A stretch of 64,000 nucleotides of DNA. Source: Paracoccus sp. SMMA_5_TC (GTDB taxonomy: Bacteria > Pseudomonadota > Alphaproteobacteria > Rhodobacterales > Rhodobacteraceae). Made by a program: the position numbers and the translations under genes. Each line of letters opens with the position of its first letter. The stretch's first letter is position 1. This document shows, in pieces, positions 1-64,000 of the stretch. The stretch covers positions 2,529,501 through 2,593,500 of the forward strand of contig NZ_CP102355.1 in the NCBI RefSeq assembly GCF_009696685.2. The letters run 5' to 3'. The notes beneath the pieces were generated by a model that saw only the letters and a list, made by a program, of their open reading frames with translations, was not told the DNA's origin and ran no database searches.

Positions 1-225
1 CTCGCCGGTTCCGGCCAGCAATCGCGGCGCCATGTCCGAACCGGCCGCCGCAGCGGTCAGTCCGGCCATGACGGCGGCCATGCGGTCGGCATAGGGACGC
101 GCGGCCTCGGCCGCGTCCTGCGCCCGGCGCAGTTTCGCGGCGGCGACCATCTGCATCGCCTTGGTGATCTTGCGCGTGTTCTTGACGCTGCCGATCCGGT
201 TCTTGAGATCCTTGAGGCTGGGCAT
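1..225 (-). CDS. atpG: ATP synthase F1 gamma subunit, N-terminal part
   Basis: This is the first 75 codons of the gamma subunit, the central rotor shaft of the F1 part of the membrane ATP synthase; the rest lies outside the window. The N-terminus [20 protein letters not shown] is the classic gamma-subunit coiled-coil start, followed by [13 protein letters not shown]. The start is supported by an AGGAGGG ribosome-binding site just upstream (in the gap to atpA). It lies 12 bp after atpA and belongs to the atpH-atpA-atpG operon order of alphaproteobacteria, in which the F0 genes are elsewhere. Confidence 0.97.
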
Positions 226-237
226 CTATCCCTCCTC

Positions 238-1773
238 TCAGGCGTAGGTCTTGGCGTAACCGTCCAGCGCAGCCTTGATCGCATCCTCAAGCTCGCCCGC
301 CACCTTGCGGTCGTTCCTGGTCATGTCGTCAAGCAGATCGGCTTTCTGGTTGCGCAGATACTGGATCAGGCCCTGCTCCCACTTGGTCACTTCGGCGACC
401 GGAATATTGTCCAGATAACCCTTGGTGCCGGCATAGATGACAATGACGATCTCGGCGTTGGTCAGCGGCGAATACTGCGGCTGCTTCATCAGTTCGGTCA
501 GGCGTGCCCCGCGGTTCAGCAGCTTTTGCGTGGCGGCGTCCAGGTCCGAGCCAAACTGCGCGAATGCGGCCATCTCGCGATACTGCGCCAGTTCCAGCTT
601 GACCGGGCCGGCAACCGACTTCATCGCCTTGGTCTGGGCGGCAGAGCCCACGCGCGACACCGACAGACCGGTGTTCACGGCCGGGCGGATGCCCTGGAAG
701 AACAGTTCGGTCTCCAGGAAGATCTGGCCATCGGTGATCGAGATCACGTTGGTCGGGATATAGGCCGACACGTCACCCGCCTGGGTTTCGATGATCGGCA
801 GCGCGGTAAGCGAGCCGGCGCCATTGGCCTCGTTCAGCTTGGCCGAACGTTCGAGCAGGCGCGAGTGCAGGTAGAACACGTCGCCCGGATAGGCTTCGCG
901 CCCCGGCGGACGGCGCAGCAGCAGCGACATCTGGCGATAGGCCACGGCCTGTTTGGACAGGTCGTCATAGATGATCAGCGCATCCATGCCGTTGTCGCGG
1001 AAATATTCGCCCATGGCGGTCGCCGAATAGGGCGCCAGATACTGCATCGGCGCCGGGTCCGAAGCGGTCGCGGCGACCACGGTGGTATAGGCCATGGCAC
1101 CGGTTTCTTCCAGCTTCTTGACCAGCTGTGCCACGGTCGAACGTTTCTGACCCACCGCGACATAGATGCAGTGCAGGGTCTTCATGCCGTCGGCTTCGCG
1201 GCCGTTGTAGTTCTGCTGGTTCAGGATGGTGTCCAGCGCGATGGCGGTCTTGCCGGTCTGACGGTCGCCGATAATCAGCTCGCGCTGGCCACGGCCGACG
1301 GGAATCATCGCGTCGACGGATTTCAGGCCGGTGGCCATCGGCTCATGCACCGATTTGCGCGGCATGATGCCGGGCGCCTTGACGTCGGCCACCGCCATGA
1401 TCGGGTTTTCGATCGGGCCCTTGCCGTCGATGGGGTTGCCCAGCGCGTCGACCACGCGGCCCAACAGGCCCTTGCCGGTCGGAACCTCCACGATGGCGCC
1501 GGTGCGCTTGACGGTATCGCCTTCCTTGATGTCGCGGTCGTCGCCGAAGATCACGATACCGACGTTGTCGGTTTCAAGGTTCAGCGCCATGCCGCGAATG
1601 CCGCCGGGGAATTCCACCATCTCGCCGGCCTGAACCTTGTCCAGACCGTAGACGCGCGCGATGCCGTCGCCGACCGACAGCACCTGGCCGACCTCGGCCA
1701 CTTCGGCGTCCTGACCGAAATTCTTGATCTGATCCTTCAGGATCGCCGAAATCTCGGCAGCCTGGATTCCCAT
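238..1773 (-). CDS. atpA: ATP synthase F1 alpha subunit
   Basis: Non-catalytic nucleotide-binding subunit of F1, alternating with beta in the hexamer that makes ATP on the cytoplasmic side of the membrane. The 511-residue length is normal. The Walker A loop GDRQTGKT is at residues 169-176, and the ATP synthase alpha/beta signature region ([17 protein letters not shown]) is present. The ATG shares one base with the atpH stop (TAATG), so translation of the two is probably coupled. No anomalies seen. Confidence 0.99.
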
Positions 1774-2339
1774 TATCCGACCTCTTTCATGACATTCTGC
1801 AGGGAGGCGAGCTTCGAGCGGATCGAGCTGTCGATCATCTGCGAGCCCAGTTTTACGATCATGCCGCCGATGAGGCTTTCATCGACGCGCGCGTTCAGTT
1901 TGACCTTCTTGCCCGATTTGGCGGACAGGGTCTCGGCCAGGCGGGATTTCTGCGCATCGCTCAGCGCCTGGACGCTGACCACATCGGCCGTGACCTCGCC
2001 GCGCGCATCAGCGATCAGGCCGCGCAGCTTGGTCAGGAATTGCGGCAGGGCAAACAGCCGGCGGTTGCGAGCCATCAGCCGCAGGGTGTTGGCCAGCTCG
2101 GGCGACAGCCCCATCTTGGCGGCCAGAGCGCCGATGGCGGCATCCTGCTGCTGGCGGTTGTAAAGGGGCGAAACGGTCAGCTGACGCAGATCCGCACTGG
2201 CGTCATAGGCCGCTGCCAGGTCATCCACCTGGGTGGCCAGCGCATCGATGCCGCCCGACGCCCGGACCAGATCGAACAAAGCCTGCGCGTAGCGCCCGGC
2301 AATATCAGCGGAAATCGAAGCGGAGTTGGCCACGGTCAT
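1773..2339 (-). CDS. atpH: ATP synthase F1 delta subunit
   Basis: Delta subunit (OSCP homologue), the peripheral-stalk connector that holds the alpha/beta hexamer to the F0 b subunits. The open frame extends upstream, but the ATG at 2339 gives the expected 188 residues and the family-like start [20 protein letters not shown]; the upstream extension has no family character. The C-terminal motif with [22 protein letters not shown] is typical of delta/OSCP. It is first in the operon, so the promoter should lie in the 260 bp upstream gap. Confidence 0.96.
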
Positions 2340-2599
2340 CCTTCCGGTTAGCGCAAGCCCCGCAGACGGGCCGCCCGAAAGGACGGTCTGACACGGAGCG
2401 CGGTTCAACAGGGCGGCCCCTGTCATCAAGACCAGGGCATCCCGAAATCTGCGGCGTCCTTAGCAGGTGATTGTCACTGCCGCAACCGCCTTGCGCACGG
2501 AAAAATCACGACATGGTGCCAAGAGCGTGAACCGCGCGCCACGCGCCCGGATCAGACCTTGCAGCCTCGCATCAGGCGGCTGCGAGGACGCTGCGATCG
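2340..2599. promoter_or_regulatory. Intergenic region upstream of the ATP synthase operon
   Basis: This 260 bp stretch separates two minus-strand genes and must contain the atp operon promoter. A 7-bp inverted repeat (CCTCGCA at 2565-2571, TGCGAGG at 2581-2587) lies just before it, close to the end of the methyltransferase gene, and may be a weak terminator; it has no T-run. I see no convincing gene or tRNA here. Confidence 0.4.
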
Positions 2600-3382
2600 T
2601 CAGCTTGGATCACGCGCGATCCGGCCCGCGCCCTGCCCTGCCGGGCGCGGCCGCGCGATCCCTTCCAGCACATCCAGCGGGCTTGGCACGCTGACCCGGC
2701 GCCCGCGCCCGATCGGTGCCGGAACATGCTTGCTGAATTCGATCAATACCACGCCCGCCACCAGCACCTGACTGACGCGCAGACCGATGCGTTCCCACAT
2801 CTGCGCACTGCGCAGCCAGAATCGCCGATCGAAAGGCGGGGTATAAAGCGCCGCACCCGTGCGCTCGGCCACGAATCCGGCGGCTCGCGCCTGCGCCTCG
2901 AGCTGACCTGCCGTATAGCTTCGGCCGAATCCGAAAGGGGTCGTTTCGGATCGTGCCCAAAGCCCGGCGCGGTTCGGCACCATGATCAACATGCGACCGC
3001 CCGGACCCAGCACGCGCCAGCATTCGTCCATCAGCGCAGCCGGCTGATCGGCGGTCTCCAACGCGTGCAGCAGCACCAGCCGATCCACGCTGCCGGTATC
3101 GACCGGCCAGGCAAGTTCCTCGCACAACACCGAACAATTGGGCAGCCCCGCAGGCCAGGCCATCACGCCCTGCGGCCCGGGCATCAGCGCACTGACACGC
3201 CGCGCCCTTGTCAGATAGGGCCGCAGCAACGGCGCTGCGAAGCCATAACCAAGCACGGTCATACCCTGCGTCAATTCGGGCGGCCACATGCTGATCAGCC
3301 GATCGCGCAGCACGCGCTGGACCACCCGGCCCATGGCACGGGAGTAGTAGAACTTGCGCAGATCGTGAACGTCGTGATGCAT
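2600..3382 (-). CDS. Class I SAM-dependent methyltransferase
   Basis: A 260-residue protein of the class I methyltransferase fold; substrate unknown. The glycine-rich SAM motif is weak at the N-terminus (MTVLGYGFAAPLL), but the later motif LGPGGRMLIMVPNRAGLWAR is characteristic of this bacterial family. The open frame continues upstream, but the ATG at 3382 (MHHDVHDLRKFYYSRAMG) matches the usual start of this group and leaves a 51 bp divergent promoter region shared with gloB. In Rhodobacteraceae this gene is commonly next to gloB, so a link with glyoxalase metabolism is possible but unproven. Confidence 0.85.
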   Translation of the reverse strand: MHHDVHDLRKFYYSRAMGRVVQRVLRDRLISMWPPELTQGMTVLGYGFAAPLLRPYLTRARRVSALMPGPQGVMAWPAGLPNCSVLCEELAWPVDTGSVDRLVLLHALETADQPAALMDECWRVLGPGGRMLIMVPNRAGLWARSETTPFGFGRSYTAGQLEAQARAAGFVAERTGAALYTPPFDRRFWLRSAQMWERIGLRVSQVLVAGVVLIEFSKHVPAPIGRGRRVSVPSPLDVLEGIARPRPAGQGAGRIARDPS

Positions 3383-3433
3383 TGCGTCCTGGCCTCTGAC
3401 CCGCCAGACTGCGTCATGGAAAGGAATTTGCCA

Positions 3434-4180
3434 ATGCCGCTGCAACTCGTTCCCGTTCGCTGCCTTCAGGACAATTACGCCTGGCTGCTGCATGGGCATG
3501 GCCGGACGGCGCTGATCGACGCCCCCGAGGCCGCTCCGATCCTGGCCGAATTGCAGGCCCGCGGATGGGGTCTCGACATGATCGCCCTGACCCATCACCA
3601 TGCAGATCACGTCCAGGCCGTGGCTGAACTGACATCCGGCACAGGCGCCCGCGTGGTGGGCAATATCCAGGATGCCGCGCGCTTGCCCCGGCTGGATCTG
3701 GCGCTGCAGCCGGGCGACAGCTTCGATCTTTGTGGCGAGCGCGCCGATGTCATTGCGGCGGACGGACATACGATCGGCCATGTCGCCTACCACCTGCCGA
3801 CGTCTGCGATGCTGTTCACTGGGGACAGCCTCATGGCCCTGGGCTGCGGCAGGCTGTTCGAAGGCGATGCGCAGACCATGTGGGACACGCTCGCGCGCCT
3901 TGCCGCATTGCCTGGACATACGCAGTTGGGCTCGGGGCACGACTATTGCCGTGGCAACGGTGCCTTCGCCCTGTCAGTCGATCCCGACAACCCTGCCCTG
4001 CAAGGCCGATTGCAGGCGATTTCCCGCGGCGAACGTCCCTGCGCACCCTCAACCATCGCGGAAGAACGTGCCACCAACCCATTTCTGCGGGTTGCGGAGT
4101 TGCGCGACAGGCTTGGCCTTGCAGGCCGTCCCGAAGTCGAGGTCTTTGCCGCGCTGCGCGCGATGAAGGACAGGTTCTGA
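3434..4180 (+). CDS. gloB: Hydroxyacylglutathione hydrolase (glyoxalase II)
   Basis: Hydrolyses S-D-lactoylglutathione to D-lactate and glutathione, the second step of methylglyoxal detoxification. It is a metallo-beta-lactamase-fold enzyme of 248 residues with the dinuclear metal motif THHHADH, the later metal ligands in DGHTIGH and FTGDSLMALGCGRLFEG, and the C-terminal GHDY. The ATG at 3434 was chosen over the in-frame ATG at 3416 because an AAGGA ribosome site stands 8 bp before it. Its partner glyoxalase I is at about 31 kb in this window. Confidence 0.96.
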   Translation: MPLQLVPVRCLQDNYAWLLHGHGRTALIDAPEAAPILAELQARGWGLDMIALTHHHADHVQAVAELTSGTGARVVGNIQDAARLPRLDLALQPGDSFDLCGERADVIAADGHTIGHVAYHLPTSAMLFTGDSLMALGCGRLFEGDAQTMWDTLARLAALPGHTQLGSGHDYCRGNGAFALSVDPDNPALQGRLQAISRGERPCAPSTIAEERATNPFLRVAELRDRLGLAGRPEVEVFAALRAMKDRF

Positions 4181-4427
4181 GTCGCCTCCGCAGACGCGCC
4201 GACACTGGCGAAATCACGTCCGCGTGGCCGCCCGCGGCGCCTTGCTTGAAATATAGGCGCCAAATTATCACATCTGATCCAGCAGCCATGGTTTCGGCAC
4301 GGAGCGCAGCAAATACCGCTTGAATTGCGCAGAAATCCACCGATTCTTAACTGTATCATGACAGTCTGGTCAGGTGGATCGCTAGATATGGCGGCCCATA
4401 CCGCCAGCCGACTGACAGGAGCTAGAA
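4181..4427. promoter_or_regulatory. Intergenic region upstream of clpA
   Basis: This 247 bp region precedes clpA. It is noticeably more AT-rich than the flanking genes, with a -10-like TATCAT at 4354-4359 but no good -35 at the right spacing. I found no clpS-like reading frame, although clpS is often adjacent to clpA. A clear ribosome site (AGGAG at 4417-4421) serves clpA. Confidence 0.4.
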
Positions 4428-6749
4428 GTGCCGTCCTTTTCGACCACGCTGGAACAGGCCATCCATTCCGCGCTTGCGCTGGCCAATGAGCATCGCCACG
4501 AACTGGCGACGCTTGAACATCTCTTGCTGGCGCTGACAGAAGAGCCGGACGCCGTGAAGGTCATGCGGGCCTGCAACGTCGATCTGGAAGAATTGCGCCG
4601 CATGCTGGTCGAGTTCATCGAGGACGATCTGTCGACCCTGATCACCGATGTCGAGGGCTCCGAGGCTGTGCCCACCGCCGCATTTCAACGCGTCATCCAG
4701 CGCGCGGCGATCCATGTGCAAAGCTCGGGCCGAACCGAGGTGACGGGCGCAAACGTCCTGGTCGCCATTTTCGCCGAGCGGGAATCGAACGCTGCGTTCT
4801 TCCTGCAGGAACTGGACATGACGCGCTATGACGCGGTGAACTTCATTGCGCATGGCGTGGCCAAGAACCCGTCTTTCTCTGAAAATCGCCCGGTGCAAGG
4901 CGCCGAACAGCGCGGCGAACAGGCCCAGTCCGAACAGCCGGTGCCCAAGGATGAATCCGCGCTGGCGAAATATTGCGTCGACTTGAACAAGAAAGCCGCC
5001 AAGGGCGAGGTCGATCCCCTGATAGGCCGCGCCGACGAGGTCGAACGCTGCATCCAGGTGCTGTGCCGCCGTCGCAAGAACAACCCGCTGCTGGTGGGCG
5101 ATCCCGGCGTGGGCAAGACGGCGATTGCCGAAGGGCTGGCGCTGAAGATCACGCGGGGCGAGACGCCCGAGGTTCTTGCGGGCTCGACCATCTATTCGCT
5201 GGACATGGGTGCCTTGCTGGCCGGCACCCGCTATCGCGGCGATTTTGAAGAGCGGTTGAAGGCCGTGGTCAAGGAGCTGGAGGAGCATCACGACGCCATC
5301 CTGTTCATCGACGAAATCCACACGGTGATCGGGGCCGGCGCGACCTCGGGCGGTGCGATGGATGCGTCGAACCTGCTCAAGCCCGCGCTTGCCGGCGGCA
5401 AGCTGCGCTGCATGGGCTCGACCACCTACAAGGAGTTCCGTCAGCATTTCGAAAAGGATCGCGCGCTCTCGCGCCGCTTCCAGAAAATCGACGTGAACGA
5501 ACCCACCGTGCCCGATGCCATCAAGATCCTGATGGGGCTGAAACCCAGCTTCGAAAAGCACCACGATCTGCGCTACACAAATGACGCGATCCGTTCGGCC
5601 GTCGAACTGGCCTCGCGTTATATCAACGACCGCAAGCTGCCTGACAGCGCCATCGACGTGATCGACGAAGCCGGCGCTGCCCAGCATCTGGTCGCGGAAA
5701 GCAAGCGGCGCAAGACCATCGGCCCGCGAGAGATCGAGGCGGTTGTCGCCAAGATCGCCCGCATCCCGCCCAAGAACGTCTCAAAGGACGACGCCGCAGT
5801 TCTGCGCGATCTTGAGGCGACGCTGAAAAGGCTGGTCTTTGGTCAGGATGCCGCAATCGAGGCGCTGGCTTCGGCGATCAAGCTGGCGCGCGCCGGCCTG
5901 CGCGAACCCGAAAAGCCGATCGGCAACTACCTGTTTGCCGGCCCGACCGGCGTCGGCAAGACCGAGGTCGCCAAACAGCTTGCTTCGACCCTGGGGGTGG
6001 AGTTGCTGCGCTTTGACATGTCGGAATACATGGAAAAGCACGCAGTCAGCCGACTGATCGGGGCGCCGCCCGGCTATGTGGGCTTTGACCAGGGCGGCCT
6101 GCTGACCGACGGCGTCGATCAGCACCCGCATTGCGTGCTGTTGCTGGACGAAATCGAAAAGGCGCATCCGGATGTCTACAACATCCTGTTGCAGGTGATG
6201 GATCACGGCAAACTGACCGACCACAACGGCCGTCAGGTTGATTTCCGCAATGTCATCCTGATCATGACCTCGAACGCAGGCGCCGCCGATCAGGCGCGCG
6301 CCGCCTTCGGCTTCGGCCGCGACCGGCGCGAGGGCGAGGATACAGCCGCCATCGAACGCACCTTCACGCCCGAATTCCGCAACCGGCTGGACGCGATCAT
6401 CAGCTTCGCGCCGCTGTCGCGCGAGGTCGTGGTGCATGTGGTCGAGAAATTCGTGCTGCAACTGGAAGCCCAGCTGATCGACCGCGGCGTGCATATCGAG
6501 CTCAGCCCGGAAGCCGCCGAATGGCTCGCCGAAAAAGGCTATGACGAAAAGATGGGCGCACGACCGCTGGGCCGGGTGATCCAGGAAACCATCAAGAAGC
6601 CCCTGGCCGAGGAACTGCTGTTCGGACGCCTGACCAAGGGCGGCGTGGTCCGCGTGCGGATCGAGAACGACAAGCCCGTTTTCGACATCGCCGGGCCGGA
6701 AACGCCCAGGATCAGCAACTCGAAACCGCCACTGCTGACGGCGGACTGA
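4428..6749 (+). CDS. clpA: ATP-dependent Clp protease ATP-binding subunit ClpA
   Basis: Hexameric AAA+ unfoldase that feeds substrates, including N-degron proteins delivered by ClpS, to ClpP in the cytoplasm. The 773-residue protein has the Clp N-domain repeats at residues about 1-145, a first AAA+ module with Walker A GDPGVGKT at 224-231, and a second with GPTGVGKT near 505-512 and the C-terminal D2-small domain. The stretch [10 protein letters not shown] before [10 protein letters not shown] sits where the ClpP-binding loop is expected. The start is a GTG at 4428 with AGGAG six bases upstream. It ends before a strong terminator. No clpS is adjacent. Confidence 0.97.
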
Positions 6750-6763
6750 TCGCCACACGAATG

Positions 6764-6799
6764 ACACAGGGCGGTGCCAAAGCGCCGCCCTGTGTTTTT
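6764..6799 (+). terminator. Rho-independent terminator after clpA
   Basis: An 11-bp perfect inverted repeat (ACACAGGGCGG at 6764-6774, CCGCCCTGTGT at 6785-6795) with a 10-nt loop runs into five T residues. It lies between convergent clpA and mfd, and the T-run faces the clpA direction. Confidence 0.9.
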
Positions 6800-6827
6800 C
6801 CCAGATCCTATGAGCATCGCGGCGTCG

Positions 6828-9800
6828 TCAGCCCCGCGCCTTCGCATCCTTCAGCTTGGCCGCCAGATCCTTGGCAATCGCGAAGGCACCCTTGATGCGA
6901 TCGCCCTCTCCGGGCCAGTCGCGACGAATGATGATGCGATTGTCGCTGACCTTGGCCTGACCGCGCTGGTCCTGCAGGAATTCGACAAGGCCGGCCGGGT
7001 TTGGAAACTTGTCCTGGTGGAACTGAACGGTGGCGCCCTTGGGCCCCACATCCAGCCGCGCGATATTGGCGCGCTTGGCCATGGCCTTGATGCGGATCAC
7101 CAGAAGCAGCGTATTCACCTCTCGCGGCAGCGGCCCGAAACGGTCGATCAACTCGGCCGCAAAACCTTCCAGCTCGACCTTGGTGGTCAGCTCGGCCAGA
7201 CGACGATAAAGCCCCAGCCGCACGTCCAGATCCGGCACATAGGCCTCCGGAATCGTCACCGGCACGCCCAGGTTAAGCTGCGGCGCCCAATCGTCTTCGG
7301 GCGTGCCCTCGATCTCCCCGGCTTTCAGCTTGGCGATGGTTTCCTCGAGCATCGCCTGATACAGTTCAAACCCGACTTCCTTGATGTGACCCGACTGTTC
7401 CTCGCCCAGCAGATTACCCGCGCCGCGCAGGTCCAGATCCTGCGAGGCCAGGTTGAACCCTGCCCCCAGGCTGTCGATGGCGCCCAGAAATTTCAGCCGC
7501 CGCATGGCTTGCGGGGTCAGCGGCACCCGCGGCTTGGTCGTCAGATAGCAGTAGGCGCGAGTTTTTGAGCGGCCGACACGCCCGCGAATCTGGTAAAGCT
7601 GCGCCAGACCGAACATGTCGGCACGCCAGACCACCATCGTGTTCGCCGTCGGGATGTCCAGCCCCGATTCGACGATCGTCGTCGCCAGCAGCACATCCGC
7701 CCCGCGATCGTAAAAGGCGTTCATGCGGCTATCCAGATCGCCGGCAGCCAGCTGCCCGTGGGCCACGATGAAAGTGACCTCGGGAACATGCTCGCGCAGC
7801 CATTGCTCGATCTCGGGTAGGTCCGCCAGGCGCGGCACCACGAAAAAGCTTTGCCCGCCGCGATATTTCTCGCGCAGCAGCGCCTCGCGGATGGTCACGC
7901 TGTCGAATTCCGAGACATAGGTGCGGATCGACAGCCGATCGACCGGCGGCGTGCCGATGACCGACAGGTCGCGGACGCCCGACAACGACAATTGCAAGGT
8001 GCGCGGTATCGGGGTGGCCGTCAGCGTCAGCACATGGATGTCGCTGCGCAGTTCCTTCAGCCGCTCCTTGTGGGCCACGCCGAAATGCTGTTCTTCGTCC
8101 ACGATCAGCAGCCCCAGGTTCTTGAACCTGATCTGCTTGGCCAGGACGGCATGGGTGCCGACGACGATATCGACCGTGCCCTCGGCCAGACCCTTGCGGG
8201 TTTCAGCGGCATCCTTGGCGCTGACAAAGCGTGACAGCGGCCGCACAGTGATCGCGGTGCCGCGAAAGCGTTCAGCAAAGGTGCGGAAATGCTGGCGCGC
8301 CAGCAACGTCGTCGGCGCCACCACCGCCACCTGCCGCCCCTGCGAGGCAGCGATGAAGGCGGCGCGCATCGCCACCTCGGTCTTGCCAAAGCCCACATCG
8401 CCGACCACCAGCCGGTCCATCGGCCGACCGGCAGCAAGATCCTCGGCGACATCAGCGATGGCCGCGGCCTGGTCCTCGGTTTCCGTATAGGGAAAGCGGG
8501 CGGCAAAACTTTCGATCTCGTGATGTTCGGGCTCAAGGATCGGAGCAGCTCGCAACATGCGCTCGGCAGCAACCCGCATCAGGCGGTCGGCGATCAGCTT
8601 GATGCGCTCTTTCAGCCGGGCCTTTCGCGCCTGCCAGGCGCCGCCGCCCAGCCGATCCAGCAAACCTTCCTCATGGCCATAGCGGCTGAGCAGTTCGATA
8701 TTCTCGACCGGAAGATACAACCGGTCACCACCGGCGTATTCCAGTGCCACACAATCATGCGGCACACCCAGCGCCTTGACCGTTTCCAGCCCGGTGTAGC
8801 GACCGATGCCGTGTTCCACATGCACGATCAGATCGCCCGGCGTCAGCGACGTGGTGTCTCGCAGAAAGTTTTCCGCCTTGCGCCTTTTTCTGGCGCCGCG
8901 GATCAGCCGGTCACCCAGCACATCCTGTTCCGAGATCACCGCGAGCGGACCGGTGGCGCTGCCTTGCGAGACGAAGCCTTCCTCTAGCGGCCAGATCGCC
9001 AGACCCACCGCGCCAGGTTGCGCCGGCAGATCGCGCAGATCGGCAATCGGCTTTACGCCGGTCAAGCCTTCATCGGCCAAAAGCCCGGCCAAGCGTTCGC
9101 GCGCACCTTCGGAAAAGCTGGCAATGACGACGCGATGCGATGTTTGAAGTTTTCTGACGTGATCGGATAACGATCTGAACAGATTTGTATTTTCTGCCTG
9201 ACGTTCGGGCGCGAAATTGCGACCTGGCCGGCCGCCGGCATCCAGCACCCCGGGACCAGGCGGCCTCGCCAGCACCGACAGGCGCAGGACGCGATGGCGG
9301 TCAAGCCATTCGTTCCATTCCGCCTCATCCGGGAACATCTCGCCCGGAGGAACCGGGCGATAGACATTATCCGCGCCGCCCTTGCGGCGCAGCGCCTCGC
9401 ACCGGGCATCGAACTGCTCGGCAATGGTATGGCTGCGCGCCGCGCGCACCTGGTCGATGTGATCGTCCAGCACCAGCGACGCCTCGGGCAGATAGTCGAA
9501 CAGGCTTTCCAGCCCATCGTGGAACCACGGCAGCCAATGTTCCATCCCGGCCATCTTGCGCCCGGCGCTGATGCCCTCATACAGGGGATCATTCGCGCCG
9601 CCACCGTATTCTGCCCGATAATTCTGGCGAAAACGGGTGATCGCAGCCTCGTCCAGGATCACCTCGGACATGGGGGCGAGCTCGACTTTATCAAGCTTTT
9701 CGATGGAACGCTGTGATTCCACGTCAAATCGGCGCGCGCCTTCCAGAACGTCGCCGAACAGATCCAACCTGATAGGGCCGGTGTCACCGGGTGGATAGAT

Positions 9801-10292
9801 GTCGATGATGCCACCGCGCAGCGCATAGTCGCCCGGTTCGGTCACGGTGGGCGCCTGGGAAAATCCCATGCGCGTCAGAAATGCGCGCAAGGCCGCTTCG
9901 TCCATGCGGCTGCCCACCCGGGCCGAAAACCCCGCATTGCGCAGGGCCTTGCGGGGCGGCACCCGCTGCATCGCCGCCGACAGCGTGGTCAGCAGCACAA
10001 ACGGGCCGCGCAGCGCCTGATGCGCCAGCGCGTTCAGCACGGCCATCCGCGCCGCCATCACCTCGGCCGCGGGCGAGACACGGTCGTAAGGGGTCGTATC
10101 CCAGGCCGGAAACTCCAGCACGACAGCGGTCGGCGCGAAAAAGCCCAGGGCAGCGCGCATCGCCGCCATGCGCCGATCATCGCGCGCGACATGGATGACG
10201 GGCTGGCCGCGCTGCAGCTCGCGCGCGATCAGGGCGGCGTCCATGCCCTCGGGCGCGCCGGAAAGGATCAGGTGTTCGGGTTTTGACGACAT
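6828..10292 (-). CDS. mfd: Transcription-repair coupling factor
   Basis: DNA translocase that removes RNA polymerase stalled at lesions and recruits the UvrAB excision machinery. The 1154-residue length is normal for the family. Visible parts in order: N-terminal UvrB-like region, RNA polymerase-interacting CarD/TudorA-type domain (TPGDLIVHVEHGIGRYTGLE), helicase motif I GDVGFGKTEVAMRAAF, DEEQHFG Walker B, TLTATPIPRTLQ, RIGRVGRSK-type motif VI region (QIRGRVGRSKTRAYCY), and the C-terminal TRCF domain. It converges on clpA. Confidence 0.98.
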   Translation of the reverse strand: MSSKPEHLILSGAPEGMDAALIARELQRGQPVIHVARDDRRMAAMRAALGFFAPTAVVLEFPAWDTTPYDRVSPAAEVMAARMAVLNALAHQALRGPFVLLTTLSAAMQRVPPRKALRNAGFSARVGSRMDEAALRAFLTRMGFSQAPTVTEPGDYALRGGIIDIYPPGDTGPIRLDLFGDVLEGARRFDVESQRSIEKLDKVELAPMSEVILDEAAITRFRQNYRAEYGGGANDPLYEGISAGRKMAGMEHWLPWFHDGLESLFDYLPEASLVLDDHIDQVRAARSHTIAEQFDARCEALRRKGGADNVYRPVPPGEMFPDEAEWNEWLDRHRVLRLSVLARPPGPGVLDAGGRPGRNFAPERQAENTNLFRSLSDHVRKLQTSHRVVIASFSEGARERLAGLLADEGLTGVKPIADLRDLPAQPGAVGLAIWPLEEGFVSQGSATGPLAVISEQDVLGDRLIRGARKRRKAENFLRDTTSLTPGDLIVHVEHGIGRYTGLETVKALGVPHDCVALEYAGGDRLYLPVENIELLSRYGHEEGLLDRLGGGAWQARKARLKERIKLIADRLMRVAAERMLRAAPILEPEHHEIESFAARFPYTETEDQAAAIADVAEDLAAGRPMDRLVVGDVGFGKTEVAMRAAFIAASQGRQVAVVAPTTLLARQHFRTFAERFRGTAITVRPLSRFVSAKDAAETRKGLAEGTVDIVVGTHAVLAKQIRFKNLGLLIVDEEQHFGVAHKERLKELRSDIHVLTLTATPIPRTLQLSLSGVRDLSVIGTPPVDRLSIRTYVSEFDSVTIREALLREKYRGGQSFFVVPRLADLPEIEQWLREHVPEVTFIVAHGQLAAGDLDSRMNAFYDRGADVLLATTIVESGLDIPTANTMVVWRADMFGLAQLYQIRGRVGRSKTRAYCYLTTKPRVPLTPQAMRRLKFLGAIDSLGAGFNLASQDLDLRGAGNLLGEEQSGHIKEVGFELYQAMLEETIAKLKAGEIEGTPEDDWAPQLNLGVPVTIPEAYVPDLDVRLGLYRRLAELTTKVELEGFAAELIDRFGPLPREVNTLLLVIRIKAMAKRANIARLDVGPKGATVQFHQDKFPNPAGLVEFLQDQRGQAKVSDNRIIIRRDWPGEGDRIKGAFAIAKDLAAKLKDAKARG

Positions 10293-10334
10293 GCGGGTTC
10301 AGGTAAAGTCGGCGCCGCCGAAGTCAAGCGCGGG

Positions 10335-10901
10335 TTAGAAGGGAAACGGGTTCAGGATCATCCACAGCGCCGCATAAAAGGCGATGACCGTCACGGCCAG
10401 CACAGACAGCGCCAGCACCAGCAGGCGGTGGCGCTGCATCAATCGGGCGGCCTCGGCCCCTGCGACATTCGGCGCCATCCCCGCCTCGGCTTGCTGCAAC
10501 AGCGCCCGCAGTCGGCCGGCCAGCCGCATCTCGAGCCCGAAGATCGCGGCGAAAGGCAGGGCCAGCAACAGCAGCGCCTGCGCCATTTCCAGGCCATATC
10601 CGAAACCCAGGATGGCCAGGCCACTGAACAGGAAGGCCGCGACACCGACCAGCACCGCGCCTTCGCGTGGACGCAAGCGCCACCGCGGCAGGGTCAGTGA
10701 CAACCAGTCCAGCAGCATGATCGCCGCCGGATCGTCGGGGTTCGCGGGCGCGGGGCGCTCGACTGCGGAAATCACGTCCTGGGGCACGCCCAGCACTCGC
10801 CGCCCGGCCAGTGACCAGGCCAACATGACCAATAGCCAGAACCAGATCGAGCTGAACGAGCGGCTGTCCAGCAAGGCAAGGATTGCGTCGGCCCGCAGCA
10901 C
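10335..10901 (-). CDS. Conserved membrane protein of the type named component of SufBCD complex
   Basis: A 188-residue protein with two central hydrophobic segments and a C-terminal one (LLVLALSVLAVTVIAFYAAL). The N-terminal motif LLDSRSFSSIWFWLLV resembles a Rhodobacteraceae family often labelled component of SufBCD complex. That label looks unreliable because the protein is plainly membrane-embedded and no suf genes are nearby. No suitable ATG begins the conserved part, so I chose the GTG at 10901; an ATG at 11027 would add 42 residues without family character and would approach hemB. The function is unknown. Confidence 0.7.
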   Translation of the reverse strand: MLRADAILALLDSRSFSSIWFWLLVMLAWSLAGRRVLGVPQDVISAVERPAPANPDDPAAIMLLDWLSLTLPRWRLRPREGAVLVGVAAFLFSGLAILGFGYGLEMAQALLLLALPFAAIFGLEMRLAGRLRALLQQAEAGMAPNVAGAEAARLMQRHRLLVLALSVLAVTVIAFYAALWMILNPFPF

Positions 10902-11066
10902 GCCTGTTCCATTTTCCCCTGTTGCGCGGGCGCAGGTTAGCGATACTTCCGCGAAAGAAAAGCGCGATTTCGCCCCCTGCGGACAAGGGGTTGCGCGGGG
11001 CGTCGTCAGGGTGCAGTTTGCCGGCACCTCCGATTACAGCGTCCGGCCGTGCAGAAAGGCGTCGCC

Positions 11067-12071
11067 ATGTCCCCCACCCCGATCGTCGCCCCGTTTCCGC
11101 AATCGCGCCTGCGTCGACTGCGCCGCACCCCCGCCTTGCGCGCGATGACCCGTGAAACCACTCTGGGCGTGGACAACCTGATCTGGCCGATCTTTGTCAC
11201 CGAAATGGCGGATGGCGCGGGCGAAATCCCCTCGATGCCCGGGGTCGAACGGCTGACGCTGGACGGGGCGCGTCGCGCCGCCGAAACCGCGATGCGGCTG
11301 GGGATTCCGGCGATTTGCGTGTTTCCCCATTCCGATCCCGACCGCAAGACCGACGGCTGCGAACGCGCATGGGACCCCGAGAACATCGGCAACCGCGCCA
11401 TCCGCGCCATCAAGGCCGAGGCGCCCGAACTGGCGGTGATGACCGACATCGCACTGGATCCCTATAATGCCAATGGCCATGACGGGCTGGTGCGCGACGG
11501 GGTGATTCTGAATGACGAAACCGTCGAGGCGCTGTGCCGCATGGCGCTGATACAGGCCGAGATGGGCGCCGACATCCTGGGCCCTTCGGACATGATGGAC
11601 GGGCGCATCGGCGCGCTGCGCGCCGCGCTGGAATCGGCCGGGCACAAGGATGTGGCCATCCTGTCCTATGCGGCCAAATACGCCAGCGGCTTTTATGGCC
11701 CGTTTCGCGATGCCGTGGGCGCATCGGGTCGTCTGGTCGGCGACAAGAAAACCTATCAGATCGACCCGGCCAACCGCGCCGAGGCGCTGCGCTGCGTTGC
11801 CCGAGATCTGGCCGAAGGCGCCGACATGGTCATGGTCAAGCCTGGGCTGCCCTATCTGGACATCTGTCGGATGGTGCGCGACCAGTTCGCCGCGCCGACC
11901 TTTGCCTATCAGGTCAGCGGCGAATACGCGATGCTGGAAGGGGCGATCCGCAACGGCTGGCTGGGGCGTGAGGTGGTGCTGGAAAGCCTGCTGGCCTTTC
12001 GTCGTGCGGGCTGCGACGGCATCCTGACCTACTATGCCCCGCAGGCCGCCGAGGCGCTGGCGCGAAACTGA
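11067..12071 (+). CDS. hemB: Delta-aminolevulinic acid dehydratase (porphobilinogen synthase)
   Basis: Condenses two 5-aminolevulinates to porphobilinogen in haem and tetrapyrrole synthesis. The 334-residue protein has the two Schiff-base lysines in AAKYASGFYGPFRDA and MVMVKPGLPYLD. Where zinc-type enzymes carry a cysteine triad this one reads TDIALDPYNANGHDG, so it belongs to the class without the catalytic zinc site, as known in related phototrophic alphaproteobacteria. The ATG at 11067 has AGAAAGG upstream and was preferred to a GTG at 11049. Confidence 0.97.
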   Translation: MSPTPIVAPFPQSRLRRLRRTPALRAMTRETTLGVDNLIWPIFVTEMADGAGEIPSMPGVERLTLDGARRAAETAMRLGIPAICVFPHSDPDRKTDGCERAWDPENIGNRAIRAIKAEAPELAVMTDIALDPYNANGHDGLVRDGVILNDETVEALCRMALIQAEMGADILGPSDMMDGRIGALRAALESAGHKDVAILSYAAKYASGFYGPFRDAVGASGRLVGDKKTYQIDPANRAEALRCVARDLAEGADMVMVKPGLPYLDICRMVRDQFAAPTFAYQVSGEYAMLEGAIRNGWLGREVVLESLLAFRRAGCDGILTYYAPQAAEALARN

Positions 12072-12130
12072 AATCCTGCCTAATCTGCGCTCTCTTGACG
12101 GCGAAAGACCACGGTTTGCACGAGGCACGA

Positions 12131-12703
12131 ATGACAAGCGGAACACAGATAAGCCGACGCATGCTGCTGCTGGGTGGCGCGGCGCTGGGCCTGGCGGGCT
12201 GCTCCAATGCGATCGGACAGGATGCGCCTTCACGCCTGGATGCCCGAGTCGATGCCACCCGCGATTTCCTGCTGCGCACCTATCCCAACGTTGCGCCGAT
12301 GCTGCGCAGTGCCAAGGGCGTCCTTTACATGCCGCTGATGACAGAGGCGGGTTTCGGGCTGGGCGGCGCCTATGGCCAAGGCGCACTGCGTATCAATGAC
12401 GTGACGGTGGATTACTATTCCGCGACCCAGGCCAGCCTTGGGTTTCAGATCGGCGCCCAGCAATATGCTCATGTGCTGATCTTTCAGACCGACGCCGCCC
12501 TGGCGGATTTCCGCAAGGCGCCTGGCTGGGTGGCCGAGGCAGGTGCCTATTATGCGCTGCCAGCCGGGGGGCTGGCGGTTGGCACCGATACCATCACTGC
12601 CCAGCAGCCGGTGGTCGCGATGGTCTTTGGTCAGTCGGGGCTGATGGCCGGCGCCGCCATCGCCGGCACCAAATACAGCCGCATCATCCCCTCGACATTC
12701 TAG
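12131..12703 (+). CDS. YSC84-like (DUF500) lipoprotein
   Basis: A 190-residue exported protein with a lipobox (LGLAGC, Cys about residue 23) after a hydrophobic stretch; the preceding SRRMLLLGG resembles a twin-arginine motif, so Tat export is possible. The mature part matches the YSC84/DUF500 fold pattern: a KGVLYMPLMTEAGFGLGGAYGQGAL start, YYSATQASLGFQIGAQ core and VFGQSGLMAGAAIAGTKYSRI end. In eukaryotes this domain binds actin and lipids, but the role in bacteria is unknown. It lies 59 bp after hemB with GAGG before the ATG. Confidence 0.85.
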   Translation: MTSGTQISRRMLLLGGAALGLAGCSNAIGQDAPSRLDARVDATRDFLLRTYPNVAPMLRSAKGVLYMPLMTEAGFGLGGAYGQGALRINDVTVDYYSATQASLGFQIGAQQYAHVLIFQTDAALADFRKAPGWVAEAGAYYALPAGGLAVGTDTITAQQPVVAMVFGQSGLMAGAAIAGTKYSRIIPSTF

Positions 12704-12720
12704 CCAGGCACAGCCCGGCC

Positions 12721-13368
12721 CTAGCTGCCGTGGATGATGCGCACGTAATTGCGGGTTTCGGCATAAGGCGGCACGCCGCCATATTTCGCCACCGCCCCCG
12801 GCCCGGCGTTATAGGCCGCCAGCGCGAGGCGCCAGCTGCCAAAGGTGTTATACATCATGCGCAGGTAGCGGGCGCCGCCTTCCAGGTTCTGGATCGGGTC
12901 GCGCGCGTCCACCCCCAGTTTTGCCGCCGTTCCGGGCATCAGCTGGGCCAGACCCTGCGCCCCCTTGTGCGACCGGGCCGAAGGGTTCCAGCCCGATTCC
13001 TGCTGCACCAGGCGCAGGAAAAGATCCTCGGGGACGCCGTGCTTGCGGGCCATGGCGCGGGCATGGGGAAGATACTGACTGCGCCGATTGCCCCGATAGG
13101 CCGGGATCGCCGTGGGAATGTCCAGCTCCACCACGCTTTTCGTCGAGGTGCCGCCTGGTCGCAGCCGGGCCGATTGCTGATACTGCCCAGCCAGCCGGGT
13201 ATCCATCAACCTGGTCTGCCGTTCGAACTGGGCCAGTCGGGACTTGCTGTCCTTGACCTGCAAGCGCAGACCTTGCGCGGATGCCGGTGCGGCGACGCTC
13301 AGCGCCAGCGTCAGGACGGCAGAAACCCGGCCGATACGGCCCAGCAGCGCACGATGGCTTGAAAGCAT
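12721..13368 (-). CDS. Lytic transglycosylase, SLT domain protein
   Basis: A 215-residue exported muramidase-like enzyme that would cleave peptidoglycan glycan strands in the periplasm. A signal peptide ending in AAPASA-Q is at the N-terminus (about residues 1-30). The SLT domain occupies the C-terminal half: the catalytic Glu lies in [12 protein letters not shown], followed by [32 protein letters not shown] and [18 protein letters not shown]. The ATG at 13368 was chosen because a GAGGG site stands about 8 bp before it; an ATG at 13386 is also in frame. It converges with the YSC84 lipoprotein gene. Confidence 0.92.
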
Positions 13369-13489
13369 CTCTGATCCCTCATGCATGACGTGTCTTTTTT
13401 TTGGTCGGCAATATAGCCGAAATCGCGGCCGCCGCCGCAAGAGGATTCGTCTGCGGCTTTCCCGCCACAGATATCGGCGGAATCCTGCC

Positions 13490-13517
13490 GATGCGCCTTC
13501 CTTTACCTCGGCGCATC
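13490..13517 (+). repeat. Inverted repeat in the ssb upstream region
   Basis: GATGCGCC (13490-13497) and GGCGCATC (13510-13517) form a perfect 8-bp inverted repeat with a 12-nt loop, 69 bp before the ssb start. It lies in the 218 bp divergent region between the transglycosylase and ssb. It could be a leader hairpin or operator. I found no GTTC-N7-GTTC SOS box in this region. Confidence 0.5.
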
Positions 13518-13586
13518 GCGGCACCGCTATCGTCCAGACTGCGGCCGCGCTACACCCGCGCAAGACAAGACAGAAAGGACTGGCGC

Positions 13587-14075
13587 ATGGCAGGCAGCGT
13601 GAACAAGGTAATCCTGGTCGGCAATCTGGGGCAGGATCCGGAAATCCGCAGCTTCCAGAACGGTGGAAAGGTTGCGAATCTGCGCATCGCGACCAGCGAA
13701 CAGTGGAAGGATCGCAATACCGGCGAACGTCGCGAACGCACCGAATGGCATACCGTCGTGATCTATTCCGAACCGCTTGTGCGCGTCGCCGAACAGTTCC
13801 TGAAAAAGGGCTCGAAGGTTTACGTGGAAGGCCAGCTCGAAACCCGCAAGTGGCAGGACCAGGCCGGCAACGACCGTTATTCGACCGAGGTGGCGCTGCG
13901 CCCGTTCCGCAGCGAACTGCATATGCTCGACGGCCGGGGCGGCGCTGGCGGCGGCGGACGTGACGAAGGCTATGGCGGTGGTTACGCGGGCGGCTATGGT
14001 GGCGGCAGCGGTGGCGGCGGCTCAACCCCGGCCGCATCGAACCGGCCCGACTTCGACGACGACATCCCGTTCTGA
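13587..14075 (+). CDS. ssb: Single-stranded DNA-binding protein
   Basis: Tetrameric OB-fold protein that protects single-stranded DNA in replication, recombination and repair. The 162-residue protein has the OB fold at residues about 1-112 ([33 protein letters not shown]), a glycine-rich linker ([19 protein letters not shown]) and the acidic C-terminal tip DFDDDIPF that recruits partner proteins. The frame is open far upstream, but MAGSVNKVI at 13587 is the family start with AAAGGA upstream. Confidence 0.98.
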
Positions 14076-14097
14076 TCGTCGCATCGCAACGATTTTC

Positions 14098-14128
14098 ACG
14101 GCCGGCTCAGACCGGCCGTTTTCGTTTT
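14098..14128 (+). terminator. Rho-independent terminator after ssb
   Basis: A 7-8 bp stem (ACGGCCGG / CCGGCCGT) with a 6-nt loop is followed by TTTTCGTTTT, 23 bp after the ssb stop. This is a good intrinsic terminator on the plus strand. Confidence 0.85.
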
Positions 14129-14243
14129 CCCCGGGACAAGGGCCATGGCTTGTCTGGCCCTATCTTTCTGCGCAAACTGGCCCTGGACAGCGGCCGACAA
14201 AGGCCCCAGTCATCGCAAGCATGCTTTCGCCCGGAGCCCGGCC

Positions 14244-15626
14244 ATGACCCTTGATCTGAACGCCAACGACATGTCCCATGTGGTCGCCGCCGACCGCAAC
14301 CATGTCTGGCACCACCTCAGCCAGCACAAGCAATACGAAACCATCGACCCCCGAGTCTTTGTCGAGGGCAAGGGCATGCGCCTGTGGGATGCCACGGGGC
14401 GCGAGTTTCTGGACGCGGTGTCGGGCGGGGTCTGGACGGTCAATGTGGGTTATGGCCGCGAAAGCATCGCCAATGCCGTGCGCGACCAGCTGCTGAAGCT
14501 GAATTATTACGCCGGCGCGGCCGGCACCGTGCCCGGCGCCATTTTTGCCCGCAAGCTGATCGAAAAGATGCCGGGGATGAGCCGGGTCTATTATTCCAAC
14601 TCGGGCTCCGAGGCGAATGAAAAGGTCTACAAGATGGTGCGCCAGATCGCGGCGCGCCATCACGACGGGCGCAAGTGGAAGATCCTTTATCGCGACCGCG
14701 ACTATCACGGCACCACCATCGCGACGCTGGCAACCTCGGGTCAGGATCAGCGCGCGCAGCAATATGGCCCCTTCCCCGACGGCTTCGTGCGGGTGCCGCA
14801 TTGCCTGGAATACCGCAAGCAGTGGGATGTCGAGAATTACGGCGAACGCGCCGCCGATGCCATCGAAGAGGTGATCCTGCGCGAAGGCCCCGATACCGTC
14901 GGCGCCATCGTGCTGGAGCCGGTCACAGCGGGCGGCGGCGTCATCACCCCGCCCGAAGGCTACTGGCCCCGCGTGCAGGAGATTTGCCGCAAATACGACA
15001 TCCTGCTGCATATCGACGAGGTTGTCTGCGGCGTCGGCCGCACCGGAACCTGGTTCGGCTATCAGAATTATGGCATCCAGCCCGATTTCGTGACCATGGC
15101 CAAGGGGGTCGCCTCGGGTTATGCGGCGATTTCCTGCACCGTCACCACCGAACGCGTGTTCGAGATGTTCAAGGACGCACCCGAGGACGGGCTGAGCTAT
15201 TTCCGCGATATCTCGACCTTCGGCGGCTGCACCGCCGGCCCCGCCGCCGCGATCGAGAACATGCGCATCATCGAGGATGAGGGCCTGCTGGAAAACACCG
15301 TGGCCATGGGCGATCGGGTGCTGGCCAACCTGCGCGCGCTGCAGGAACGCCATGCCGTGATCGGGGACGTGCGCGGCAAGGGACTGTTCTGCGGCGCCGA
15401 ACTGGTCGCCGACCGCACCAGCAAGGAACCGGCCGAGGAAAAGCGCGTGCAGGCCGTGGTGGCCGAATGTCTGGCCCAGGGCGTCATCATCGGCGCGACC
15501 AACCGCTCGGTTCCGGGCTACAACAACACGCTGTGCCTGTCGCCGGCGCTGATCTCGACTGCCGATGACATCGACCGCATCACCGACACCATCGATCAGG
15601 CGCTGACAAAGGTGTTCGGCGGCTGA
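14244..15626 (+). CDS. Class III aminotransferase, probably taurine--pyruvate aminotransferase
   Basis: PLP-dependent omega-aminotransferase of 460 residues. The fold and cofactor motifs are clear: [48 protein letters not shown] and the PLP lysine in [12 protein letters not shown]. The N-terminus ([18 protein letters not shown]) is the pattern seen in taurine:pyruvate aminotransferases of Paracoccus relatives. Known Tpa converts taurine and pyruvate to sulfoacetaldehyde and alanine, but no taurine genes (tauABC, xsc) are here, so other amines such as beta-alanine or GABA are possible. The ATG at 14244 has GGAG upstream; the longer ORF start lacks family character. Confidence 0.78.
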
Positions 15627-15644
15627 CAGCGCGCATGAACCTGC

Positions 15645-15675
15645 GACCGGCCCCGCGCATGGCCCCGGGCCGGTC
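15645..15675. terminator. GC-rich hairpin after the aminotransferase gene
   Basis: A perfect 9-bp inverted repeat, GACCGGCCC (15645-15653) and GGGCCGGTC (15667-15675), lies 19 bp after the aminotransferase stop. There is no T-run, so termination by it is only inferred. Confidence 0.45.
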
Positions 15676-15826
15676 GTCACAGACGCGCAGCCCCACGCTT
15701 TCCCCGCGTCAAGCTGTGCCTTGCGCCACAAGCCGGCGCAATGATAGACCGGGTGCCACCCGGCGTCCGCAACGGACTGGCGGGACAGCAGAATGCACTA
15801 CGTCGCACCAGGGGGAACACACAGGC

Positions 15827-16336
15827 ATGACGATGACTCGGACCAGCTTTGACAAGAACGATCTGCTGGCCTGCGCCCGTGGCGAGTTGTTCGGCCCCGG
15901 CAATGCGCAACTTCCCGAACCGCCGATGCTGATGATGGACCGCATCACCGATATTTCTGCGGATGGCGGCCTGCATGGCAAGGGCCATGTGGTGGCGGAA
16001 TTCGACATCCATCCCGACCTGTGGTTCTTTTCCTGCCATTTCCCCGGCAATCCGATCATGCCCGGCTGTCTGGGGCTGGACGGTTTGTGGCAGCTGACCG
16101 GCTTCAACCTGGGCTGGCGCGGCTGGCAGGGGCGCGGCTATGCCCTGGGCGTGGGCGAGGTCAAGCTGACCGGCATGGTTCGCCCGGACCGCAAGATGCT
16201 GCGCTATTACGTGGACTTTACCAAGGCGGTGCAGACTCGCCGCCTGACCATGGGGGTTGCCGACGGCCGCGTCGAGGCGGACGGCGAAACCATCTATGAG
16301 GTCAAGGACATGAAAGTGGCCCTGTCGGCCGCCTGA
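15827..16336 (+). CDS. fabA: 3-hydroxydecanoyl-ACP dehydratase/isomerase
   Basis: Dehydrates 3-hydroxydecanoyl-ACP and isomerises the product to cis-3-decenoyl-ACP, the branch point for anaerobic unsaturated fatty acid synthesis. The 169-residue hot-dog-fold protein carries the active-site histidine in [18 protein letters not shown] and the later [11 protein letters not shown]. ATGs at 15827 and 15833 are both possible; the first is used. It is the first gene of a fabA-fabB-fabI run on one strand, which supports the assignment. Confidence 0.97.
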
Positions 16337-16357
16337 CCAATGAACAAGGAGCACGCC

Positions 16358-17587
16358 ATGCGCCGTGTCGTCATCACCGGGCTGGGCATCGTCTCGCCCA
16401 TCGGCAACAATGCCGCCGAAGTCGCGCAAAGCCTGCGCGATGGTCGTTCGGGCATCGTCTTTGCCCCCGAATATGCCGAATACGGCTTTCGCAGCCAGGT
16501 TCACGGCATGCCGCAGATCGTGCTGGAGGATCATATAGACAAGCGCAACCTGCGCTTCATGGGCCCCGGCGCCGCCTACAATTTCATCGCCATGCAACAG
16601 GCGATCGAGGATGCGGGCCTGAGCCCCGACCAGGTGTCGAACGAGCGCACCGGGCTTGTGATGGGCTCGGGCGGGCCTTCGACCTCGAACCTGTTCGAGG
16701 CCCATCGCACCGTCATCGAAAAGGGCGCGCCCAAGCGGATGGGCCCCTTCATGGTGACGCGCTGCATGTCCTCGACCAATTCCGCCTGCCTCGCGACGCC
16801 CTTCAAGATCAAGGGCGTCAACTATTCGATCACTTCGGCCTGCTCGACCTCGGCCCATTGCGTGGGCAATGGCGCCGAGCTGATCCAGATGGGCAAACAG
16901 GACATCGTGTTCGCCGGAGGGGGCGAGGAACTGGACTGGACGCTTTCGTGCCTGTTCGATGCCATGGGTGCCATGTCGTCAAAGTATAACGACACCCCCG
17001 AAACCGCGTCGCGCCCGTTCGACGCCACCCGCGACGGCTTCGTCATCGCCGGCGGCGCCGGGGTGGTCGTGCTCGAGGAACTGAACCACGCCCTTGCACG
17101 TGGCGCCCGCATCTATGCCGAGGTCACCGGTTATGGTGCCACCAGCGACGGCTATGACATGGTGGCGCCGTCCGGCGAAGGTGGCGAACGCTCGATGCGG
17201 CTGGCGCTTTCCACCCTGCCCCCAGATCGCACCATCAGTTATGTGAACGCCCACGGCACCTCGACCCCGGTCGGCGATGTCGGCGAAATCAAGGCCCTGC
17301 GCCGGGTGTTCGGCGAAGGCTCGGTGCCGCCAGTGTCCTCGACAAAGTCGCTGACCGGCCATTCGCTGGGTGCGACCGGCGTGCATGAGGCGATCTATTC
17401 GCTGTTGATGATGCAGCACGGATTCATCGCCGCATCGGCCAATATCACCCAGCTGGACCCCGAAATCCGGCCCGAGGAAATCGCGATGCAGCGGGTGGAC
17501 GGGGTTGAGTTCGATTCCATCCTGTCCAACAGCTTCGGTTTCGGCGGCACCAACGCGACGCTGGTGCTGTCGAAATACCGCGAATGA
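16358..17587 (+). CDS. fabB: Beta-ketoacyl-ACP synthase I
   Basis: Condensing enzyme that elongates the cis-unsaturated acyl-ACP made by FabA. The 409-residue thiolase-fold protein shows the Cys-His-His triad: Cys in [15 protein letters not shown], His in [11 protein letters not shown] and His in [11 protein letters not shown]. The start at 16358 is fixed by AAGGAG seven bases before MRRVVITG. It is 21 bp after fabA, and together they form the usual pair for unsaturated fatty acid synthesis. Confidence 0.98.
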
Positions 17588-17607
17588 ACCAGAACGAAGG
17601 TCACGGC

Positions 17608-18396
17608 ATGAGCGAGTTGATGAAGGGCAAGCGCGGTCTGGTGATGGGGGTGGCCAATGACCGCTCGATCGCCTGGGGCATCGCCAGGGCGCTGGCCGAG
17701 CAGGGCGCCGAACTGGCGTTTTCCTATCAGGGCGAGGCCTTCGGCAAGCGGGTCGAGCCGCTGGCGCAATCCGTGGGCTCTGATTTCCTGCTGGATGTCG
17801 ATGTGCTGGACGAGGCATCGCTGGATCGTGCCTTTGCCGCCATCGCCGATCGCTGGGGCACGCTGGATTTCCTGATCCACGCCATTGCTTTTTCCGACAA
17901 GAACGAACTGACCGGCCGCTTCATCAACACCAGCCGCGAGAATTTCAGGAACTCGCTGACGATTTCCTGCTATTCGCTGATCGATCTGGCCCGGCGTGCG
18001 CAGCCGTTGATGCGCAATGGCGGTTCTATCATCACCCTGACCTATGCCGGGTCGAACCGGGTCACACCGTTCTACAATGTCATGGGCGTGGCCAAGGCGG
18101 CGCTGGAATCCTCGGTCCGTTATCTGGCCAATGACCTTGGCCCCGAAGGCATCCGGGTGAATGCGATCAGCCCGGGCCCGATGAAAACCCTGGCCGGTGC
18201 CGCCATCGGCGGCGCGCGCAAGACCTATCGACATACCGAAGCCAATGCCCCCTTGCGGGCCAATGCCACGCTTGAGGCAATCGGCGGCACCGCCGTCTGG
18301 CTGTGTTCGGATTGGGGTGCCTGCACCACCGGCGAAATCGTGCTGGTCGATGGCGGCTATAACGTCCTCGGCATGCCGCAGCCGGAAAACCTGTGA
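17608..18396 (+). CDS. fabI: Enoyl-ACP reductase (NADH)
   Basis: Reduces trans-2-enoyl-ACP in the last step of each fatty acid elongation cycle; FabI is the usual target of triclosan. This 262-residue SDR-type protein has the FabI N-terminal variant GVANDRSIAWGIARAL and the catalytic Tyr-x6-Lys in FYNVMGVAKAALESS. A start at 17584 would overlap the fabB stop as ATGA, but the ATG at 17608 has GAAGG eight bases upstream and gives the family start MSELMKGKRGLVMG, so it is preferred. Confidence 0.97.
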   Translation: MSELMKGKRGLVMGVANDRSIAWGIARALAEQGAELAFSYQGEAFGKRVEPLAQSVGSDFLLDVDVLDEASLDRAFAAIADRWGTLDFLIHAIAFSDKNELTGRFINTSRENFRNSLTISCYSLIDLARRAQPLMRNGGSIITLTYAGSNRVTPFYNVMGVAKAALESSVRYLANDLGPEGIRVNAISPGPMKTLAGAAIGGARKTYRHTEANAPLRANATLEAIGGTAVWLCSDWGACTTGEIVLVDGGYNVLGMPQPENL

Positions 18397-19235
18397 TGGA
18401 AACCCGGCATTTCCGGGCCGAGGATGGCACCCGCCTCGCCTATACCGATACGGGTGAGGGGCTGGCAGTGCTGGCACTGGCGGGATTGACCCGCACGGGG
18501 CGCGATTTCGATTATGTCGCGCCGCATCTGGACGGCGTTCGGCTGGTGCGGATGGATTACCGCGGTCGCGGGCAGTCCGAATGGTCGGGCGCCGCCACCT
18601 ATACCGTCCTGCAAGAGGCGCGCGACGCCCTGGCGCTGCTGGATCATCTGGGCATCGAACGCGCTGCCCTGCTGGGCACCTCGCGCGGGGGGCTGATCGG
18701 CCTGCTGCTGGCGGCGACGGCGCATGATCGGCTGTCGGGCCTGTGCCTGAACGACATCGGTCCGGTGATCGAACGGCGCGGGCTTGAGCGCATCTTCGAT
18801 TACGTCGGCCGCAATCCTGCGGGCAAGAGCCTGGAGCGTCTGGCCGAGCGTCTGCCCGCAAACATGCCGGGTTTTGCCAATGTGCCGGCCAGCCGCTGGC
18901 TGGAAGAGGCGCGGCTGCATTACGCCGAAACCCCCGAAGGGCTGCGCATCACCTATGACCCCGCCCTGCGCGAGGCGTTCCTGGCGGCCTTCGAGGGGCC
19001 GGCCGTGGACATGTGGCCGCTGTTCGATGCCACCCAGGGCCTGCCGCTGGCCCTGATCCGCGGGCAGAATTCGGACCTGCTGTCGCCCGAGACCGCCCGG
19101 GAAATGCAGCGCCGCCGTCCCGACATGATCTGGGCCGAGGTGCCTGATCGCGCACATGTGCCCTTCCTGGACGAACCCGAGGCACTGGCGGCGCTGCGCG
19201 ATTGGCTAGACGCGGTCCGTATCCAGCGATCCTGA
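18396..19235 (+). CDS. Alpha/beta-fold hydrolase
   Basis: A 279-residue alpha/beta hydrolase of unknown substrate. The nucleophile elbow is GTSRGG (Ser 95), an acid is likely the Asp in GQNSDLLSP, and the catalytic His is in PDRAHVPFLDEPEAL. The oxyanion-hole glycine region reads LALAGLTRTGRDFD. The ATG at 18396 overlaps the last base of the fabI stop (TGATG), so it is translationally coupled to fabI. That suggests an acyl-related substrate, but this is inference. Confidence 0.88.
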   Translation: METRHFRAEDGTRLAYTDTGEGLAVLALAGLTRTGRDFDYVAPHLDGVRLVRMDYRGRGQSEWSGAATYTVLQEARDALALLDHLGIERAALLGTSRGGLIGLLLAATAHDRLSGLCLNDIGPVIERRGLERIFDYVGRNPAGKSLERLAERLPANMPGFANVPASRWLEEARLHYAETPEGLRITYDPALREAFLAAFEGPAVDMWPLFDATQGLPLALIRGQNSDLLSPETAREMQRRRPDMIWAEVPDRAHVPFLDEPEALAALRDWLDAVRIQRS

Positions 19236-19254
19236 TTATCCCGAAAGGCGGTTG

Positions 19255-19276
19255 GGCAGCCCCTGTCGGGGCTGCC
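19255..19276. terminator. Hairpin between the hydrolase and putA
   Basis: GGCAGCCCC (19255-19263) and GGGGCTGCC (19268-19276) form a perfect 9-bp stem with a 4-nt loop between convergent genes. No T-run follows on either strand, so it is a possible bidirectional stop or RNA-stability element. Confidence 0.5.
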
Positions 19277-19285
19277 GATGCGCCG

Positions 19286-22200
19286 TCATCCAGCCAGCAG
19301 CGCGGCGTTGCCACCTGCGGCCGTGGTGTCCACGCACAGGTGGCGTTCGTGGGCAACATGCGCCTGGTCGGGCCGGGCACAGATCAAGGGCGTGATCGGT
19401 CCCTTGCGCGCGGCCAGGGCCTTGGCATAGGCGCGGCCCTGATCCTCGGCACCCCACCACAGCACGGCGGAAAAGCCCTGCATCTCGGCCAGCGCCTCGG
19501 GCTCCAGCTGGCCGGACGCGGCCACCCCCTGCCCTTTCAGCGCCGCGACTGCCGCCATCTGCGCCTCGACCGCGCGCGGGCCGGGGCCAAGGCACAGCAC
19601 CGGAGGCCGGCTGCTCAGCGACAGGCGGTTCAGCTCGCCGGTCGGGCCGGGCATCAGCATTTCCTCGACCCGGTGTTCGGCGGACCGGGCCAGCGCGGCG
19701 ACAATGGCGCGGGCATCTGCGGGCTGGTCCCAGGTCTCGACCTCGGTCGCGACCGGCTGCGGTGCGAAGAAGCGCGGCAGATACAGCGGCCCGCCCGCCT
19801 TGGGCCCGGTGCCCGACAGTCCCTCGCCCCCGAAGGGTTGCGAGCCGACCACCGCGCCGATCTGGTTGCGGTTTACATAGATATTGCCGGCGTGGATGGC
19901 GTCGGCCACCTCTTGCACGCGGGAATCGATGCGCGTGTGCAGGCCAAAGGTCAGGCCATAGCCACGGGCATTGATGTCGGCGATCACCTTGTCCAGTTCG
20001 CCGGCGTGGAAGGTGGCGACATGCAGCACCGGGCCGAAGATCTCGCGCGGCAGGTCGTCGATCCCCCGCACGCGCAGCAATACGGGCGCAACGAAATGCC
20101 CGCCCTTGGGCGCCCAGACCCGGTGCAGGATGCGCTGTGCATTCTCTTCGACATAGCTGTCGATGCCCTGCTGGGCCTCGGCGTCGATCACCGGACCCAC
20201 GTCGGTCGACAGCTGCCAGGGGTCGCCCACGCGCAATTCATCCATTGCGCCCTTGATCATCGCGATCAGATGCGGCGCGATATCCTCTTGCACGTAAAGG
20301 CAGCGCAGGGCCGAACAGCGCTGGCCGGCCGAACGGAAGCTTGAGGCGACGATGTCGCGCACCGCCTGTTCCGGCAGGGCGGTGGAATCGACGATCATCG
20401 CATTCAGCCCGCCGGTTTCGGCGATCAGCGGCGTGCCCGGCGCCATATGGGCGGCCATCGCCCTGGCGATGATCTGCGCGGTTTCGGTCGAGCCGGTGAA
20501 CACCACCCCGCCCACGCGCGCATCCGAGGTCAGCGCCGCGCCCACGGTGCCGCCCTGACCCGGCAGCAATTGCAGCGCATGGCGCGGCACGCCGGCGCGG
20601 TGCAGCAGTTCAACCGCCATGGCCGCGATCAGCGACGTCTGTTCGGCCGGTTTGGCCAGCACCGCATTCCCTGCCATCAGCGCCGCCGCGATCTGGCCGG
20701 TAAAGATTGCCAGCGGGAAGTTCCAGGGGCTGATCGCGACGATGATCCCACGCGGGGCGCCGGTCGCGTTTTCGCCCTCGGCCGCGTAATAGCGCAGGAA
20801 ATCGACCGCCTCGCGCAGTTCGCCCACGCAATCGGGCAGGATCTTGCCCGCCTCGCGCGCCAGCACGGCAAAGATGGGGCCAAAGTTTTCCTCATAGAGT
20901 TCCGCGGCGCGGCGCAGGGTTGCCGCACGCTCGACCGCGGGGGCATCCCAGATCGCGGCATCCTCAAGCGCGCGCGCGACGGTATCGGCATCGGCTTCGG
21001 TCACATGGGCGACCAGGCTGCCATCGGTGGGGCTAAGGACCGGAACGCGCTGGCCGCTGCCCGGGCGCAGGGTGATCGGCCCGGCGTCGGCAATGGCGCC
21101 GGCGCGGGCCTGGGCGATGCGCGCCAGCGTCGGCTCGTCGCTGAGGTCGAAGCCTTGCGAGTTCTGGCGGCGGGCGCCAAAGATCGCCTGCGGCTCGGCC
21201 AGCCCCGCCGGCGGCCTTGCCGACGCCAGCGCCGCGAACGGATCGCGCGCCACCTCCTCGGGGGATACCGATTCATCGACGATCTGATGCACGAAACTGC
21301 TGTTGGCGCCGTTTTCCAGCAGGCGCCGCACCAGATAGGCCAGCAGGTCGCGATGCGCGCCGACCGGGGCATAGATGCGGCAGCGGCCGTTGAAATCCTT
21401 CAGCACGATGTCGTGCAGCCTTTCGCCCATGCCGTGCAGACGCTGGAACTCAAAGGCGATGTCGCCCACCATTTCCAGCACCGCCGCCACGGTCTGCGCA
21501 TTGTGGGTGGCAAATTGCGGATAGATCCGGTCGGCATAGCCGATCAGCTTGCGGGCATTGGCGATATAGCTGACATCGGTCGCGGTCTTGGTGGTGAACA
21601 GCGGAAAGCCGGGCATCCCCTCGACCTGGGCGCGCTTGATCTCGCTGTCCCAGTAAGCACCCTTGACCAGGCGCACCATGATCTTGCGGTCCAGACGGCT
21701 GGCCAGGTCGTAGAGCCAGTCGATGACCAGGCCCGCGCGCTTGCCATAGGCCTGGACCACGACGCCGAAGCCGTCCCAGCCGGCCAGCGAGGGGTCGGAC
21801 AGCACCGCCTCGATCACCTTCATCGACAGCACCAGCCGGTCCTGTTCCTCGGCATCGATGTTCATGCCCATGCCGGCGGCCTTGGCCTGGCGGGCCAGCG
21901 ACAGCACCACCGGCACCAGTTCGGCCATGACGCGCGCCTCTTGCGCGACCTCGTAACGGGGATGCAGCGCCGACAGCTTGATCGAAATGCCGGGGTTCAT
22001 CTGCACCGAGCCCTTGTCGCAGGCCTTGGCGATGGCCGCGATGGCATCGGAATAGTCGCGGGCATAGCGCGCGGCATCAGCACCGGTCATCGCTGCCTCG
22101 CCCAGCATGTCGTAGCTGTAGGTAAAGCCCTGCGCCTCGCGGGTGCGGGCGCGCTCCAGCGCCTTGTGAATGGTTTCGCCCAGCACGAACTGCCGGCCCA

Positions 22201-22696
22201 TTTCCTTCATCGCCCGGCCCACGGCGGCACGGATCACCGGCTCGCCCAGGCGACGGATGGCACCGCGCAGGGTGCCGGCGATGCCGCCCTGGTCGTCGTC
22301 CAGCACCTTGCCGGTCAGCATCAGCGCCCAGGTCGAGGCGTTCACCAGGCTCGAGGATGCCTCGCCCAGGTGCTTGCCCCAGTCCGAAGGCGCGATCTTG
22401 TCCTCGATCAGCGCGTCGATGGTTTCGCGGTCGGGCACACGCAGCATGGCCTCGGCCAGACACATCAGCGCCACGCCTTCGCGCGTCGACAGGCCGTATT
22501 CCGACAGGAAATGTTCCATCAGCGTCGGCTTGGCCTCGGCCCGGATGCGGCGCACCAGATCGGCGGCGCGATGGGTGATGGCGGCGCGCTGTTCCGCGCG
22601 CAAAGCGGCATCGGCCACCAGCCGTTCCAGCAGGGCTGTTTCGGATTGGAACTTTGCATCGGCGCCAAGGTCTGAAAGGGCAATGCGGGGCATCAT
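19286..22696 (-). CDS. putA: Bifunctional proline dehydrogenase / P5C dehydrogenase
   Basis: Oxidises proline to glutamate in two linked steps (FAD-dependent, then NAD-dependent). The 1136-residue protein has the proline dehydrogenase barrel in its first half (for example FGVVVQAYGKRAGLVIDW and KIMVRLVKGAYWDSEIK) and the aldehyde dehydrogenase half after about residue 500 (IAETGGLNAMIVDSTA and the Cys in SAGQRCSALRCLYV), plus a C-terminal region past the ALDH domain. It starts directly with the alpha domain and has no ribbon-helix-helix DNA-binding domain, so unlike the enterobacterial protein it is not expected to repress its own gene. It is divergent from the putR regulator. Confidence 0.98.
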   Translation of the reverse strand: MMPRIALSDLGADAKFQSETALLERLVADAALRAEQRAAITHRAADLVRRIRAEAKPTLMEHFLSEYGLSTREGVALMCLAEAMLRVPDRETIDALIEDKIAPSDWGKHLGEASSSLVNASTWALMLTGKVLDDDQGGIAGTLRGAIRRLGEPVIRAAVGRAMKEMGRQFVLGETIHKALERARTREAQGFTYSYDMLGEAAMTGADAARYARDYSDAIAAIAKACDKGSVQMNPGISIKLSALHPRYEVAQEARVMAELVPVVLSLARQAKAAGMGMNIDAEEQDRLVLSMKVIEAVLSDPSLAGWDGFGVVVQAYGKRAGLVIDWLYDLASRLDRKIMVRLVKGAYWDSEIKRAQVEGMPGFPLFTTKTATDVSYIANARKLIGYADRIYPQFATHNAQTVAAVLEMVGDIAFEFQRLHGMGERLHDIVLKDFNGRCRIYAPVGAHRDLLAYLVRRLLENGANSSFVHQIVDESVSPEEVARDPFAALASARPPAGLAEPQAIFGARRQNSQGFDLSDEPTLARIAQARAGAIADAGPITLRPGSGQRVPVLSPTDGSLVAHVTEADADTVARALEDAAIWDAPAVERAATLRRAAELYEENFGPIFAVLAREAGKILPDCVGELREAVDFLRYYAAEGENATGAPRGIIVAISPWNFPLAIFTGQIAAALMAGNAVLAKPAEQTSLIAAMAVELLHRAGVPRHALQLLPGQGGTVGAALTSDARVGGVVFTGSTETAQIIARAMAAHMAPGTPLIAETGGLNAMIVDSTALPEQAVRDIVASSFRSAGQRCSALRCLYVQEDIAPHLIAMIKGAMDELRVGDPWQLSTDVGPVIDAEAQQGIDSYVEENAQRILHRVWAPKGGHFVAPVLLRVRGIDDLPREIFGPVLHVATFHAGELDKVIADINARGYGLTFGLHTRIDSRVQEVADAIHAGNIYVNRNQIGAVVGSQPFGGEGLSGTGPKAGGPLYLPRFFAPQPVATEVETWDQPADARAIVAALARSAEHRVEEMLMPGPTGELNRLSLSSRPPVLCLGPGPRAVEAQMAAVAALKGQGVAASGQLEPEALAEMQGFSAVLWWGAEDQGRAYAKALAARKGPITPLICARPDQAHVAHERHLCVDTTAAGGNAALLAG

Positions 22697-22804
22697 TTTC
22701 TCCTGCGATATGAGGCGGGTGATACCGGGAAGCGCATGGACGATGTGACCATATTATGCCATCATTGCAGGAATACGCACCATTTTTTGACGGAATGACG
22801 GCAC
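22697..22804. promoter_or_regulatory. Divergent putA-putR promoter region
   Basis: This 108 bp AT-richer region lies between putA and its Lrp-type regulator. On the minus strand a -10-like CATAAT (22758-22753) would place a transcript start about 50 bp before putA; no good -35 is at the matching spacing, as expected of an activator-dependent promoter. The region is the obvious place for PutR binding. Confidence 0.5.
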
Positions 22805-23269
22805 ATGGACCAGATTCTGGACAATACCAACCGCAAGATCCTGCAGGAACTGGTGGAAAATGCCCGTATCCCGATCACCGAACTGGCACGCAAGGTGGGG
22901 CTGTCCAAGACCCCGGTGGCCCTGCGTATTCGCCAGATGGAGGAAATGGGCCTGATCACCGGCTATCGCGCCATCCTGTCGCCGCTGAAGCTGGGACTGA
23001 CCCATGTCACCTATGTCGAGGCACGGCTGTCCGATACGCGGCAAAAGGCGCTGGAGCAGTTCAATGCCGCCGTGCGCGCCGTCCCCGAGATCGAGGAATG
23101 TTACATGATCGCCGGTGGTTTTGACTATCTGCTCAAGGTGCGGTCGCGGGATATGGCGCATTATCGCCAGATCATGGCCGAAAGCATCTCTGCCCTGCCC
23201 TATATCCACGCCACCAGCAGCTATGTATCGATGGAGGCGGTTGTCGAACAGAACTGGCCCGGCATCTGA
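22805..23269 (+). CDS. putR: Lrp/AsnC-family regulator of proline catabolism
   Basis: A 154-residue Lrp/AsnC regulator: N-terminal winged helix-turn-helix (LDNTNRKILQELVENARIPI, then LARKVGLSKTPVALRIRQME) and a C-terminal RAM ligand-binding domain (VEARLSDTRQ, EIEECYMIAGGFDYLLKV). Proline-responsive PutR proteins in Rhodobacteraceae are divergent from putA and activate it, exactly as here. The last 49 bp overlap the convergent DUF6525 gene. Confidence 0.93.
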   Translation: MDQILDNTNRKILQELVENARIPITELARKVGLSKTPVALRIRQMEEMGLITGYRAILSPLKLGLTHVTYVEARLSDTRQKALEQFNAAVRAVPEIEECYMIAGGFDYLLKVRSRDMAHYRQIMAESISALPYIHATSSYVSMEAVVEQNWPGI

Positions 23270-23535
23270 AGGATGCCCGCCGGGTAATCCGTGCCCCAGA
23301 CACGGCGGGCATCGCGCGCCAGCATTCTTGACTGCACTTCATCCAGCCGTCGCAACGCGGCGCGGGTGCATCCTGTCTCGTCCAGGGCGCGGCGCCAAAG
23401 GCGCAGGGCCGAACGACTGCTCCACGGCAGGGCGGCATGCGCCAGCCAATGGCGCAGCTCTGCCGGCAGAAGGTCATAGCCGGCCATGGGTGGTGCGTGC
23501 CGCCCGGGTAACGAACTGGCCAGGTTGCGCCGCAT
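23221..23535 (-). CDS. DUF6525 family protein
   Basis: A 104-residue basic protein matching the DUF6525 pattern known in Rhodobacteraceae: MRRNLASSLPGRHAPPMAGY start, then LPAELRHWLAHAALPWSSRS. Function unknown. It starts 2 bp after the stop of the COG0523 GTPase, so the two are almost certainly one operon and the protein may share in metal homeostasis. Its C-terminal end overlaps the 3' end of putR by 49 bp in convergent orientation, which is unusual; the tail may be longer than in relatives. Confidence 0.8.
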   Translation of the reverse strand: MRRNLASSLPGRHAPPMAGYDLLPAELRHWLAHAALPWSSRSALRLWRRALDETGCTRAALRRLDEVQSRMLARDARRVWGTDYPAGILQMPGQFCSTTASIDT

Positions 23536-23537
23536 GC

Positions 23538-24746
23538 TCACGCCCCTCCTGCGCCCCAAGCAGGAAAGGGGTCACGCAGGCCAACCCAATCCATCGGGCG
23601 GAAATCAGTGGTCGGCAACAGCGCCGCATCCAGGGCCGCGGTGATCGCCCCCTTGTCCATCTCCAGCCCGATGAACACCAGTTCCTGCCGCCGATCCCCC
23701 CAGGGTTCAAGCCAATGGCGCCGCAGTTCCGCCCTGGCGTCCGGATGGGAAGGCCAGCGTTCGGCAGGCACCCCCGCCCACCATCTGCCAAGAGGCGTGA
23801 CCGTCGAGATCGCCCCGGCAAGGCTGAATTCGGCCACCCAGTCGGGACGCGTCGCAAGCCAGAAATGCCCCTTGGCACGAATGACGCCAGGCAGATCGCC
23901 GTTCAGCACCCGATGCACACGGCCGGGATGGAACGGGCGGCGGGCGCGATACACGAAGGATGTGACCCCGTATTCCTCGGTCTCGGGGGTGTGGGCATCA
24001 TGGCCGTAAAGTTCCTGCACCCACAGTGGATGCTGATGTGCGCGGTCGAAATCGAAAAGTCCTGTGTCCAGGATTTCCGCCGGATCGACCCGCCCGAAAT
24101 CCGCCTCGACAATGCGGGCGTCCCGATTGAGGGCGCGAATGATGCGACGCGCCTGTTCGCAACGTTCGGGTCCGGCATCGCTGACCTTGTTCAGCACCAC
24201 CACATCGGCAAACTCGATCTGATCTGTCAGCAGGTTCACCAGGCTGCGTTGATCGGCCTGACCCAGATGCTCGCCGCGATCCGCCAGAAAGTCATGGCTG
24301 GAAAAATCCCAGGTCAGATTGATCGCGTCGACGACCGTCACCATCGTATCCAGCCGGGCGACATCCGACAGGCTGCGGCCCTGTGCATCGCGGAAGTCGA
24401 AACTGGCAGCCACCGGCAGCGGCTCGGCAATGCCGGTCGATTCGATCAGCAGATAGTCGAAGCGTCCCGCTGCGGCCAGACGGCGCACCTCGATCAGCAG
24501 ATCGTCGCGCAGGGTGCAGCAGATGCAGCCGTTGGTCATCTCGACCAGCTTTTCGTCGGTGCGCGACAGGCTGGCCCCCTCGCGCAACAGATCGGCATCG
24601 ATGTTGACCTCGGACATGTCGTTGACGATCACCGCCACGCGGCGACCTTCACGATTGTTCAGGACATGATTGAGCAACGTGGTCTTGCCCGCCCCCAGAA
24701 ATCCCGAAAGCACCGTCACCGGCAGACGCCGATCCCCCGCAGTCAT
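23538..24746 (-). CDS. COG0523 (CobW-type) zinc metallochaperone GTPase
   Basis: A 402-residue G3E GTPase of the COG0523 family, which supplies metals to enzymes in the cytoplasm. Visible motifs: Walker [17 protein letters not shown], the metal-binding CxCC in [14 protein letters not shown], the GTP motif VVLNKVSD, and the CobW C-terminal domain ending in [16 protein letters not shown] Zur-like palindrome sits 17-34 bp before the ATG, pointing to induction under zinc shortage (ZigA/YciC type) rather than cobalamin synthesis. DUF6525 follows in the same operon. Confidence 0.92.
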
Positions 24747-24763
24747 GGCAACGCCTCATAAAA

Positions 24764-24780
24764 ACGTAATGTTATTACGT
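24764..24780 (-). promoter_or_regulatory. Zur-box-like palindrome before the COG0523 operon
   Basis: ACGTAAT-GTT-ATTACGT is a perfect 7-bp inverted repeat with a 3-bp centre. Its core TAATGTTATTA resembles alphaproteobacterial Zur operators. It overlaps the predicted transcript start of the COG0523 gene, an effective place for a repressor. Confidence 0.7.
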
Positions 24781-24782
24781 AT

Positions 24783-24811
24783 GAATTACCATTGACCTCG
24801 GCCGTGGGCAA
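24783..24811 (-). promoter_or_regulatory. Predicted promoter of the COG0523 operon
   Basis: On the minus strand TTGCCC (-35, at 24811-24806) and TAATTC (-10, at 24788-24783) are separated by 17 bp. The start would fall inside the adjoining palindrome. The hexamers are moderate matches, so this is an inference from spacing. Confidence 0.5.
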
Positions 24812-24868
24812 GCGCTTTGACTGGCGCCTTCCTGCAAGCTGGGATAGAGCGGCCGAAAAGGGGGCCGC

Positions 24869-25765
24869 ATGGATTTCAAATGGCTCGAGGATTTCCTGAT
24901 CCTGGCGGAAACGCGCAGCTTTTCACGCTCGGCCGAACTGCGGGGTGTGACGCAAAGCGCCTTTAGCCGCCGAATCCGCGCGCTCGAGGAATGGCTAGGC
25001 ACCGATCTTCTGTCGCGCGACAGCTACCCCGTCAGCCTGACCCCCGAAGGTATCGCCTTTCGCGAAACCGCCGAGGAAACCGTCCGCATGATCCTGGCGC
25101 GGCGGGCCGAATTTCGCGATCAGGCCCGCGCCCGCGGAGGAGAAATCTCGTTTCTGGCGCTGCACAGCCTGACCGTCACTTTCCTGCCGGGCTGGCTGAT
25201 GCGTCTGAAAACGGCGGCCGGACAGATGACCAGCCGGGTCAAGCCGGAAAACTTCGACCGCTGCATCGACGCACTGGCCGAGGGTGGTTACGACTTCTTT
25301 CTGACCTATGCCCATCCGCAGGTGAACATCCCGCTGGACCCCGGCGGCTATCCGCATCTGGTCGTGGGTCAGGACAGCCTGGTGGCCGTCGCGCGTCCCG
25401 GCTGGCCGCCCGAGTGGCGACAGGACGGGATGCCCTTGCTACAATATTCACGCGGTTCCTTCCTGGGAACGCTGGCACGCATGGCCCAGGCCCAACCCGG
25501 CGCCCCACGTGTCTATGTCGCACATACCGACGAAGCCAGCATGGCCGAGGCGATGAAAAGCATGGCCGTTGCCGGACATGGTGTCGTCTGGCTGCCGCGC
25601 CTGCTGGTTGCCGGCGAAATCGAAAGCGGCCGGCTGGAAATCGTCGCACCCGAATTGCCCATGGAAATTCGTCTGTATCGCAATGCCGCCCGCGGTCGCG
25701 GCATCACCGGCCGGGTCTGGCGGGCGGCAGGTGAAATCGGCTGCGGTCATGCAATTCCGGAATAA
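24869..25765 (+). CDS. LysR-family regulator, HypT-like
   Basis: A 298-residue LysR regulator: N-terminal winged helix (FSRSAELRGVTQSAFSRRIRA) and a periplasmic-binding-like effector domain. The sequence pattern (KWLEDFLILAETRSF, YSRGSFLG, MAEAMKSMAVAGHGVVWLPR) is close to that of E. coli HypT/YjiE, a hypochlorite-responsive regulator, so an oxidant sensor is possible. It lies divergent from the COG0523 operon and 161 bp before aspA on the same strand, so either could be its target. Confidence 0.85.
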   Translation: MDFKWLEDFLILAETRSFSRSAELRGVTQSAFSRRIRALEEWLGTDLLSRDSYPVSLTPEGIAFRETAEETVRMILARRAEFRDQARARGGEISFLALHSLTVTFLPGWLMRLKTAAGQMTSRVKPENFDRCIDALAEGGYDFFLTYAHPQVNIPLDPGGYPHLVVGQDSLVAVARPGWPPEWRQDGMPLLQYSRGSFLGTLARMAQAQPGAPRVYVAHTDEASMAEAMKSMAVAGHGVVWLPRLLVAGEIESGRLEIVAPELPMEIRLYRNAARGRGITGRVWRAAGEIGCGHAIPE

Positions 25766-25926
25766 CCCAGCACGACTTGGCATTGGCGTTGCGGACGCAA
25801 CGCCCCTAGATCGCGGGCATCGGGCGTGTCGGCGCCCATCATGCACATAATCGAAAATCCATGTTTCACGCATGCAGATCCCTGCCCGCCGACGCGGGCC
25901 GAACTGTCATGCCATCCGAGGTGACC

Positions 25927-27333
25927 ATGACCCAGACCCGCATCGAACACGATCTGCTTGGCGACCGCGAGGTGCCCGCCGACGCCTATTGGGGGGTTCA
26001 CACCCTGCGCGCGGTCGAAAACTTCCCGATCTCGGGGCGCAGGATCGGCGAGATCCCCGAACTGGTGCGCGCGCTGGCCGCGATCAAGCAGGCCGCCGCC
26101 TTGGCAAATGCCGATCTGGGGCTGCTTTCGGCCGAACGCCGCGATGCCATCGTCGCCGCCTGCGAGGAAATCCGCGCCGGCAAGCTGCACGATCAGTTCA
26201 TCGTCGATCAGATCCAGGGCGGCGCCGGAACCTCGACCAACATGAACGCCAATGAGGTGATCGCCAACCGCGCGCTGGAAATCATGGGCCACGACAAGGG
26301 GCAGTATCAGTTCCTGCACCCCAATGAACATGTGAACATGAGCCAGTCGACCAATGACGTCTATCCGACGGCACTGCGGCTGGCGTCATGGCGCGGCCTG
26401 CAAAGACTGATCGCGGCATTGGCCAGCCTGCGCGGCGCCTTTGCCGCCAAGGCGGTGGAATTCTCTGACATCCTGAAAATGGGCCGCACGCAGTTGCAGG
26501 AGGCCGTGCCCATGACCCTGGGGCAGGAATTCAACACCTATGCCATCATGATCGGCGAGGATGAGGCGCGTCTGGCCGAGGTGTCGCATCTGCTGTGCGA
26601 AATCAACCTGGGCGCCACCGCCATCGGCACCGGCATCACCGCCCATCCCGAATATGCCGAACGGGTGCGCGCGCGCCTGGCCGAAATCACCGTGATCCCG
26701 GTGGTCACCGCCGCCGATCTGGTCGAGGCGACGCAGGACTGCGGCTGCTTCGTGCAGGTGTCGGGCGTGCTCAAGCGCGTGGCGGTCAAGCTGTCGAAAA
26801 CCTGTAACGACCTGCGGCTGTTGTCCTCGGGGCCGCGGGCGGGTCTCAACGAAATCAACCTGCCCGCGCGGCAGGCCGGTTCCTCGATCATGCCGGGCAA
26901 GGTCAATCCCGTCATCCCCGAGGTGATGAACCAGATCTGTTTCGAGGTCATCGGCAACGACATGACCATCACCATGGCGGCCGAAGGTGGCCAGTTGCAG
27001 CTGAACGCCTTCGAGCCGGTGATCGCCTACAGCCTGTTCCGGTCGGTCGATCATCTGGTCGCCGGTTGTGCGACACTGCAGGACAACTGCGTGACCGGCA
27101 TCACCGCCAATCGCGAGGTGCTCGGCGAAACCGTGCGACGCTCGATCGGGGTGGTCACGGCGCTGAACCCCTATATCGGTTACGCTGCCGCAACCGAGGT
27201 CGCGACCGAGGCGCATCTGACCGGCCGCGGTGTCTATGAGCTGGTGCTGGAAAAGGGGTTGCTGCCCAAGGACAGGCTGGATGCCATCCTGCGTCCCGAA
27301 ACCCTGACGCGACCCTCCGCCCTGCTGGCCTGA
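25927..27333 (+). CDS. aspA: Aspartate ammonia-lyase (aspartase)
   Basis: Deaminates L-aspartate to fumarate and ammonia. The 468-residue protein belongs to the fumarase/aspartase superfamily; the aspartase form is favoured by GGAGTSTNMNANEVIANRAL and HPNEHVNMSQSTNDVYPTA (fumarase C has HPNDHVN). The superfamily signature is GSSIMPGKVNPV. The ATG at 25927 has GAGG five bases upstream and gives the usual HDLLGDREVPADAYWG start. The cognate regulator is not certain. Confidence 0.94.
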   Translation: MTQTRIEHDLLGDREVPADAYWGVHTLRAVENFPISGRRIGEIPELVRALAAIKQAAALANADLGLLSAERRDAIVAACEEIRAGKLHDQFIVDQIQGGAGTSTNMNANEVIANRALEIMGHDKGQYQFLHPNEHVNMSQSTNDVYPTALRLASWRGLQRLIAALASLRGAFAAKAVEFSDILKMGRTQLQEAVPMTLGQEFNTYAIMIGEDEARLAEVSHLLCEINLGATAIGTGITAHPEYAERVRARLAEITVIPVVTAADLVEATQDCGCFVQVSGVLKRVAVKLSKTCNDLRLLSSGPRAGLNEINLPARQAGSSIMPGKVNPVIPEVMNQICFEVIGNDMTITMAAEGGQLQLNAFEPVIAYSLFRSVDHLVAGCATLQDNCVTGITANREVLGETVRRSIGVVTALNPYIGYAAATEVATEAHLTGRGVYELVLEKGLLPKDRLDAILRPETLTRPSALLA

Positions 27334-27360
27334 GCAGGGCGTCGCCGGCGACAGCATGTC

Positions 27361-28245
27361 CTAGGCGTTGTCGCCGGCCACCTCGTCCAGCAGAAAGGCG
27401 CGAAACTTGCGAATCGCCGGGCGATTGCGCCGCCCCTGCGGATAGACCAGATAGAAATTCCGCCCGCTGCGGGAGATGATCGGGAACGGCTGGATCAGCC
27501 CGCCCGTCGCCAGTTCCAGCTGAAAGAAGCCCGGCTGCAACAGCGCGACGCCATAGCCGGCCAGCGCAGCGCGCGCCTCGTGCAGGTCGGTGCTCATGGT
27601 CAAGCCGGGCTTGTGCTGACTTTCCCAGTCCGCCACCCCGGCGGTGCGCATCCACAGCGCCCAGTTGGGATCGCCCCGATCCAGCAGCGGCAGCTTCAGC
27701 AGATCGGCGGGCTCGCGCAATTCGTGGCGGCGCGCCAGTTCCGGCGACAGCATTGGCGTGTATTCGACGGGCATAAGGAAATGCGCCTCGAGCCCCGGCC
27801 AGTTGCCGTTGCCGGCGCGGATGGCAACCGTCACATCCTCGCGCGCGAAATCGACCAGTGCGTCGCTGGTTTCCAGCCGAACGGCCAGGTTGGGGTTGTT
27901 CAGCTGAAACTTGCCCAGCCGCGACGACAACCACGCCCCCGCCAGCGTCGGCACGGTCGAGATGGAAAAGGTCGAGACCGCATCCGAAGCCGGCGCGGCA
28001 AAGGTTTCGCGCAGCATCTCGAATGCGTCGATGGTCGGACGGGCGAACATCGCGCCGGTTTCGGTCAGCGTCACCCCGCGCGGATTGCGCAGGAACAGCG
28101 GCGAGCCCAACCGTTCCTCAAGCACGCGAATCTGATAGCTGACTGCGGCCTGGGTCATGCCCAGCTCCTCGGCCGCGCGGGTGAAGCTGAGGTGACGGGC
28201 CACCGCCTCGAAGGCGCGCAGCGCCGCAAGCGGCGGGATGGACAT
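27361..28245 (-). CDS. LysR-family regulator, GcvA-like
   Basis: A 294-residue LysR regulator: HTH at residues about 3-62 (FEAVARHLSFTRAAEELGMT, QAAVSYQIRVLEERLG) and an effector-binding domain. The N-terminus IPPLAALRAFEAVARH is the GcvA/AmpR type. It is convergent with aspA and divergent from a DUF1127 gene across 106 bp that holds a 9-bp direct repeat. The inducer is unknown. Confidence 0.88.
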   Translation of the reverse strand: MSIPPLAALRAFEAVARHLSFTRAAEELGMTQAAVSYQIRVLEERLGSPLFLRNPRGVTLTETGAMFARPTIDAFEMLRETFAAPASDAVSTFSISTVPTLAGAWLSSRLGKFQLNNPNLAVRLETSDALVDFAREDVTVAIRAGNGNWPGLEAHFLMPVEYTPMLSPELARRHELREPADLLKLPLLDRGDPNWALWMRTAGVADWESQHKPGLTMSTDLHEARAALAGYGVALLQPGFFQLELATGGLIQPFPIISRSGRNFYLVYPQGRRNRPAIRKFRAFLLDEVAGDNA

Positions 28246-28276
28246 AAGTTTGCCTTATACGGTCGTGCTGAGGCTT

Positions 28277-28313
28277 TGTTGGCAGTTTCCGTTGAAAAGT
28301 AGCATGTTGGCAG
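28277..28313 (+). repeat. Direct repeat TGTTGGCAG between LysR and DUF1127 genes
   Basis: TGTTGGCAG occurs at 28277-28285 and again at 28305-28313, 28 bp apart start to start, in the 106 bp divergent gap. This could be a pair of regulator half-sites; no promoter hexamers are clear. Confidence 0.5.
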
Positions 28314-28351
28314 CATCCGGCAACCGCGCAATTCGCGGAAAGGAAAACAGG

Positions 28352-28597
28352 ATGCCATATGACAACACGCCCATTCGGCGGCCATGGGGGCTTGCCGACC
28401 GACTGATGATGCTGTTGGGCCGCCGTGCCCATGACAATTTCCGCTGCCAGGACCGTATGGCGGCGCTGGACGATCCCGCGACGCGCCACGCGCTGAAGGA
28501 TCTGCCCGATCACATCCTGCGCGACATCGGCGCCGAGGTGCATGCCAGCACCCGCACCGACGTCGAGGGCGAGGCGCTGCGCAAGCACCTGTGGTGA
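28352..28597 (+). CDS. DUF1127-like small protein
   Basis: An 81-residue basic protein. The C-terminal part LKDLPDHILRDIGAEVH carries the DUF1127 core (a leucine-aspartate-isoleucine-glycine motif), a domain used by small alphaproteobacterial proteins that bind RNA in stress and phosphate regulation. The ATG at 28352 has AAGGA just upstream. Its divergence from a LysR regulator is a common arrangement in Rhodobacteraceae. The role here is not known. Confidence 0.8.
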   Translation: MPYDNTPIRRPWGLADRLMMLLGRRAHDNFRCQDRMAALDDPATRHALKDLPDHILRDIGAEVHASTRTDVEGEALRKHLW

Positions 28598-28607
28598 TGG
28601 CGCGCGC

Positions 28608-30173
<1,566 letters not shown>

Positions 30174-30252
30174 CTAACTGCTTCGGAATTAACCGAAGAT
30201 TGGGAAATATGGGGCAAGGTGGCGGAAACAAGCCACGAAACGGATACCGCAT

Positions 30253-30768
30253 ATGCATCAGCGCAGCCCTGCCCCATCGATGCCCGCACTGCGGGCCGTG
30301 TCGCGAAGCAGCCGCACGGAAGCCTATCTGGAAAGTCTGCAGATCCTTGAACGGCTGCATCGGCTTCTGCTTGATCTGGTCAAGGATGAATTCGAACGGA
30401 TCGGCCGTTCGGACCTGACGCCGGTGCAGGCCCTGCTGATCTATAACCTGGGGGCGGCCGAGGTCACAGCGGGCGAGTTGCGCTCTCGTGGCATGTATCA
30501 GGGTTCCAACGTCTCCTACAATCTCAAGAAACTGGTGGAACTGGGATATGTCCACCACGAACGCTGTGAAATGGACCGTCGCTCGGTTCGGGTGCGGCTG
30601 ACCGAACGCGGTTGGCAGGTGCGCGACTGCGTTGCGAACCTGTTTGCACGCCACGCCGAGGGGTTGGAGCTTTCGGGCGTCCTGGATGACCCGCCGATCG
30701 AGGCTGTTAACCTGCAATGGCGGCGGGTCGAACGGTTCTGGGTCGAACAGATCCGCTATATCTACTGA
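30253..30768 (+). CDS. MarR-family regulator, LdtR-like
   Basis: A 171-residue winged-helix regulator. The pattern (YLESLQILERLHRLLLDLVK, GMYQGSNVSYNLKKLVELGY, DRRSVRVRLTERG) matches LdtR, a MarR regulator of L,D-transpeptidase and stress genes in Rhizobiales and Rhodobacterales. No L,D-transpeptidase is adjacent, so its target is elsewhere. The ATG at 30253 has only a weak upstream site; an ATG at 30280 is an alternative. Confidence 0.85.
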   Translation: MHQRSPAPSMPALRAVSRSSRTEAYLESLQILERLHRLLLDLVKDEFERIGRSDLTPVQALLIYNLGAAEVTAGELRSRGMYQGSNVSYNLKKLVELGYVHHERCEMDRRSVRVRLTERGWQVRDCVANLFARHAEGLELSGVLDDPPIEAVNLQWRRVERFWVEQIRYIY

Positions 30769-30801
30769 TCGAATGACAGGCGCTGTTGCTGCGGCTGCCC
30801 C

Positions 30802-31230
30802 CTACCAGTGGCCTGTATTTTCCATGCTGGCCCAGGGCTCTTGCGGCGGCAGACGCTCGCCCGCCTGCAAGAGTTCGATAGAGATGTTGTCCGGGCTGCG
30901 CACAAAGGCCATGTGCCCGTCGCGCGGCGGTCGGTTGATGGTAACACCCGCTGCCATCAGCCGCTCGCACAGGTCGTAGATGTTTTCGACCTGATAGGCG
31001 AGATGGCCGAAATGCCGGCTGTCTGACGGCAGGCCGTCGTCGCCATCCCAGTTCCAGGTCAGTTCGACCGGGGTTTCCGGCTGGCCGGGCGGGGCCATGA
31101 ACACCAGGGTGAACCGCCCCTGGTCGTTTTCGACGCGGCGAATCTCTTCAAGGCCCAGCAGGCGGTAAAAGGCGATGCTCTTGTCCAGATCCAGCACCCG
31201 GACCATGGTGTGCAGATAACGAATTTTCAC
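30802..31230 (-). CDS. gloA: Lactoylglutathione lyase (glyoxalase I)
   Basis: Converts the methylglyoxal-glutathione hemithioacetal to S-D-lactoylglutathione, feeding glyoxalase II (at 3.4 kb in this window). The 142-residue VOC-fold protein has the metal ligands in the expected places: His 7 (YLHTMVRVLDLDKS), Glu in PVELTWNWD, His in HFGHLAYQVENI and Glu in NISIELLQ. It is divergent from thyX. Confidence 0.92.
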   Translation of the reverse strand: MKIRYLHTMVRVLDLDKSIAFYRLLGLEEIRRVENDQGRFTLVFMAPPGQPETPVELTWNWDGDDGLPSDSRHFGHLAYQVENIYDLCERLMAAGVTINRPPRDGHMAFVRSPDNISIELLQAGERLPPQEPWASMENTGHW

Positions 31231-31352
31231 GACGTTCCCTTCCTGATCTCGCAGCGTGACGGCTGACCTGCCAAAACGGCCGGCACGCCAGCGGGGTTCC
31301 TTCTGCAGTTCTTCGCGTATAACTACGCCGCAGGCAGTAAAGGAATCCCCCC

Positions 31353-32258
31353 ATGACCCTGACGACCGAGCAACAGGCCCAGATCGATGAGTTGCGCGCC
31401 CAGCCGCGCCCCACCCTGCGTGCTGTCTCCGAGGGGATGGAGCGGCACCTTTACCAGCCGCATCCGGTTCTGGACCATGGCATGGTGCGGGTCATCGACT
31501 ATATGGGCGATGATGCCGCCATTACCCAGGCCGCCCGGGTCAGCTATGGTCGCGGCACCAAATCGGTCAGCAATGACGAGGCGTTGATCCGCTATCTGAT
31601 GCGGCATTGGCATTCGAGCCCCTTCGAGATGTGCGAGATCAAGCTGCATGTGAAGCTGCCGGTCTTTGTCGCGCGGCAATGGATCCGTCACCGCACAGCG
31701 AACGTGAACGAATATTCGGCACGCTATTCCATTCTCGACCGCGAGTTTTATATCCCCGCGCCCGAGCACCTGGCCGCGCAATCGACCGTCAACAACCAGG
31801 GTCGTGGCGAGGTTTTGCAGGGCGAAGAGGCTGCGCGGGTGCTGGACCTGCTGCGCCAGGACGCCATGCGCAGCTATGACCATTACGAGTCGCTGCTCAG
31901 TCAGGATGGCCAGCAGGGGCTTGCACGCGAACTGGCGCGGATGAACCTGCCCGCCAATATCTATACACAATGGTATTGGAAAGTGGATCTGCATAACCTG
32001 TTCCACTTCCTGCGGCTGCGGGCAGACGCCCATGCGCAATACGAAATCCGTGCCTATGCCGTGGCGATCTGCGACATCGTCCGCGATTGGGTGCCCCATG
32101 CCTATGCCGCCTTCCAGGACTATCGGCTGGGCGCGGTGCAACTGTCGGCGCAGGCCGTCGCGGTGCTGCGGCGTCGTCTTGCCGGCGAAACCGTGACGCA
32201 GGAAAACAGCGGCATGAGCAAGGGAGAATGGCGCGAGTTCGAGGCAATCTGGTCCTGA
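31353..32258 (+). CDS. thyX: FAD-dependent thymidylate synthase
   Basis: Makes dTMP from dUMP with methylenetetrahydrofolate and FAD. The 301-residue protein has the ThyX signature RQWIRHRTANVNEYSARYS starting near residue 110 (the RHRxxxxxxxS motif) and LPANIYTQWYWKVDLHNLFHFL. ThyX, rather than ThyA, is the version encoded in this window. Confidence 0.97.
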   Translation: MTLTTEQQAQIDELRAQPRPTLRAVSEGMERHLYQPHPVLDHGMVRVIDYMGDDAAITQAARVSYGRGTKSVSNDEALIRYLMRHWHSSPFEMCEIKLHVKLPVFVARQWIRHRTANVNEYSARYSILDREFYIPAPEHLAAQSTVNNQGRGEVLQGEEAARVLDLLRQDAMRSYDHYESLLSQDGQQGLARELARMNLPANIYTQWYWKVDLHNLFHFLRLRADAHAQYEIRAYAVAICDIVRDWVPHAYAAFQDYRLGAVQLSAQAVAVLRRRLAGETVTQENSGMSKGEWREFEAIWS

Positions 32259-32268
32259 TCGCGACCTT

Positions 32269-32301
32269 CTGCCCGGCCGGGACATCATCCCTGCCGGGCA
32301 G
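32269..32301. terminator. Hairpin between convergent thyX and bdhA
   Basis: CTGCCCGGC (32269-32277) and GCCGGGCAG (32293-32301) form a perfect 9-bp inverted repeat with a 15-nt loop in the 70 bp convergent gap. No T-run is present. Confidence 0.45.
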
Positions 32302-32328
32302 GCCATCCGCGCCAGATGAAAGTTCGGT

Positions 32329-33111
32329 CTAAAGTGCCGTCCAGCCGCCATCGACGGATATGGTGGTGCCTGTGATCTGGTCGGCCGCCGCCGAACACAG
32401 GAAAACAGCCGTCCCGCCCATCTGCTCGACTGTGGCGAATTGTCCCGACGGCTGGCGTTGCAACATGACCTTGGCGATCACGTCCTCGCGGCTCATGTTA
32501 TGCGTCTTCATCTGGTCGGGGATCTGCTTTTCCACGATCGGGGTCAGCACATAGCCCGGGCAGATCGCATTGCAGGTTATGGCTTCCTGCGCGGTTTCCA
32601 GCGCAGTCACCTTGGTCAGGCCGACAATGCCGTGCTTGGCCGCCACATAGGCCGATTTGAACGGGCTGGCCGTCAGACCATGGGCTGACGCGATGTTGAT
32701 GACCCTTCCCCAACCGGCCTGCCGCATCAGCGGCAGCGCCGCCGCAGTGGTGTGAAACGCCGAACTGAGGTTGATCGCGATGATCGCGTCCCATTTCTCG
32801 ACCGGAAACTCGGGGATCGGCGCGACATGCTGGATACCGGCATTGTTGACCAGAATATCGCAGCGACCCGCCCGCTGGATCAGTTCGCGACACTGGTCGC
32901 CCTTCGACATGTCGGCCTGGATGTAGCGCGCGCTGACGCCGTGTTCGCGCGCCAGGTTTTCGGCCAGGGCATGGTCGTCGTCGCTGTCGGTAAAGCTGTT
33001 CAGCACGACATCAGCCCCGGCGCGGGCCAGTTCCTGCGCAACCCCCAACCCGATGCCTGAATTCGACCCGGTCACCACAGCCGTCTTGCCGCTCAGGAAT
33101 TTCTGAAACAT
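32329..33111 (-). CDS. bdhA: 3-hydroxybutyrate dehydrogenase
   Basis: Oxidises D-3-hydroxybutyrate to acetoacetate, typically during polyhydroxybutyrate use. The 260-residue SDR enzyme shows TGSNSGIGLGVAQELA, the NNAG motif (ILVNNAGIQHVAPI), catalytic Ser in NIASAHGLTASPF and Tyr-x3-Lys in AYVAAKHGIVG, and the family C-terminus TGTTISVDGGWTAL. It is convergent with thyX. Confidence 0.94.
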   Translation of the reverse strand: MFQKFLSGKTAVVTGSNSGIGLGVAQELARAGADVVLNSFTDSDDDHALAENLAREHGVSARYIQADMSKGDQCRELIQRAGRCDILVNNAGIQHVAPIPEFPVEKWDAIIAINLSSAFHTTAAALPLMRQAGWGRVINIASAHGLTASPFKSAYVAAKHGIVGLTKVTALETAQEAITCNAICPGYVLTPIVEKQIPDQMKTHNMSREDVIAKVMLQRQPSGQFATVEQMGGTAVFLCSAAADQITGTTISVDGGWTAL

Positions 33112-33222
33112 CGCCCTCTCCTGCCCTCATGACATTTTGACGGGGCGAGCATGAGCAAAAACCCCCGCCCGTCAAGCACGCCGCTCGGACCTGCCATGCG
33201 ATCGAAACGGGATTGTTCGAAT

Positions 33223-33249
33223 AAAAAAGCGCCCGCACGAGGCGGGCGC
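33223..33249 (-). terminator. Rho-independent terminator of the candidate sRNA
   Basis: Reading on the minus strand, GCGCCCGC-CTCGT-GCGGGCGC (33249-33229) is followed by TTTTTT (33228-33223). This is a near-perfect intrinsic terminator, and it faces away from any annotated gene end. Confidence 0.85.
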
Positions 33250-33295
33250 AAGTCATGAGGCAGGTTTCATACAGGCAAGAAACCTATCGAGCAGT
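33223..33295 (-). ncRNA. Candidate small RNA, about 73 nt
   Basis: On the minus strand a promoter-like pair (33330-33302) would start transcription near A33295. The transcript would carry a 7-bp hairpin (AGGTTTC at 33285-33279, GAAACCT at 33268-33262, 10-nt loop), a single-stranded GCCTCATGACTT, and a GC-rich terminator with six U residues. No reading frame of conserved character is involved. The family is not recognised; expression is inferred. Confidence 0.6.
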
Positions 33296-33301
33296 GATTT
33301 A

Positions 33302-33330
33302 TCTATACGCTTTTCGCCGGTTGAGTCCAA
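33302..33330 (-). promoter_or_regulatory. Predicted sigma-70 promoter of the candidate sRNA
   Basis: On the minus strand TTGGAC (33330-33325) and TATAGA (33307-33302) are 17 bp apart. The start would be near 33295, just upstream of the hairpin and terminator. Confidence 0.55.
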
Positions 33331-33412
33331 TGGGGAAGTTTGCCTCGCGGCCAAGGGGCCGCTAATCTTGGCGCCAATCAGGTCAACGACCCCGAAACCA
33401 GGGCCTTCGAGC

Positions 33413-35269
33413 ATGCGATTCTTCAAATTTACTAACGATTCCGCGATCTGGCGGACACTCGCCCTTTGCGTGTGTGTTGCATCCATGCCGCTGGCAAGTC
33501 CCGCCGAACCCGTCCATGCCATTGCAATGTATGGAGAACCGGCGCTGAAACCGGGCTTTACGCACCTGCCCTATGCCAATCCCGAAGCCCCAAAGGGCGG
33601 TGCGATTCGCCTTGCCGAAACCGGCACCTTCGATTCGCTCAATCCCTGGATCCTGATGGGGAATCCGGTCTGGCCGATCTTTACGCAGCCGGGATTGCTG
33701 ACCGAATCGCTGATGATGCGATCCATCGACGAACCCTTCACCCTTTACGGGTTGCTGGCGGAAAGCGTCGAAACCGACCCTGAACGCAGTTGGGTCGAAT
33801 TCACCCTGCGTCCCGAGGCGCGCTTTTCCGACGGCTCGCCGGTCACGGTCGAGGATGTGATGTGGTCCTATGAGACGCTGGGGACCAAGGGCCACCCGCG
33901 CTATACCTCGGTCTGGGCGCAGGTCGATAAGATGGAGCAGACCGGCCCCAACAAGATCCGCTTCAGCTTCAAGACCCGCGACCGCGAGCTGGCGCTGCTG
34001 ATGGGGATGCGGCCGATCCTGAAAAAGGCCCAGTGGCAAGGGGTCGATTTCAGCCAGTCCAGCCTGACGCCGCCCATCGGCAGCGGTCCCTATGTCATCG
34101 ACCAGGTCGATCCGGGCCGTTCCATCACCTTCCGGCGCAATCCCGACTACTGGGGCCGCGACCTGCCGGTGTCGCGCGGGCTGCACAATTTCGACACCAT
34201 CCGCTACGACTATTTCGGGGACGCCGCCGCCATGTTCGAGGCGTTCAAGGCCGGCGAGATCGACGTGTGGCGCGAACTGGTCGCCGCGCGCTGGGACCGC
34301 GATTTCGACTTTCCGGCGATCCGCGACGGCCGGGTGGTCAAATCGGAAATCCCCCACCAGCGCCCGTCGGGCATCATCGGCCTGGTGATGAACACGCGCA
34401 ATCCGCTTTTCGCCGACTGGCGGGTGCGCCAGGCCATGATCGAGGTCTTCAACTATCGTTTCATAAACCTGACGCTCAGCGGCGGCAAGGATCCCCGCAT
34501 CACCAGCTATTTCGCCAATTCCGAACTGGCGATGCAACCGGGCCCGGCCCGCGGCCGCGAGGCCGAGTTGCTGGCACCCTATGCCGACAGCCTGCCCCCG
34601 GGCGCGCTGGAAGGCTATGTCCTGCCCGAAGGCGGCGACCGTGCCGTGGATCGGCAAGGCATCCGCGCGGCACTGGAGCTGTTGCGACTGGCGGGCTGGA
34701 CGGTCCAGGAGGGCGAGTTGCGCAACGCACAGGGCCAGCCGTTCAAGTTCGAGATCCTGCTGAACCAGTCGGGCAGCGCCATGCGCACCAGCGCCGAAAC
34801 CCGGCAGATCATCGACATCTTCGTCGAATCGCTGCGCAATCTGGGCATCCGGCCACAGGTGACGATGCTGGACGCCGCGCAATATGTCGAGCGCACCAAC
34901 AATTACCAGTTCGACATGACCTGGTATGAACGCGGCCTGTCACTATCGCCAGGGAACGAACAGCGTCTTTACTGGGGCCGCGATGGCGTGACCAAGCCGG
35001 GCAGCCGCAACTGGATGGGCATGGATTCCCCGGCAGCCGAGGCGATGATCGATGCGATGCTGCAAGCCAGCTCGCCCGAGGATTACCGCGCCGCCGTCCG
35101 CGCGCTGGACCGCGTGCTGACCACCGGGCGCTACGTCATTCCGGTCAGCTATTCGCAGATTTCCCGCTTGGCCCATCGCGCCGACCTGCATTATCCTGAA
35201 AAGACGCCGCTTTATGGGGACTGGCCCGGCTTCATGCCGGAAACATGGTGGCGTGGGGAAGAACAATGA
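33413..35269 (+). CDS. ABC transporter extracellular solute-binding protein (family 5)
   Basis: A 618-residue periplasmic binding protein of the oligopeptide/YejA-like family. A signal peptide is at residues about 1-33 (LALCVCVASMPLASPA). Family motifs include PEAPKGGAIRLAETGTFDSLNPW, the family-5 signature region around ETDPERSWVEFTLRPEARFSDG, and LTPPIGSGPYVIDQVDPGRS. The permease and ATPase genes are not next to it, so the partner transporter is elsewhere. The stop overlaps the next ATG (ATGA). Confidence 0.9.
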   Translation: MRFFKFTNDSAIWRTLALCVCVASMPLASPAEPVHAIAMYGEPALKPGFTHLPYANPEAPKGGAIRLAETGTFDSLNPWILMGNPVWPIFTQPGLLTESLMMRSIDEPFTLYGLLAESVETDPERSWVEFTLRPEARFSDGSPVTVEDVMWSYETLGTKGHPRYTSVWAQVDKMEQTGPNKIRFSFKTRDRELALLMGMRPILKKAQWQGVDFSQSSLTPPIGSGPYVIDQVDPGRSITFRRNPDYWGRDLPVSRGLHNFDTIRYDYFGDAAAMFEAFKAGEIDVWRELVAARWDRDFDFPAIRDGRVVKSEIPHQRPSGIIGLVMNTRNPLFADWRVRQAMIEVFNYRFINLTLSGGKDPRITSYFANSELAMQPGPARGREAELLAPYADSLPPGALEGYVLPEGGDRAVDRQGIRAALELLRLAGWTVQEGELRNAQGQPFKFEILLNQSGSAMRTSAETRQIIDIFVESLRNLGIRPQVTMLDAAQYVERTNNYQFDMTWYERGLSLSPGNEQRLYWGRDGVTKPGSRNWMGMDSPAAEAMIDAMLQASSPEDYRAAVRALDRVLTTGRYVIPVSYSQISRLAHRADLHYPEKTPLYGDWPGFMPETWWRGEEQ

Positions 35270-35403
35270 ACCGCAGGCTGATCGCAACCTTGCTGGTGCT
35301 GTTGGCGTTGGCCGGATGCAACACCGTTGCCGGCGTGGGCGAGGATATCACCGGCATGTCGCGCCTGGTGCAGGGCAATCTGGGCGGCAGAGGAGGTTAC
35401 TGA
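35266..35403 (+). CDS. Entericidin A/B-like lipoprotein
   Basis: A 45-residue lipoprotein: a short signal peptide with lipobox LALAGC (Cys 18), then CNTVAGVGEDITGMSRLVQG, the entericidin motif. It starts inside the stop of the solute-binding protein (ATGA) and its own stop shares a base with the next gene's ATG. Entericidins are small outer-membrane lipoproteins with suspected roles in stress and lysis. Confidence 0.85.
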   Translation: MNRRLIATLLVLLALAGCNTVAGVGEDITGMSRLVQGNLGGRGGY

Positions 35404-35756
35404 TGAGATGGAGTAACGTTCAGGCCAACTGGTCCGCCTTTTACGAGGCGATCACCGAGAAATGGCCCGAAGTGGACGAGGACGACCTGGACGAGATCGA
35501 CGGCGATCAGCGCGCCTTCATCCGCTATATCGCCAGAGTGACCGGGCAGGACATCGACGAGGCCAAGGACGAAATCCGCGAATGGCTGGCCGGGGAAATT
35601 CCGTCGGATGTGGTCATGGACCCGATCCACGACGGACATTCCATTGCCCTGTCGGCCAAATATGTCGGCGAAGGCGAGGACGAATATGCCGACGATGCCC
35701 GTTTTGGCGACGATGACGAGGATGCGGCCGATCTGGACGAGGCCCCGGGTCGCTGA
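35403..35756 (+). CDS. CsbD-like acidic protein
   Basis: A 117-residue protein whose first 65 residues follow the CsbD stress-protein pattern (NWSAFYEAITEKWPEVDEDD, then RQ-like helix and EAKDEIREWLAG). The C-terminal tail is very acidic (DDDEDAADLDEAP). It overlaps the entericidin by one base (TGATG) and has an AGGAGG site, so it is in the same transcript. CsbD proteins are sigma-B or stress-induced in other bacteria; the biochemical role is unknown. Confidence 0.75.
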   Translation: MRWSNVQANWSAFYEAITEKWPEVDEDDLDEIDGDQRAFIRYIARVTGQDIDEAKDEIREWLAGEIPSDVVMDPIHDGHSIALSAKYVGEGEDEYADDARFGDDDEDAADLDEAPGR

Positions 35757-35777
35757 ACGCCCGTCGGTGGTTCCGTT

Positions 35778-36563
35778 TCAGGCGTCCAGATCGACCCAGA
35801 CCGGCACGTGATCGCTGGGCTTGTCCTTGGCCCTTTCGTCGCGATCGATGCCCAGGTCGATCATCAGGTCCGCCGCCTCTGGTGATAGCAGGATGTGATC
35901 GATGCGGATGCCATTGTCCCTTTGCCACGCGCCGCCTTGGTAATCCCAGAATGTGAACGGCCCGCGCTGATCGCCGAAATGCCGGTCGCGCACCGCGTCC
36001 AGCCAGCCATCAAAGACGATCCGGCGCAGCGCCGCGCGGCTTTCGGGCTGAAACAGCGCATCCTCGCGCCATTTTTCAGGAAAGGCGGCGTCGCGCGGTT
36101 CGGGAATGACGTTGAAATCGCCCAGCATCACCGTCGGCAGCTCGGCCGTCAGCAGCTCGCGCGCCCGGGCGTGCAGTCGCGCCATCCAGGCCAGCTTGTA
36201 ATCGAATTTGGGCCCCGGCTGCGGGTTGCCGTTGGGCAGATAAAGCCCCGCGACGCGCACCGCCTGCCGGCCGATCACCGTAGCCTCGATATAGCGCGCC
36301 TGTTCGTCCGACTGATCGCCGGGCAGCCCGCGCGCCACGTCCTCGAGCGGCAGGCGCGACAGGATCGCCACCCCGTTGAAGCTTTTCTGGCCGTGGGTTT
36401 CGATGTGATAGCCCAGATCCGCGATCGGCTCGCGCGGAAAGCCGTCATCCTGGGTCTTGATTTCCTGCAACACCACCACGTCGGGCAGCGCCTCGCGCAG
36501 CCAGCCGGTCAGCGTGTCGATCCGGGCGCGAACGCCGTTGATGTTGAATGTCGCGATCTTCAT
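35778..36563 (-). CDS. Exodeoxyribonuclease III (AP endonuclease)
   Basis: Cuts DNA at abasic sites and has 3'-exonuclease activity in base-excision repair. The 261-residue protein has all ExoIII motifs: FNINGVRARIDTL, LQEIKTQDDGFPRE, the catalytic region LYLPNGNPQPG, GDFNVIPEPRDAAFP and SDHVPVWVDL. It is convergent with the CsbD-like gene. Confidence 0.95.
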   Translation of the reverse strand: MKIATFNINGVRARIDTLTGWLREALPDVVVLQEIKTQDDGFPREPIADLGYHIETHGQKSFNGVAILSRLPLEDVARGLPGDQSDEQARYIEATVIGRQAVRVAGLYLPNGNPQPGPKFDYKLAWMARLHARARELLTAELPTVMLGDFNVIPEPRDAAFPEKWREDALFQPESRAALRRIVFDGWLDAVRDRHFGDQRGPFTFWDYQGGAWQRDNGIRIDHILLSPEAADLMIDLGIDRDERAKDKPSDHVPVWVDLDA

Positions 36564-36600
36564 GGCGGCACACTAGCCGCGCGCCGCACGGCTGACCAGA

Positions 36601-36936
36601 TCAGATCGAAAAGCTGGTGCCGCAGCCGCAGGACGAACTGGCATTGGGATTGTCGATGGCAAATCGCGCGCCAATCAGTTCATCGACGAAATCGATGGTC
36701 GCACCGGCCAGGAACGGCAGCGACACAGGATCGACCACCACGGTCTGCCCCCCGCCCTGCAGGACAAGGTCATCCTCGGCCACATCGTCCAGGCGGATGT
36801 CGTATTGAAAGCCCGAACAACCGCCGCCCGATACCGCGACGCGCAGCGGCCGGGCCGGGCCGTCGCCATTGATTTCGGCCAGCCGCGCAAAGGCACGTTC
36901 GGTCACGCGCGGTGGCAGGTTCAGTTCCAGGTTCAT
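36601..36936 (-). CDS. A-type iron-sulfur carrier protein (IscA/ErpA/SufA family)
   Basis: A 111-residue protein that carries Fe-S clusters to target apoproteins. The three conserved cysteines are in SGGGCSGFQYDI and SSSCGCGTSFSI at the C-terminus. No isc or suf genes are adjacent, so its exact subgroup (ErpA or HesB) is not fixed. It lies 37 bp before exonuclease III on the same strand. Confidence 0.92.
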   Translation of the reverse strand: MNLELNLPPRVTERAFARLAEINGDGPARPLRVAVSGGGCSGFQYDIRLDDVAEDDLVLQGGGQTVVVDPVSLPFLAGATIDFVDELIGARFAIDNPNASSSCGCGTSFSI

Positions 36937-37012
36937 GGGGCGTTCCCGTTTCCGTCGTCAGGTTGGGAATATAGGGTTGCGCCGAAATTCTCGCAAGGAA
37001 TGCACGGAGATC

Positions 37013-38149
37013 ATGACGGTTCCCTATGCCTGCCACCCCCAGGACAGCCGCGGCCGGCGCTGGCCCGAACGCATGTCCACCTTTCGCAGCCCCTGGCAGC
37101 GCGACCGCGACCGCATCATCCATTCCTCGGCCTTTCGCCGTCTCAAGCACAAGACCCAGGTCTTTGTGGAACATGAGGGCGATTATTACCGCACCCGCCT
37201 GACCCATACCATCGAGGTGGCGCAGGTCGCCCGCACCATCGCCGGCGTGCTGGGGCTGAACGCGGATCTGGCAGAAACCGTCGCCCTGGCCCATGATCTG
37301 GGCCATCCCCCCTTCGGCCACACAGGCGAGGACGCGCTGGCCGCCTTGATGGCGCCCTATGGCGGCTTCGACCACAATGCCCAGGCGCTGCGCATCGTGA
37401 CGCGCCTGGAACGGCATTACGCCGATTTCGACGGGCTGAACCTGACCTGGGAAAGCCTGGAAGGCATCGCCAAGCACAACGGCCCGGTCACTGGCGACCT
37501 GCCCTATGCCCTGGCCGAGGTGAATGCCGAATGGGATCTGGAGCTGTCCACCAACGCCAGCGCCGAGGCTCAGGTGGCCGCGGTCGCCGATGACGTGGCC
37601 TATAATCACCACGACCTGCATGACGGGCTGCGCGCGGGGCTGTTTGATGAAACCGACCTGGCGCAGCTGCCCGTGGTGGGCGACGCCTTTGCCGAGGTGG
37701 ACGCCCTGCACCCGGGACTGGAGCCGATGCGCCGCCGGCACGAGGCGCTGCGCCGCGTCTTTGGCGTCATGGTCGAGGATGTGATCGCCGTGGCGCAGAA
37801 CCGGCTGAGCAGCCTTCAGCCCCAAAGCGCCCAGGACATCCGCGACATGGACGGGCCAATCATCCGCTTTTCCAAGCCGCTCTATCAGAATCTCAAGGCG
37901 ATCAAGCTGTTCCTGTTCACCCGCATGTATCGCGCGCCCTCTGTTGTGGCGGAACGCCAGCGCGTGACGCAGATGCTGAACGGCCTGTTCCCGCTGTATC
38001 TGAACGACCCGTCGAAGATGCCCGACCACTGGTTTCAGGCGGCCGAGGCGGCCGGCGACGAAACCGGCCGCGCCCGCGTCGTGCTGGATTACGTCGCCGG
38101 CATGACCGACCGCTTCGCCATTCAAGAGGCCGAGCGCCTTCTGGGCTAG
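37013..38149 (+). CDS. Deoxyguanosinetriphosphate triphosphohydrolase-like protein
   Basis: A 378-residue HD-domain hydrolase that removes triphosphate from dNTPs. Motifs: RRLKHKTQVFVEHEGDYYRTR, the HD pair in ALAHDLGHPPFGHTGEDAL, and YNHHDLHDGLRAGLF. The ATG at 37013 has GGAGA upstream and gives the family start MTVPYACHPQDSRGRRWPE. Such proteins are called dGTPase-like because the substrate varies. Confidence 0.93.
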   Translation: MTVPYACHPQDSRGRRWPERMSTFRSPWQRDRDRIIHSSAFRRLKHKTQVFVEHEGDYYRTRLTHTIEVAQVARTIAGVLGLNADLAETVALAHDLGHPPFGHTGEDALAALMAPYGGFDHNAQALRIVTRLERHYADFDGLNLTWESLEGIAKHNGPVTGDLPYALAEVNAEWDLELSTNASAEAQVAAVADDVAYNHHDLHDGLRAGLFDETDLAQLPVVGDAFAEVDALHPGLEPMRRRHEALRRVFGVMVEDVIAVAQNRLSSLQPQSAQDIRDMDGPIIRFSKPLYQNLKAIKLFLFTRMYRAPSVVAERQRVTQMLNGLFPLYLNDPSKMPDHWFQAAEAAGDETGRARVVLDYVAGMTDRFAIQEAERLLG

Positions 38150-38170
38150 AACGCGCCCGCTTTCCGCCGC

Positions 38171-38527
38171 CTATTCGGCGGCGTCATGCGCCTTCAGCCA
38201 ATCCTGCATCATCTGGATTTCGGCGGTCTGGGCCTTGATGACCTCTTCGGCCAGCTTGCGCACCTGGGGATCCTTGCCGTGTTCCAGCACCACCTTGGCC
38301 ATGTCGATGGCGCCCTGGTGATGCGGGATCATGCCGCGCATGAAGTCCACATCGGCGTCACCGCTGTAATCGATCATCATGTCGTCGTGCATGCGCTGCA
38401 TCGCCGCCTGATAGCCGGCGCTCGCAGCGTCCTGGGCACCATGGCCCGCGTGATCCATCGTTGCGTGATCTTGGGCCAGGGCCGGTGTGGCCAGCACGGC
38501 AACCAGGGCAACTGCAATAAGGCGCAT
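38171..38527 (-). CDS. DUF305 periplasmic protein (CopM-like metallochaperone family)
   Basis: A 118-residue exported protein with a signal peptide ending in TPALAQD (about residue 19). It is rich in Met and His ([22 protein letters not shown]), the DUF305 pattern linked with copper or silver binding. It is divergent from an OsmC-type gene across 166 bp. Confidence 0.88.
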
Positions 38528-38693
38528 ATCGTATCCTCCGCGTCAAATCCCGGAAATCAGGCCCGTTTTCGGAGCGGGACGCAAATGACAAGCCCGTCAC
38601 CGGCGGCCGTCGCAAAACGTGATTGAACCCGCGCGGTCCCAGTGGCGTTTCCCCTGCAAACCCCCACGGAAATCGCATTTGCAGGAGCGACCG

Positions 38694-39116
38694 ATGATCG
38701 TCAATTCCGGTTCGGCGAAATGGCAGGGCGGGCTCAAGGACGGGACGGGCAGTATCTCGACCCGGTCCGGCGCGCTCAGCGACCAGCCCTATGGCTTCAA
38801 CACCAGGTTCGAGGGCAAGCCCGGCACCAACCCCGAGGAACTGATCGGTGCCGCCCATGCCGCCTGTTTCAGCATGGCGCTGTCCGGCCAGCTTGCCCAG
38901 GAAGGCATCACCGATGTGCGCATCGAAACCACTTCGGAAATCGGGCTGGACAAGGACGGCGACGGCTTTGCCATCAAGACCGCGCATCTGGTGACCCGCA
39001 TTTCGGCCACCGGCGACAAGGCCGTGATCGAGGAATGCGCCCGCCGGGCCGAAAAGGGCTGCCCGGTCAGCAAGCTCTTGAACGCCCGCATCACCCTGGA
39101 CGTGACGGTCCTGTGA
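38694..39116 (+). CDS. OsmC-family peroxiredoxin
   Basis: A 140-residue OsmC/Ohr-fold thiol peroxidase that removes organic hydroperoxides. The two reactive cysteines are in AAHAACFSMALSGQLAQEG and CARRAEKGCPVSKLLN. The ATG at 38694 has AGGAGCGACC upstream. It overlaps the next gene by one base (TGATG). Confidence 0.93.
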   Translation: MIVNSGSAKWQGGLKDGTGSISTRSGALSDQPYGFNTRFEGKPGTNPEELIGAAHAACFSMALSGQLAQEGITDVRIETTSEIGLDKDGDGFAIKTAHLVTRISATGDKAVIEECARRAEKGCPVSKLLNARITLDVTVL

Positions 39117-39945
39117 TGCTGATCCGATACGGCTATCGCATCACCCTGGAATCGGACGGGCCGGTTCCGCTGATCACGATGATGACCGCGCGCCCTGAAC
39201 GCCGCATGGATCTGCGCGGCACCGAACAGTTCCGCACCGACCCCGAGGTGGCTTGCGCCACGCATCTGGACGTGTTCGGCAACCTGCGGATGCGCCTGAC
39301 CGCCCCCGGCGGGCGGTTGACCCTGCAATCCGATGCGGTGATCGCCGACAGCGGCTTGCGTGACCCGATCTGCCCCGCGGCGCAGGAAATCCCGGTTGCA
39401 TCCCTGCCCGACGAGGTGCTGCCCTACCTCGCACCCAGCCGCTATTGCGAATCCGACATGATGGGACAGATCGCCTGGGATCTGTTCGGCAATGTTGCGC
39501 CTGGCTGGCCGCGGGTGCAGGCGATCTGCGACTTTGTCCATCAGCGCCTGGTGTTCAGCTATGGCGATGCCGATGTGTTCCGCACCGCCCACAGTTCCTA
39601 TGCCGAGCAGAAGGGGGTTTGCCGCGACTATGCGCATCTTGCCATAGCGCTCTGCCGCGCGCTGAACATCCCGGCCCGCTATGCCTTTGGCTATCTGGGC
39701 GACATCGGCGTGCCGCCCAGTCCCGACCCGATGGATTTCGCCGCCTGGATGCATGTCTGGCTGTCGGGTCGGTGGTGGGCGTTCGATCCGCGCAACAACA
39801 GCCCGCGTATCGGGCGCATCACCATCGGCCACGGCAGGGATGCCGCCGATGTGCCCATGATCGCCAGCTTCGGCACGCACCGCCTGGTCGATTTCAAGGT
39901 CTGGACCGATCAGGTCAAGGACGACCCGACCGATCCCCAAGACGG

Positions 39946-39949
<4 letters not shown>
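39116..39949 (+). CDS. Transglutaminase-like family protein
   Basis: A 277-residue protein of the bacterial transglutaminase-like family, with an N-terminal beta domain and a papain-like core. The Cys-His-Asp triad is seen in YAEQKGVCRDYAHLAIALCR, FAAWMHVWLSGR and RWWAFDPRNNSP. The ATG shares its A with the OsmC stop. The last four bases (CTAG) are shared with the stop of prfC on the other strand. The substrate is unknown. Confidence 0.88.
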
Positions 39950-41541
<1,592 letters not shown>

Positions 41542-41573
41542 GCCCGGCCGTTTATCGCGGGCACGCGCGGTTC

Positions 41574-42332
41574 TCAAACGAATTGTTCGCGCATCAGGCG
41601 CTCTTCCAGCCCGTGACCGGGATCGAACAGCAGTCGGTGGCTGATCGACAGCTCGGTGCGAACCTCGACCCACAGCACGGAATCGACCCCCCGGGAATCG
41701 GCGTCGGCCATGACCGGACGCTTGTCCGATTCCAGCACGTCAAAGCGCAAGGTGGCCGAACTGGGCAATATCGCTCCGCGCCAGCGTCGGGGGCGAAAGG
41801 CGGCAATTGCGGTCAGGGCAAGGACATCCGACCCCAGCGGCAGAATCGGACCGTTGGCGGAATAGTTGTAGGCGGTTGAGCCCGCCGGCGTGCACAGCAA
41901 CGCCCCATCGCAAACCAGTTCGCGCATCCGCACCTGCCCGTTGACACTGATCTGCAGACGCGCCGCCTGCGGACCCGCGCGCAACAGGCTGACCTCGTTG
42001 ATCGCCAGGGCGCAGTGCTCATGTCCGTCGGTGGTTCCTGCTGTCATCGCCAGCGGATGAATGACGGTTTCCTCGGCCGCGCGGATGCGGGCGGGCAGGT
42101 CGTCATCGGAATAGGTGTTCATCAGGAAACCGACCGTGCCGCGATTCATGCCATAGACCGGCAGGCCGCGGTTCTGATGCATGACATTCAGCATCAGCCC
42201 GTCCCCCCCCAGCGCCACGATCACTTCGGCCTCGCGCATGGGAACGTGGCCATAGCGTTCTGACAGGGTTTCGGCCGCGGTAACCGCAGTTTCCGTGCTG
42301 CTGGCGATGAAATGCATCTTCATGCATGCCAT
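41574..42332 (-). CDS. nadK: NAD kinase
   Basis: Phosphorylates NAD to NADP. The 252-residue protein has the signature [20 protein letters not shown], the NE motif [13 protein letters not shown] and the [19 protein letters not shown] motif. Starts at 42332 and 42323 are both possible; neither has a good ribosome site. It is 32 bp before prfC on the same strand and divergent from glyA. Confidence 0.94.
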
Positions 42333-42467
42333 CTTGCCGTCCGCACGCGCCGGCGCAAGCCCCTGCGACGGCGGCAAATCCTGCCGCATCGCCGTCGCAT
42401 CCATCCTAGCCGGCGGCGACAAAACCCGCTAGAACCCCGCCAGGCCGCCTTTATGCATGAGGACCAG

Positions 42468-43751
42468 ATGACCGACACCGGATTTTTCACCGAGACGCTG
42501 GATAGCCGCGACCCCGAAATCTTTGGCGCGATCCGCAAGGAACTGGGCCGCCAGCGCGACGAGATCGAACTGATCGCGTCGGAAAACATCGTCTCGAAGG
42601 CGGTGCTGGAGGCTCAGGGTTCGGTCCTGACCAACAAATATGCCGAAGGCTATCCCGGCAAGCGCTATTATGGCGGCTGCCAGTATGTCGACATCGTCGA
42701 AGAACTGGCGATCGAGCGCGCGAAAAAGCTTTTCGACTGCCAATTCGCCAATGTGCAGCCCAATTCCGGCAGCCAGATGAACCAGGCGGTATTCCTGGCA
42801 CTGCTGCAGCCCGGCGACACCTTCATGGGGCTCGATCTGAATTCGGGCGGGCACCTGACCCATGGCAGCCCGGTGAACATGTCGGGCAAATGGTTCAACG
42901 TGGTCAGCTATGGCGTGCGCCAGCAGGATCAGCTGCTGGACATGGATGAGGTGCGCAGAAAGGCATTGGAACACAAGCCCAAGCTGATCGTGGCCGGCGG
43001 CACCGCCTATAGCCGCATCTGGGACTGGGCGGCATTCCGCGCCATCGCCGATGAGGTGGGCGCCTGGCTGATGGTGGACATGGCCCATATCGCCGGGCTG
43101 GTCGCGGGTGGCCAGCATCCCTCGCCCATCCCGCATGCGCATGTGGTCACCACCACCACGCACAAGTCGCTGCGTGGGCCGCGCGGCGGCATGGTGCTGA
43201 CCAACGACGCCGATATCGCCAAGAAGATCAATTCGGCGGTGTTCCCCGGCCTTCAGGGCGGTCCCCTGATGCATGTGATCGCCGCCAAGGCCGTGGCTTT
43301 CGGCGAAGCGCTGCGCCCCGAGTTCAAGGACTATGCCGCGCAGGTCGTGGCCAATGCCCGCGCCATGGCGGACGAGCTGATGAAGGGCGGCATCGACATC
43401 GTGTCGGGCGGCACCGACAACCACCTGTGCCTGGCGGACCTGCGCCCCAAGGGCGTGACCGGCAAGGCAACCGAGGCGTCGCTGGGGCGTGCCCATATCA
43501 CCTGCAACAAGAACGGTGTGCCCTTCGACCCCGAAAAGCCGTTCGTGACCTCGGGCATCCGCCTGGGCGCCCCGGCTGGCACCACCCGCGGCTTTGGCGA
43601 GGCCGAGTTCCGCCAGATCGCCCGCTGGATCGTCGAGGTCGTGGACGGCCTGGCTGCCAATGGCGAAAACGGCAATGCCGAGGTCGAGGCCAGGGTCAAG
43701 GCCGAAGTGGCTGCCCTTTGCGCGCGCTTCCCGCTTTACAACGGCATGTGA
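42468..43751 (+). CDS. glyA: Serine hydroxymethyltransferase
   Basis: Interconverts serine and glycine and charges tetrahydrofolate with a one-carbon unit, used by ThyX. The 427-residue PLP enzyme has the Lys motif [20 protein letters not shown]. The start at 42468 was preferred to 42453 because GAGG lies six bases upstream of it. Confidence 0.98.
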
Positions 43752-43758
43752 ATGTCTG

Positions 43759-43788
43759 CCGGCGCGGGCTCAGACCAGTCCGCGCCGG
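43759..43788. terminator. Hairpin after glyA
   Basis: CCGGCGCGG (43759-43767) and CCGCGCCGG (43780-43788) form a perfect 9-bp stem with a 12-nt loop, 8 bp after the glyA stop. It overlaps the end of the opposite gene and has no T-run. Confidence 0.5.
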
Positions 43789-44159
43789 GTCATGATCCAG
43801 ACCGCGACCCCGGCCAGCACCAGCAACCCCAGGGCCACGCTGGCCGCAAAGCCTGCCATGCGCCCACGCATGCGCGCCCCCTGCCCCAAGGGCCGCAGAT
43901 GCGCCAGCAGCGCGCGATGCGCCTGTCCCACGCGGGCCAGGTCGACCTGGCGGGCAAGGCGGGGGTTCTCGGCCAGGCGGTCGGCATCGGCCAGGATGCG
44001 GGCTTCGCGCCGCAGGCGACGCGGCAGAGCCCCACCCCGCTTGCGCAACATGATTTCAAGGCTGGCGTGCTGACCGCGACGCAGCCCGCCGTGGCGCGCG
44101 GCGATCAGGCTGGCGATTTCGTCAGCCATCGGCCTGATATCGTCAATCCGCATCGACAT
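43770..44159 (-). CDS. Conserved hypothetical membrane-anchored protein
   Basis: A 129-residue protein, very basic in the middle (LRKRGGALPRRLRREARILA), with one C-terminal membrane helix (MAGFAASVALGLLVLAGVAV). Family unknown to me; it looks like a cytoplasmic domain of about 100 residues anchored by its C-terminus. It converges with glyA. Confidence 0.65.
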   Translation of the reverse strand: MSMRIDDIRPMADEIASLIAARHGGLRRGQHASLEIMLRKRGGALPRRLRREARILADADRLAENPRLARQVDLARVGQAHRALLAHLRPLGQGARMRGRMAGFAASVALGLLVLAGVAVWIMTRRGLV

Positions 44160-44222
44160 TTCCTTTCCCCAGCCAAGCTAGCCGCTCTGGTCACGGCTGA
44201 CCAGTAGCGCTAGGCTGGCGGA

Positions 44223-44990
44223 ATGATGTTGCAGTATACAGAAACCGGAACCGACACCGGGCAACCCCCGGTTTTGATTGCACACGGGCTGTTCGGATCG
44301 GGGCGCAACCTGGGCGGGCTTGCGCGGCGACTGGGCGAGACCCGGCGGGTGGTGCTGGTGGACATGCGCAACCATGGCGACAGTTTCCACGATCCCGACC
44401 ACAGCTATCCGGCGCTGGCGCAGGATCTGGCGCAGGTGATCGACCATATCGGCGGACCCGCGGATCTGGTGGGTCATTCGATGGGCGGCAAGGCGGCCAT
44501 GTGCCTTGCGCTGACCCGGCCCGATCTGGTCCGGCGGCTGGTGGTGCTGGACATCGCCCCCTACGCCTATGACCATAGCCAGAACGGGCTGATCGACGCA
44601 ATGGAGGCGACAGATCTGACCGGCCTGCGCCTGCGGTCCGAGGCTGATGCACGTCTGGCACAACATATCGCGGATGCCGGCGTGCGCGCGTTTCTGCTGC
44701 AATCGCTGGACATGAAGGCCGAACCGCCGCGCTGGAAATTCAACCTGGCCGCATTGCGCGACCAGATGCCGTTGATCACCGGCTGGCCACGGATCGAGAC
44801 GAACGGCTTCGACGGTCCGGCGCTGTTCCTGGCCGGAAACGAGTCGGATTATTGTCGCCCCCAGCAATGCGATGCCATCGGCCGGCATTTCCCGCAGGCG
44901 CAGATCATCCATATCCCGGGCGCAGGTCACTGGCTGCACGCCGACAAGCCCGCCGAAATCGCCGAGGCGGTGCTGTCCTTTCTGGGCTGA
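44223..44990 (+). CDS. Alpha/beta-fold hydrolase, YbfF-like esterase
   Basis: A 255-residue hydrolase. The nucleophile elbow is GHSMGGKAA (Ser 86), oxyanion-hole residues are in HGLFGSGRNLGGLAR, and the catalytic His is in PGAGHWLHADKP. The pattern of MRNHGDSFHD and LAQDLAQVIDHI is that of the YbfF/ABHD11 group, acyl-CoA or ester hydrolases. The ATGs at 44223 and 44226 are adjacent. Confidence 0.88.
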   Translation: MMLQYTETGTDTGQPPVLIAHGLFGSGRNLGGLARRLGETRRVVLVDMRNHGDSFHDPDHSYPALAQDLAQVIDHIGGPADLVGHSMGGKAAMCLALTRPDLVRRLVVLDIAPYAYDHSQNGLIDAMEATDLTGLRLRSEADARLAQHIADAGVRAFLLQSLDMKAEPPRWKFNLAALRDQMPLITGWPRIETNGFDGPALFLAGNESDYCRPQQCDAIGRHFPQAQIIHIPGAGHWLHADKPAEIAEAVLSFLG

Positions 44991-45001
44991 CAGTCAGGCG
45001 C

Positions 45002-45307
45002 TCAGCCGCAATCCAGCGCCAGCCGCGCCTCGCCGGTATCGCCGGGCAGGCGCGTGATCAGACTGCCGGGAATCGCGCGGCAGCCGGTGGCCTGTTCAGC
45101 CGCCTGCCGCATCAGATCGGGAACCGGCGCCCTCTGCCGCGGCGTCAGGTAACCCAGGCGGATGACCTGAGCCCGGTTGCCTTGATGAAACACGGCAAAG
45201 CGGATGCCCTGTAGCGTGACATCGTGCCGCGCCGCGCCGAAAAACCCCGGCGAAGGCGAGGCGCAGGCGGAAACCAGCAGCACGATCAGACGGGCGAATC
45301 GCATCAT
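45002..45307 (-). CDS. Putative small lipoprotein
   Basis: A 101-residue protein beginning with a signal sequence and a lipobox-like VSAC at residues about 12-15. The rest (GIRFAVFHQGNRAQVIRLGY) matches no family I recognise. It converges with the esterase gene. The function is unknown. Confidence 0.65.
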   Translation of the reverse strand: MMRFARLIVLLVSACASPSPGFFGAARHDVTLQGIRFAVFHQGNRAQVIRLGYLTPRQRAPVPDLMRQAAEQATGCRAIPGSLITRLPGDTGEARLALDCG

Positions 45308-45405
45308 GCTGGCATTGTCGCCTCGGCGGGTTAAGATCGCATTAACGGAACCTGACCAATAATCCGGCGTTTTTTGCTACAACCATGACCGAGCAGGAGC
45401 ATCTG

Positions 45406-45549
45406 ATGACCCGTTTTGCCAAGCTTATCCCTGTGTTTGCCCTGTTGGCGCTGGCCGCCTGCGAAACAGTCAAGGGCGCGGGGCGCGATCTGCAAACCGC
45501 AGGTCAGGTGGTTTCGCGCGAAAGCGCACAGGTGCAATCGGGCATGTAA
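45406..45549 (+). CDS. Entericidin A/B-like lipoprotein, first of a tandem pair
   Basis: A 47-residue lipoprotein with lipobox LALAAC followed by CETVKGAGRDLQTAGQVVSR, a good entericidin match. The ATG at 45406 has AGGAG upstream. It is too short for a 60-residue cut-off but clearly coding. Confidence 0.88.
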   Translation: MTRFAKLIPVFALLALAACETVKGAGRDLQTAGQVVSRESAQVQSGM

Positions 45550-45707
45550 CCATTCCGCAAAGCGCGCCTCACCCCGGCAATTTTCCGCCGCCAGCCTGTC
45601 ACCGCGATCAATTTCCCGCGGATCGCCACGACAAGCCGCGCAAGGCACTGGGAAGGGCGCGCGGCTCGGGCTAGAAAACCGGCATAGCACGATCACAGGA
45701 CATTGCG

Positions 45708-45893
45708 ATGCCCAGACTGACCATTCTATGCCCTCTGCTGGCTCTGCTGACCCTGGCCGCCTGCGAAACCATGCAAGGCGCAGGACGAGACATGCAGACC
45801 GCCGGCGCCTTGCTGACGCAACAGGCCGCCACCAGCCAAAGCCAGATCGGCAGCTACGCGCCCAGTGCAGCCGCCCCGGCACCTGGTTATTGA
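45708..45893 (+). CDS. Entericidin A/B-like lipoprotein, second of a tandem pair
   Basis: A 61-residue lipoprotein, lipobox LTLAAC (Cys 19), then CETMQGAGRDMQTAGALLTQ. It shares the CET-x2-GAGRD-x-QTAG core with the previous gene, so the two are paralogues, with a longer Ala/Pro-rich tail here. The 158 bp between them allows a separate promoter. Confidence 0.88.
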   Translation: MPRLTILCPLLALLTLAACETMQGAGRDMQTAGALLTQQAATSQSQIGSYAPSAAAPAPGY

Positions 45894-46005
45894 TCCTGGC
45901 TTCGGCCGACGGGGGGCGGTATCGCGCCGCCCTTCTTGCTGCGCAAACGGCATGTTAAGATGAGCATCATCGCCTTGACGGGTCTGCGATCTGAAGGAGC
46001 GTGCG

Positions 46006-46593
46006 ATGTTCGGAAACAGCGCCGAGCGGGCCGCCCCAGCTGCGGCCGACTATTCCATCCTTGACGACCTGCGACGATCCGAGCGCTATTACAGCCGCAC
46101 CGCCCTGGTCAATTACATCTTTCACCATGCGGCGACCTGGGCCATCCTGGTGCTGTCGACGGCAATTCCGTTGCTGACACTGTCAGGCCTGCCTGATGGG
46201 CAACAGAAATGGCTGATGGCGATGCTGGGTGCGGCGGTGGCCGTGCTGCAGGGCTCGAAACAGATTTTCAACTGGCACGAACTCTGGATCACCTATCGCA
46301 CCGCCCGGGAAGGGATCCGCCGCGAAAAGCTGCTGTTTCAATCTGCTGCCGGTCCATACGCGGCCTTGGGGGCGCCCGACCGGCAGGCACTGCTTGCCCA
46401 GCATATCGCCGCAATCCTCGAGGCCGAGGCAAAATCCTGGGTAGTCATCCGCGGCCGCGACAGAAGCGGCTCGGACAATGGCACGCCCAATCCGCAGGGG
46501 GTCGAAACCGGAAAGACGGAAACCGCGGACGACACGGCGAATGCCGCCTCCCATGCACAGCCGCCGGTCCGCCCAGGGGCCAAGGGCGGCTGA
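46006..46593 (+). CDS. DUF4231/SLATT-like two-helix membrane protein
   Basis: A 195-residue protein. Residues 16-30 (YSILDDLRRSERYYSR) start a helical region; two membrane helices lie at about 42-60 and 69-83, followed by a helical region (WHELWITYRTAREGIRREKL). This is the DUF4231/SLATT arrangement, and proteins of that class are often effectors or partners in signalling-type conflict systems. No nucleotide cyclase is nearby here. The C-terminal tail is disordered. AAGGAG stands before the ATG at 46006. Confidence 0.7.
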   Translation: MFGNSAERAAPAAADYSILDDLRRSERYYSRTALVNYIFHHAATWAILVLSTAIPLLTLSGLPDGQQKWLMAMLGAAVAVLQGSKQIFNWHELWITYRTAREGIRREKLLFQSAAGPYAALGAPDRQALLAQHIAAILEAEAKSWVVIRGRDRSGSDNGTPNPQGVETGKTETADDTANAASHAQPPVRPGAKGG

Positions 46594-46613
46594 CGCCGCC
46601 ACGCAGCCAAGGC

Positions 46614-48413
46614 TCAGTTGTCCATCTTGAGCGCCTGGATGAAGGCGGTCTGCGGGATCTCGACCTTGCCGAATTGCCGCATCTTCTTTTTCCCGGCCTT
46701 CTGTTTTTCCAGCAGTTTCTTTTTCCGCGTCGCGTCGCCGCCATAGCATTTGGCGGTCACGTCCTTGCGCATCGCCGACAGGGTTTCGCGCGCAATCACC
46801 CGGCTGCCGATGGCCGCCTGGATCGGGATCTTGAACATGTGGCGCGGAATCAGCTCCTTGAGCTTTTCGACCATGGCCCGGCCGCGACTTTCGGCGCGGT
46901 CGCGATGCACCATGATTGCCAGCGCGTCCACCGGCTCGTCATTGACCAGGATCGACATCTTGACCAGATGATCCTCGCGGTATTCCGACAACTGATAGTC
47001 GAAACTGGCATAGCCCTTGGTCACCGATTTCAGCCGGTCGTAGAAATCGAACACCACTTCGGCCAGGGGCAGGTCATAGACCACCATGGCGCGATTGCCG
47101 GCATAGGTCAGATCCATCTGGATGCCGCGGCGGTCCTGACACAGTTTCAGCACATCGCCCAGATATTCGTCCGGCACCATGATCGTGGCCTTGATGCGCG
47201 GCTCTTCGATGTGGTCGACATAGGTCAGATCGGGCATGTCGGCGGGGTTGTGCAGGTCGCGCACCTCGCCGTCCTTCATGTGCAGCTTGAACACCACGCT
47301 CGGCGCGGTGGTGATCAGGTCCAGATCGTATTCGCGTTCCAGCCGGTCGCGGATCACCTCGAGGTGCAAGAGCCCCAGGAAACCGCAGCGAAAGCCAAAG
47401 CCCAGCGCCGCCGAGGTTTCCATCTCGTAGCTGAAGCTGGCGTCATTCAGGGCCAGTTTCTCGATGGCGTCGCGCAGCGCCTCGAAGTCATTGGCATCGA
47501 CCGGGAACAGCCCGCAGAACACCACCGGTTGCGCCGGCTTGAACCCCGGCAGCGGCGTGTCGGTGCCCTTTTTCTCATGCGTGATGGTGTCGCCGACGCG
47601 GGTGTCGCGCACCTGCTTGATCGAGGCGGTCAGCACCCCGATCTCGCCCGGGCCCAGTTCGGGAATGTCCTGCATCTGCGGGCGCAGCACCGCCAGCTTG
47701 TCGATGCCATAGACGGCGCCGGTCTGCATCATGCGGATGCGGTCGCCCTTGCGGATCACGCCATCCATGACACGGATCATCACCACGACGCCCAGATAGG
47801 GGTCATACCAGCTGTCCACCAGCATCGCCTTCAGCGGCGCGTTCCGGTCGCCCTTGGGCGCCGGCAGGCGGGTCACGATCGCTTCCAGCACATCGGGGAT
47901 GCCCAGACCGGTCTTGGCCGAAATCGGGATCGCGTCCGAGGCGTCGATGCCGATCACCTCCTCGATGTTTTCCTTGACCCGCTCGGGCTCGGCGGCGGGC
48001 AGGTCGATCTTGTTCAGCACCGGCACGATTTCATGCCCGGCGTCGATGGCCTGATAGACATTGGCCAGGGTCTGCGCCTCGACCCCCTGGCTGGCATCGA
48101 CGACCAGCAACGATCCTTCGACCGCGCGCATCGAGCGGCTGACCTCATAGGCGAAATCGACGTGACCGGGGGTGTCGATCAGGTTCAGGATATAGGTTCG
48201 CCCATCGCGCGCCGGATATTCGATGCGCACGGTATTGGCCTTGATGGTGATGCCGCGTTCGCGCTCGATGTCCATGCTGTCCAGCAGCTGGGCCTTCATG
48301 TCGCGTTCGGCGACCGTGCCCGTCATCTGGATCAGGCGGTCGGCCAGGGTGGACTTGCCGTGGTCGATATGGGCCACGATCGAGAAATTGCGGATGAGAT
48401 CAAGGTCGGTCAT
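46614..48413 (-). CDS. lepA: Elongation factor 4
   Basis: GTPase that back-translocates or helps stalled ribosomes and affects initiation. The 599-residue length is exact for the family. G1 is [17 protein letters not shown]3 [16 protein letters not shown]4 [20 protein letters not shown], and the C-terminal LepA domain ends in [15 protein letters not shown]. Confidence 0.98.
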
Positions 48414-48455
48414 GGCGCGGCTATAGCGTGGCTTTGGCGTTGCGGAAAGGGGGAT

Positions 48456-49358
48456 TCAGGGCGCAAGCAAACCTGCCTCGCGCAGCAGTCGCCGGCGCAG
48501 CAACGCCTCGCGCCACATGGTGTAGCACCCCGAGGCGACGATGATCGCGGCCCCGGTCATGGTCAGCGCATCCGGCCGCTCCCCGAACACCAGAAAGGCG
48601 AGGATCAGCGCGAACACCAGCCGCGCATAACGATAGGGCGCCAGCGCCGACGCCTCGCCCACCCTTGTGGCCGCCACCAGCAGCGCATAGCCACCGACAC
48701 CCACCGCGATGCAGGCCAGAAACAGCAGCCATTGCCGGCCGTCAGGCATGACGAATTCCTGACCCAGAACCCATCCCATCAGCACCGAAGCGATCAGGAT
48801 GGCGAAAAAGGCGGCGGCGGCAAGCTGTTCGGATCGCACCTGCGCCGGCACCCGGCGCGTCATCAGGTCGCGCGCAGCCAGCCCCACCACCGCCAGCAAT
48901 GCCATCAGCGATACCGGCCGGAACCCCTCCAGCCCGGGGCGGATGACCAGCAGCACCCCCAGAAAGCCGACGATGATCGCGCTCCACCGTCGCCAGCCGA
49001 CCGGCTCGCCCAGAAACAGCGCTGCGCCCAGCACGATCGCCAGCGGCAAGGCCTGCATGATCGCCGAGGTCGACGAAAGCTCGGTCAGAGCCAGTGCCAC
49101 GACAATCCCGATCGAGCCCACCGCCTCGGCCAGGCTGCGCAACAGCACCACCGGCCGCAGCAGGTCAGGCGTGAACAGCCGCCCGCCTTTCAGCCACAGC
49201 ATCCCGGCAAAGCTGGCAAAGCCCAGCAGCCCGATCAGCCCCAGCACCTGGGCATAGGGCAGTTCGGCCGCCAGCAGCTTGATGAACATGTCCTCGAAGG
49301 CAAACAGGACCATGGACACGACCATCAGCATCGCGCCGCGAAAGTTTTCGGTGACCAT
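48456..49358 (-). CDS. EamA/DMT superfamily transporter
   Basis: A 300-residue inner-membrane protein with ten predicted helices in two repeated EamA halves (for example AMLMVVSMVLFAFEDMFIKL and LIGLLGFASFAGMLW). The substrate is unknown; relatives export amino acids or metabolites. It is divergent from the heavy-metal-associated protein across 88 bp. Confidence 0.88.
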   Translation of the reverse strand: MVTENFRGAMLMVVSMVLFAFEDMFIKLLAAELPYAQVLGLIGLLGFASFAGMLWLKGGRLFTPDLLRPVVLLRSLAEAVGSIGIVVALALTELSSTSAIMQALPLAIVLGAALFLGEPVGWRRWSAIIVGFLGVLLVIRPGLEGFRPVSLMALLAVVGLAARDLMTRRVPAQVRSEQLAAAAFFAILIASVLMGWVLGQEFVMPDGRQWLLFLACIAVGVGGYALLVAATRVGEASALAPYRYARLVFALILAFLVFGERPDALTMTGAAIIVASGCYTMWREALLRRRLLREAGLLAP

Positions 49359-49446
49359 CTGGCCGTCGCCTCATGTCAGGGAATTGCAGAACCCGGGGTT
49401 TGCCGCGATCATAGGCAGATTGTCAGCCAAGCGAAAGGACGGGTCG

Positions 49447-49632
49447 ATGAAATTCCGCGTCAGCGACATGAGCTGCGGCCACTGCACTGCCGCCATCGAA
49501 AAGGCCGTGGCCGAGGCCGGAGGCCAGGCAAAAGCCGATCTTCAGGATCACAGCGTCACTGTTGAAGGCCTGACCCCGGAACGCGCGGCCGATGTGATTC
49601 GAGAGGCGGGCTATACCCCCGAACCCGCCTGA
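49447..49632 (+). CDS. Heavy-metal-associated domain protein (CopZ-like copper chaperone)
   Basis: A 61-residue ferredoxin-like HMA domain. The metal site is VSDMSCGHCTAAIEKAV, with the CxxC expected of copper chaperones. The start at 49447 has AAGGAC nearby; the longer frame upstream is unlikely to be coding. No copper ATPase is in the window. Confidence 0.9.
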   Translation: MKFRVSDMSCGHCTAAIEKAVAEAGGQAKADLQDHSVTVEGLTPERAADVIREAGYTPEPA

Positions 49633-49789
49633 GGCAGATATAGCGTCAGACCAGCCGGCAACGCCCAGATCCGTGCGCCCGTCGCCGTTGAGCGCGCCCA
49701 GGCTTTCTGCTAGCCTGCGGACGCAGAGGCGCGGCCGAAAGAGGGTGTTCAGCCCCGGTGCCGCACAGGCCCAAGCCGAGGAGACAGAG

Positions 49790-50095
49790 ATGTTCGACCG
49801 CCTGATGATCGCCGCGGCCGCGGTGGTGCTGATCGTGCCGCCAGCCGTCGCCGGTCCAATCGATTCCGCCTGCATGCGATCGGATCGCGGAGCGCGCAGC
49901 ACGCAGTTGTGCGGCTGCATCCAGCAGGTCGCAGACCAGACCCTGTCGCGCGCCGATCAGCGCCGCGCCGCACGCTTCTTTCAAGATGCCGACGCCGCGC
50001 AGAAGGTGCGCATGTCCAAAAGTGATGCCGACAACGCCTTCTGGGGGCGCTATAAGAACTTTGCCGCTGCGGCCGAGGCTTATTGCGCAAACTAG
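49790..50095 (+). CDS. Small secreted protein, conserved hypothetical
   Basis: A 101-residue protein with a signal peptide ending in PPAVAGPI, then a Cys-containing region (DSACMRSDRG and LCGCIQQVADQTLSR). Relatives in Rhodobacteraceae are sometimes labelled arginine transporter, which has no support here. The ATG at 49790 has GAGGAGAC upstream. It is 8 bp before cobB. Confidence 0.7.
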   Translation: MFDRLMIAAAAVVLIVPPAVAGPIDSACMRSDRGARSTQLCGCIQQVADQTLSRADQRRAARFFQDADAAQKVRMSKSDADNAFWGRYKNFAAAAEAYCAN

Positions 50096-50103
50096 AGGTG
50101 TGA

Positions 50104-50784
50104 ATGCGAATTGCCGTCCTGACCGGCGCCGGAATCTCGGCGGAAAGCGGCATTCGCACCTTTCGCGCCACCGATGGTCTGTGGGAGGAACACCGCATCG
50201 AGGATGTCGCTACCCCCGACGGCTTTCGCCGCAATCCCGTGCTGGTGCATCGATTCTACAACATGCGCCGGGCCGATGCCGCCCGCGCCCAGCCCAATGC
50301 GGCCCATCGAGCACTGGCGCGGCTGGCGCGTCACCATGACGTGACGCTGATCACCCAGAATGTCGATGACCTGCACGAACGCGGCGGCTCGACCGATGTC
50401 ATCCACATGCATGGCAGCCTGCTTGGCGCCTTGTGCGCGCATTGCGGCCACCGCTGGCCGGCAACACTGATCATGCGCTCGCGCGATCCCTGCCCCGCCT
50501 GCAACACAGCCGCGACCCGCCCCGATATCGTCTGGTTCGGCGAGATCCCCTATCACATGGAACGGATCTGGGCCGCGGTCGAGGATGCAGACATCTTTGC
50601 GGCCATCGGCACTTCGGGTCAGGTCTATCCGGCAGCGGGCCTTGCCCAGCACGCCCGCCGCCACGGCGCGCAGACGGTTGAATTGAACCTGACCGCCTCG
50701 GCCATCAGCGGGGATTTCATGGACCACCGCACCGGGCCGGCGACGCAGGTGGTGCCCGCATGGGTGGACGAACTTTGCCGATGA
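50104..50784 (+). CDS. cobB: NAD-dependent protein deacylase (sirtuin)
   Basis: Removes acetyl or succinyl groups from lysine using NAD. The 226-residue protein has GAGISAESGIRTFR at 8-21, catalytic His 103 in VIHMHGSLLG, and four zinc cysteines (111, 114, 130, 133). The Tyr-x2-Arg (Y52, R55) marks the desuccinylase-capable class III type. Its stop overlaps an in-frame ATG of the downstream phnM frame. Confidence 0.95.
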   Translation: MRIAVLTGAGISAESGIRTFRATDGLWEEHRIEDVATPDGFRRNPVLVHRFYNMRRADAARAQPNAAHRALARLARHHDVTLITQNVDDLHERGGSTDVIHMHGSLLGALCAHCGHRWPATLIMRSRDPCPACNTAATRPDIVWFGEIPYHMERIWAAVEDADIFAAIGTSGQVYPAAGLAQHARRHGAQTVELNLTASAISGDFMDHRTGPATQVVPAWVDELCR

Positions 50785-50864
50785 CGCTACGGGCCGCGCG
50801 CAGAGACTTGACGGCCCCCGTCGTGGCTGGTCCTGTGCCCGCCGCCACCCCGAACCGGACCGAC

Positions 50865-52007
50865 ATGACCGCACAGATCCTTGCCAATGCCCGCCTGATC
50901 CTGCCCGATGCCGTGAAAGCGGGGGGGCTGATCCTGGACAACGGCCGGATCGAGGCCGTCCTGCCCGATGGTCGGGTGCCGGCCGGCGCGCTGGACCTGC
51001 AGGGCGATTTTCTGGCCCCCGGCCTGGTCGAGTTGCATACCGACAACCTGGAACGCCACCTGCGGCCGCGTCCGGGCGTCGACTGGCCCCATGCCGGCGC
51101 GATATTGGCCCATGACGCCGAACTGGCGGGATGCGGCATCACCACCGTCTTCGACGCCATGCGGGTGGGCTCGATCCCCAGCGATTCCCCCGACGCCGAT
51201 TACGACAAGTATGCCCGCGCGCTGGCCCACGAACTGGCAGCGATCCGCAATCGCGGCTGGCTGCGCATCAGTCACTTCCTGCATCTGCGGGCCGAGGTCT
51301 GTTCCGAAACGCTGCTGGCGGAACTGGACGAGTTCGGCCCCGAGGACGCCGTCGGCATCGTCAGCCTGATGGACCACACCCCGGGCCAGCGCCAGTTCCG
51401 CGACCTGTCCAAGCTGGCCCAATACGTTCAGGGAAAATACAAGCTGAGCGACAGCGATTTCGCCGACCATGTCGCCCGGCTGAAGGCCCTGCGCGCCCGG
51501 TATGGCGACGCGCATGAGGCGGCTGCGGTCGAAATCGCCCACCGTCTTGGCGCGGTGCTGGCCAGCCACGACGATACCACCGCCGAACATGTGGCCGTAT
51601 CCGCCCGCCACGGGGTGCGGCTGGCCGAATTTCCCACCACGGCCGAGGCCGCCGCCGCCTGTCACGACCACGGCATCCGGGTGATGATGGGGGCCCCGAA
51701 CCTGATCCGGGGCGGCAGCCATTCGGGAAACATCTCGGCCGCCGAGCTGGCGCGTCAGGGGCTGCTGGACATCCTGAGTTCGGACTACGTGCCCGCAAGC
51801 CTGCTCGCCGGGGCAATGATGCTGGCCCGGATCTGGGACGATCTGCCGCGCGCCATCGCCACGGTCACGGCCAATCCCGCCCGGGCGGCGGGGCTTGCCG
51901 ATCGCGGCAGCATCGCGCCGGGCCAGCGCGCCGACCTGATCCGCTTTGCCACCATGGACGACACCCCGGTGATGCGCGCAACCTGGGTCGCGGGGCAGCG
52001 CGTCTGA
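50865..52007 (+). CDS. phnM: Alpha-D-ribose 1-methylphosphonate 5-triphosphate diphosphatase
   Basis: Enzyme of the C-P lyase pathway for phosphonate use; it removes pyrophosphate from the ribose triphosphate intermediate. The 380-residue amidohydrolase-like protein has the PhnM metal motif VELHTDNLERHLRPRPGVDW and DHTPGQRQFRDLSK. The ATG at 50865 matches the family start; an ATG at 50781 overlaps the cobB stop and would add 28 residues of low-complexity sequence. No other phn gene is present in the window, which is unusual. Confidence 0.87.
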   Translation: MTAQILANARLILPDAVKAGGLILDNGRIEAVLPDGRVPAGALDLQGDFLAPGLVELHTDNLERHLRPRPGVDWPHAGAILAHDAELAGCGITTVFDAMRVGSIPSDSPDADYDKYARALAHELAAIRNRGWLRISHFLHLRAEVCSETLLAELDEFGPEDAVGIVSLMDHTPGQRQFRDLSKLAQYVQGKYKLSDSDFADHVARLKALRARYGDAHEAAAVEIAHRLGAVLASHDDTTAEHVAVSARHGVRLAEFPTTAEAAAACHDHGIRVMMGAPNLIRGGSHSGNISAAELARQGLLDILSSDYVPASLLAGAMMLARIWDDLPRAIATVTANPARAAGLADRGSIAPGQRADLIRFATMDDTPVMRATWVAGQRV

Positions 52008-52031
52008 CCGCCCCGCCGCGCGCCGCCGAAC

Positions 52032-54585
<2,554 letters not shown>

Positions 54586-54589
<4 letters not shown>

Positions 54590-56154
54590 GGCTTCCTCTG
54601 GGTGATGGCATCGCGCAGCTCCAGCGCCTGGGCCAGGGTCATGCGCGAACGCTGGCCCTGCGCATGTGTCTGCGGAAAATCGCTGCGCCAATGGGCGCCG
54701 CGACTTTCCTGACGCAGCAAGGCGGCGGCGGCGATCAGCGTGGCGGTCGCGGTCATGTTCAGCAGCGCCGGACAGTCGGGCTGGGCGGCCTCGACCGCCG
54801 CGATTTCGCGCAGGCAGGCCTCAAGACCCTGGGCGTCGCGAATGACCCCGGCACCTCGTGTCATCGCCTGACGCAGCCGTGTCACCAGCGCCGGGTCCGG
54901 GCCGGGTGCCGGAGGCAACGCTGGCAGCACGACCGGCTCGGCAGCCACGGGCGCCGCGCCCAGGGTCTGCCCGATCGACAGCGCACAGCGACGGGCATAG
55001 ACCAGCGCCTCGAGCAGTCCGTTCGAGGCCAGCCGGTTCGCCCCATGCAGCCCGGTCGCAGACGCCTCGCCGCAGACCCACAGCCCGGCCAGGCTGGCGC
55101 GACCCTGGTCGTCCACCGCCACCCCGCCCATGTGATAATGCGCCGCCGCCGCCACCGGAATCTGCTGGCGGGTGGGGTCGATCCCCGCCCGCAAGCAGGC
55201 CCCCGCCACGGCCGGGAAATCGTCCAGTATCCGCGCGCCCAGACAGGCACGCGTGTCCAGCATCGGCCGCAGCCCGGCCTGGGTCTGGGCAAAGATTGCC
55301 CGCGCCACCACGTCGCGCGGCGCCATTTCCGCATCGGGGTGCAGCGCCAGCATGAAGCGTTCGCCCCGGCTGTTGACCAGCACCGCCCCCTCGCCGCGCA
55401 GGGCCTCGGTCGCCAGGGGGGCGGGATCCTCGCCGATGTCGATGGCGGTCGGGTGGAACTGCACGAATTCGGCATCGGCGATCACCGCCCCGGCCCGGGC
55501 CGCCATGCCCATGGCCTGGCCGCGGATGCGCGGCGGGTTGGTGGTCACCGCATAAAGCCCGCCTGCGCCCCCGCCCGCCAGCAACACCGCCGGCGCCAGC
55601 AGCCGCAGCGGCGTCGAAACCTGCGGGCCCGCCAGACACAGATCGACCCCGACGACGCGGCCCCCATCCACGCAAAAGCCGGTCGCCATCACCCCTTCCA
55701 GCACCTGGACCGAGGGCGTCGCCCGCACCTGCGCCACCAGCGCCTGCATGATCTCGGCACCGGCCTGATCGCCGCGCACCCGCACCACACGCGCGAAACT
55801 GTGCGCAGCCTCGCGCGACAGCACATAGCTGCCGTCCGGCGCGCGATCGAAGGGTGTGCCCAGTTCGGTCAGGTCCAGGATATGGGCCCGCGCCTCTTCG
55901 GTGACCATGGCGGCCACGGCGGCGTCCACGGTTCCGGCGCCCGCCCGAAGGGTGTCGCGGGCATGGGCCTGGGCGCTGTCGGCCGGGTCCATCGCCGCGG
56001 CCACGCCGCCCTGCGCCCAGGCCGAACTGGCGCCCTGGCCCAGCGTTTCGGGCGAAATCATCAGCACCGGCCGCGGCGCCAGCTTCAGCGCCGCGTAAAG
56101 CGCCCCCAGGCCGGCGCCGACGATCACCACCCGCGGCGTCGCCAGCTGCGCCAT
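54586..56154 (-). CDS. nadB: L-aspartate oxidase
   Basis: FAD enzyme oxidising aspartate to iminoaspartate for quinolinate synthesis. The 522-residue protein has the N-terminal FAD loop VVIVGAGLGALYAALKLA, the succinate dehydrogenase-like SAWAQGGVAAAMDP, and HYHMGGVAVDDQGR. The ATG at 56154 is one base after the nadA stop; a TTG at 56166 is less likely. Confidence 0.96.
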
Positions 56155-56155
56155 T

Positions 56156-57208
56156 TCAGCCGGCAATCCGGCGCGACAGGTCGATCATCCGCTGCACCGC
56201 CCGGCGCGCGGGTTCGGCCACGGCGGGATCGACCTCGATGGCGGTGGTCATGGTGTGCAGCGACCACAGCACCTTTTCCAGCGTGATCTTCTGCATATAG
56301 GGGCACATGTTGCAGGGGCCCAGGAACTCGACATCCGGGTTCGCGTCCGAGATGTTGGCCGCCATGGAACATTCGGTGACCAGCATCACCTGCCGCGGCT
56401 GTTCGCGTTCCACCCAATCCTGGATATTCGCGGTCGAGCCGGCATAGTCCGCCTCGGCCACGACATCGGGCGGACATTCGGGATGGGCAATGATGCGGAT
56501 GCCCGGATTCCATTCGCGGAAATCGCGCAGATCCTGGGCGGTGAAGCGTTCATGCACCACGCAGGCGCCGTCCCACCAGACGATGCGCTTTTGCGGCACT
56601 TTCCTGGCCACGTTCTGCGCAAGCCACTTGTCCGGGGTCATGATCACGGTATCGCCGTCCAGCGCCGCCACGATCTGCGCCGCATTGGCCGAGGTGCAGC
56701 AGATGTCCGAGGCAGCCTTTACCTCGGCGGTGGTGTTGACATAGCTGACCACCGGCGCGCCGGGGAAGCGCGCGCGCATCTCGGCGATGCCCTCTGCGGT
56801 GATGCTTTCGGCCAGCGAACAGCCTGCCTCCATGTCGGGCATCAGCACGGTCTTGGCCGGGTTCAGGATTTTCGAGGTTTCGGCCATGAAATGCACGCCG
56901 CATTGCACGATCACGTCGGCCTCGACCTCGGTGGCCTTGATCGCCAGGTGCAAGCTGTCGCCCACGACATCCGAAATGCCGTGATAGATCTGCGGCGTCA
57001 TGTAGTTATGTGCCAGAACGACCGCGTTGCGCTCCTTTTTCAGCCGGTTGATGGCGGCGACATAGGGGGCATGGATCGCCCAGTCCGGCCAGGGCATCAC
57101 CCGACCCATGCGGGCGTGGATGTCGGCCATGGCCTCGGCCAGTTCCAGCGAGGGCGCCAGATCGTAATGCGAGGCCAGCTCGCTGCGGATATGGGTCAGG
57201 TCGAGCAT
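56156..57208 (-). CDS. nadA: Quinolinate synthase
   Basis: [4Fe-4S] enzyme that joins iminoaspartate and dihydroxyacetone phosphate to make quinolinate. The 350-residue protein has the cluster cysteines in VQCGVHFMAET, SDICCTSANAAQIV and FLGPCNMCPYMQK. The ATG at 57208 has GGGGGGA upstream. It begins the nadA-nadB-nadC operon, with a 134 bp upstream region for control. Confidence 0.97.
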   Translation of the reverse strand: MLDLTHIRSELASHYDLAPSLELAEAMADIHARMGRVMPWPDWAIHAPYVAAINRLKKERNAVVLAHNYMTPQIYHGISDVVGDSLHLAIKATEVEADVIVQCGVHFMAETSKILNPAKTVLMPDMEAGCSLAESITAEGIAEMRARFPGAPVVSYVNTTAEVKAASDICCTSANAAQIVAALDGDTVIMTPDKWLAQNVARKVPQKRIVWWDGACVVHERFTAQDLRDFREWNPGIRIIAHPECPPDVVAEADYAGSTANIQDWVEREQPRQVMLVTECSMAANISDANPDVEFLGPCNMCPYMQKITLEKVLWSLHTMTTAIEVDPAVAEPARRAVQRMIDLSRRIAG

Positions 57209-57342
57209 CTGTTCCCCCCTGGCTCTGCCTGCTGCACAAAGGCCCCGAACGCGCCCGCGGCCCCGAGGTCTCGTATCGCGCGGTTACTAAAAGAAAGCTG
57301 CGGGCACGGCAACGCAAATGCACCGCGTGCCACCAAAAGGCG
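57209..57342. promoter_or_regulatory. Upstream region of nadABC
   Basis: This 134 bp gap separates nadA from the end of pabC on the same strand and should contain the nad promoter. A small AT-rich patch (TTACTAAAAGAAA at about 57284) is the only notable feature. I cannot name a NadQ or NrtR site. Confidence 0.35.
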
Positions 57343-57981
57343 CTAGCACCCGTGCCATTGTGCCGGGATCAGCCCGCGCAGGGCGTTGCCCACCCACAGC
57401 CGCACCTTGGGCAGATCTTCGGCCAGCAGGATTTCCTCGTGGCATTGGCCGCGCGCCAGCATGGTCCCCCGCAAGACGCCAGGCAACAGGCCGCAGCCAA
57501 GGGGCGGCGTGCGCAGCCCTTGGCCGCGGTCAAAGAACAGCGTGGTGATGCTGCCGTCGCAGACCTGTCCGTGCTGGTTCAGGAACACCACCTCGTCCAG
57601 CCCCGGCGCCAGCGCGGCGCGGGCGGCATCATAGGCCGCCCGGCGCGTGGTCTTGAGCCGCAACCACGGATCGTCGGCATCCAGCCGCGCCGCCGCCAGG
57701 CCCAGGCGCCATTCTGCCGCCGCAGCCGGCAGCGGCCCCGATTGCAGCGACAGGCCGCCCGCACGATCCAGCGTCAGGCGCAGGCGCGCGCCCTGCCCGG
57801 CCGGCCCGGTCAGCGCACGCCGCGCCGCCGCCAGATCGCAGGGCCAGCCCAGCGCCGCCGCCCCCCAGGCAAGGCGCGACAGATGCGCCTCGAGCAGCGG
57901 ACAGTGGGTACCGTCCCACAGCACGGTTTCGATCAACCTCAGGTCGGGGTCGTCAGATCCTGCACGAAACGCGCTTTCCAC
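57343..57981 (-). CDS. pabC: Class IV aminotransferase, probable 4-amino-4-deoxychorismate lyase
   Basis: A 212-residue PLP enzyme of class IV; next to pabB it most likely releases pyruvate from aminodeoxychorismate to give 4-aminobenzoate for folate. The PLP lysine is in WLRLKTTRRAAYDAAR. The start is a GTG at 57981 inside pabB, with a strong GGAGGAA site just before it; this gives the conserved DLRLIETVLWDG near the N-terminus. It overlaps pabB by 43 bp. Confidence 0.85.
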   Translation of the reverse strand: MESAFRAGSDDPDLRLIETVLWDGTHCPLLEAHLSRLAWGAAALGWPCDLAAARRALTGPAGQGARLRLTLDRAGGLSLQSGPLPAAAAEWRLGLAAARLDADDPWLRLKTTRRAAYDAARAALAPGLDEVVFLNQHGQVCDGSITTLFFDRGQGLRTPPLGCGLLPGVLRGTMLARGQCHEEILLAEDLPKVRLWVGNALRGLIPAQWHGC

Positions 57982-59093
57982 AACGCTTCCTCCCATTCGC
58001 CATCCGGGGTCGAATCCTGCACGATCCCGCCGCCCACATTCAGCGTCACCTCGCCATCGGGCCAGACCGACAAGGTCCGGATGGCGACAGAAAAACAGGC
58101 CGCGCCATCCGGTGCCATCCAGCCGATCGCGCCGCAATAGATGCCGCGGGCAAATGGCTCGACCTCGCGGATGATCTGCATGGCCCGGATCTTGGGCGCA
58201 CCGGTGACCGAGCCGCAGGGAAACAGCGCCCGCAACAGCGGCTCCAGCGCGGCCGGCTGTTGCAGGCGGCCGGTCACGCGCGAGCTCATCTGATGCACGG
58301 TGGCGAAACTGTCCACGGCGAAGAGTTCCGGCACCCGCACCGAGCCTGGATGCGAGATGCGCGCGATGTCGTTGCGCAGCAGATCGACGATCATCAGGTT
58401 TTCGGCGCGGTTCTTTTCCGATGCCGCCAGCGCCGCCGCCAGCGCCGCATCGCGCTGCGGATCGGGGTCGCGCGGGGCCGTGCCCTTCATCGGGCGCGTC
58501 TCGATCACGCCTTGCGCGTCAAGACGAAAGAACAGTTCTGGCGAGCGTGAAACCACGATGGGTCCGCAGCCCGGATCGGCATAGGCGCCAAAGCCGACCG
58601 GCTGGCGCGCGGCCAGCGCGGCGTAGAGTTCCCAAGGATTGCCCTGGCGCAGCCGGCTGGCGATCGGAAAGGTCAGGTTGATCTGATAGCAGTCTCCGGC
58701 GGCAATATAGTCCAGCGTGCGGTCAAAGGCGCGACGATAGTCACCGGGTGCAATCATCGGGCGCAGCGGATCCAGCCGCACCGCCGGCGGGGGCGGCAAG
58801 GCCGGGGCTGGGCCGGGGGCGTCATAGGCCCCCATGGCCAGCAAGGGGCCGCGCCGCGCATCGGGCATCTGTGCGGCCAGCGCCGGTTCCAGCGCATAGC
58901 CCAGTTCATAGGACAGACAGCCGGCAATCCACGCGCCCTGCCTGCGCAGATGTTCCAGCCGCTGCAGCGCCGGGGCAACCTCGGCCGGGGTTTCGGCCAC
59001 GACCGTTTCCGCCGGGCCCTGAAACAAGGCCGGGCCCTGGGGGCCGAAATCGCACAGCAGGCTGCCCGGCGGCGGGGCGGGTCGCGTGGTCAT
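57939..59093 (-). CDS. pabB: Aminodeoxychorismate synthase component I
   Basis: Converts chorismate and ammonia to 4-amino-4-deoxychorismate in folate synthesis. The 384-residue protein is chorismate-binding type: AAGDCYQINLTFPIA, RPMKGTAPRDPDP, SEKNRAENLMIVDLLRND and FPCGSVTGAPKIRAM. The ATG at 59093 overlaps the kinase stop as ATGA. No pabA is adjacent, so glutamine amidotransferase activity must come from elsewhere. Confidence 0.94.
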   Translation of the reverse strand: MTTRPAPPPGSLLCDFGPQGPALFQGPAETVVAETPAEVAPALQRLEHLRRQGAWIAGCLSYELGYALEPALAAQMPDARRGPLLAMGAYDAPGPAPALPPPPAVRLDPLRPMIAPGDYRRAFDRTLDYIAAGDCYQINLTFPIASRLRQGNPWELYAALAARQPVGFGAYADPGCGPIVVSRSPELFFRLDAQGVIETRPMKGTAPRDPDPQRDAALAAALAASEKNRAENLMIVDLLRNDIARISHPGSVRVPELFAVDSFATVHQMSSRVTGRLQQPAALEPLLRALFPCGSVTGAPKIRAMQIIREVEPFARGIYCGAIGWMAPDGAACFSVAIRTLSVWPDGEVTLNVGGGIVQDSTPDGEWEEALWKARFVQDLTTPT

Positions 59094-60274
59094 GCGCAGC
59101 CAGCGCCCAGCGGCATGGTGAAGGTAAAGCGGGTTTCGGCCGGCGACGAGGTCACGCCCAGCGTGCCGCCATGCCCGCGCGCGATCTGGGAACAGATGTA
59201 AAGCCCCAGACCCAGCCCGCCATGGGCGCTGTCTGCCTGGCGGAAGAACGGCTGGAAAAGGCGCTGTTGCACCTCGGGCGGGATCGGAGTGCCAGCGTTG
59301 GACACCGATAGGCAAAAGTTGTCGGCATCGGTCACCGCCTCGAAGCGGATTGGTTGATCCGGGCAACCATGCGTCACCGCATTGCCCAGAAGGTTCGACA
59401 CCATCTGCGCCATCCGGCGCGGATCGACCGCCACCGGCCGGTCGATGCTGATCCGGGGCTCGATGCTGCGATCGGGATGGGCGCGCAGGATCTCGCCCAG
59501 CGCCTGCTGCAACGTCTCGGCCAAGGGCACGCTGGCATCGGGCACGATCTCGATGCCCTGCGACAGTCGGCCGCGCGCCAGATCCAGCAGATTGTCCACC
59601 AGGTCTGTCATTCGGTCCACGGTCTGCTGCATGGTCACAACCAGCTGCGCTTCTTCCTCGGCAAGATCGGCGCGCGCAAGGATATTGGTGCCCGCGCGCA
59701 GCGCCGCCAGCGGATTGCGCAGATCATGGCCCAGAACCGCCAGGAACTGTTCGCGCAGCCGACCGATCCGGCGGCTTTCGCCCAGTTCCGCGCGGCCATC
59801 CCGCAGCGCCCGCCTGTCATCGATGGCGCGGCCGATCATCTGCGCAAACAGCCGGCACATGGGCAGGGCGGGGCCGCTCAGCAGAGGCACGGGCGTGGCA
59901 CCGATCGCACAAAGGGTGCCGAAAACCGTGCCGTCGCCCAGCAGGATCGGCACCGAAAGATAGCTGCTGAGCCCGTATCGCGCCGGCACCGGATGGTCGG
60001 CATAGACCGGGTCGCGGGTGATATCCTCGATCACGATTTCCTGACGCAACTGCGCCACCTGGTGGCACAGCGTCGCCTCGGCCGGCAGCTGCTGGCCCGC
60101 CGCCAAGCCCGAACGCAGATGATCGGCCACCGCGCAGGCGGTCCACTGCTGCCCGGCCACGCGGCTGATGGCGGCAAAGCCCATGCCGCTGGTCTGGCAG
60201 ACGACCTTCAGCAGATCGGGGACGAAGTCGATTTCGCCAATGATTTCGACCCAGTTTTCAGTGGCGGCGGACAA
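59090..60274 (-). CDS. GAF-domain sensor histidine kinase
   Basis: A soluble two-component kinase of 394 residues without membrane helices: a GAF domain at about 15-155, the HisKA H-box VLGHDLRNPLAALRAG (His 183), and an ATPase domain with the N-box NLLGNAVTHG and G-box HGGLGLGLYIC. I chose the TTG at 60274, because AGGAGAGAAC lies 6-7 bp upstream; the ATG at 60421 would overlap the divergent gene's start and the SOS box. Its stop overlaps pabB (ATGA), but no response regulator is in the window. The signal is unknown. Confidence 0.82.
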   Translation of the reverse strand: MSAATENWVEIIGEIDFVPDLLKVVCQTSGMGFAAISRVAGQQWTACAVADHLRSGLAAGQQLPAEATLCHQVAQLRQEIVIEDITRDPVYADHPVPARYGLSSYLSVPILLGDGTVFGTLCAIGATPVPLLSGPALPMCRLFAQMIGRAIDDRRALRDGRAELGESRRIGRLREQFLAVLGHDLRNPLAALRAGTNILARADLAEEEAQLVVTMQQTVDRMTDLVDNLLDLARGRLSQGIEIVPDASVPLAETLQQALGEILRAHPDRSIEPRISIDRPVAVDPRRMAQMVSNLLGNAVTHGCPDQPIRFEAVTDADNFCLSVSNAGTPIPPEVQQRLFQPFFRQADSAHGGLGLGLYICSQIARGHGGTLGVTSSPAETRFTFTMPLGAGCA

Positions 60275-60383
60275 GCGTTCTCTCCTGCATTTCGGCGGCA
60301 CGTTATCTTCTTGCAGAAACCTCGTCACGCGGTTTCGCAGGCGCGCCGCATCGCTGCCATCCGCCCGCCGCGCCCATGCCGTA

Positions 60384-60412
60384 TTGCAGGCCACGGAAAG
60401 AACATTTATAGA
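60384..60412 (+). promoter_or_regulatory. Predicted promoter of the radical SAM DNA-repair gene
   Basis: TTGCAG (60384-60389) and TATAGA (60407-60412) are 17 bp apart. A start 7-8 bp later would be at the A of the ATG at 60420, so the mRNA would have almost no leader. The hexamers are moderate; the position fits well. Confidence 0.6.
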
Positions 60413-60414
60413 AC
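60400..60414 (+). promoter_or_regulatory. LexA (SOS) box, GAAC-N7-GAAC
   Basis: GAAC-ATTTATA-GAAC is an exact match to the alphaproteobacterial SOS operator (GTTC-N7-GTTC read on the other strand). It covers the -10 element and lies 5 bp before the start codon of a DNA repair-type gene. Binding of LexA here would block transcription until DNA damage. Confidence 0.85.
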
Positions 60415-60419
60415 ATTGC

Positions 60420-61646
60420 ATGAAACGTTCCTTGCAGGACCGCCTGGCCATCCTGGCCGACGCGGCCAAATACGATGCCTCCTGCGCCTCCAGCGGCACC
60501 CGCCGGCGCGACGCCCGCCAGGGCGGCCTGGGCTCGACCGAGGGCATGGGCATCTGTCACGCCTATACGCCCGACGGGCGCTGCATCTCGCTTCTGAAGA
60601 TCCTGCTGACGAATTTCTGCATCTATGACTGCGCCTATTGCATCAATCGCAGTTCCAGCAATGTCGCCCGCGCCCGCTTCAGCCCCGACGAGGTGATCTG
60701 GCTGGTGCTGGAATTCTACCGTCGCAATTATATCGAGGGCCTGTTCCTGTCATCGGGCATCGCGCGCAGCGCCGATCACACCATGGAACAGATGGTGCGG
60801 ATCGCCCGCGACTTGCGGCAACGCCATGGCTTTCACGGCTATATCCACCTGAAAACCATCCCCGAGGCCTCGCCCGATCTGATCGCACAGGCTGGCCGCT
60901 ATGCCGATCGGTTGTCGATCAATGTCGAACTGCCGACCGATCGCGGCCTGGCCGATCTGGCCCCCGAAAAGCGGCCGGGTCAGATCCGCGGGGCCATGGC
61001 CGACCTGCGGCTGCGGATCGAAGCCGCAGCCGAGCCCACCCTGCGCGGCCGGCGCCAGGATTTTGCCCCGGCCGGGCAATCGACGCAGATGATCGTGGGC
61101 GCCGACGGTGCCGATGACGCCACGATCCTGGGTGCCTCGGCCCGGCTTTACGACAGCTATGCGCTGAAGCGGGTCTATTATTCCGCCTTCAGCCCTATCC
61201 CCGATGCCTCGTCGCGGTTGCCGCCGGTGAAACCTCCCTTGCTGCGCGAACACCGCCTGTATCAGGCCGACTGGCTGTATCGGTTCTATGGCTTTTCGAT
61301 GCAGGACATTACCAGCGCCCGACCGGACGGCATGCTGGACCTGGACCTTGACCCCAAGCTGGCCTGGGCGCTGGCCCATCGCGCCGCCTTTCCCGTCGAC
61401 ATCAACCGCGCCCCGCGCGAGATGCTGTTGCGCGTGCCCGGTCTGGGGCTGCGCACGGTCGAGGCGATCCTGAGCGCGCGCCGTCACCACCGCCTGACGC
61501 TTGATGATCTGGGCCGGCTGCGGGTGTCGTTGCGCAAGGTGCGCCCGTTCGTCTGCGCGCAGGGCTGGACGCCGCTGCGCCTGATCGACCGCAGCGACCT
61601 GCGCCAGATGTTTGCGCCGCCCCCGCAGCAACTGGCGCTGCTGTGA
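60420..61646 (+). CDS. Putative DNA modification/repair radical SAM protein (TIGR03916 type)
   Basis: A 408-residue radical SAM enzyme. The cluster motif CxxxCxxC is FCIYDCAYCIN with Cys 67, 71 and 74, preceded by ILADAAKYDASCASSGT, the signature N-terminus of this family. A C-terminal helix-hairpin-helix region (LLRVPGLGLRTVEAILSARR) points to DNA contact. The family is related to spore photoproduct lyase. The ATG is at the predicted transcript start. Its stop overlaps the next gene by one base. Confidence 0.92.
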   Translation: MKRSLQDRLAILADAAKYDASCASSGTRRRDARQGGLGSTEGMGICHAYTPDGRCISLLKILLTNFCIYDCAYCINRSSSNVARARFSPDEVIWLVLEFYRRNYIEGLFLSSGIARSADHTMEQMVRIARDLRQRHGFHGYIHLKTIPEASPDLIAQAGRYADRLSINVELPTDRGLADLAPEKRPGQIRGAMADLRLRIEAAAEPTLRGRRQDFAPAGQSTQMIVGADGADDATILGASARLYDSYALKRVYYSAFSPIPDASSRLPPVKPPLLREHRLYQADWLYRFYGFSMQDITSARPDGMLDLDLDPKLAWALAHRAAFPVDINRAPREMLLRVPGLGLRTVEAILSARRHHRLTLDDLGRLRVSLRKVRPFVCAQGWTPLRLIDRSDLRQMFAPPPQQLALL

Positions 61647-62497
61647 TGCGACTGACGTTGCGGTCACAGGCCGATGCGGCCGAATGGCGCCAATTGGCGC
61701 GGGCGGCGTTTCAGGCCGGGTTGCCGCCGGAGGCGACGCGCTGGCAGGTGGATCCCGCCGCGCCATCCTGCCCGAAGGATGCAGGCCCCGCCATCCGCCC
61801 GCCGCCGCGCGTGCCGCGCGCCTTTCCCGATCTGGCAGCCAGCGCGCTTTGCCACGTTGAACCCGCGCGCTTCGAGCTGCTTTACAGCCTGTTGTGGCGC
61901 CTGCAGGATCGGCCGCAATTGCTGGACGATGCGACGGACCCCCAGGTATCGCGCCTGCGCCGGCTGACCCGGGCCGTGCGGCGCGATTGCCACAAGATGC
62001 ACGCCTTTCTGCGCTTTCGCGAGTTGCCGGGCGATGGTCGGCGCCGCTTTGTGGCATGGTTCGAGCCCGATCATCACATCGTGGCCCGCGCCGCACCCTT
62101 TTTCGCTGCCCGCTTTGCCGACATGGACTGGCAGATCCTTACCCCTCGGGGCAGCGCCTGCTTTCACGCCGGCCGCCTGCGCTGCGACGAACATCCCGCC
62201 GCCAGGCCCGACCTGCCCACGGACGCGACCGAGGAATTGTGGCGCAGTTACTATGCCGCCACCTTCAACCCCGCTCGGCTGAAACTGCGGGCGATGCAAT
62301 CGGAAATGCCCCGCAAATACTGGACCAACCTGCCCGAGGCGCAGCTGATCCCCGACCTTGTCGCGGGTGCCGAGGCCAGGGTGCGCGCCATGCAGCATCA
62401 GCCGCCGCGACAGCCGCCCGCTTTTCACGAACGCCTACAGGCCCGGCGCCAGGCGCAGGGCGCGACTGGCAAGGCTACCCCTGACGATCAGGGATGA
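61646..62497 (+). CDS. DUF4130/TIGR03915-type DNA metabolism protein without a UDG domain
   Basis: A 283-residue protein of the TIGR03915/DUF4130 family, which regularly accompanies the radical SAM gene. Landmarks: FELLYSLLWRLQDRP, VRRDCHKMHAFLRFRELP, FAARFADMDWQILTPRGSAC and SEMPRKYWTNLPEAQLIPDL. In many proteobacteria it is fused to a UdgX-type uracil glycosylase; this version ends without one. The ATG overlaps the radical SAM stop (TGATG), so they are co-translated. Confidence 0.88.
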   Translation: MRLTLRSQADAAEWRQLARAAFQAGLPPEATRWQVDPAAPSCPKDAGPAIRPPPRVPRAFPDLAASALCHVEPARFELLYSLLWRLQDRPQLLDDATDPQVSRLRRLTRAVRRDCHKMHAFLRFRELPGDGRRRFVAWFEPDHHIVARAAPFFAARFADMDWQILTPRGSACFHAGRLRCDEHPAARPDLPTDATEELWRSYYAATFNPARLKLRAMQSEMPRKYWTNLPEAQLIPDLVAGAEARVRAMQHQPPRQPPAFHERLQARRQAQGATGKATPDDQG

Positions 62498-62566
62498 CAT
62501 CGCCCTTTGTGACTTGAGGCGCGGCTTGCTGCTGACGCGCTGATGTGACCGGGCCGTGACGCCGCC

Positions 62567-63208
62567 TTACCCCTGCACCAGTGCGCGCAGGCTGGCCATG
62601 GTGCGGTCGTGATCCTGCTGATAGCCGATCAACCCGGCATAGGCGCCGTCGCGATCGAAGAGCAGCATCATCGAGGAATGATCCATGGTGTAGTCGCCGC
62701 CCTCTTGCGGCACCTTGCGCGCATAGATGCGGAATGCCTTGATCGCCTTGGCCATTTCCTCGGGTGATCCGGTGACGCCGGTCACGCCCGGCACCCAGGA
62801 CAGGTATTCGCGCAGCGTCTCGACATCATCGCGTTCGGGGTCGACGGTGACAAAGAACACCCGCAACTTGTCCGCGTCCGCGCCCAGTTCCTCGCGCCAG
62901 GTGGCGATGTCGCCCAGCGTCGTGGGGCAGACATCCGGGCAATGGGTAAAGCCGAAGAAAACCGCCGAGGGCTGACCCTTCAGGGTTTCCTGGCTGAACG
63001 TGCTGCCATCGGTCGCGGTCAGCGCATAGTCGCCCTGCCCCAGGCTGGCCGCCCCCACCGCGGCGACCGATCCCCCGTTGCCGTGAACCGCGGCCAGACG
63101 CGGGGCCACGAACTGAAACCAGGCCACCGCCGCCAGCGCGGCCGCAACCAGCAACCACAAGGCCAGGCGCAAGGCCCCGACGCTGGATCCGGTTTTCCGC
63201 TGTGCCAT
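62567..63208 (-). CDS. SCO1/SenC family copper protein
   Basis: A 213-residue membrane-anchored thioredoxin-fold protein that loads copper into cytochrome oxidase. One membrane helix is at about 12-32; the copper motif is FTHCPDVCPTT (Cys 90 and 94) with the distal His 177 in YTMDHSSMM. The ATG at 63208 follows AGGAGA; the longer upstream frame lacks family features. It converges with the DUF4130 gene. Confidence 0.94.
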   Translation of the reverse strand: MAQRKTGSSVGALRLALWLLVAAALAAVAWFQFVAPRLAAVHGNGGSVAAVGAASLGQGDYALTATDGSTFSQETLKGQPSAVFFGFTHCPDVCPTTLGDIATWREELGADADKLRVFFVTVDPERDDVETLREYLSWVPGVTGVTGSPEEMAKAIKAFRIYARKVPQEGGDYTMDHSSMMLLFDRDGAYAGLIGYQQDHDRTMASLRALVQG

Positions 63209-63392
63209 CTGACTCTCCTGCCTTGCGCGCATCGCTGCCCCCTTGGGGGCCGGGCATGATCTGGCCGCTGGGCTGGCTGCTGTCAACCGGCTGCGCCATC
63301 GCCGCGCGCGACAAATCCGCGCGGCGGGCGGGGTGTTGTGCCTGGCCGCGCCACGGTTCATGCTGCGGCTTGCGGGTGAAAAGGGATATGTC

Positions 63393-64000
63393 ATGTGGGA
63401 CACGCTGCTGCTGATCGGAAAGGCCGCGCCGCTGGGTGACAGCGGCCTGGACAGCGCCATTGACAAGCGGCCGGTCGATCAGCCGCTGTTGCTGACCGCG
63501 ACAGGCTTCGTCGGCGACGAGCAGGCCGACCGCCGCGTGCATGGCGGGCCGGAAAAGGCGGTCCATCACTATCCCCGCGATCATTACCCGACCTGGACCG
63601 GCGAATTGGCGGGGCTTTCAGGATCCGCGCCGCAGCCGGGGGCAACGGGGGCGCCAGCCCCCGCGGCGCGGCCTGCCCTCGATGGGCAGGCCGGGGCGGG
63701 CGCGCTCATCTCGGTGCAGACACTCCTCGCCCGACCAGGTGCCTTTGGCGAAAACATCTCGGCCACCGGCCTGACCGAAACCGATGTGGCGGTGGGCGAC
63801 ATCTTCCGCCTCGGCCGCGCCCTGGTGCAGGTGTCGCAGGGCCGACAGCCGTGCTGGAAACTGTCGCGCCGCTTCGGGGTGCCCGACATGGCCCGCCGGG
63901 TCCAGGACAGCGGCCGCACCGGCTGGTATTACCGCGTGCTGGAACCGGGCCCGGTGGCGCCCTGCGACCGCCTGATCCTGGTGGATCGCATCGCCCCAGA
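63393..64000 (+). CDS. MOSC domain protein, YiiM-like, 3' end cut by the window
   Basis: At least 202 residues, running off the window. MOSC proteins carry sulfur or molybdenum cofactors in molybdenum-dependent detoxification. Landmarks: LLLTATGFVGDEQADRRVHG, GPEKAVHHYPRDHYPTW, the conserved Cys in GRQPCWKLSRRFG, and GFG-like GAFGENISATGLTE. Between DHYPTW and GAFGENIS there are about 30 more residues than usual, made of Ala, Pro and Gly. The ATG at 63393 follows AAGGG; an ATG at 63360 is also in frame. Confidence 0.85.
   Translation, partial: MWDTLLLIGKAAPLGDSGLDSAIDKRPVDQPLLLTATGFVGDEQADRRVHGGPEKAVHHYPRDHYPTWTGELAGLSGSAPQPGATGAPAPAARPALDGQAGAGALISVQTLLARPGAFGENISATGLTETDVAVGDIFRLGRALVQVSQGRQPCWKLSRRFGVPDMARRVQDSGRTGWYYRVLEPGPVAPCDRLILVDRIAP
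63647..63692 (+). repeat. Two palindromes inside the MOSC gene
   Basis: GGGGGC-GCCA-GCCCCC (63647-63662) and GGCCTGCCC-TCGAT-GGGCAGGCC (63670-63692) stand 7 bp apart, both perfect. They encode residues about 85-100, in the extra Ala/Pro segment. This looks like a repeat element that inserted in frame. Confidence 0.7.

Follow-up and report, generated by a model that had tools for sequence, protein, structure and literature searches.

A predicted LexA-controlled, apparently leaderless radical SAM-DUF4130 gene pair without UdgX in Paracoccus sp. SMMA_5_TC

DUF4130 proteins were linked earlier to radical SAM and uracil-DNA glycosylase (UDG) proteins, according to the available passages of PMC3765255. 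The closest known systems are the COG1573-COG4277 operons, for which LexA control of the radical SAM family COG4277 together with a uracil-DNA glycosylase was predicted, and SOS regulation of the UDG system is said there to have been reported in Verrucomicrobia and Alphaproteobacteria (PMC8565304, in part). By their description in the same passages, these operons belong to the gene family analysed here and share its SOS control; they carry UDG, however, and the passages at hand make no mention of leaderless promoters or DUF4130 (PMC8565304). The UDG-family domain UdgX, a cross-linking uracil-DNA glycosylase, is under study and serves as a tool for trapping uracil, and its physiological role is stated as largely unknown in the part of PMC10359453 available. 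It is a single domain in its solved structures (PMC10359453; PDB 6ail and others) and matches the domain fused to DUF4130 in relatives of the protein described below, though it is absent from that protein itself.

The window, a stretch of 64,000 nucleotides of the Paracoccus sp. SMMA_5_TC genome, carries such a pair on its forward strand. The first gene (60420..61646) encodes a radical SAM protein of 408 amino acids and, as the initial annotation had assigned it, matches TIGR03916 at 556.2 bits, above the curated cut-off of 343.5, over model positions 1-395 of 415; COG4277 is presumably the same family as TIGR03916. The second gene (61646..62497) encodes a DUF4130 protein of 283 amino acids that scores 197.9 bits with TIGR03915 (cut-off 112.25) and 142.5 with PF13566 (cut-off 27). 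The two overlap in TGATG, the radical SAM stop TGA lying at 61644-61646 and the DUF4130 ATG at 61646-61648, which agrees with the co-translation proposed at the outset. TIGR03915 and TIGR03916 occur together in 27 of the 28 genomes of the host's family that have a TIGR03915 match, and the same pair in the same order, as DUF4130-UdgX with TIGR03916, is found in Paracoccus and relatives (PDEN_RS22940/22945 of P. denitrificans PD1222). The pair on plasmid pYEE4 of P. yeei shares with the window the one-base gene overlap and an identical box; the pairs of P. yeei and P. denitrificans PD1222 are annotated with UdgX, in contrast to the window's copy. No defence-system match was given by PADLOC at E 0.01. 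Since LexA control had already been predicted in print (PMC8565304, in the passages available), the regulation is not new, and a damage switch for this kind of unit was suspected before. What is new is that a leader is apparently lacking and that the third, uracil-trapping part (UdgX) is gone from the window's copy; this loss and three extra near-invariant N-terminal cysteines are features beyond the initial annotation.

Upstream of the first gene, on the forward strand, a -35 element TTGCAG (60384..60389) and a -10 element TATAGA (60407..60412) are separated by 17 bp, as read directly in the sequence and used in family-wide promoter scoring. The predicted LexA operator GAACATTTATAGAAC occupies 60400..60414 on the same strand and is a perfect GAAC-N7-GAAC site (GTTC-N7-GTTC on the other strand), the -10 element lying within its spacer and second half-site. 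The ATG (60420-60422) follows the -10 element after 7 nt, and the transcript start is predicted at or beside its A at 60420. All of this geometry, from the perfect box overlapping TATAGA to the ATG at the predicted start, had been proposed in the initial annotation and is exact on direct reading. The promoter is weak by consensus and its -10 imperfect; none was reported here by a strict sigma-70 scan, because the rule of that scan needs a T at the last -10 position, which TATAGA does not have. The 7-nt spacing and the missing Shine-Dalgarno sequence agree with the pattern of leaderless genes, in which the -10 lies about 6-7 nt before the ATG. Rhodobacter is a relative of the window's host. In the acuR-acuI-dddL operon of R. 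sphaeroides, also leaderless and repressor-controlled, the operator likewise overlaps the promoter, a Shine-Dalgarno sequence is lacking and the start was placed exactly at the AUG by 5' RACE; its repressor is AcuR (acrylate), however, its genes are metabolic, and the start was measured there and is predicted here (PMC3017554, in the part available). For acuR, expression fell strongly once the ATG was replaced. It is considered probable that the Paracoccus pair is a LexA-repressed, leaderless operon for DNA repair (or DNA modification).

The radical SAM protein contains the motif CxxxCxxC (C67, C71, C74), present in 404 of 404 aligned rows, and a probable C-terminal helix-hairpin-helix; the three further near-invariant cysteines (C22, C46, C55) form a candidate auxiliary metal site. 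In a phage collection, tblastn matches to the protein were found in 10 records, all below 60% identity and 8 of them without annotation; four phage records were used for cysteine conservation and upstream sequence only. When solved structures were searched with the single protein sequences, two weak matches were obtained for one protein and none for the other. The passages seen of PMC3765255 name DUF4130-associated proteins SplB-like radical SAM photolyases, and the protein could then simply be a spore photoproduct lyase (SPL) of the SplB type acting on thymine dimers. This is unlikely, as TIGR03916 was the only NCBIfam match at E 0.001 and SplB was matched neither there nor in the PDB profile search at E 0.1, whose 12 weak, partial matches were HydE/biotin-synthase type or helix-hairpin-helix proteins with no SPL structure among them. 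The extra cysteines and the DUF4130 partner argue in the same direction, neither being, to our knowledge, a feature of SPL.

The reading as a leaderless operon was examined across 134 loci. Promoter and Shine-Dalgarno counts cover 129 of them, 82 of which come from one genus and one of which is the window itself, so the sets are not independent; L057, L155, L156, L157 and L209 were left out because they are a fragment, belong to another phylum or offer no usable start. Three genomes supplied two loci each (L164 and L209, L192 and L201, L135 and L208). In a further search, 84 genomes lay above the cut-off, and the 24 newly fetched best loci among them were examined (L313 is from the same genome as L189). 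Left out of the counts were L058 and L059 (a split gene's second half; a weak match), L121-L125 and other matches below the cut-off, an incomplete gene (G597) and a piece of G561. With start codons chosen so as to favour an ATG no more than 24 nt from the aligned one, the -10 of the best promoter was found to end 4-8 nt 5' of the start codon in 103 of the 129 loci, and exactly 6 nt in 76. The same placement was seen in 262 of 2580 shuffles (about 10%), and in 0 of 30 lexA, 0 of 29 gyrA and 2 of 30 recA genes. A Shine-Dalgarno match (anti-SD duplex of -5 kcal/mol or better) was present in 13 of the 129 loci, against 28 of 30 lexA genes. Leaderless transcription of the pair, with its predicted start at the ATG, is thereby well supported as far as sequence can tell, and the initial annotation had read it so. 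The first 40 nt of the mRNA had a mean folding energy of -6.05 kcal/mol; two internal positions gave -6.23 and -8.72, and the value for the pair in the window was -11.9 kcal/mol. The 5' end is not unusually open, and folding does not speak for leaderless translation.

The leaderless trait mainly belongs to the host's taxonomic family, with 94 of 107 loci leaderless-looking inside it and 9 of 22 outside. Within the family, the near-ATG promoter was the best one in 27 of 32 loci with GAAC over the -10, in 56 of 59 with GAAC between -35 and -10, in 7 of 10 with GTTC over the -10 and in 4 of 5 with GTTC over the -35. A stronger statement, a fixed start geometry under a shifting operator, had to be abandoned: on the protein tree (L120, of 270 amino acids, left out; L155 and L156 added) the leaderless label and the operator class each need at least 7 changes within the family, the former being no more stable than the latter. 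The claim is therefore limited to the near-ATG promoter being best in most loci of each placement.

LexA control could also be real while the main transcript starts farther upstream and has an ordinary leader, which would make the near-ATG promoter secondary or spurious. The best promoter does lie elsewhere in 26 of the 129 loci (9 nt from the start codon in 3 cases) and farther upstream in 13 of the 22 outside-family loci; in L053 the box is degenerate and a Shine-Dalgarno leader is clear; and the -10 in the window is imperfect. In P. denitrificans PD1222, whose upstream sequence is identical in L142, another promoter slightly outscores the near-ATG one, which is weak. An upstream start is nevertheless quite unlikely, given the scarcity of Shine-Dalgarno matches relative to lexA and the -10 placement, which recurs in every operator placement of the family.

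The other departure from the described systems lies in the DUF4130 protein. A UDG match was present in 117 of the 134 loci, and a UdgX domain was fused to DUF4130 in 115, including the three closest relatives of the window. By its sequence, the window's copy has lost this C-terminal domain. No UDG was found in the window (best tblastn E 0.99), and no match to TIGR03914 exceeded the cut-off in the host genome; one match below it is an ordinary UDG of the GEAPGEEED type (113.7 bits) and the other reached only 20 bits. The linkage to a UDG-family (UdgX) domain carried in the family name of TIGR03916 does not hold here, although the curated model is still satisfied. A search of solved structures with the DUF4130 alignment gave matches to the UDG part of the relatives and two rows at chance level.

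It might be argued that the pair is a decaying remnant whose remaining genes became non-functional after UdgX was lost. The missing domain, the absence of a TIGR03914 match at the cut-off and the dN/dS of DUF4130 against L199, L200 and L206 (0.235-0.392), somewhat higher than among these relatives themselves (0.153-0.241), would fit this. Yet both frames are open, the operator is identical to that of relatives, and these ratios, like those of the radical SAM gene (0.157-0.168), are well below 1, though rough because dS exceeds 1 in some pairs. The window's protein also has every residue that is invariant in a 41-sequence alignment (which includes it), and UdgX-less pairs with about 200 residues of downstream room occur in 13 other loci. 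Decay is consequently a doubtful and rather improbable explanation.

The LexA operator proposed for the window was compared with chance and with other loci. By itself, the box is near chance within the window and not significant: three perfect boxes were observed, where shuffles gave 1.28 +/- 1.14 and reached three in 15 of 100 cases. Genome-wide, 106 matches (58 + 48) were counted against 68 (28 + 40) for a reversed control pattern. A perfect box was found upstream in 128 of the 134 loci, the window's own counted, and the comparison of upstream regions suggested with the initial annotation recovered one with a spacing of 7 within 150 nt in 25 of 27 same-family loci, the window's among them; other spacings, each from 3 to 12, gave 0-2 of 27. 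Position and conservation across loci thus make the box significant though it is near chance alone. The identical 15-mer occurs in L199, L200 and L206, and also in L302, the plasmid copy of P. yeei. In Phaeobacter inhibens P10 (PhaeoP10_RS18550/18555), 2 nt separate the end of the box from the ATG. The host genome encodes LexA and RecA, and lexA and recA carry the same box type in the same orientation; among the control genes, the box was present within 80 nt in 30 of 30 lexA, 23 of 30 recA and 0 of 29 gyrA genes. These results support the assignment as a LexA operator, GTTC-N7-GTTC lying at the promoter and being kept in orthologues as in the alphaproteobacterial LexA regulon. That the box is coincidental, or bound by another regulator, and the pair stands outside the SOS response is extremely unlikely: the three boxes of the window are within chance and most of those in the genome may be, but conservation specific to spacing 7, the boxes at lexA and recA and the independent COG4277-COG1573 prediction (PMC8565304, in the part seen) speak against it.

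For the LexA-repressed, leaderless operon, the following mechanism is proposed. LexA bound to 60400-60414 would cover the -10 and block RNA polymerase; upon DNA damage, LexA would be cleaved and transcription would begin at position 60420, the A of the ATG, or no more than two bases from it. The leaderless mRNA would be translated from its 5'-terminal AUG, and the DUF4130 gene would follow via the overlap in TGATG. With a [4Fe-4S] cluster on CxxxCxxC, the radical SAM protein is expected to bind SAM; it probably has a second metal site on C22/C46/C55, may hold DNA by its helix-hairpin-helix domain, and would act with DUF4130 in a radical reaction on a base that is damaged or modified. The DUF4130 protein of most relatives also carries UdgX, which traps uracil-derived abasic sites covalently; as it is gone from the window's copy, the radical SAM and DUF4130 proteins may be regarded as the core and UdgX as an add-on. 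A more tentative possibility is that these two constitute a stand-alone SOS-induced radical system for DNA repair or base modification with two metal sites (the second on C22/C46/C55), perhaps inserting an atom into a base or taking one out, sulfur for example, with UdgX an accessory for one outcome that has been lost repeatedly. LexA operator, promoter and leaderless start would then together make up a switch of some 40 bp beside the ATG, and the damage response could move with the genes on plasmids.

Across many relatives, UdgX, the radical SAM enzyme and DUF4130 are thus placed together under predicted SOS control. The loss of UdgX from a genome in which the other two genes stay under constraint separates core from accessory, and a leaderless start kept in most family loci under several operator placements offers a testable SOS gene without a ribosome-binding site. 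Verrucomicrobia use another LexA motif. A scan of genome contigs with the DUF4130 protein gave three Verrucomicrobia loci only, and the alphaproteobacterial box was absent upstream of these three. Control of the divergent histidine kinase by the same box was considered and rejected: some 100-125 bp separate the box from the plausible starts of the kinase gene (60274-60301), and P. yeei has another neighbouring gene there. The second box of the window lies inside the frame 30802-31230, and the third overlaps the start of the frame 36601-36936.

The sequence features that the initial annotation reported for a radical SAM (rSAM)/DUF4130 repair pair were confirmed, and their interpretation as an SOS-controlled and apparently leaderless unit is supported. 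Given a predicted leaderless design common to most of the family, the loss of the uracil-DNA glycosylase (UDG) domain UdgX and an extra set of cysteines, the variant is new, though its regulation is known in kind. The genome is 3.12 Mb in size and the window forms part of its contig C1. On the forward strand at 60384-60422, a -35 element TTGCAG, a 17-bp spacer, a -10 element TATAGA, 7 nt and the ATG can be read in succession, and the perfect GAAC-N7-GAAC box GAACATTTATAGAAC lies at 60400-60414; direct reading of the sequence showed all the positions originally assigned to the box, promoter elements, ATG and gene pair to be right. The proposed gene families were also borne out: TIGR03916 gives 556 bits for the first gene, and for the second TIGR03915 gives 198 bits and PF13566 142.5. 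The rSAM and DUF4130 genes share a TGATG overlap, which is seen in 70 of 133 loci.

The box alone is not above chance in the window (3 found against 1.28 expected), and the whole genome holds 106 boxes against 68 for the reversed pattern. The upstream regions of the pair were compared across Rhodobacteraceae, as had been proposed, and the box was found to recur with spacing 7 favoured: among 27 loci of the family, the window's own included, 25 have a perfect box of this spacing no more than 150 nt from the start, other spacings (3-6, 8-12) account for 0-2 each, and the 70,032 bases examined downstream of the starts of these loci contain a single box. The comparison was widened to 134 loci, to which the family search contributed 27, a class search 23, a genus search 81 and Verrucomicrobia 3; a perfect box is present in the 300 nt upstream of the gene in 128 of them. 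The six without it are the three Verrucomicrobia, L100, L057, which is a fragment, and L053, which has GAAC-N7-GTAC instead, plus a Shine-Dalgarno (SD) leader. A phylum search gave 24 further loci, of which 23 have the box, the exception (L304) coming from outside the class. The window's genome encodes LexA and RecA, and lexA and recA both have an upstream box in the GAAC orientation. Together with the retention of the box, this supports its reading as a LexA operator, and the pair is predicted to be under LexA control, a regulation of known kind. For Bacteroidetes, a COG1573-COG4277 operon has been predicted to be LexA-controlled in a study that also refers to previous reports on Verrucomicrobia and Alphaproteobacteria (PMC8565304). 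In the literature searched, TIGR03916 was named nowhere, nor was UdgX together with radical SAM, whereas COG4277 appeared in one paper and DUF4130 together with radical SAM in one.

For the start of the transcript, -35/-10 pairs with spacers of 16-18 were scored in the 80 nt preceding the start codon by a fixed consensus scheme untrained on these sequences. In 103 of 129 loci the best pair has its -10 ending 4-8 nt ahead of the start codon, the distance being exactly 6 nt in 76; the same placement was seen in 262 of 2580 shuffled upstreams, 0/30 lexA, 0/29 gyrA and 2/30 recA genes. Anti-SD pairing of -5 kcal/mol or lower was found for 13/129 rSAM, 28/30 lexA, 27/30 recA and 16/29 gyrA starts, those of recA and gyrA having been picked for the strongest SD, which favours these controls. 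The differences from the controls support the description as apparently leaderless. Such a near-ATG promoter scored best in 71/82 loci of the genus, 23/25 from the family's other genera and 9/22 from other families. A leaderless design, predicted from these sequences to be common to most of the family, is one of the new features of the pair. The rSAM start codons are ATG in 123 loci and GTG in 6, the start choice having preferred ATG. A strict sigma-70 scan of the window's upstream region returned no promoter, and folding of the mRNA is not clearly weaker over its first 40 nt than at internal places (-11.9 kcal/mol in the window). For a repressed operon that is leaderless, acuR of R. sphaeroides provides an experimental precedent (PMC3017554), and 171 leaderless starts, all AUG, have been mapped in S. 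meliloti (PMC3616915). Among 15 of 186 matching papers, no title or abstract start describes such a gene that is both leaderless and under LexA control, which is weak evidence of absence.

Within the family, the box lies in GAAC orientation over the -10 in 32 loci (near-ATG promoter best in 27), between -35 and -10 in 59 (56), in GTTC orientation over the -10 in 10 (7) and over the -35 in 5 (4), and is missing in 1. The GTTC-orientation box, over the -10 or the -35, looks as if re-created in 15 loci of the family (L042, L045, L129, L137, L143, L145, L146, L149, L150, L159, L163, L177, L195, L205 and L207). On a quick tree of 130 proteins, in which support is weak for 48 of 126 inner branches, a minimum of 15 changes of placement class is needed overall and of 7 within the family; the leaderless label, counted here at 4-9 nt, changes at least 11 and at least 7 times. 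With 7 against 7 changes, the tree count alone does not show start geometry to be more stable than placement in the family. Not all of the label changes are firm: the near-ATG promoter of L142 and of L143 lies within 0.2 of the best score, and L196 has an in-frame ATG 6 nt further upstream. In P. denitrificans PD1222 the box is at -31 and the upstream region matches L142 at every one of the 58 nt compared, with a weak near-ATG promoter slightly outscored by another site. In one other alphaproteobacterial family (L319, L320, L321, L324, L325), the box GTTCATGATATGTTC stands constantly 96-99 nt before the rSAM ATG, and this constant distance probably reflects a leadered SOS promoter.

The loss of UdgX was absent from the first account of the pair and is part of what sets this copy apart. 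A UDG match is present at 117 of the 134 loci; the DUF4130 frame itself continues for at least 150 residues in 115, and in L164 and L209 the UDG lies in another frame. TIGR03914, the UDG model, is over cut-off in 26 of 27 family genomes with TIGR03916, the sole exception being the window's. Here the DUF4130 protein (61646-62497) ends in the linker after the DUF4130 domain, and no UDG remnant was detected in the window (best match E 0.99). A separate UdgX gene was sought in the window's genome alone, where two TIGR03914 matches (113.7 and 20 bits) both fall below cut-off; the 113.7-bit protein has GEAPGEEED, without KRRxH. GEQPG and KRRIH, motifs typical of UdgX (PMC10359453), are present in the UdgX domain of the closest relatives L199, L200 and L206, whose rSAM proteins are 84-86% identical to the window's. 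Of the 117 UDG loci, some of which are cut short, 97 contain K(R/K)RxH and 74 contain GEQPG. Three of the 17 loci lacking a UDG match (L057, L105, L120) are cut by contig ends, so the number of UdgX-less pairs comes to 14, of which the genus has four (L055, L132, L134, L147). Both genes of the window's pair are still constrained: comparison with the three nearest relatives gives a dN/dS of 0.157-0.168 (rSAM) and 0.235-0.392 (DUF4130), and dS exceeds 1 in some of the comparisons.

The rSAM protein has three cysteines, C22, C46 and C55, upstream of the CxxxCxxC motif (residues 22-75; 60483-60644). These three are near-invariant in the alignment, and the set is one of the features new for this pair. 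CxxxCxxC is kept in 404/404 aligned rows, C46 and C55 in 403 and C22 in 391 (12 gaps and one G making up the remainder), the rows being mostly alphaproteobacterial or verrucomicrobial and some repeating the same protein. The single outlier, L332 (Gemmatirosa, 35% identity), has lost all three together, a pattern that suggests one extra site; no DUF4130 was detected beside it, nor beside L329, which keeps the cysteines. Lipoyl synthase carries three N-terminal cysteines before its radical SAM motif, and by analogy the site may perhaps hold an auxiliary Fe-S cluster. The C-terminal part of the rSAM protein weakly matches helix-hairpin-helix proteins (ComEA-related, E 0.0067), and the helix-hairpin-helix models PF14520 or PF12836 match in some homologues. 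Structure-sequence searches gave no convincing solved relative for DUF4130.

On the protein tree, a clade with support 100 unites the copy in the window with L199, L200 and L206 and with proteins from two other families, separately from the remaining members of the genus. Relatives of the gene are carried by 158 plasmid records, the nearest plasmid copies (86%) being those of Paracoccus yeei, and on P. yeei plasmid pYEE4 (L302) the 15-base operator is identical to that at 60400-60414. Horizontal transfer of the genes together with their switch would be the simplest reading. A divergent GAF-histidine kinase gene (59090-60301, minus strand) adjoins the repair pair, and P. yeei has a different neighbour there. 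Elsewhere in the window, a perfect box at 31051-31065 (minus strand) within a 142-aa minus-strand frame (30802-31230) is probably due to chance. Another at 36931-36945 (minus strand), which may be chance, shares bases with the start codon ATG of a minus-strand frame of 111 aa (36601-36936) that is presumably HesB/IscA-like, the frame opposite presumably being dGTPase-like.
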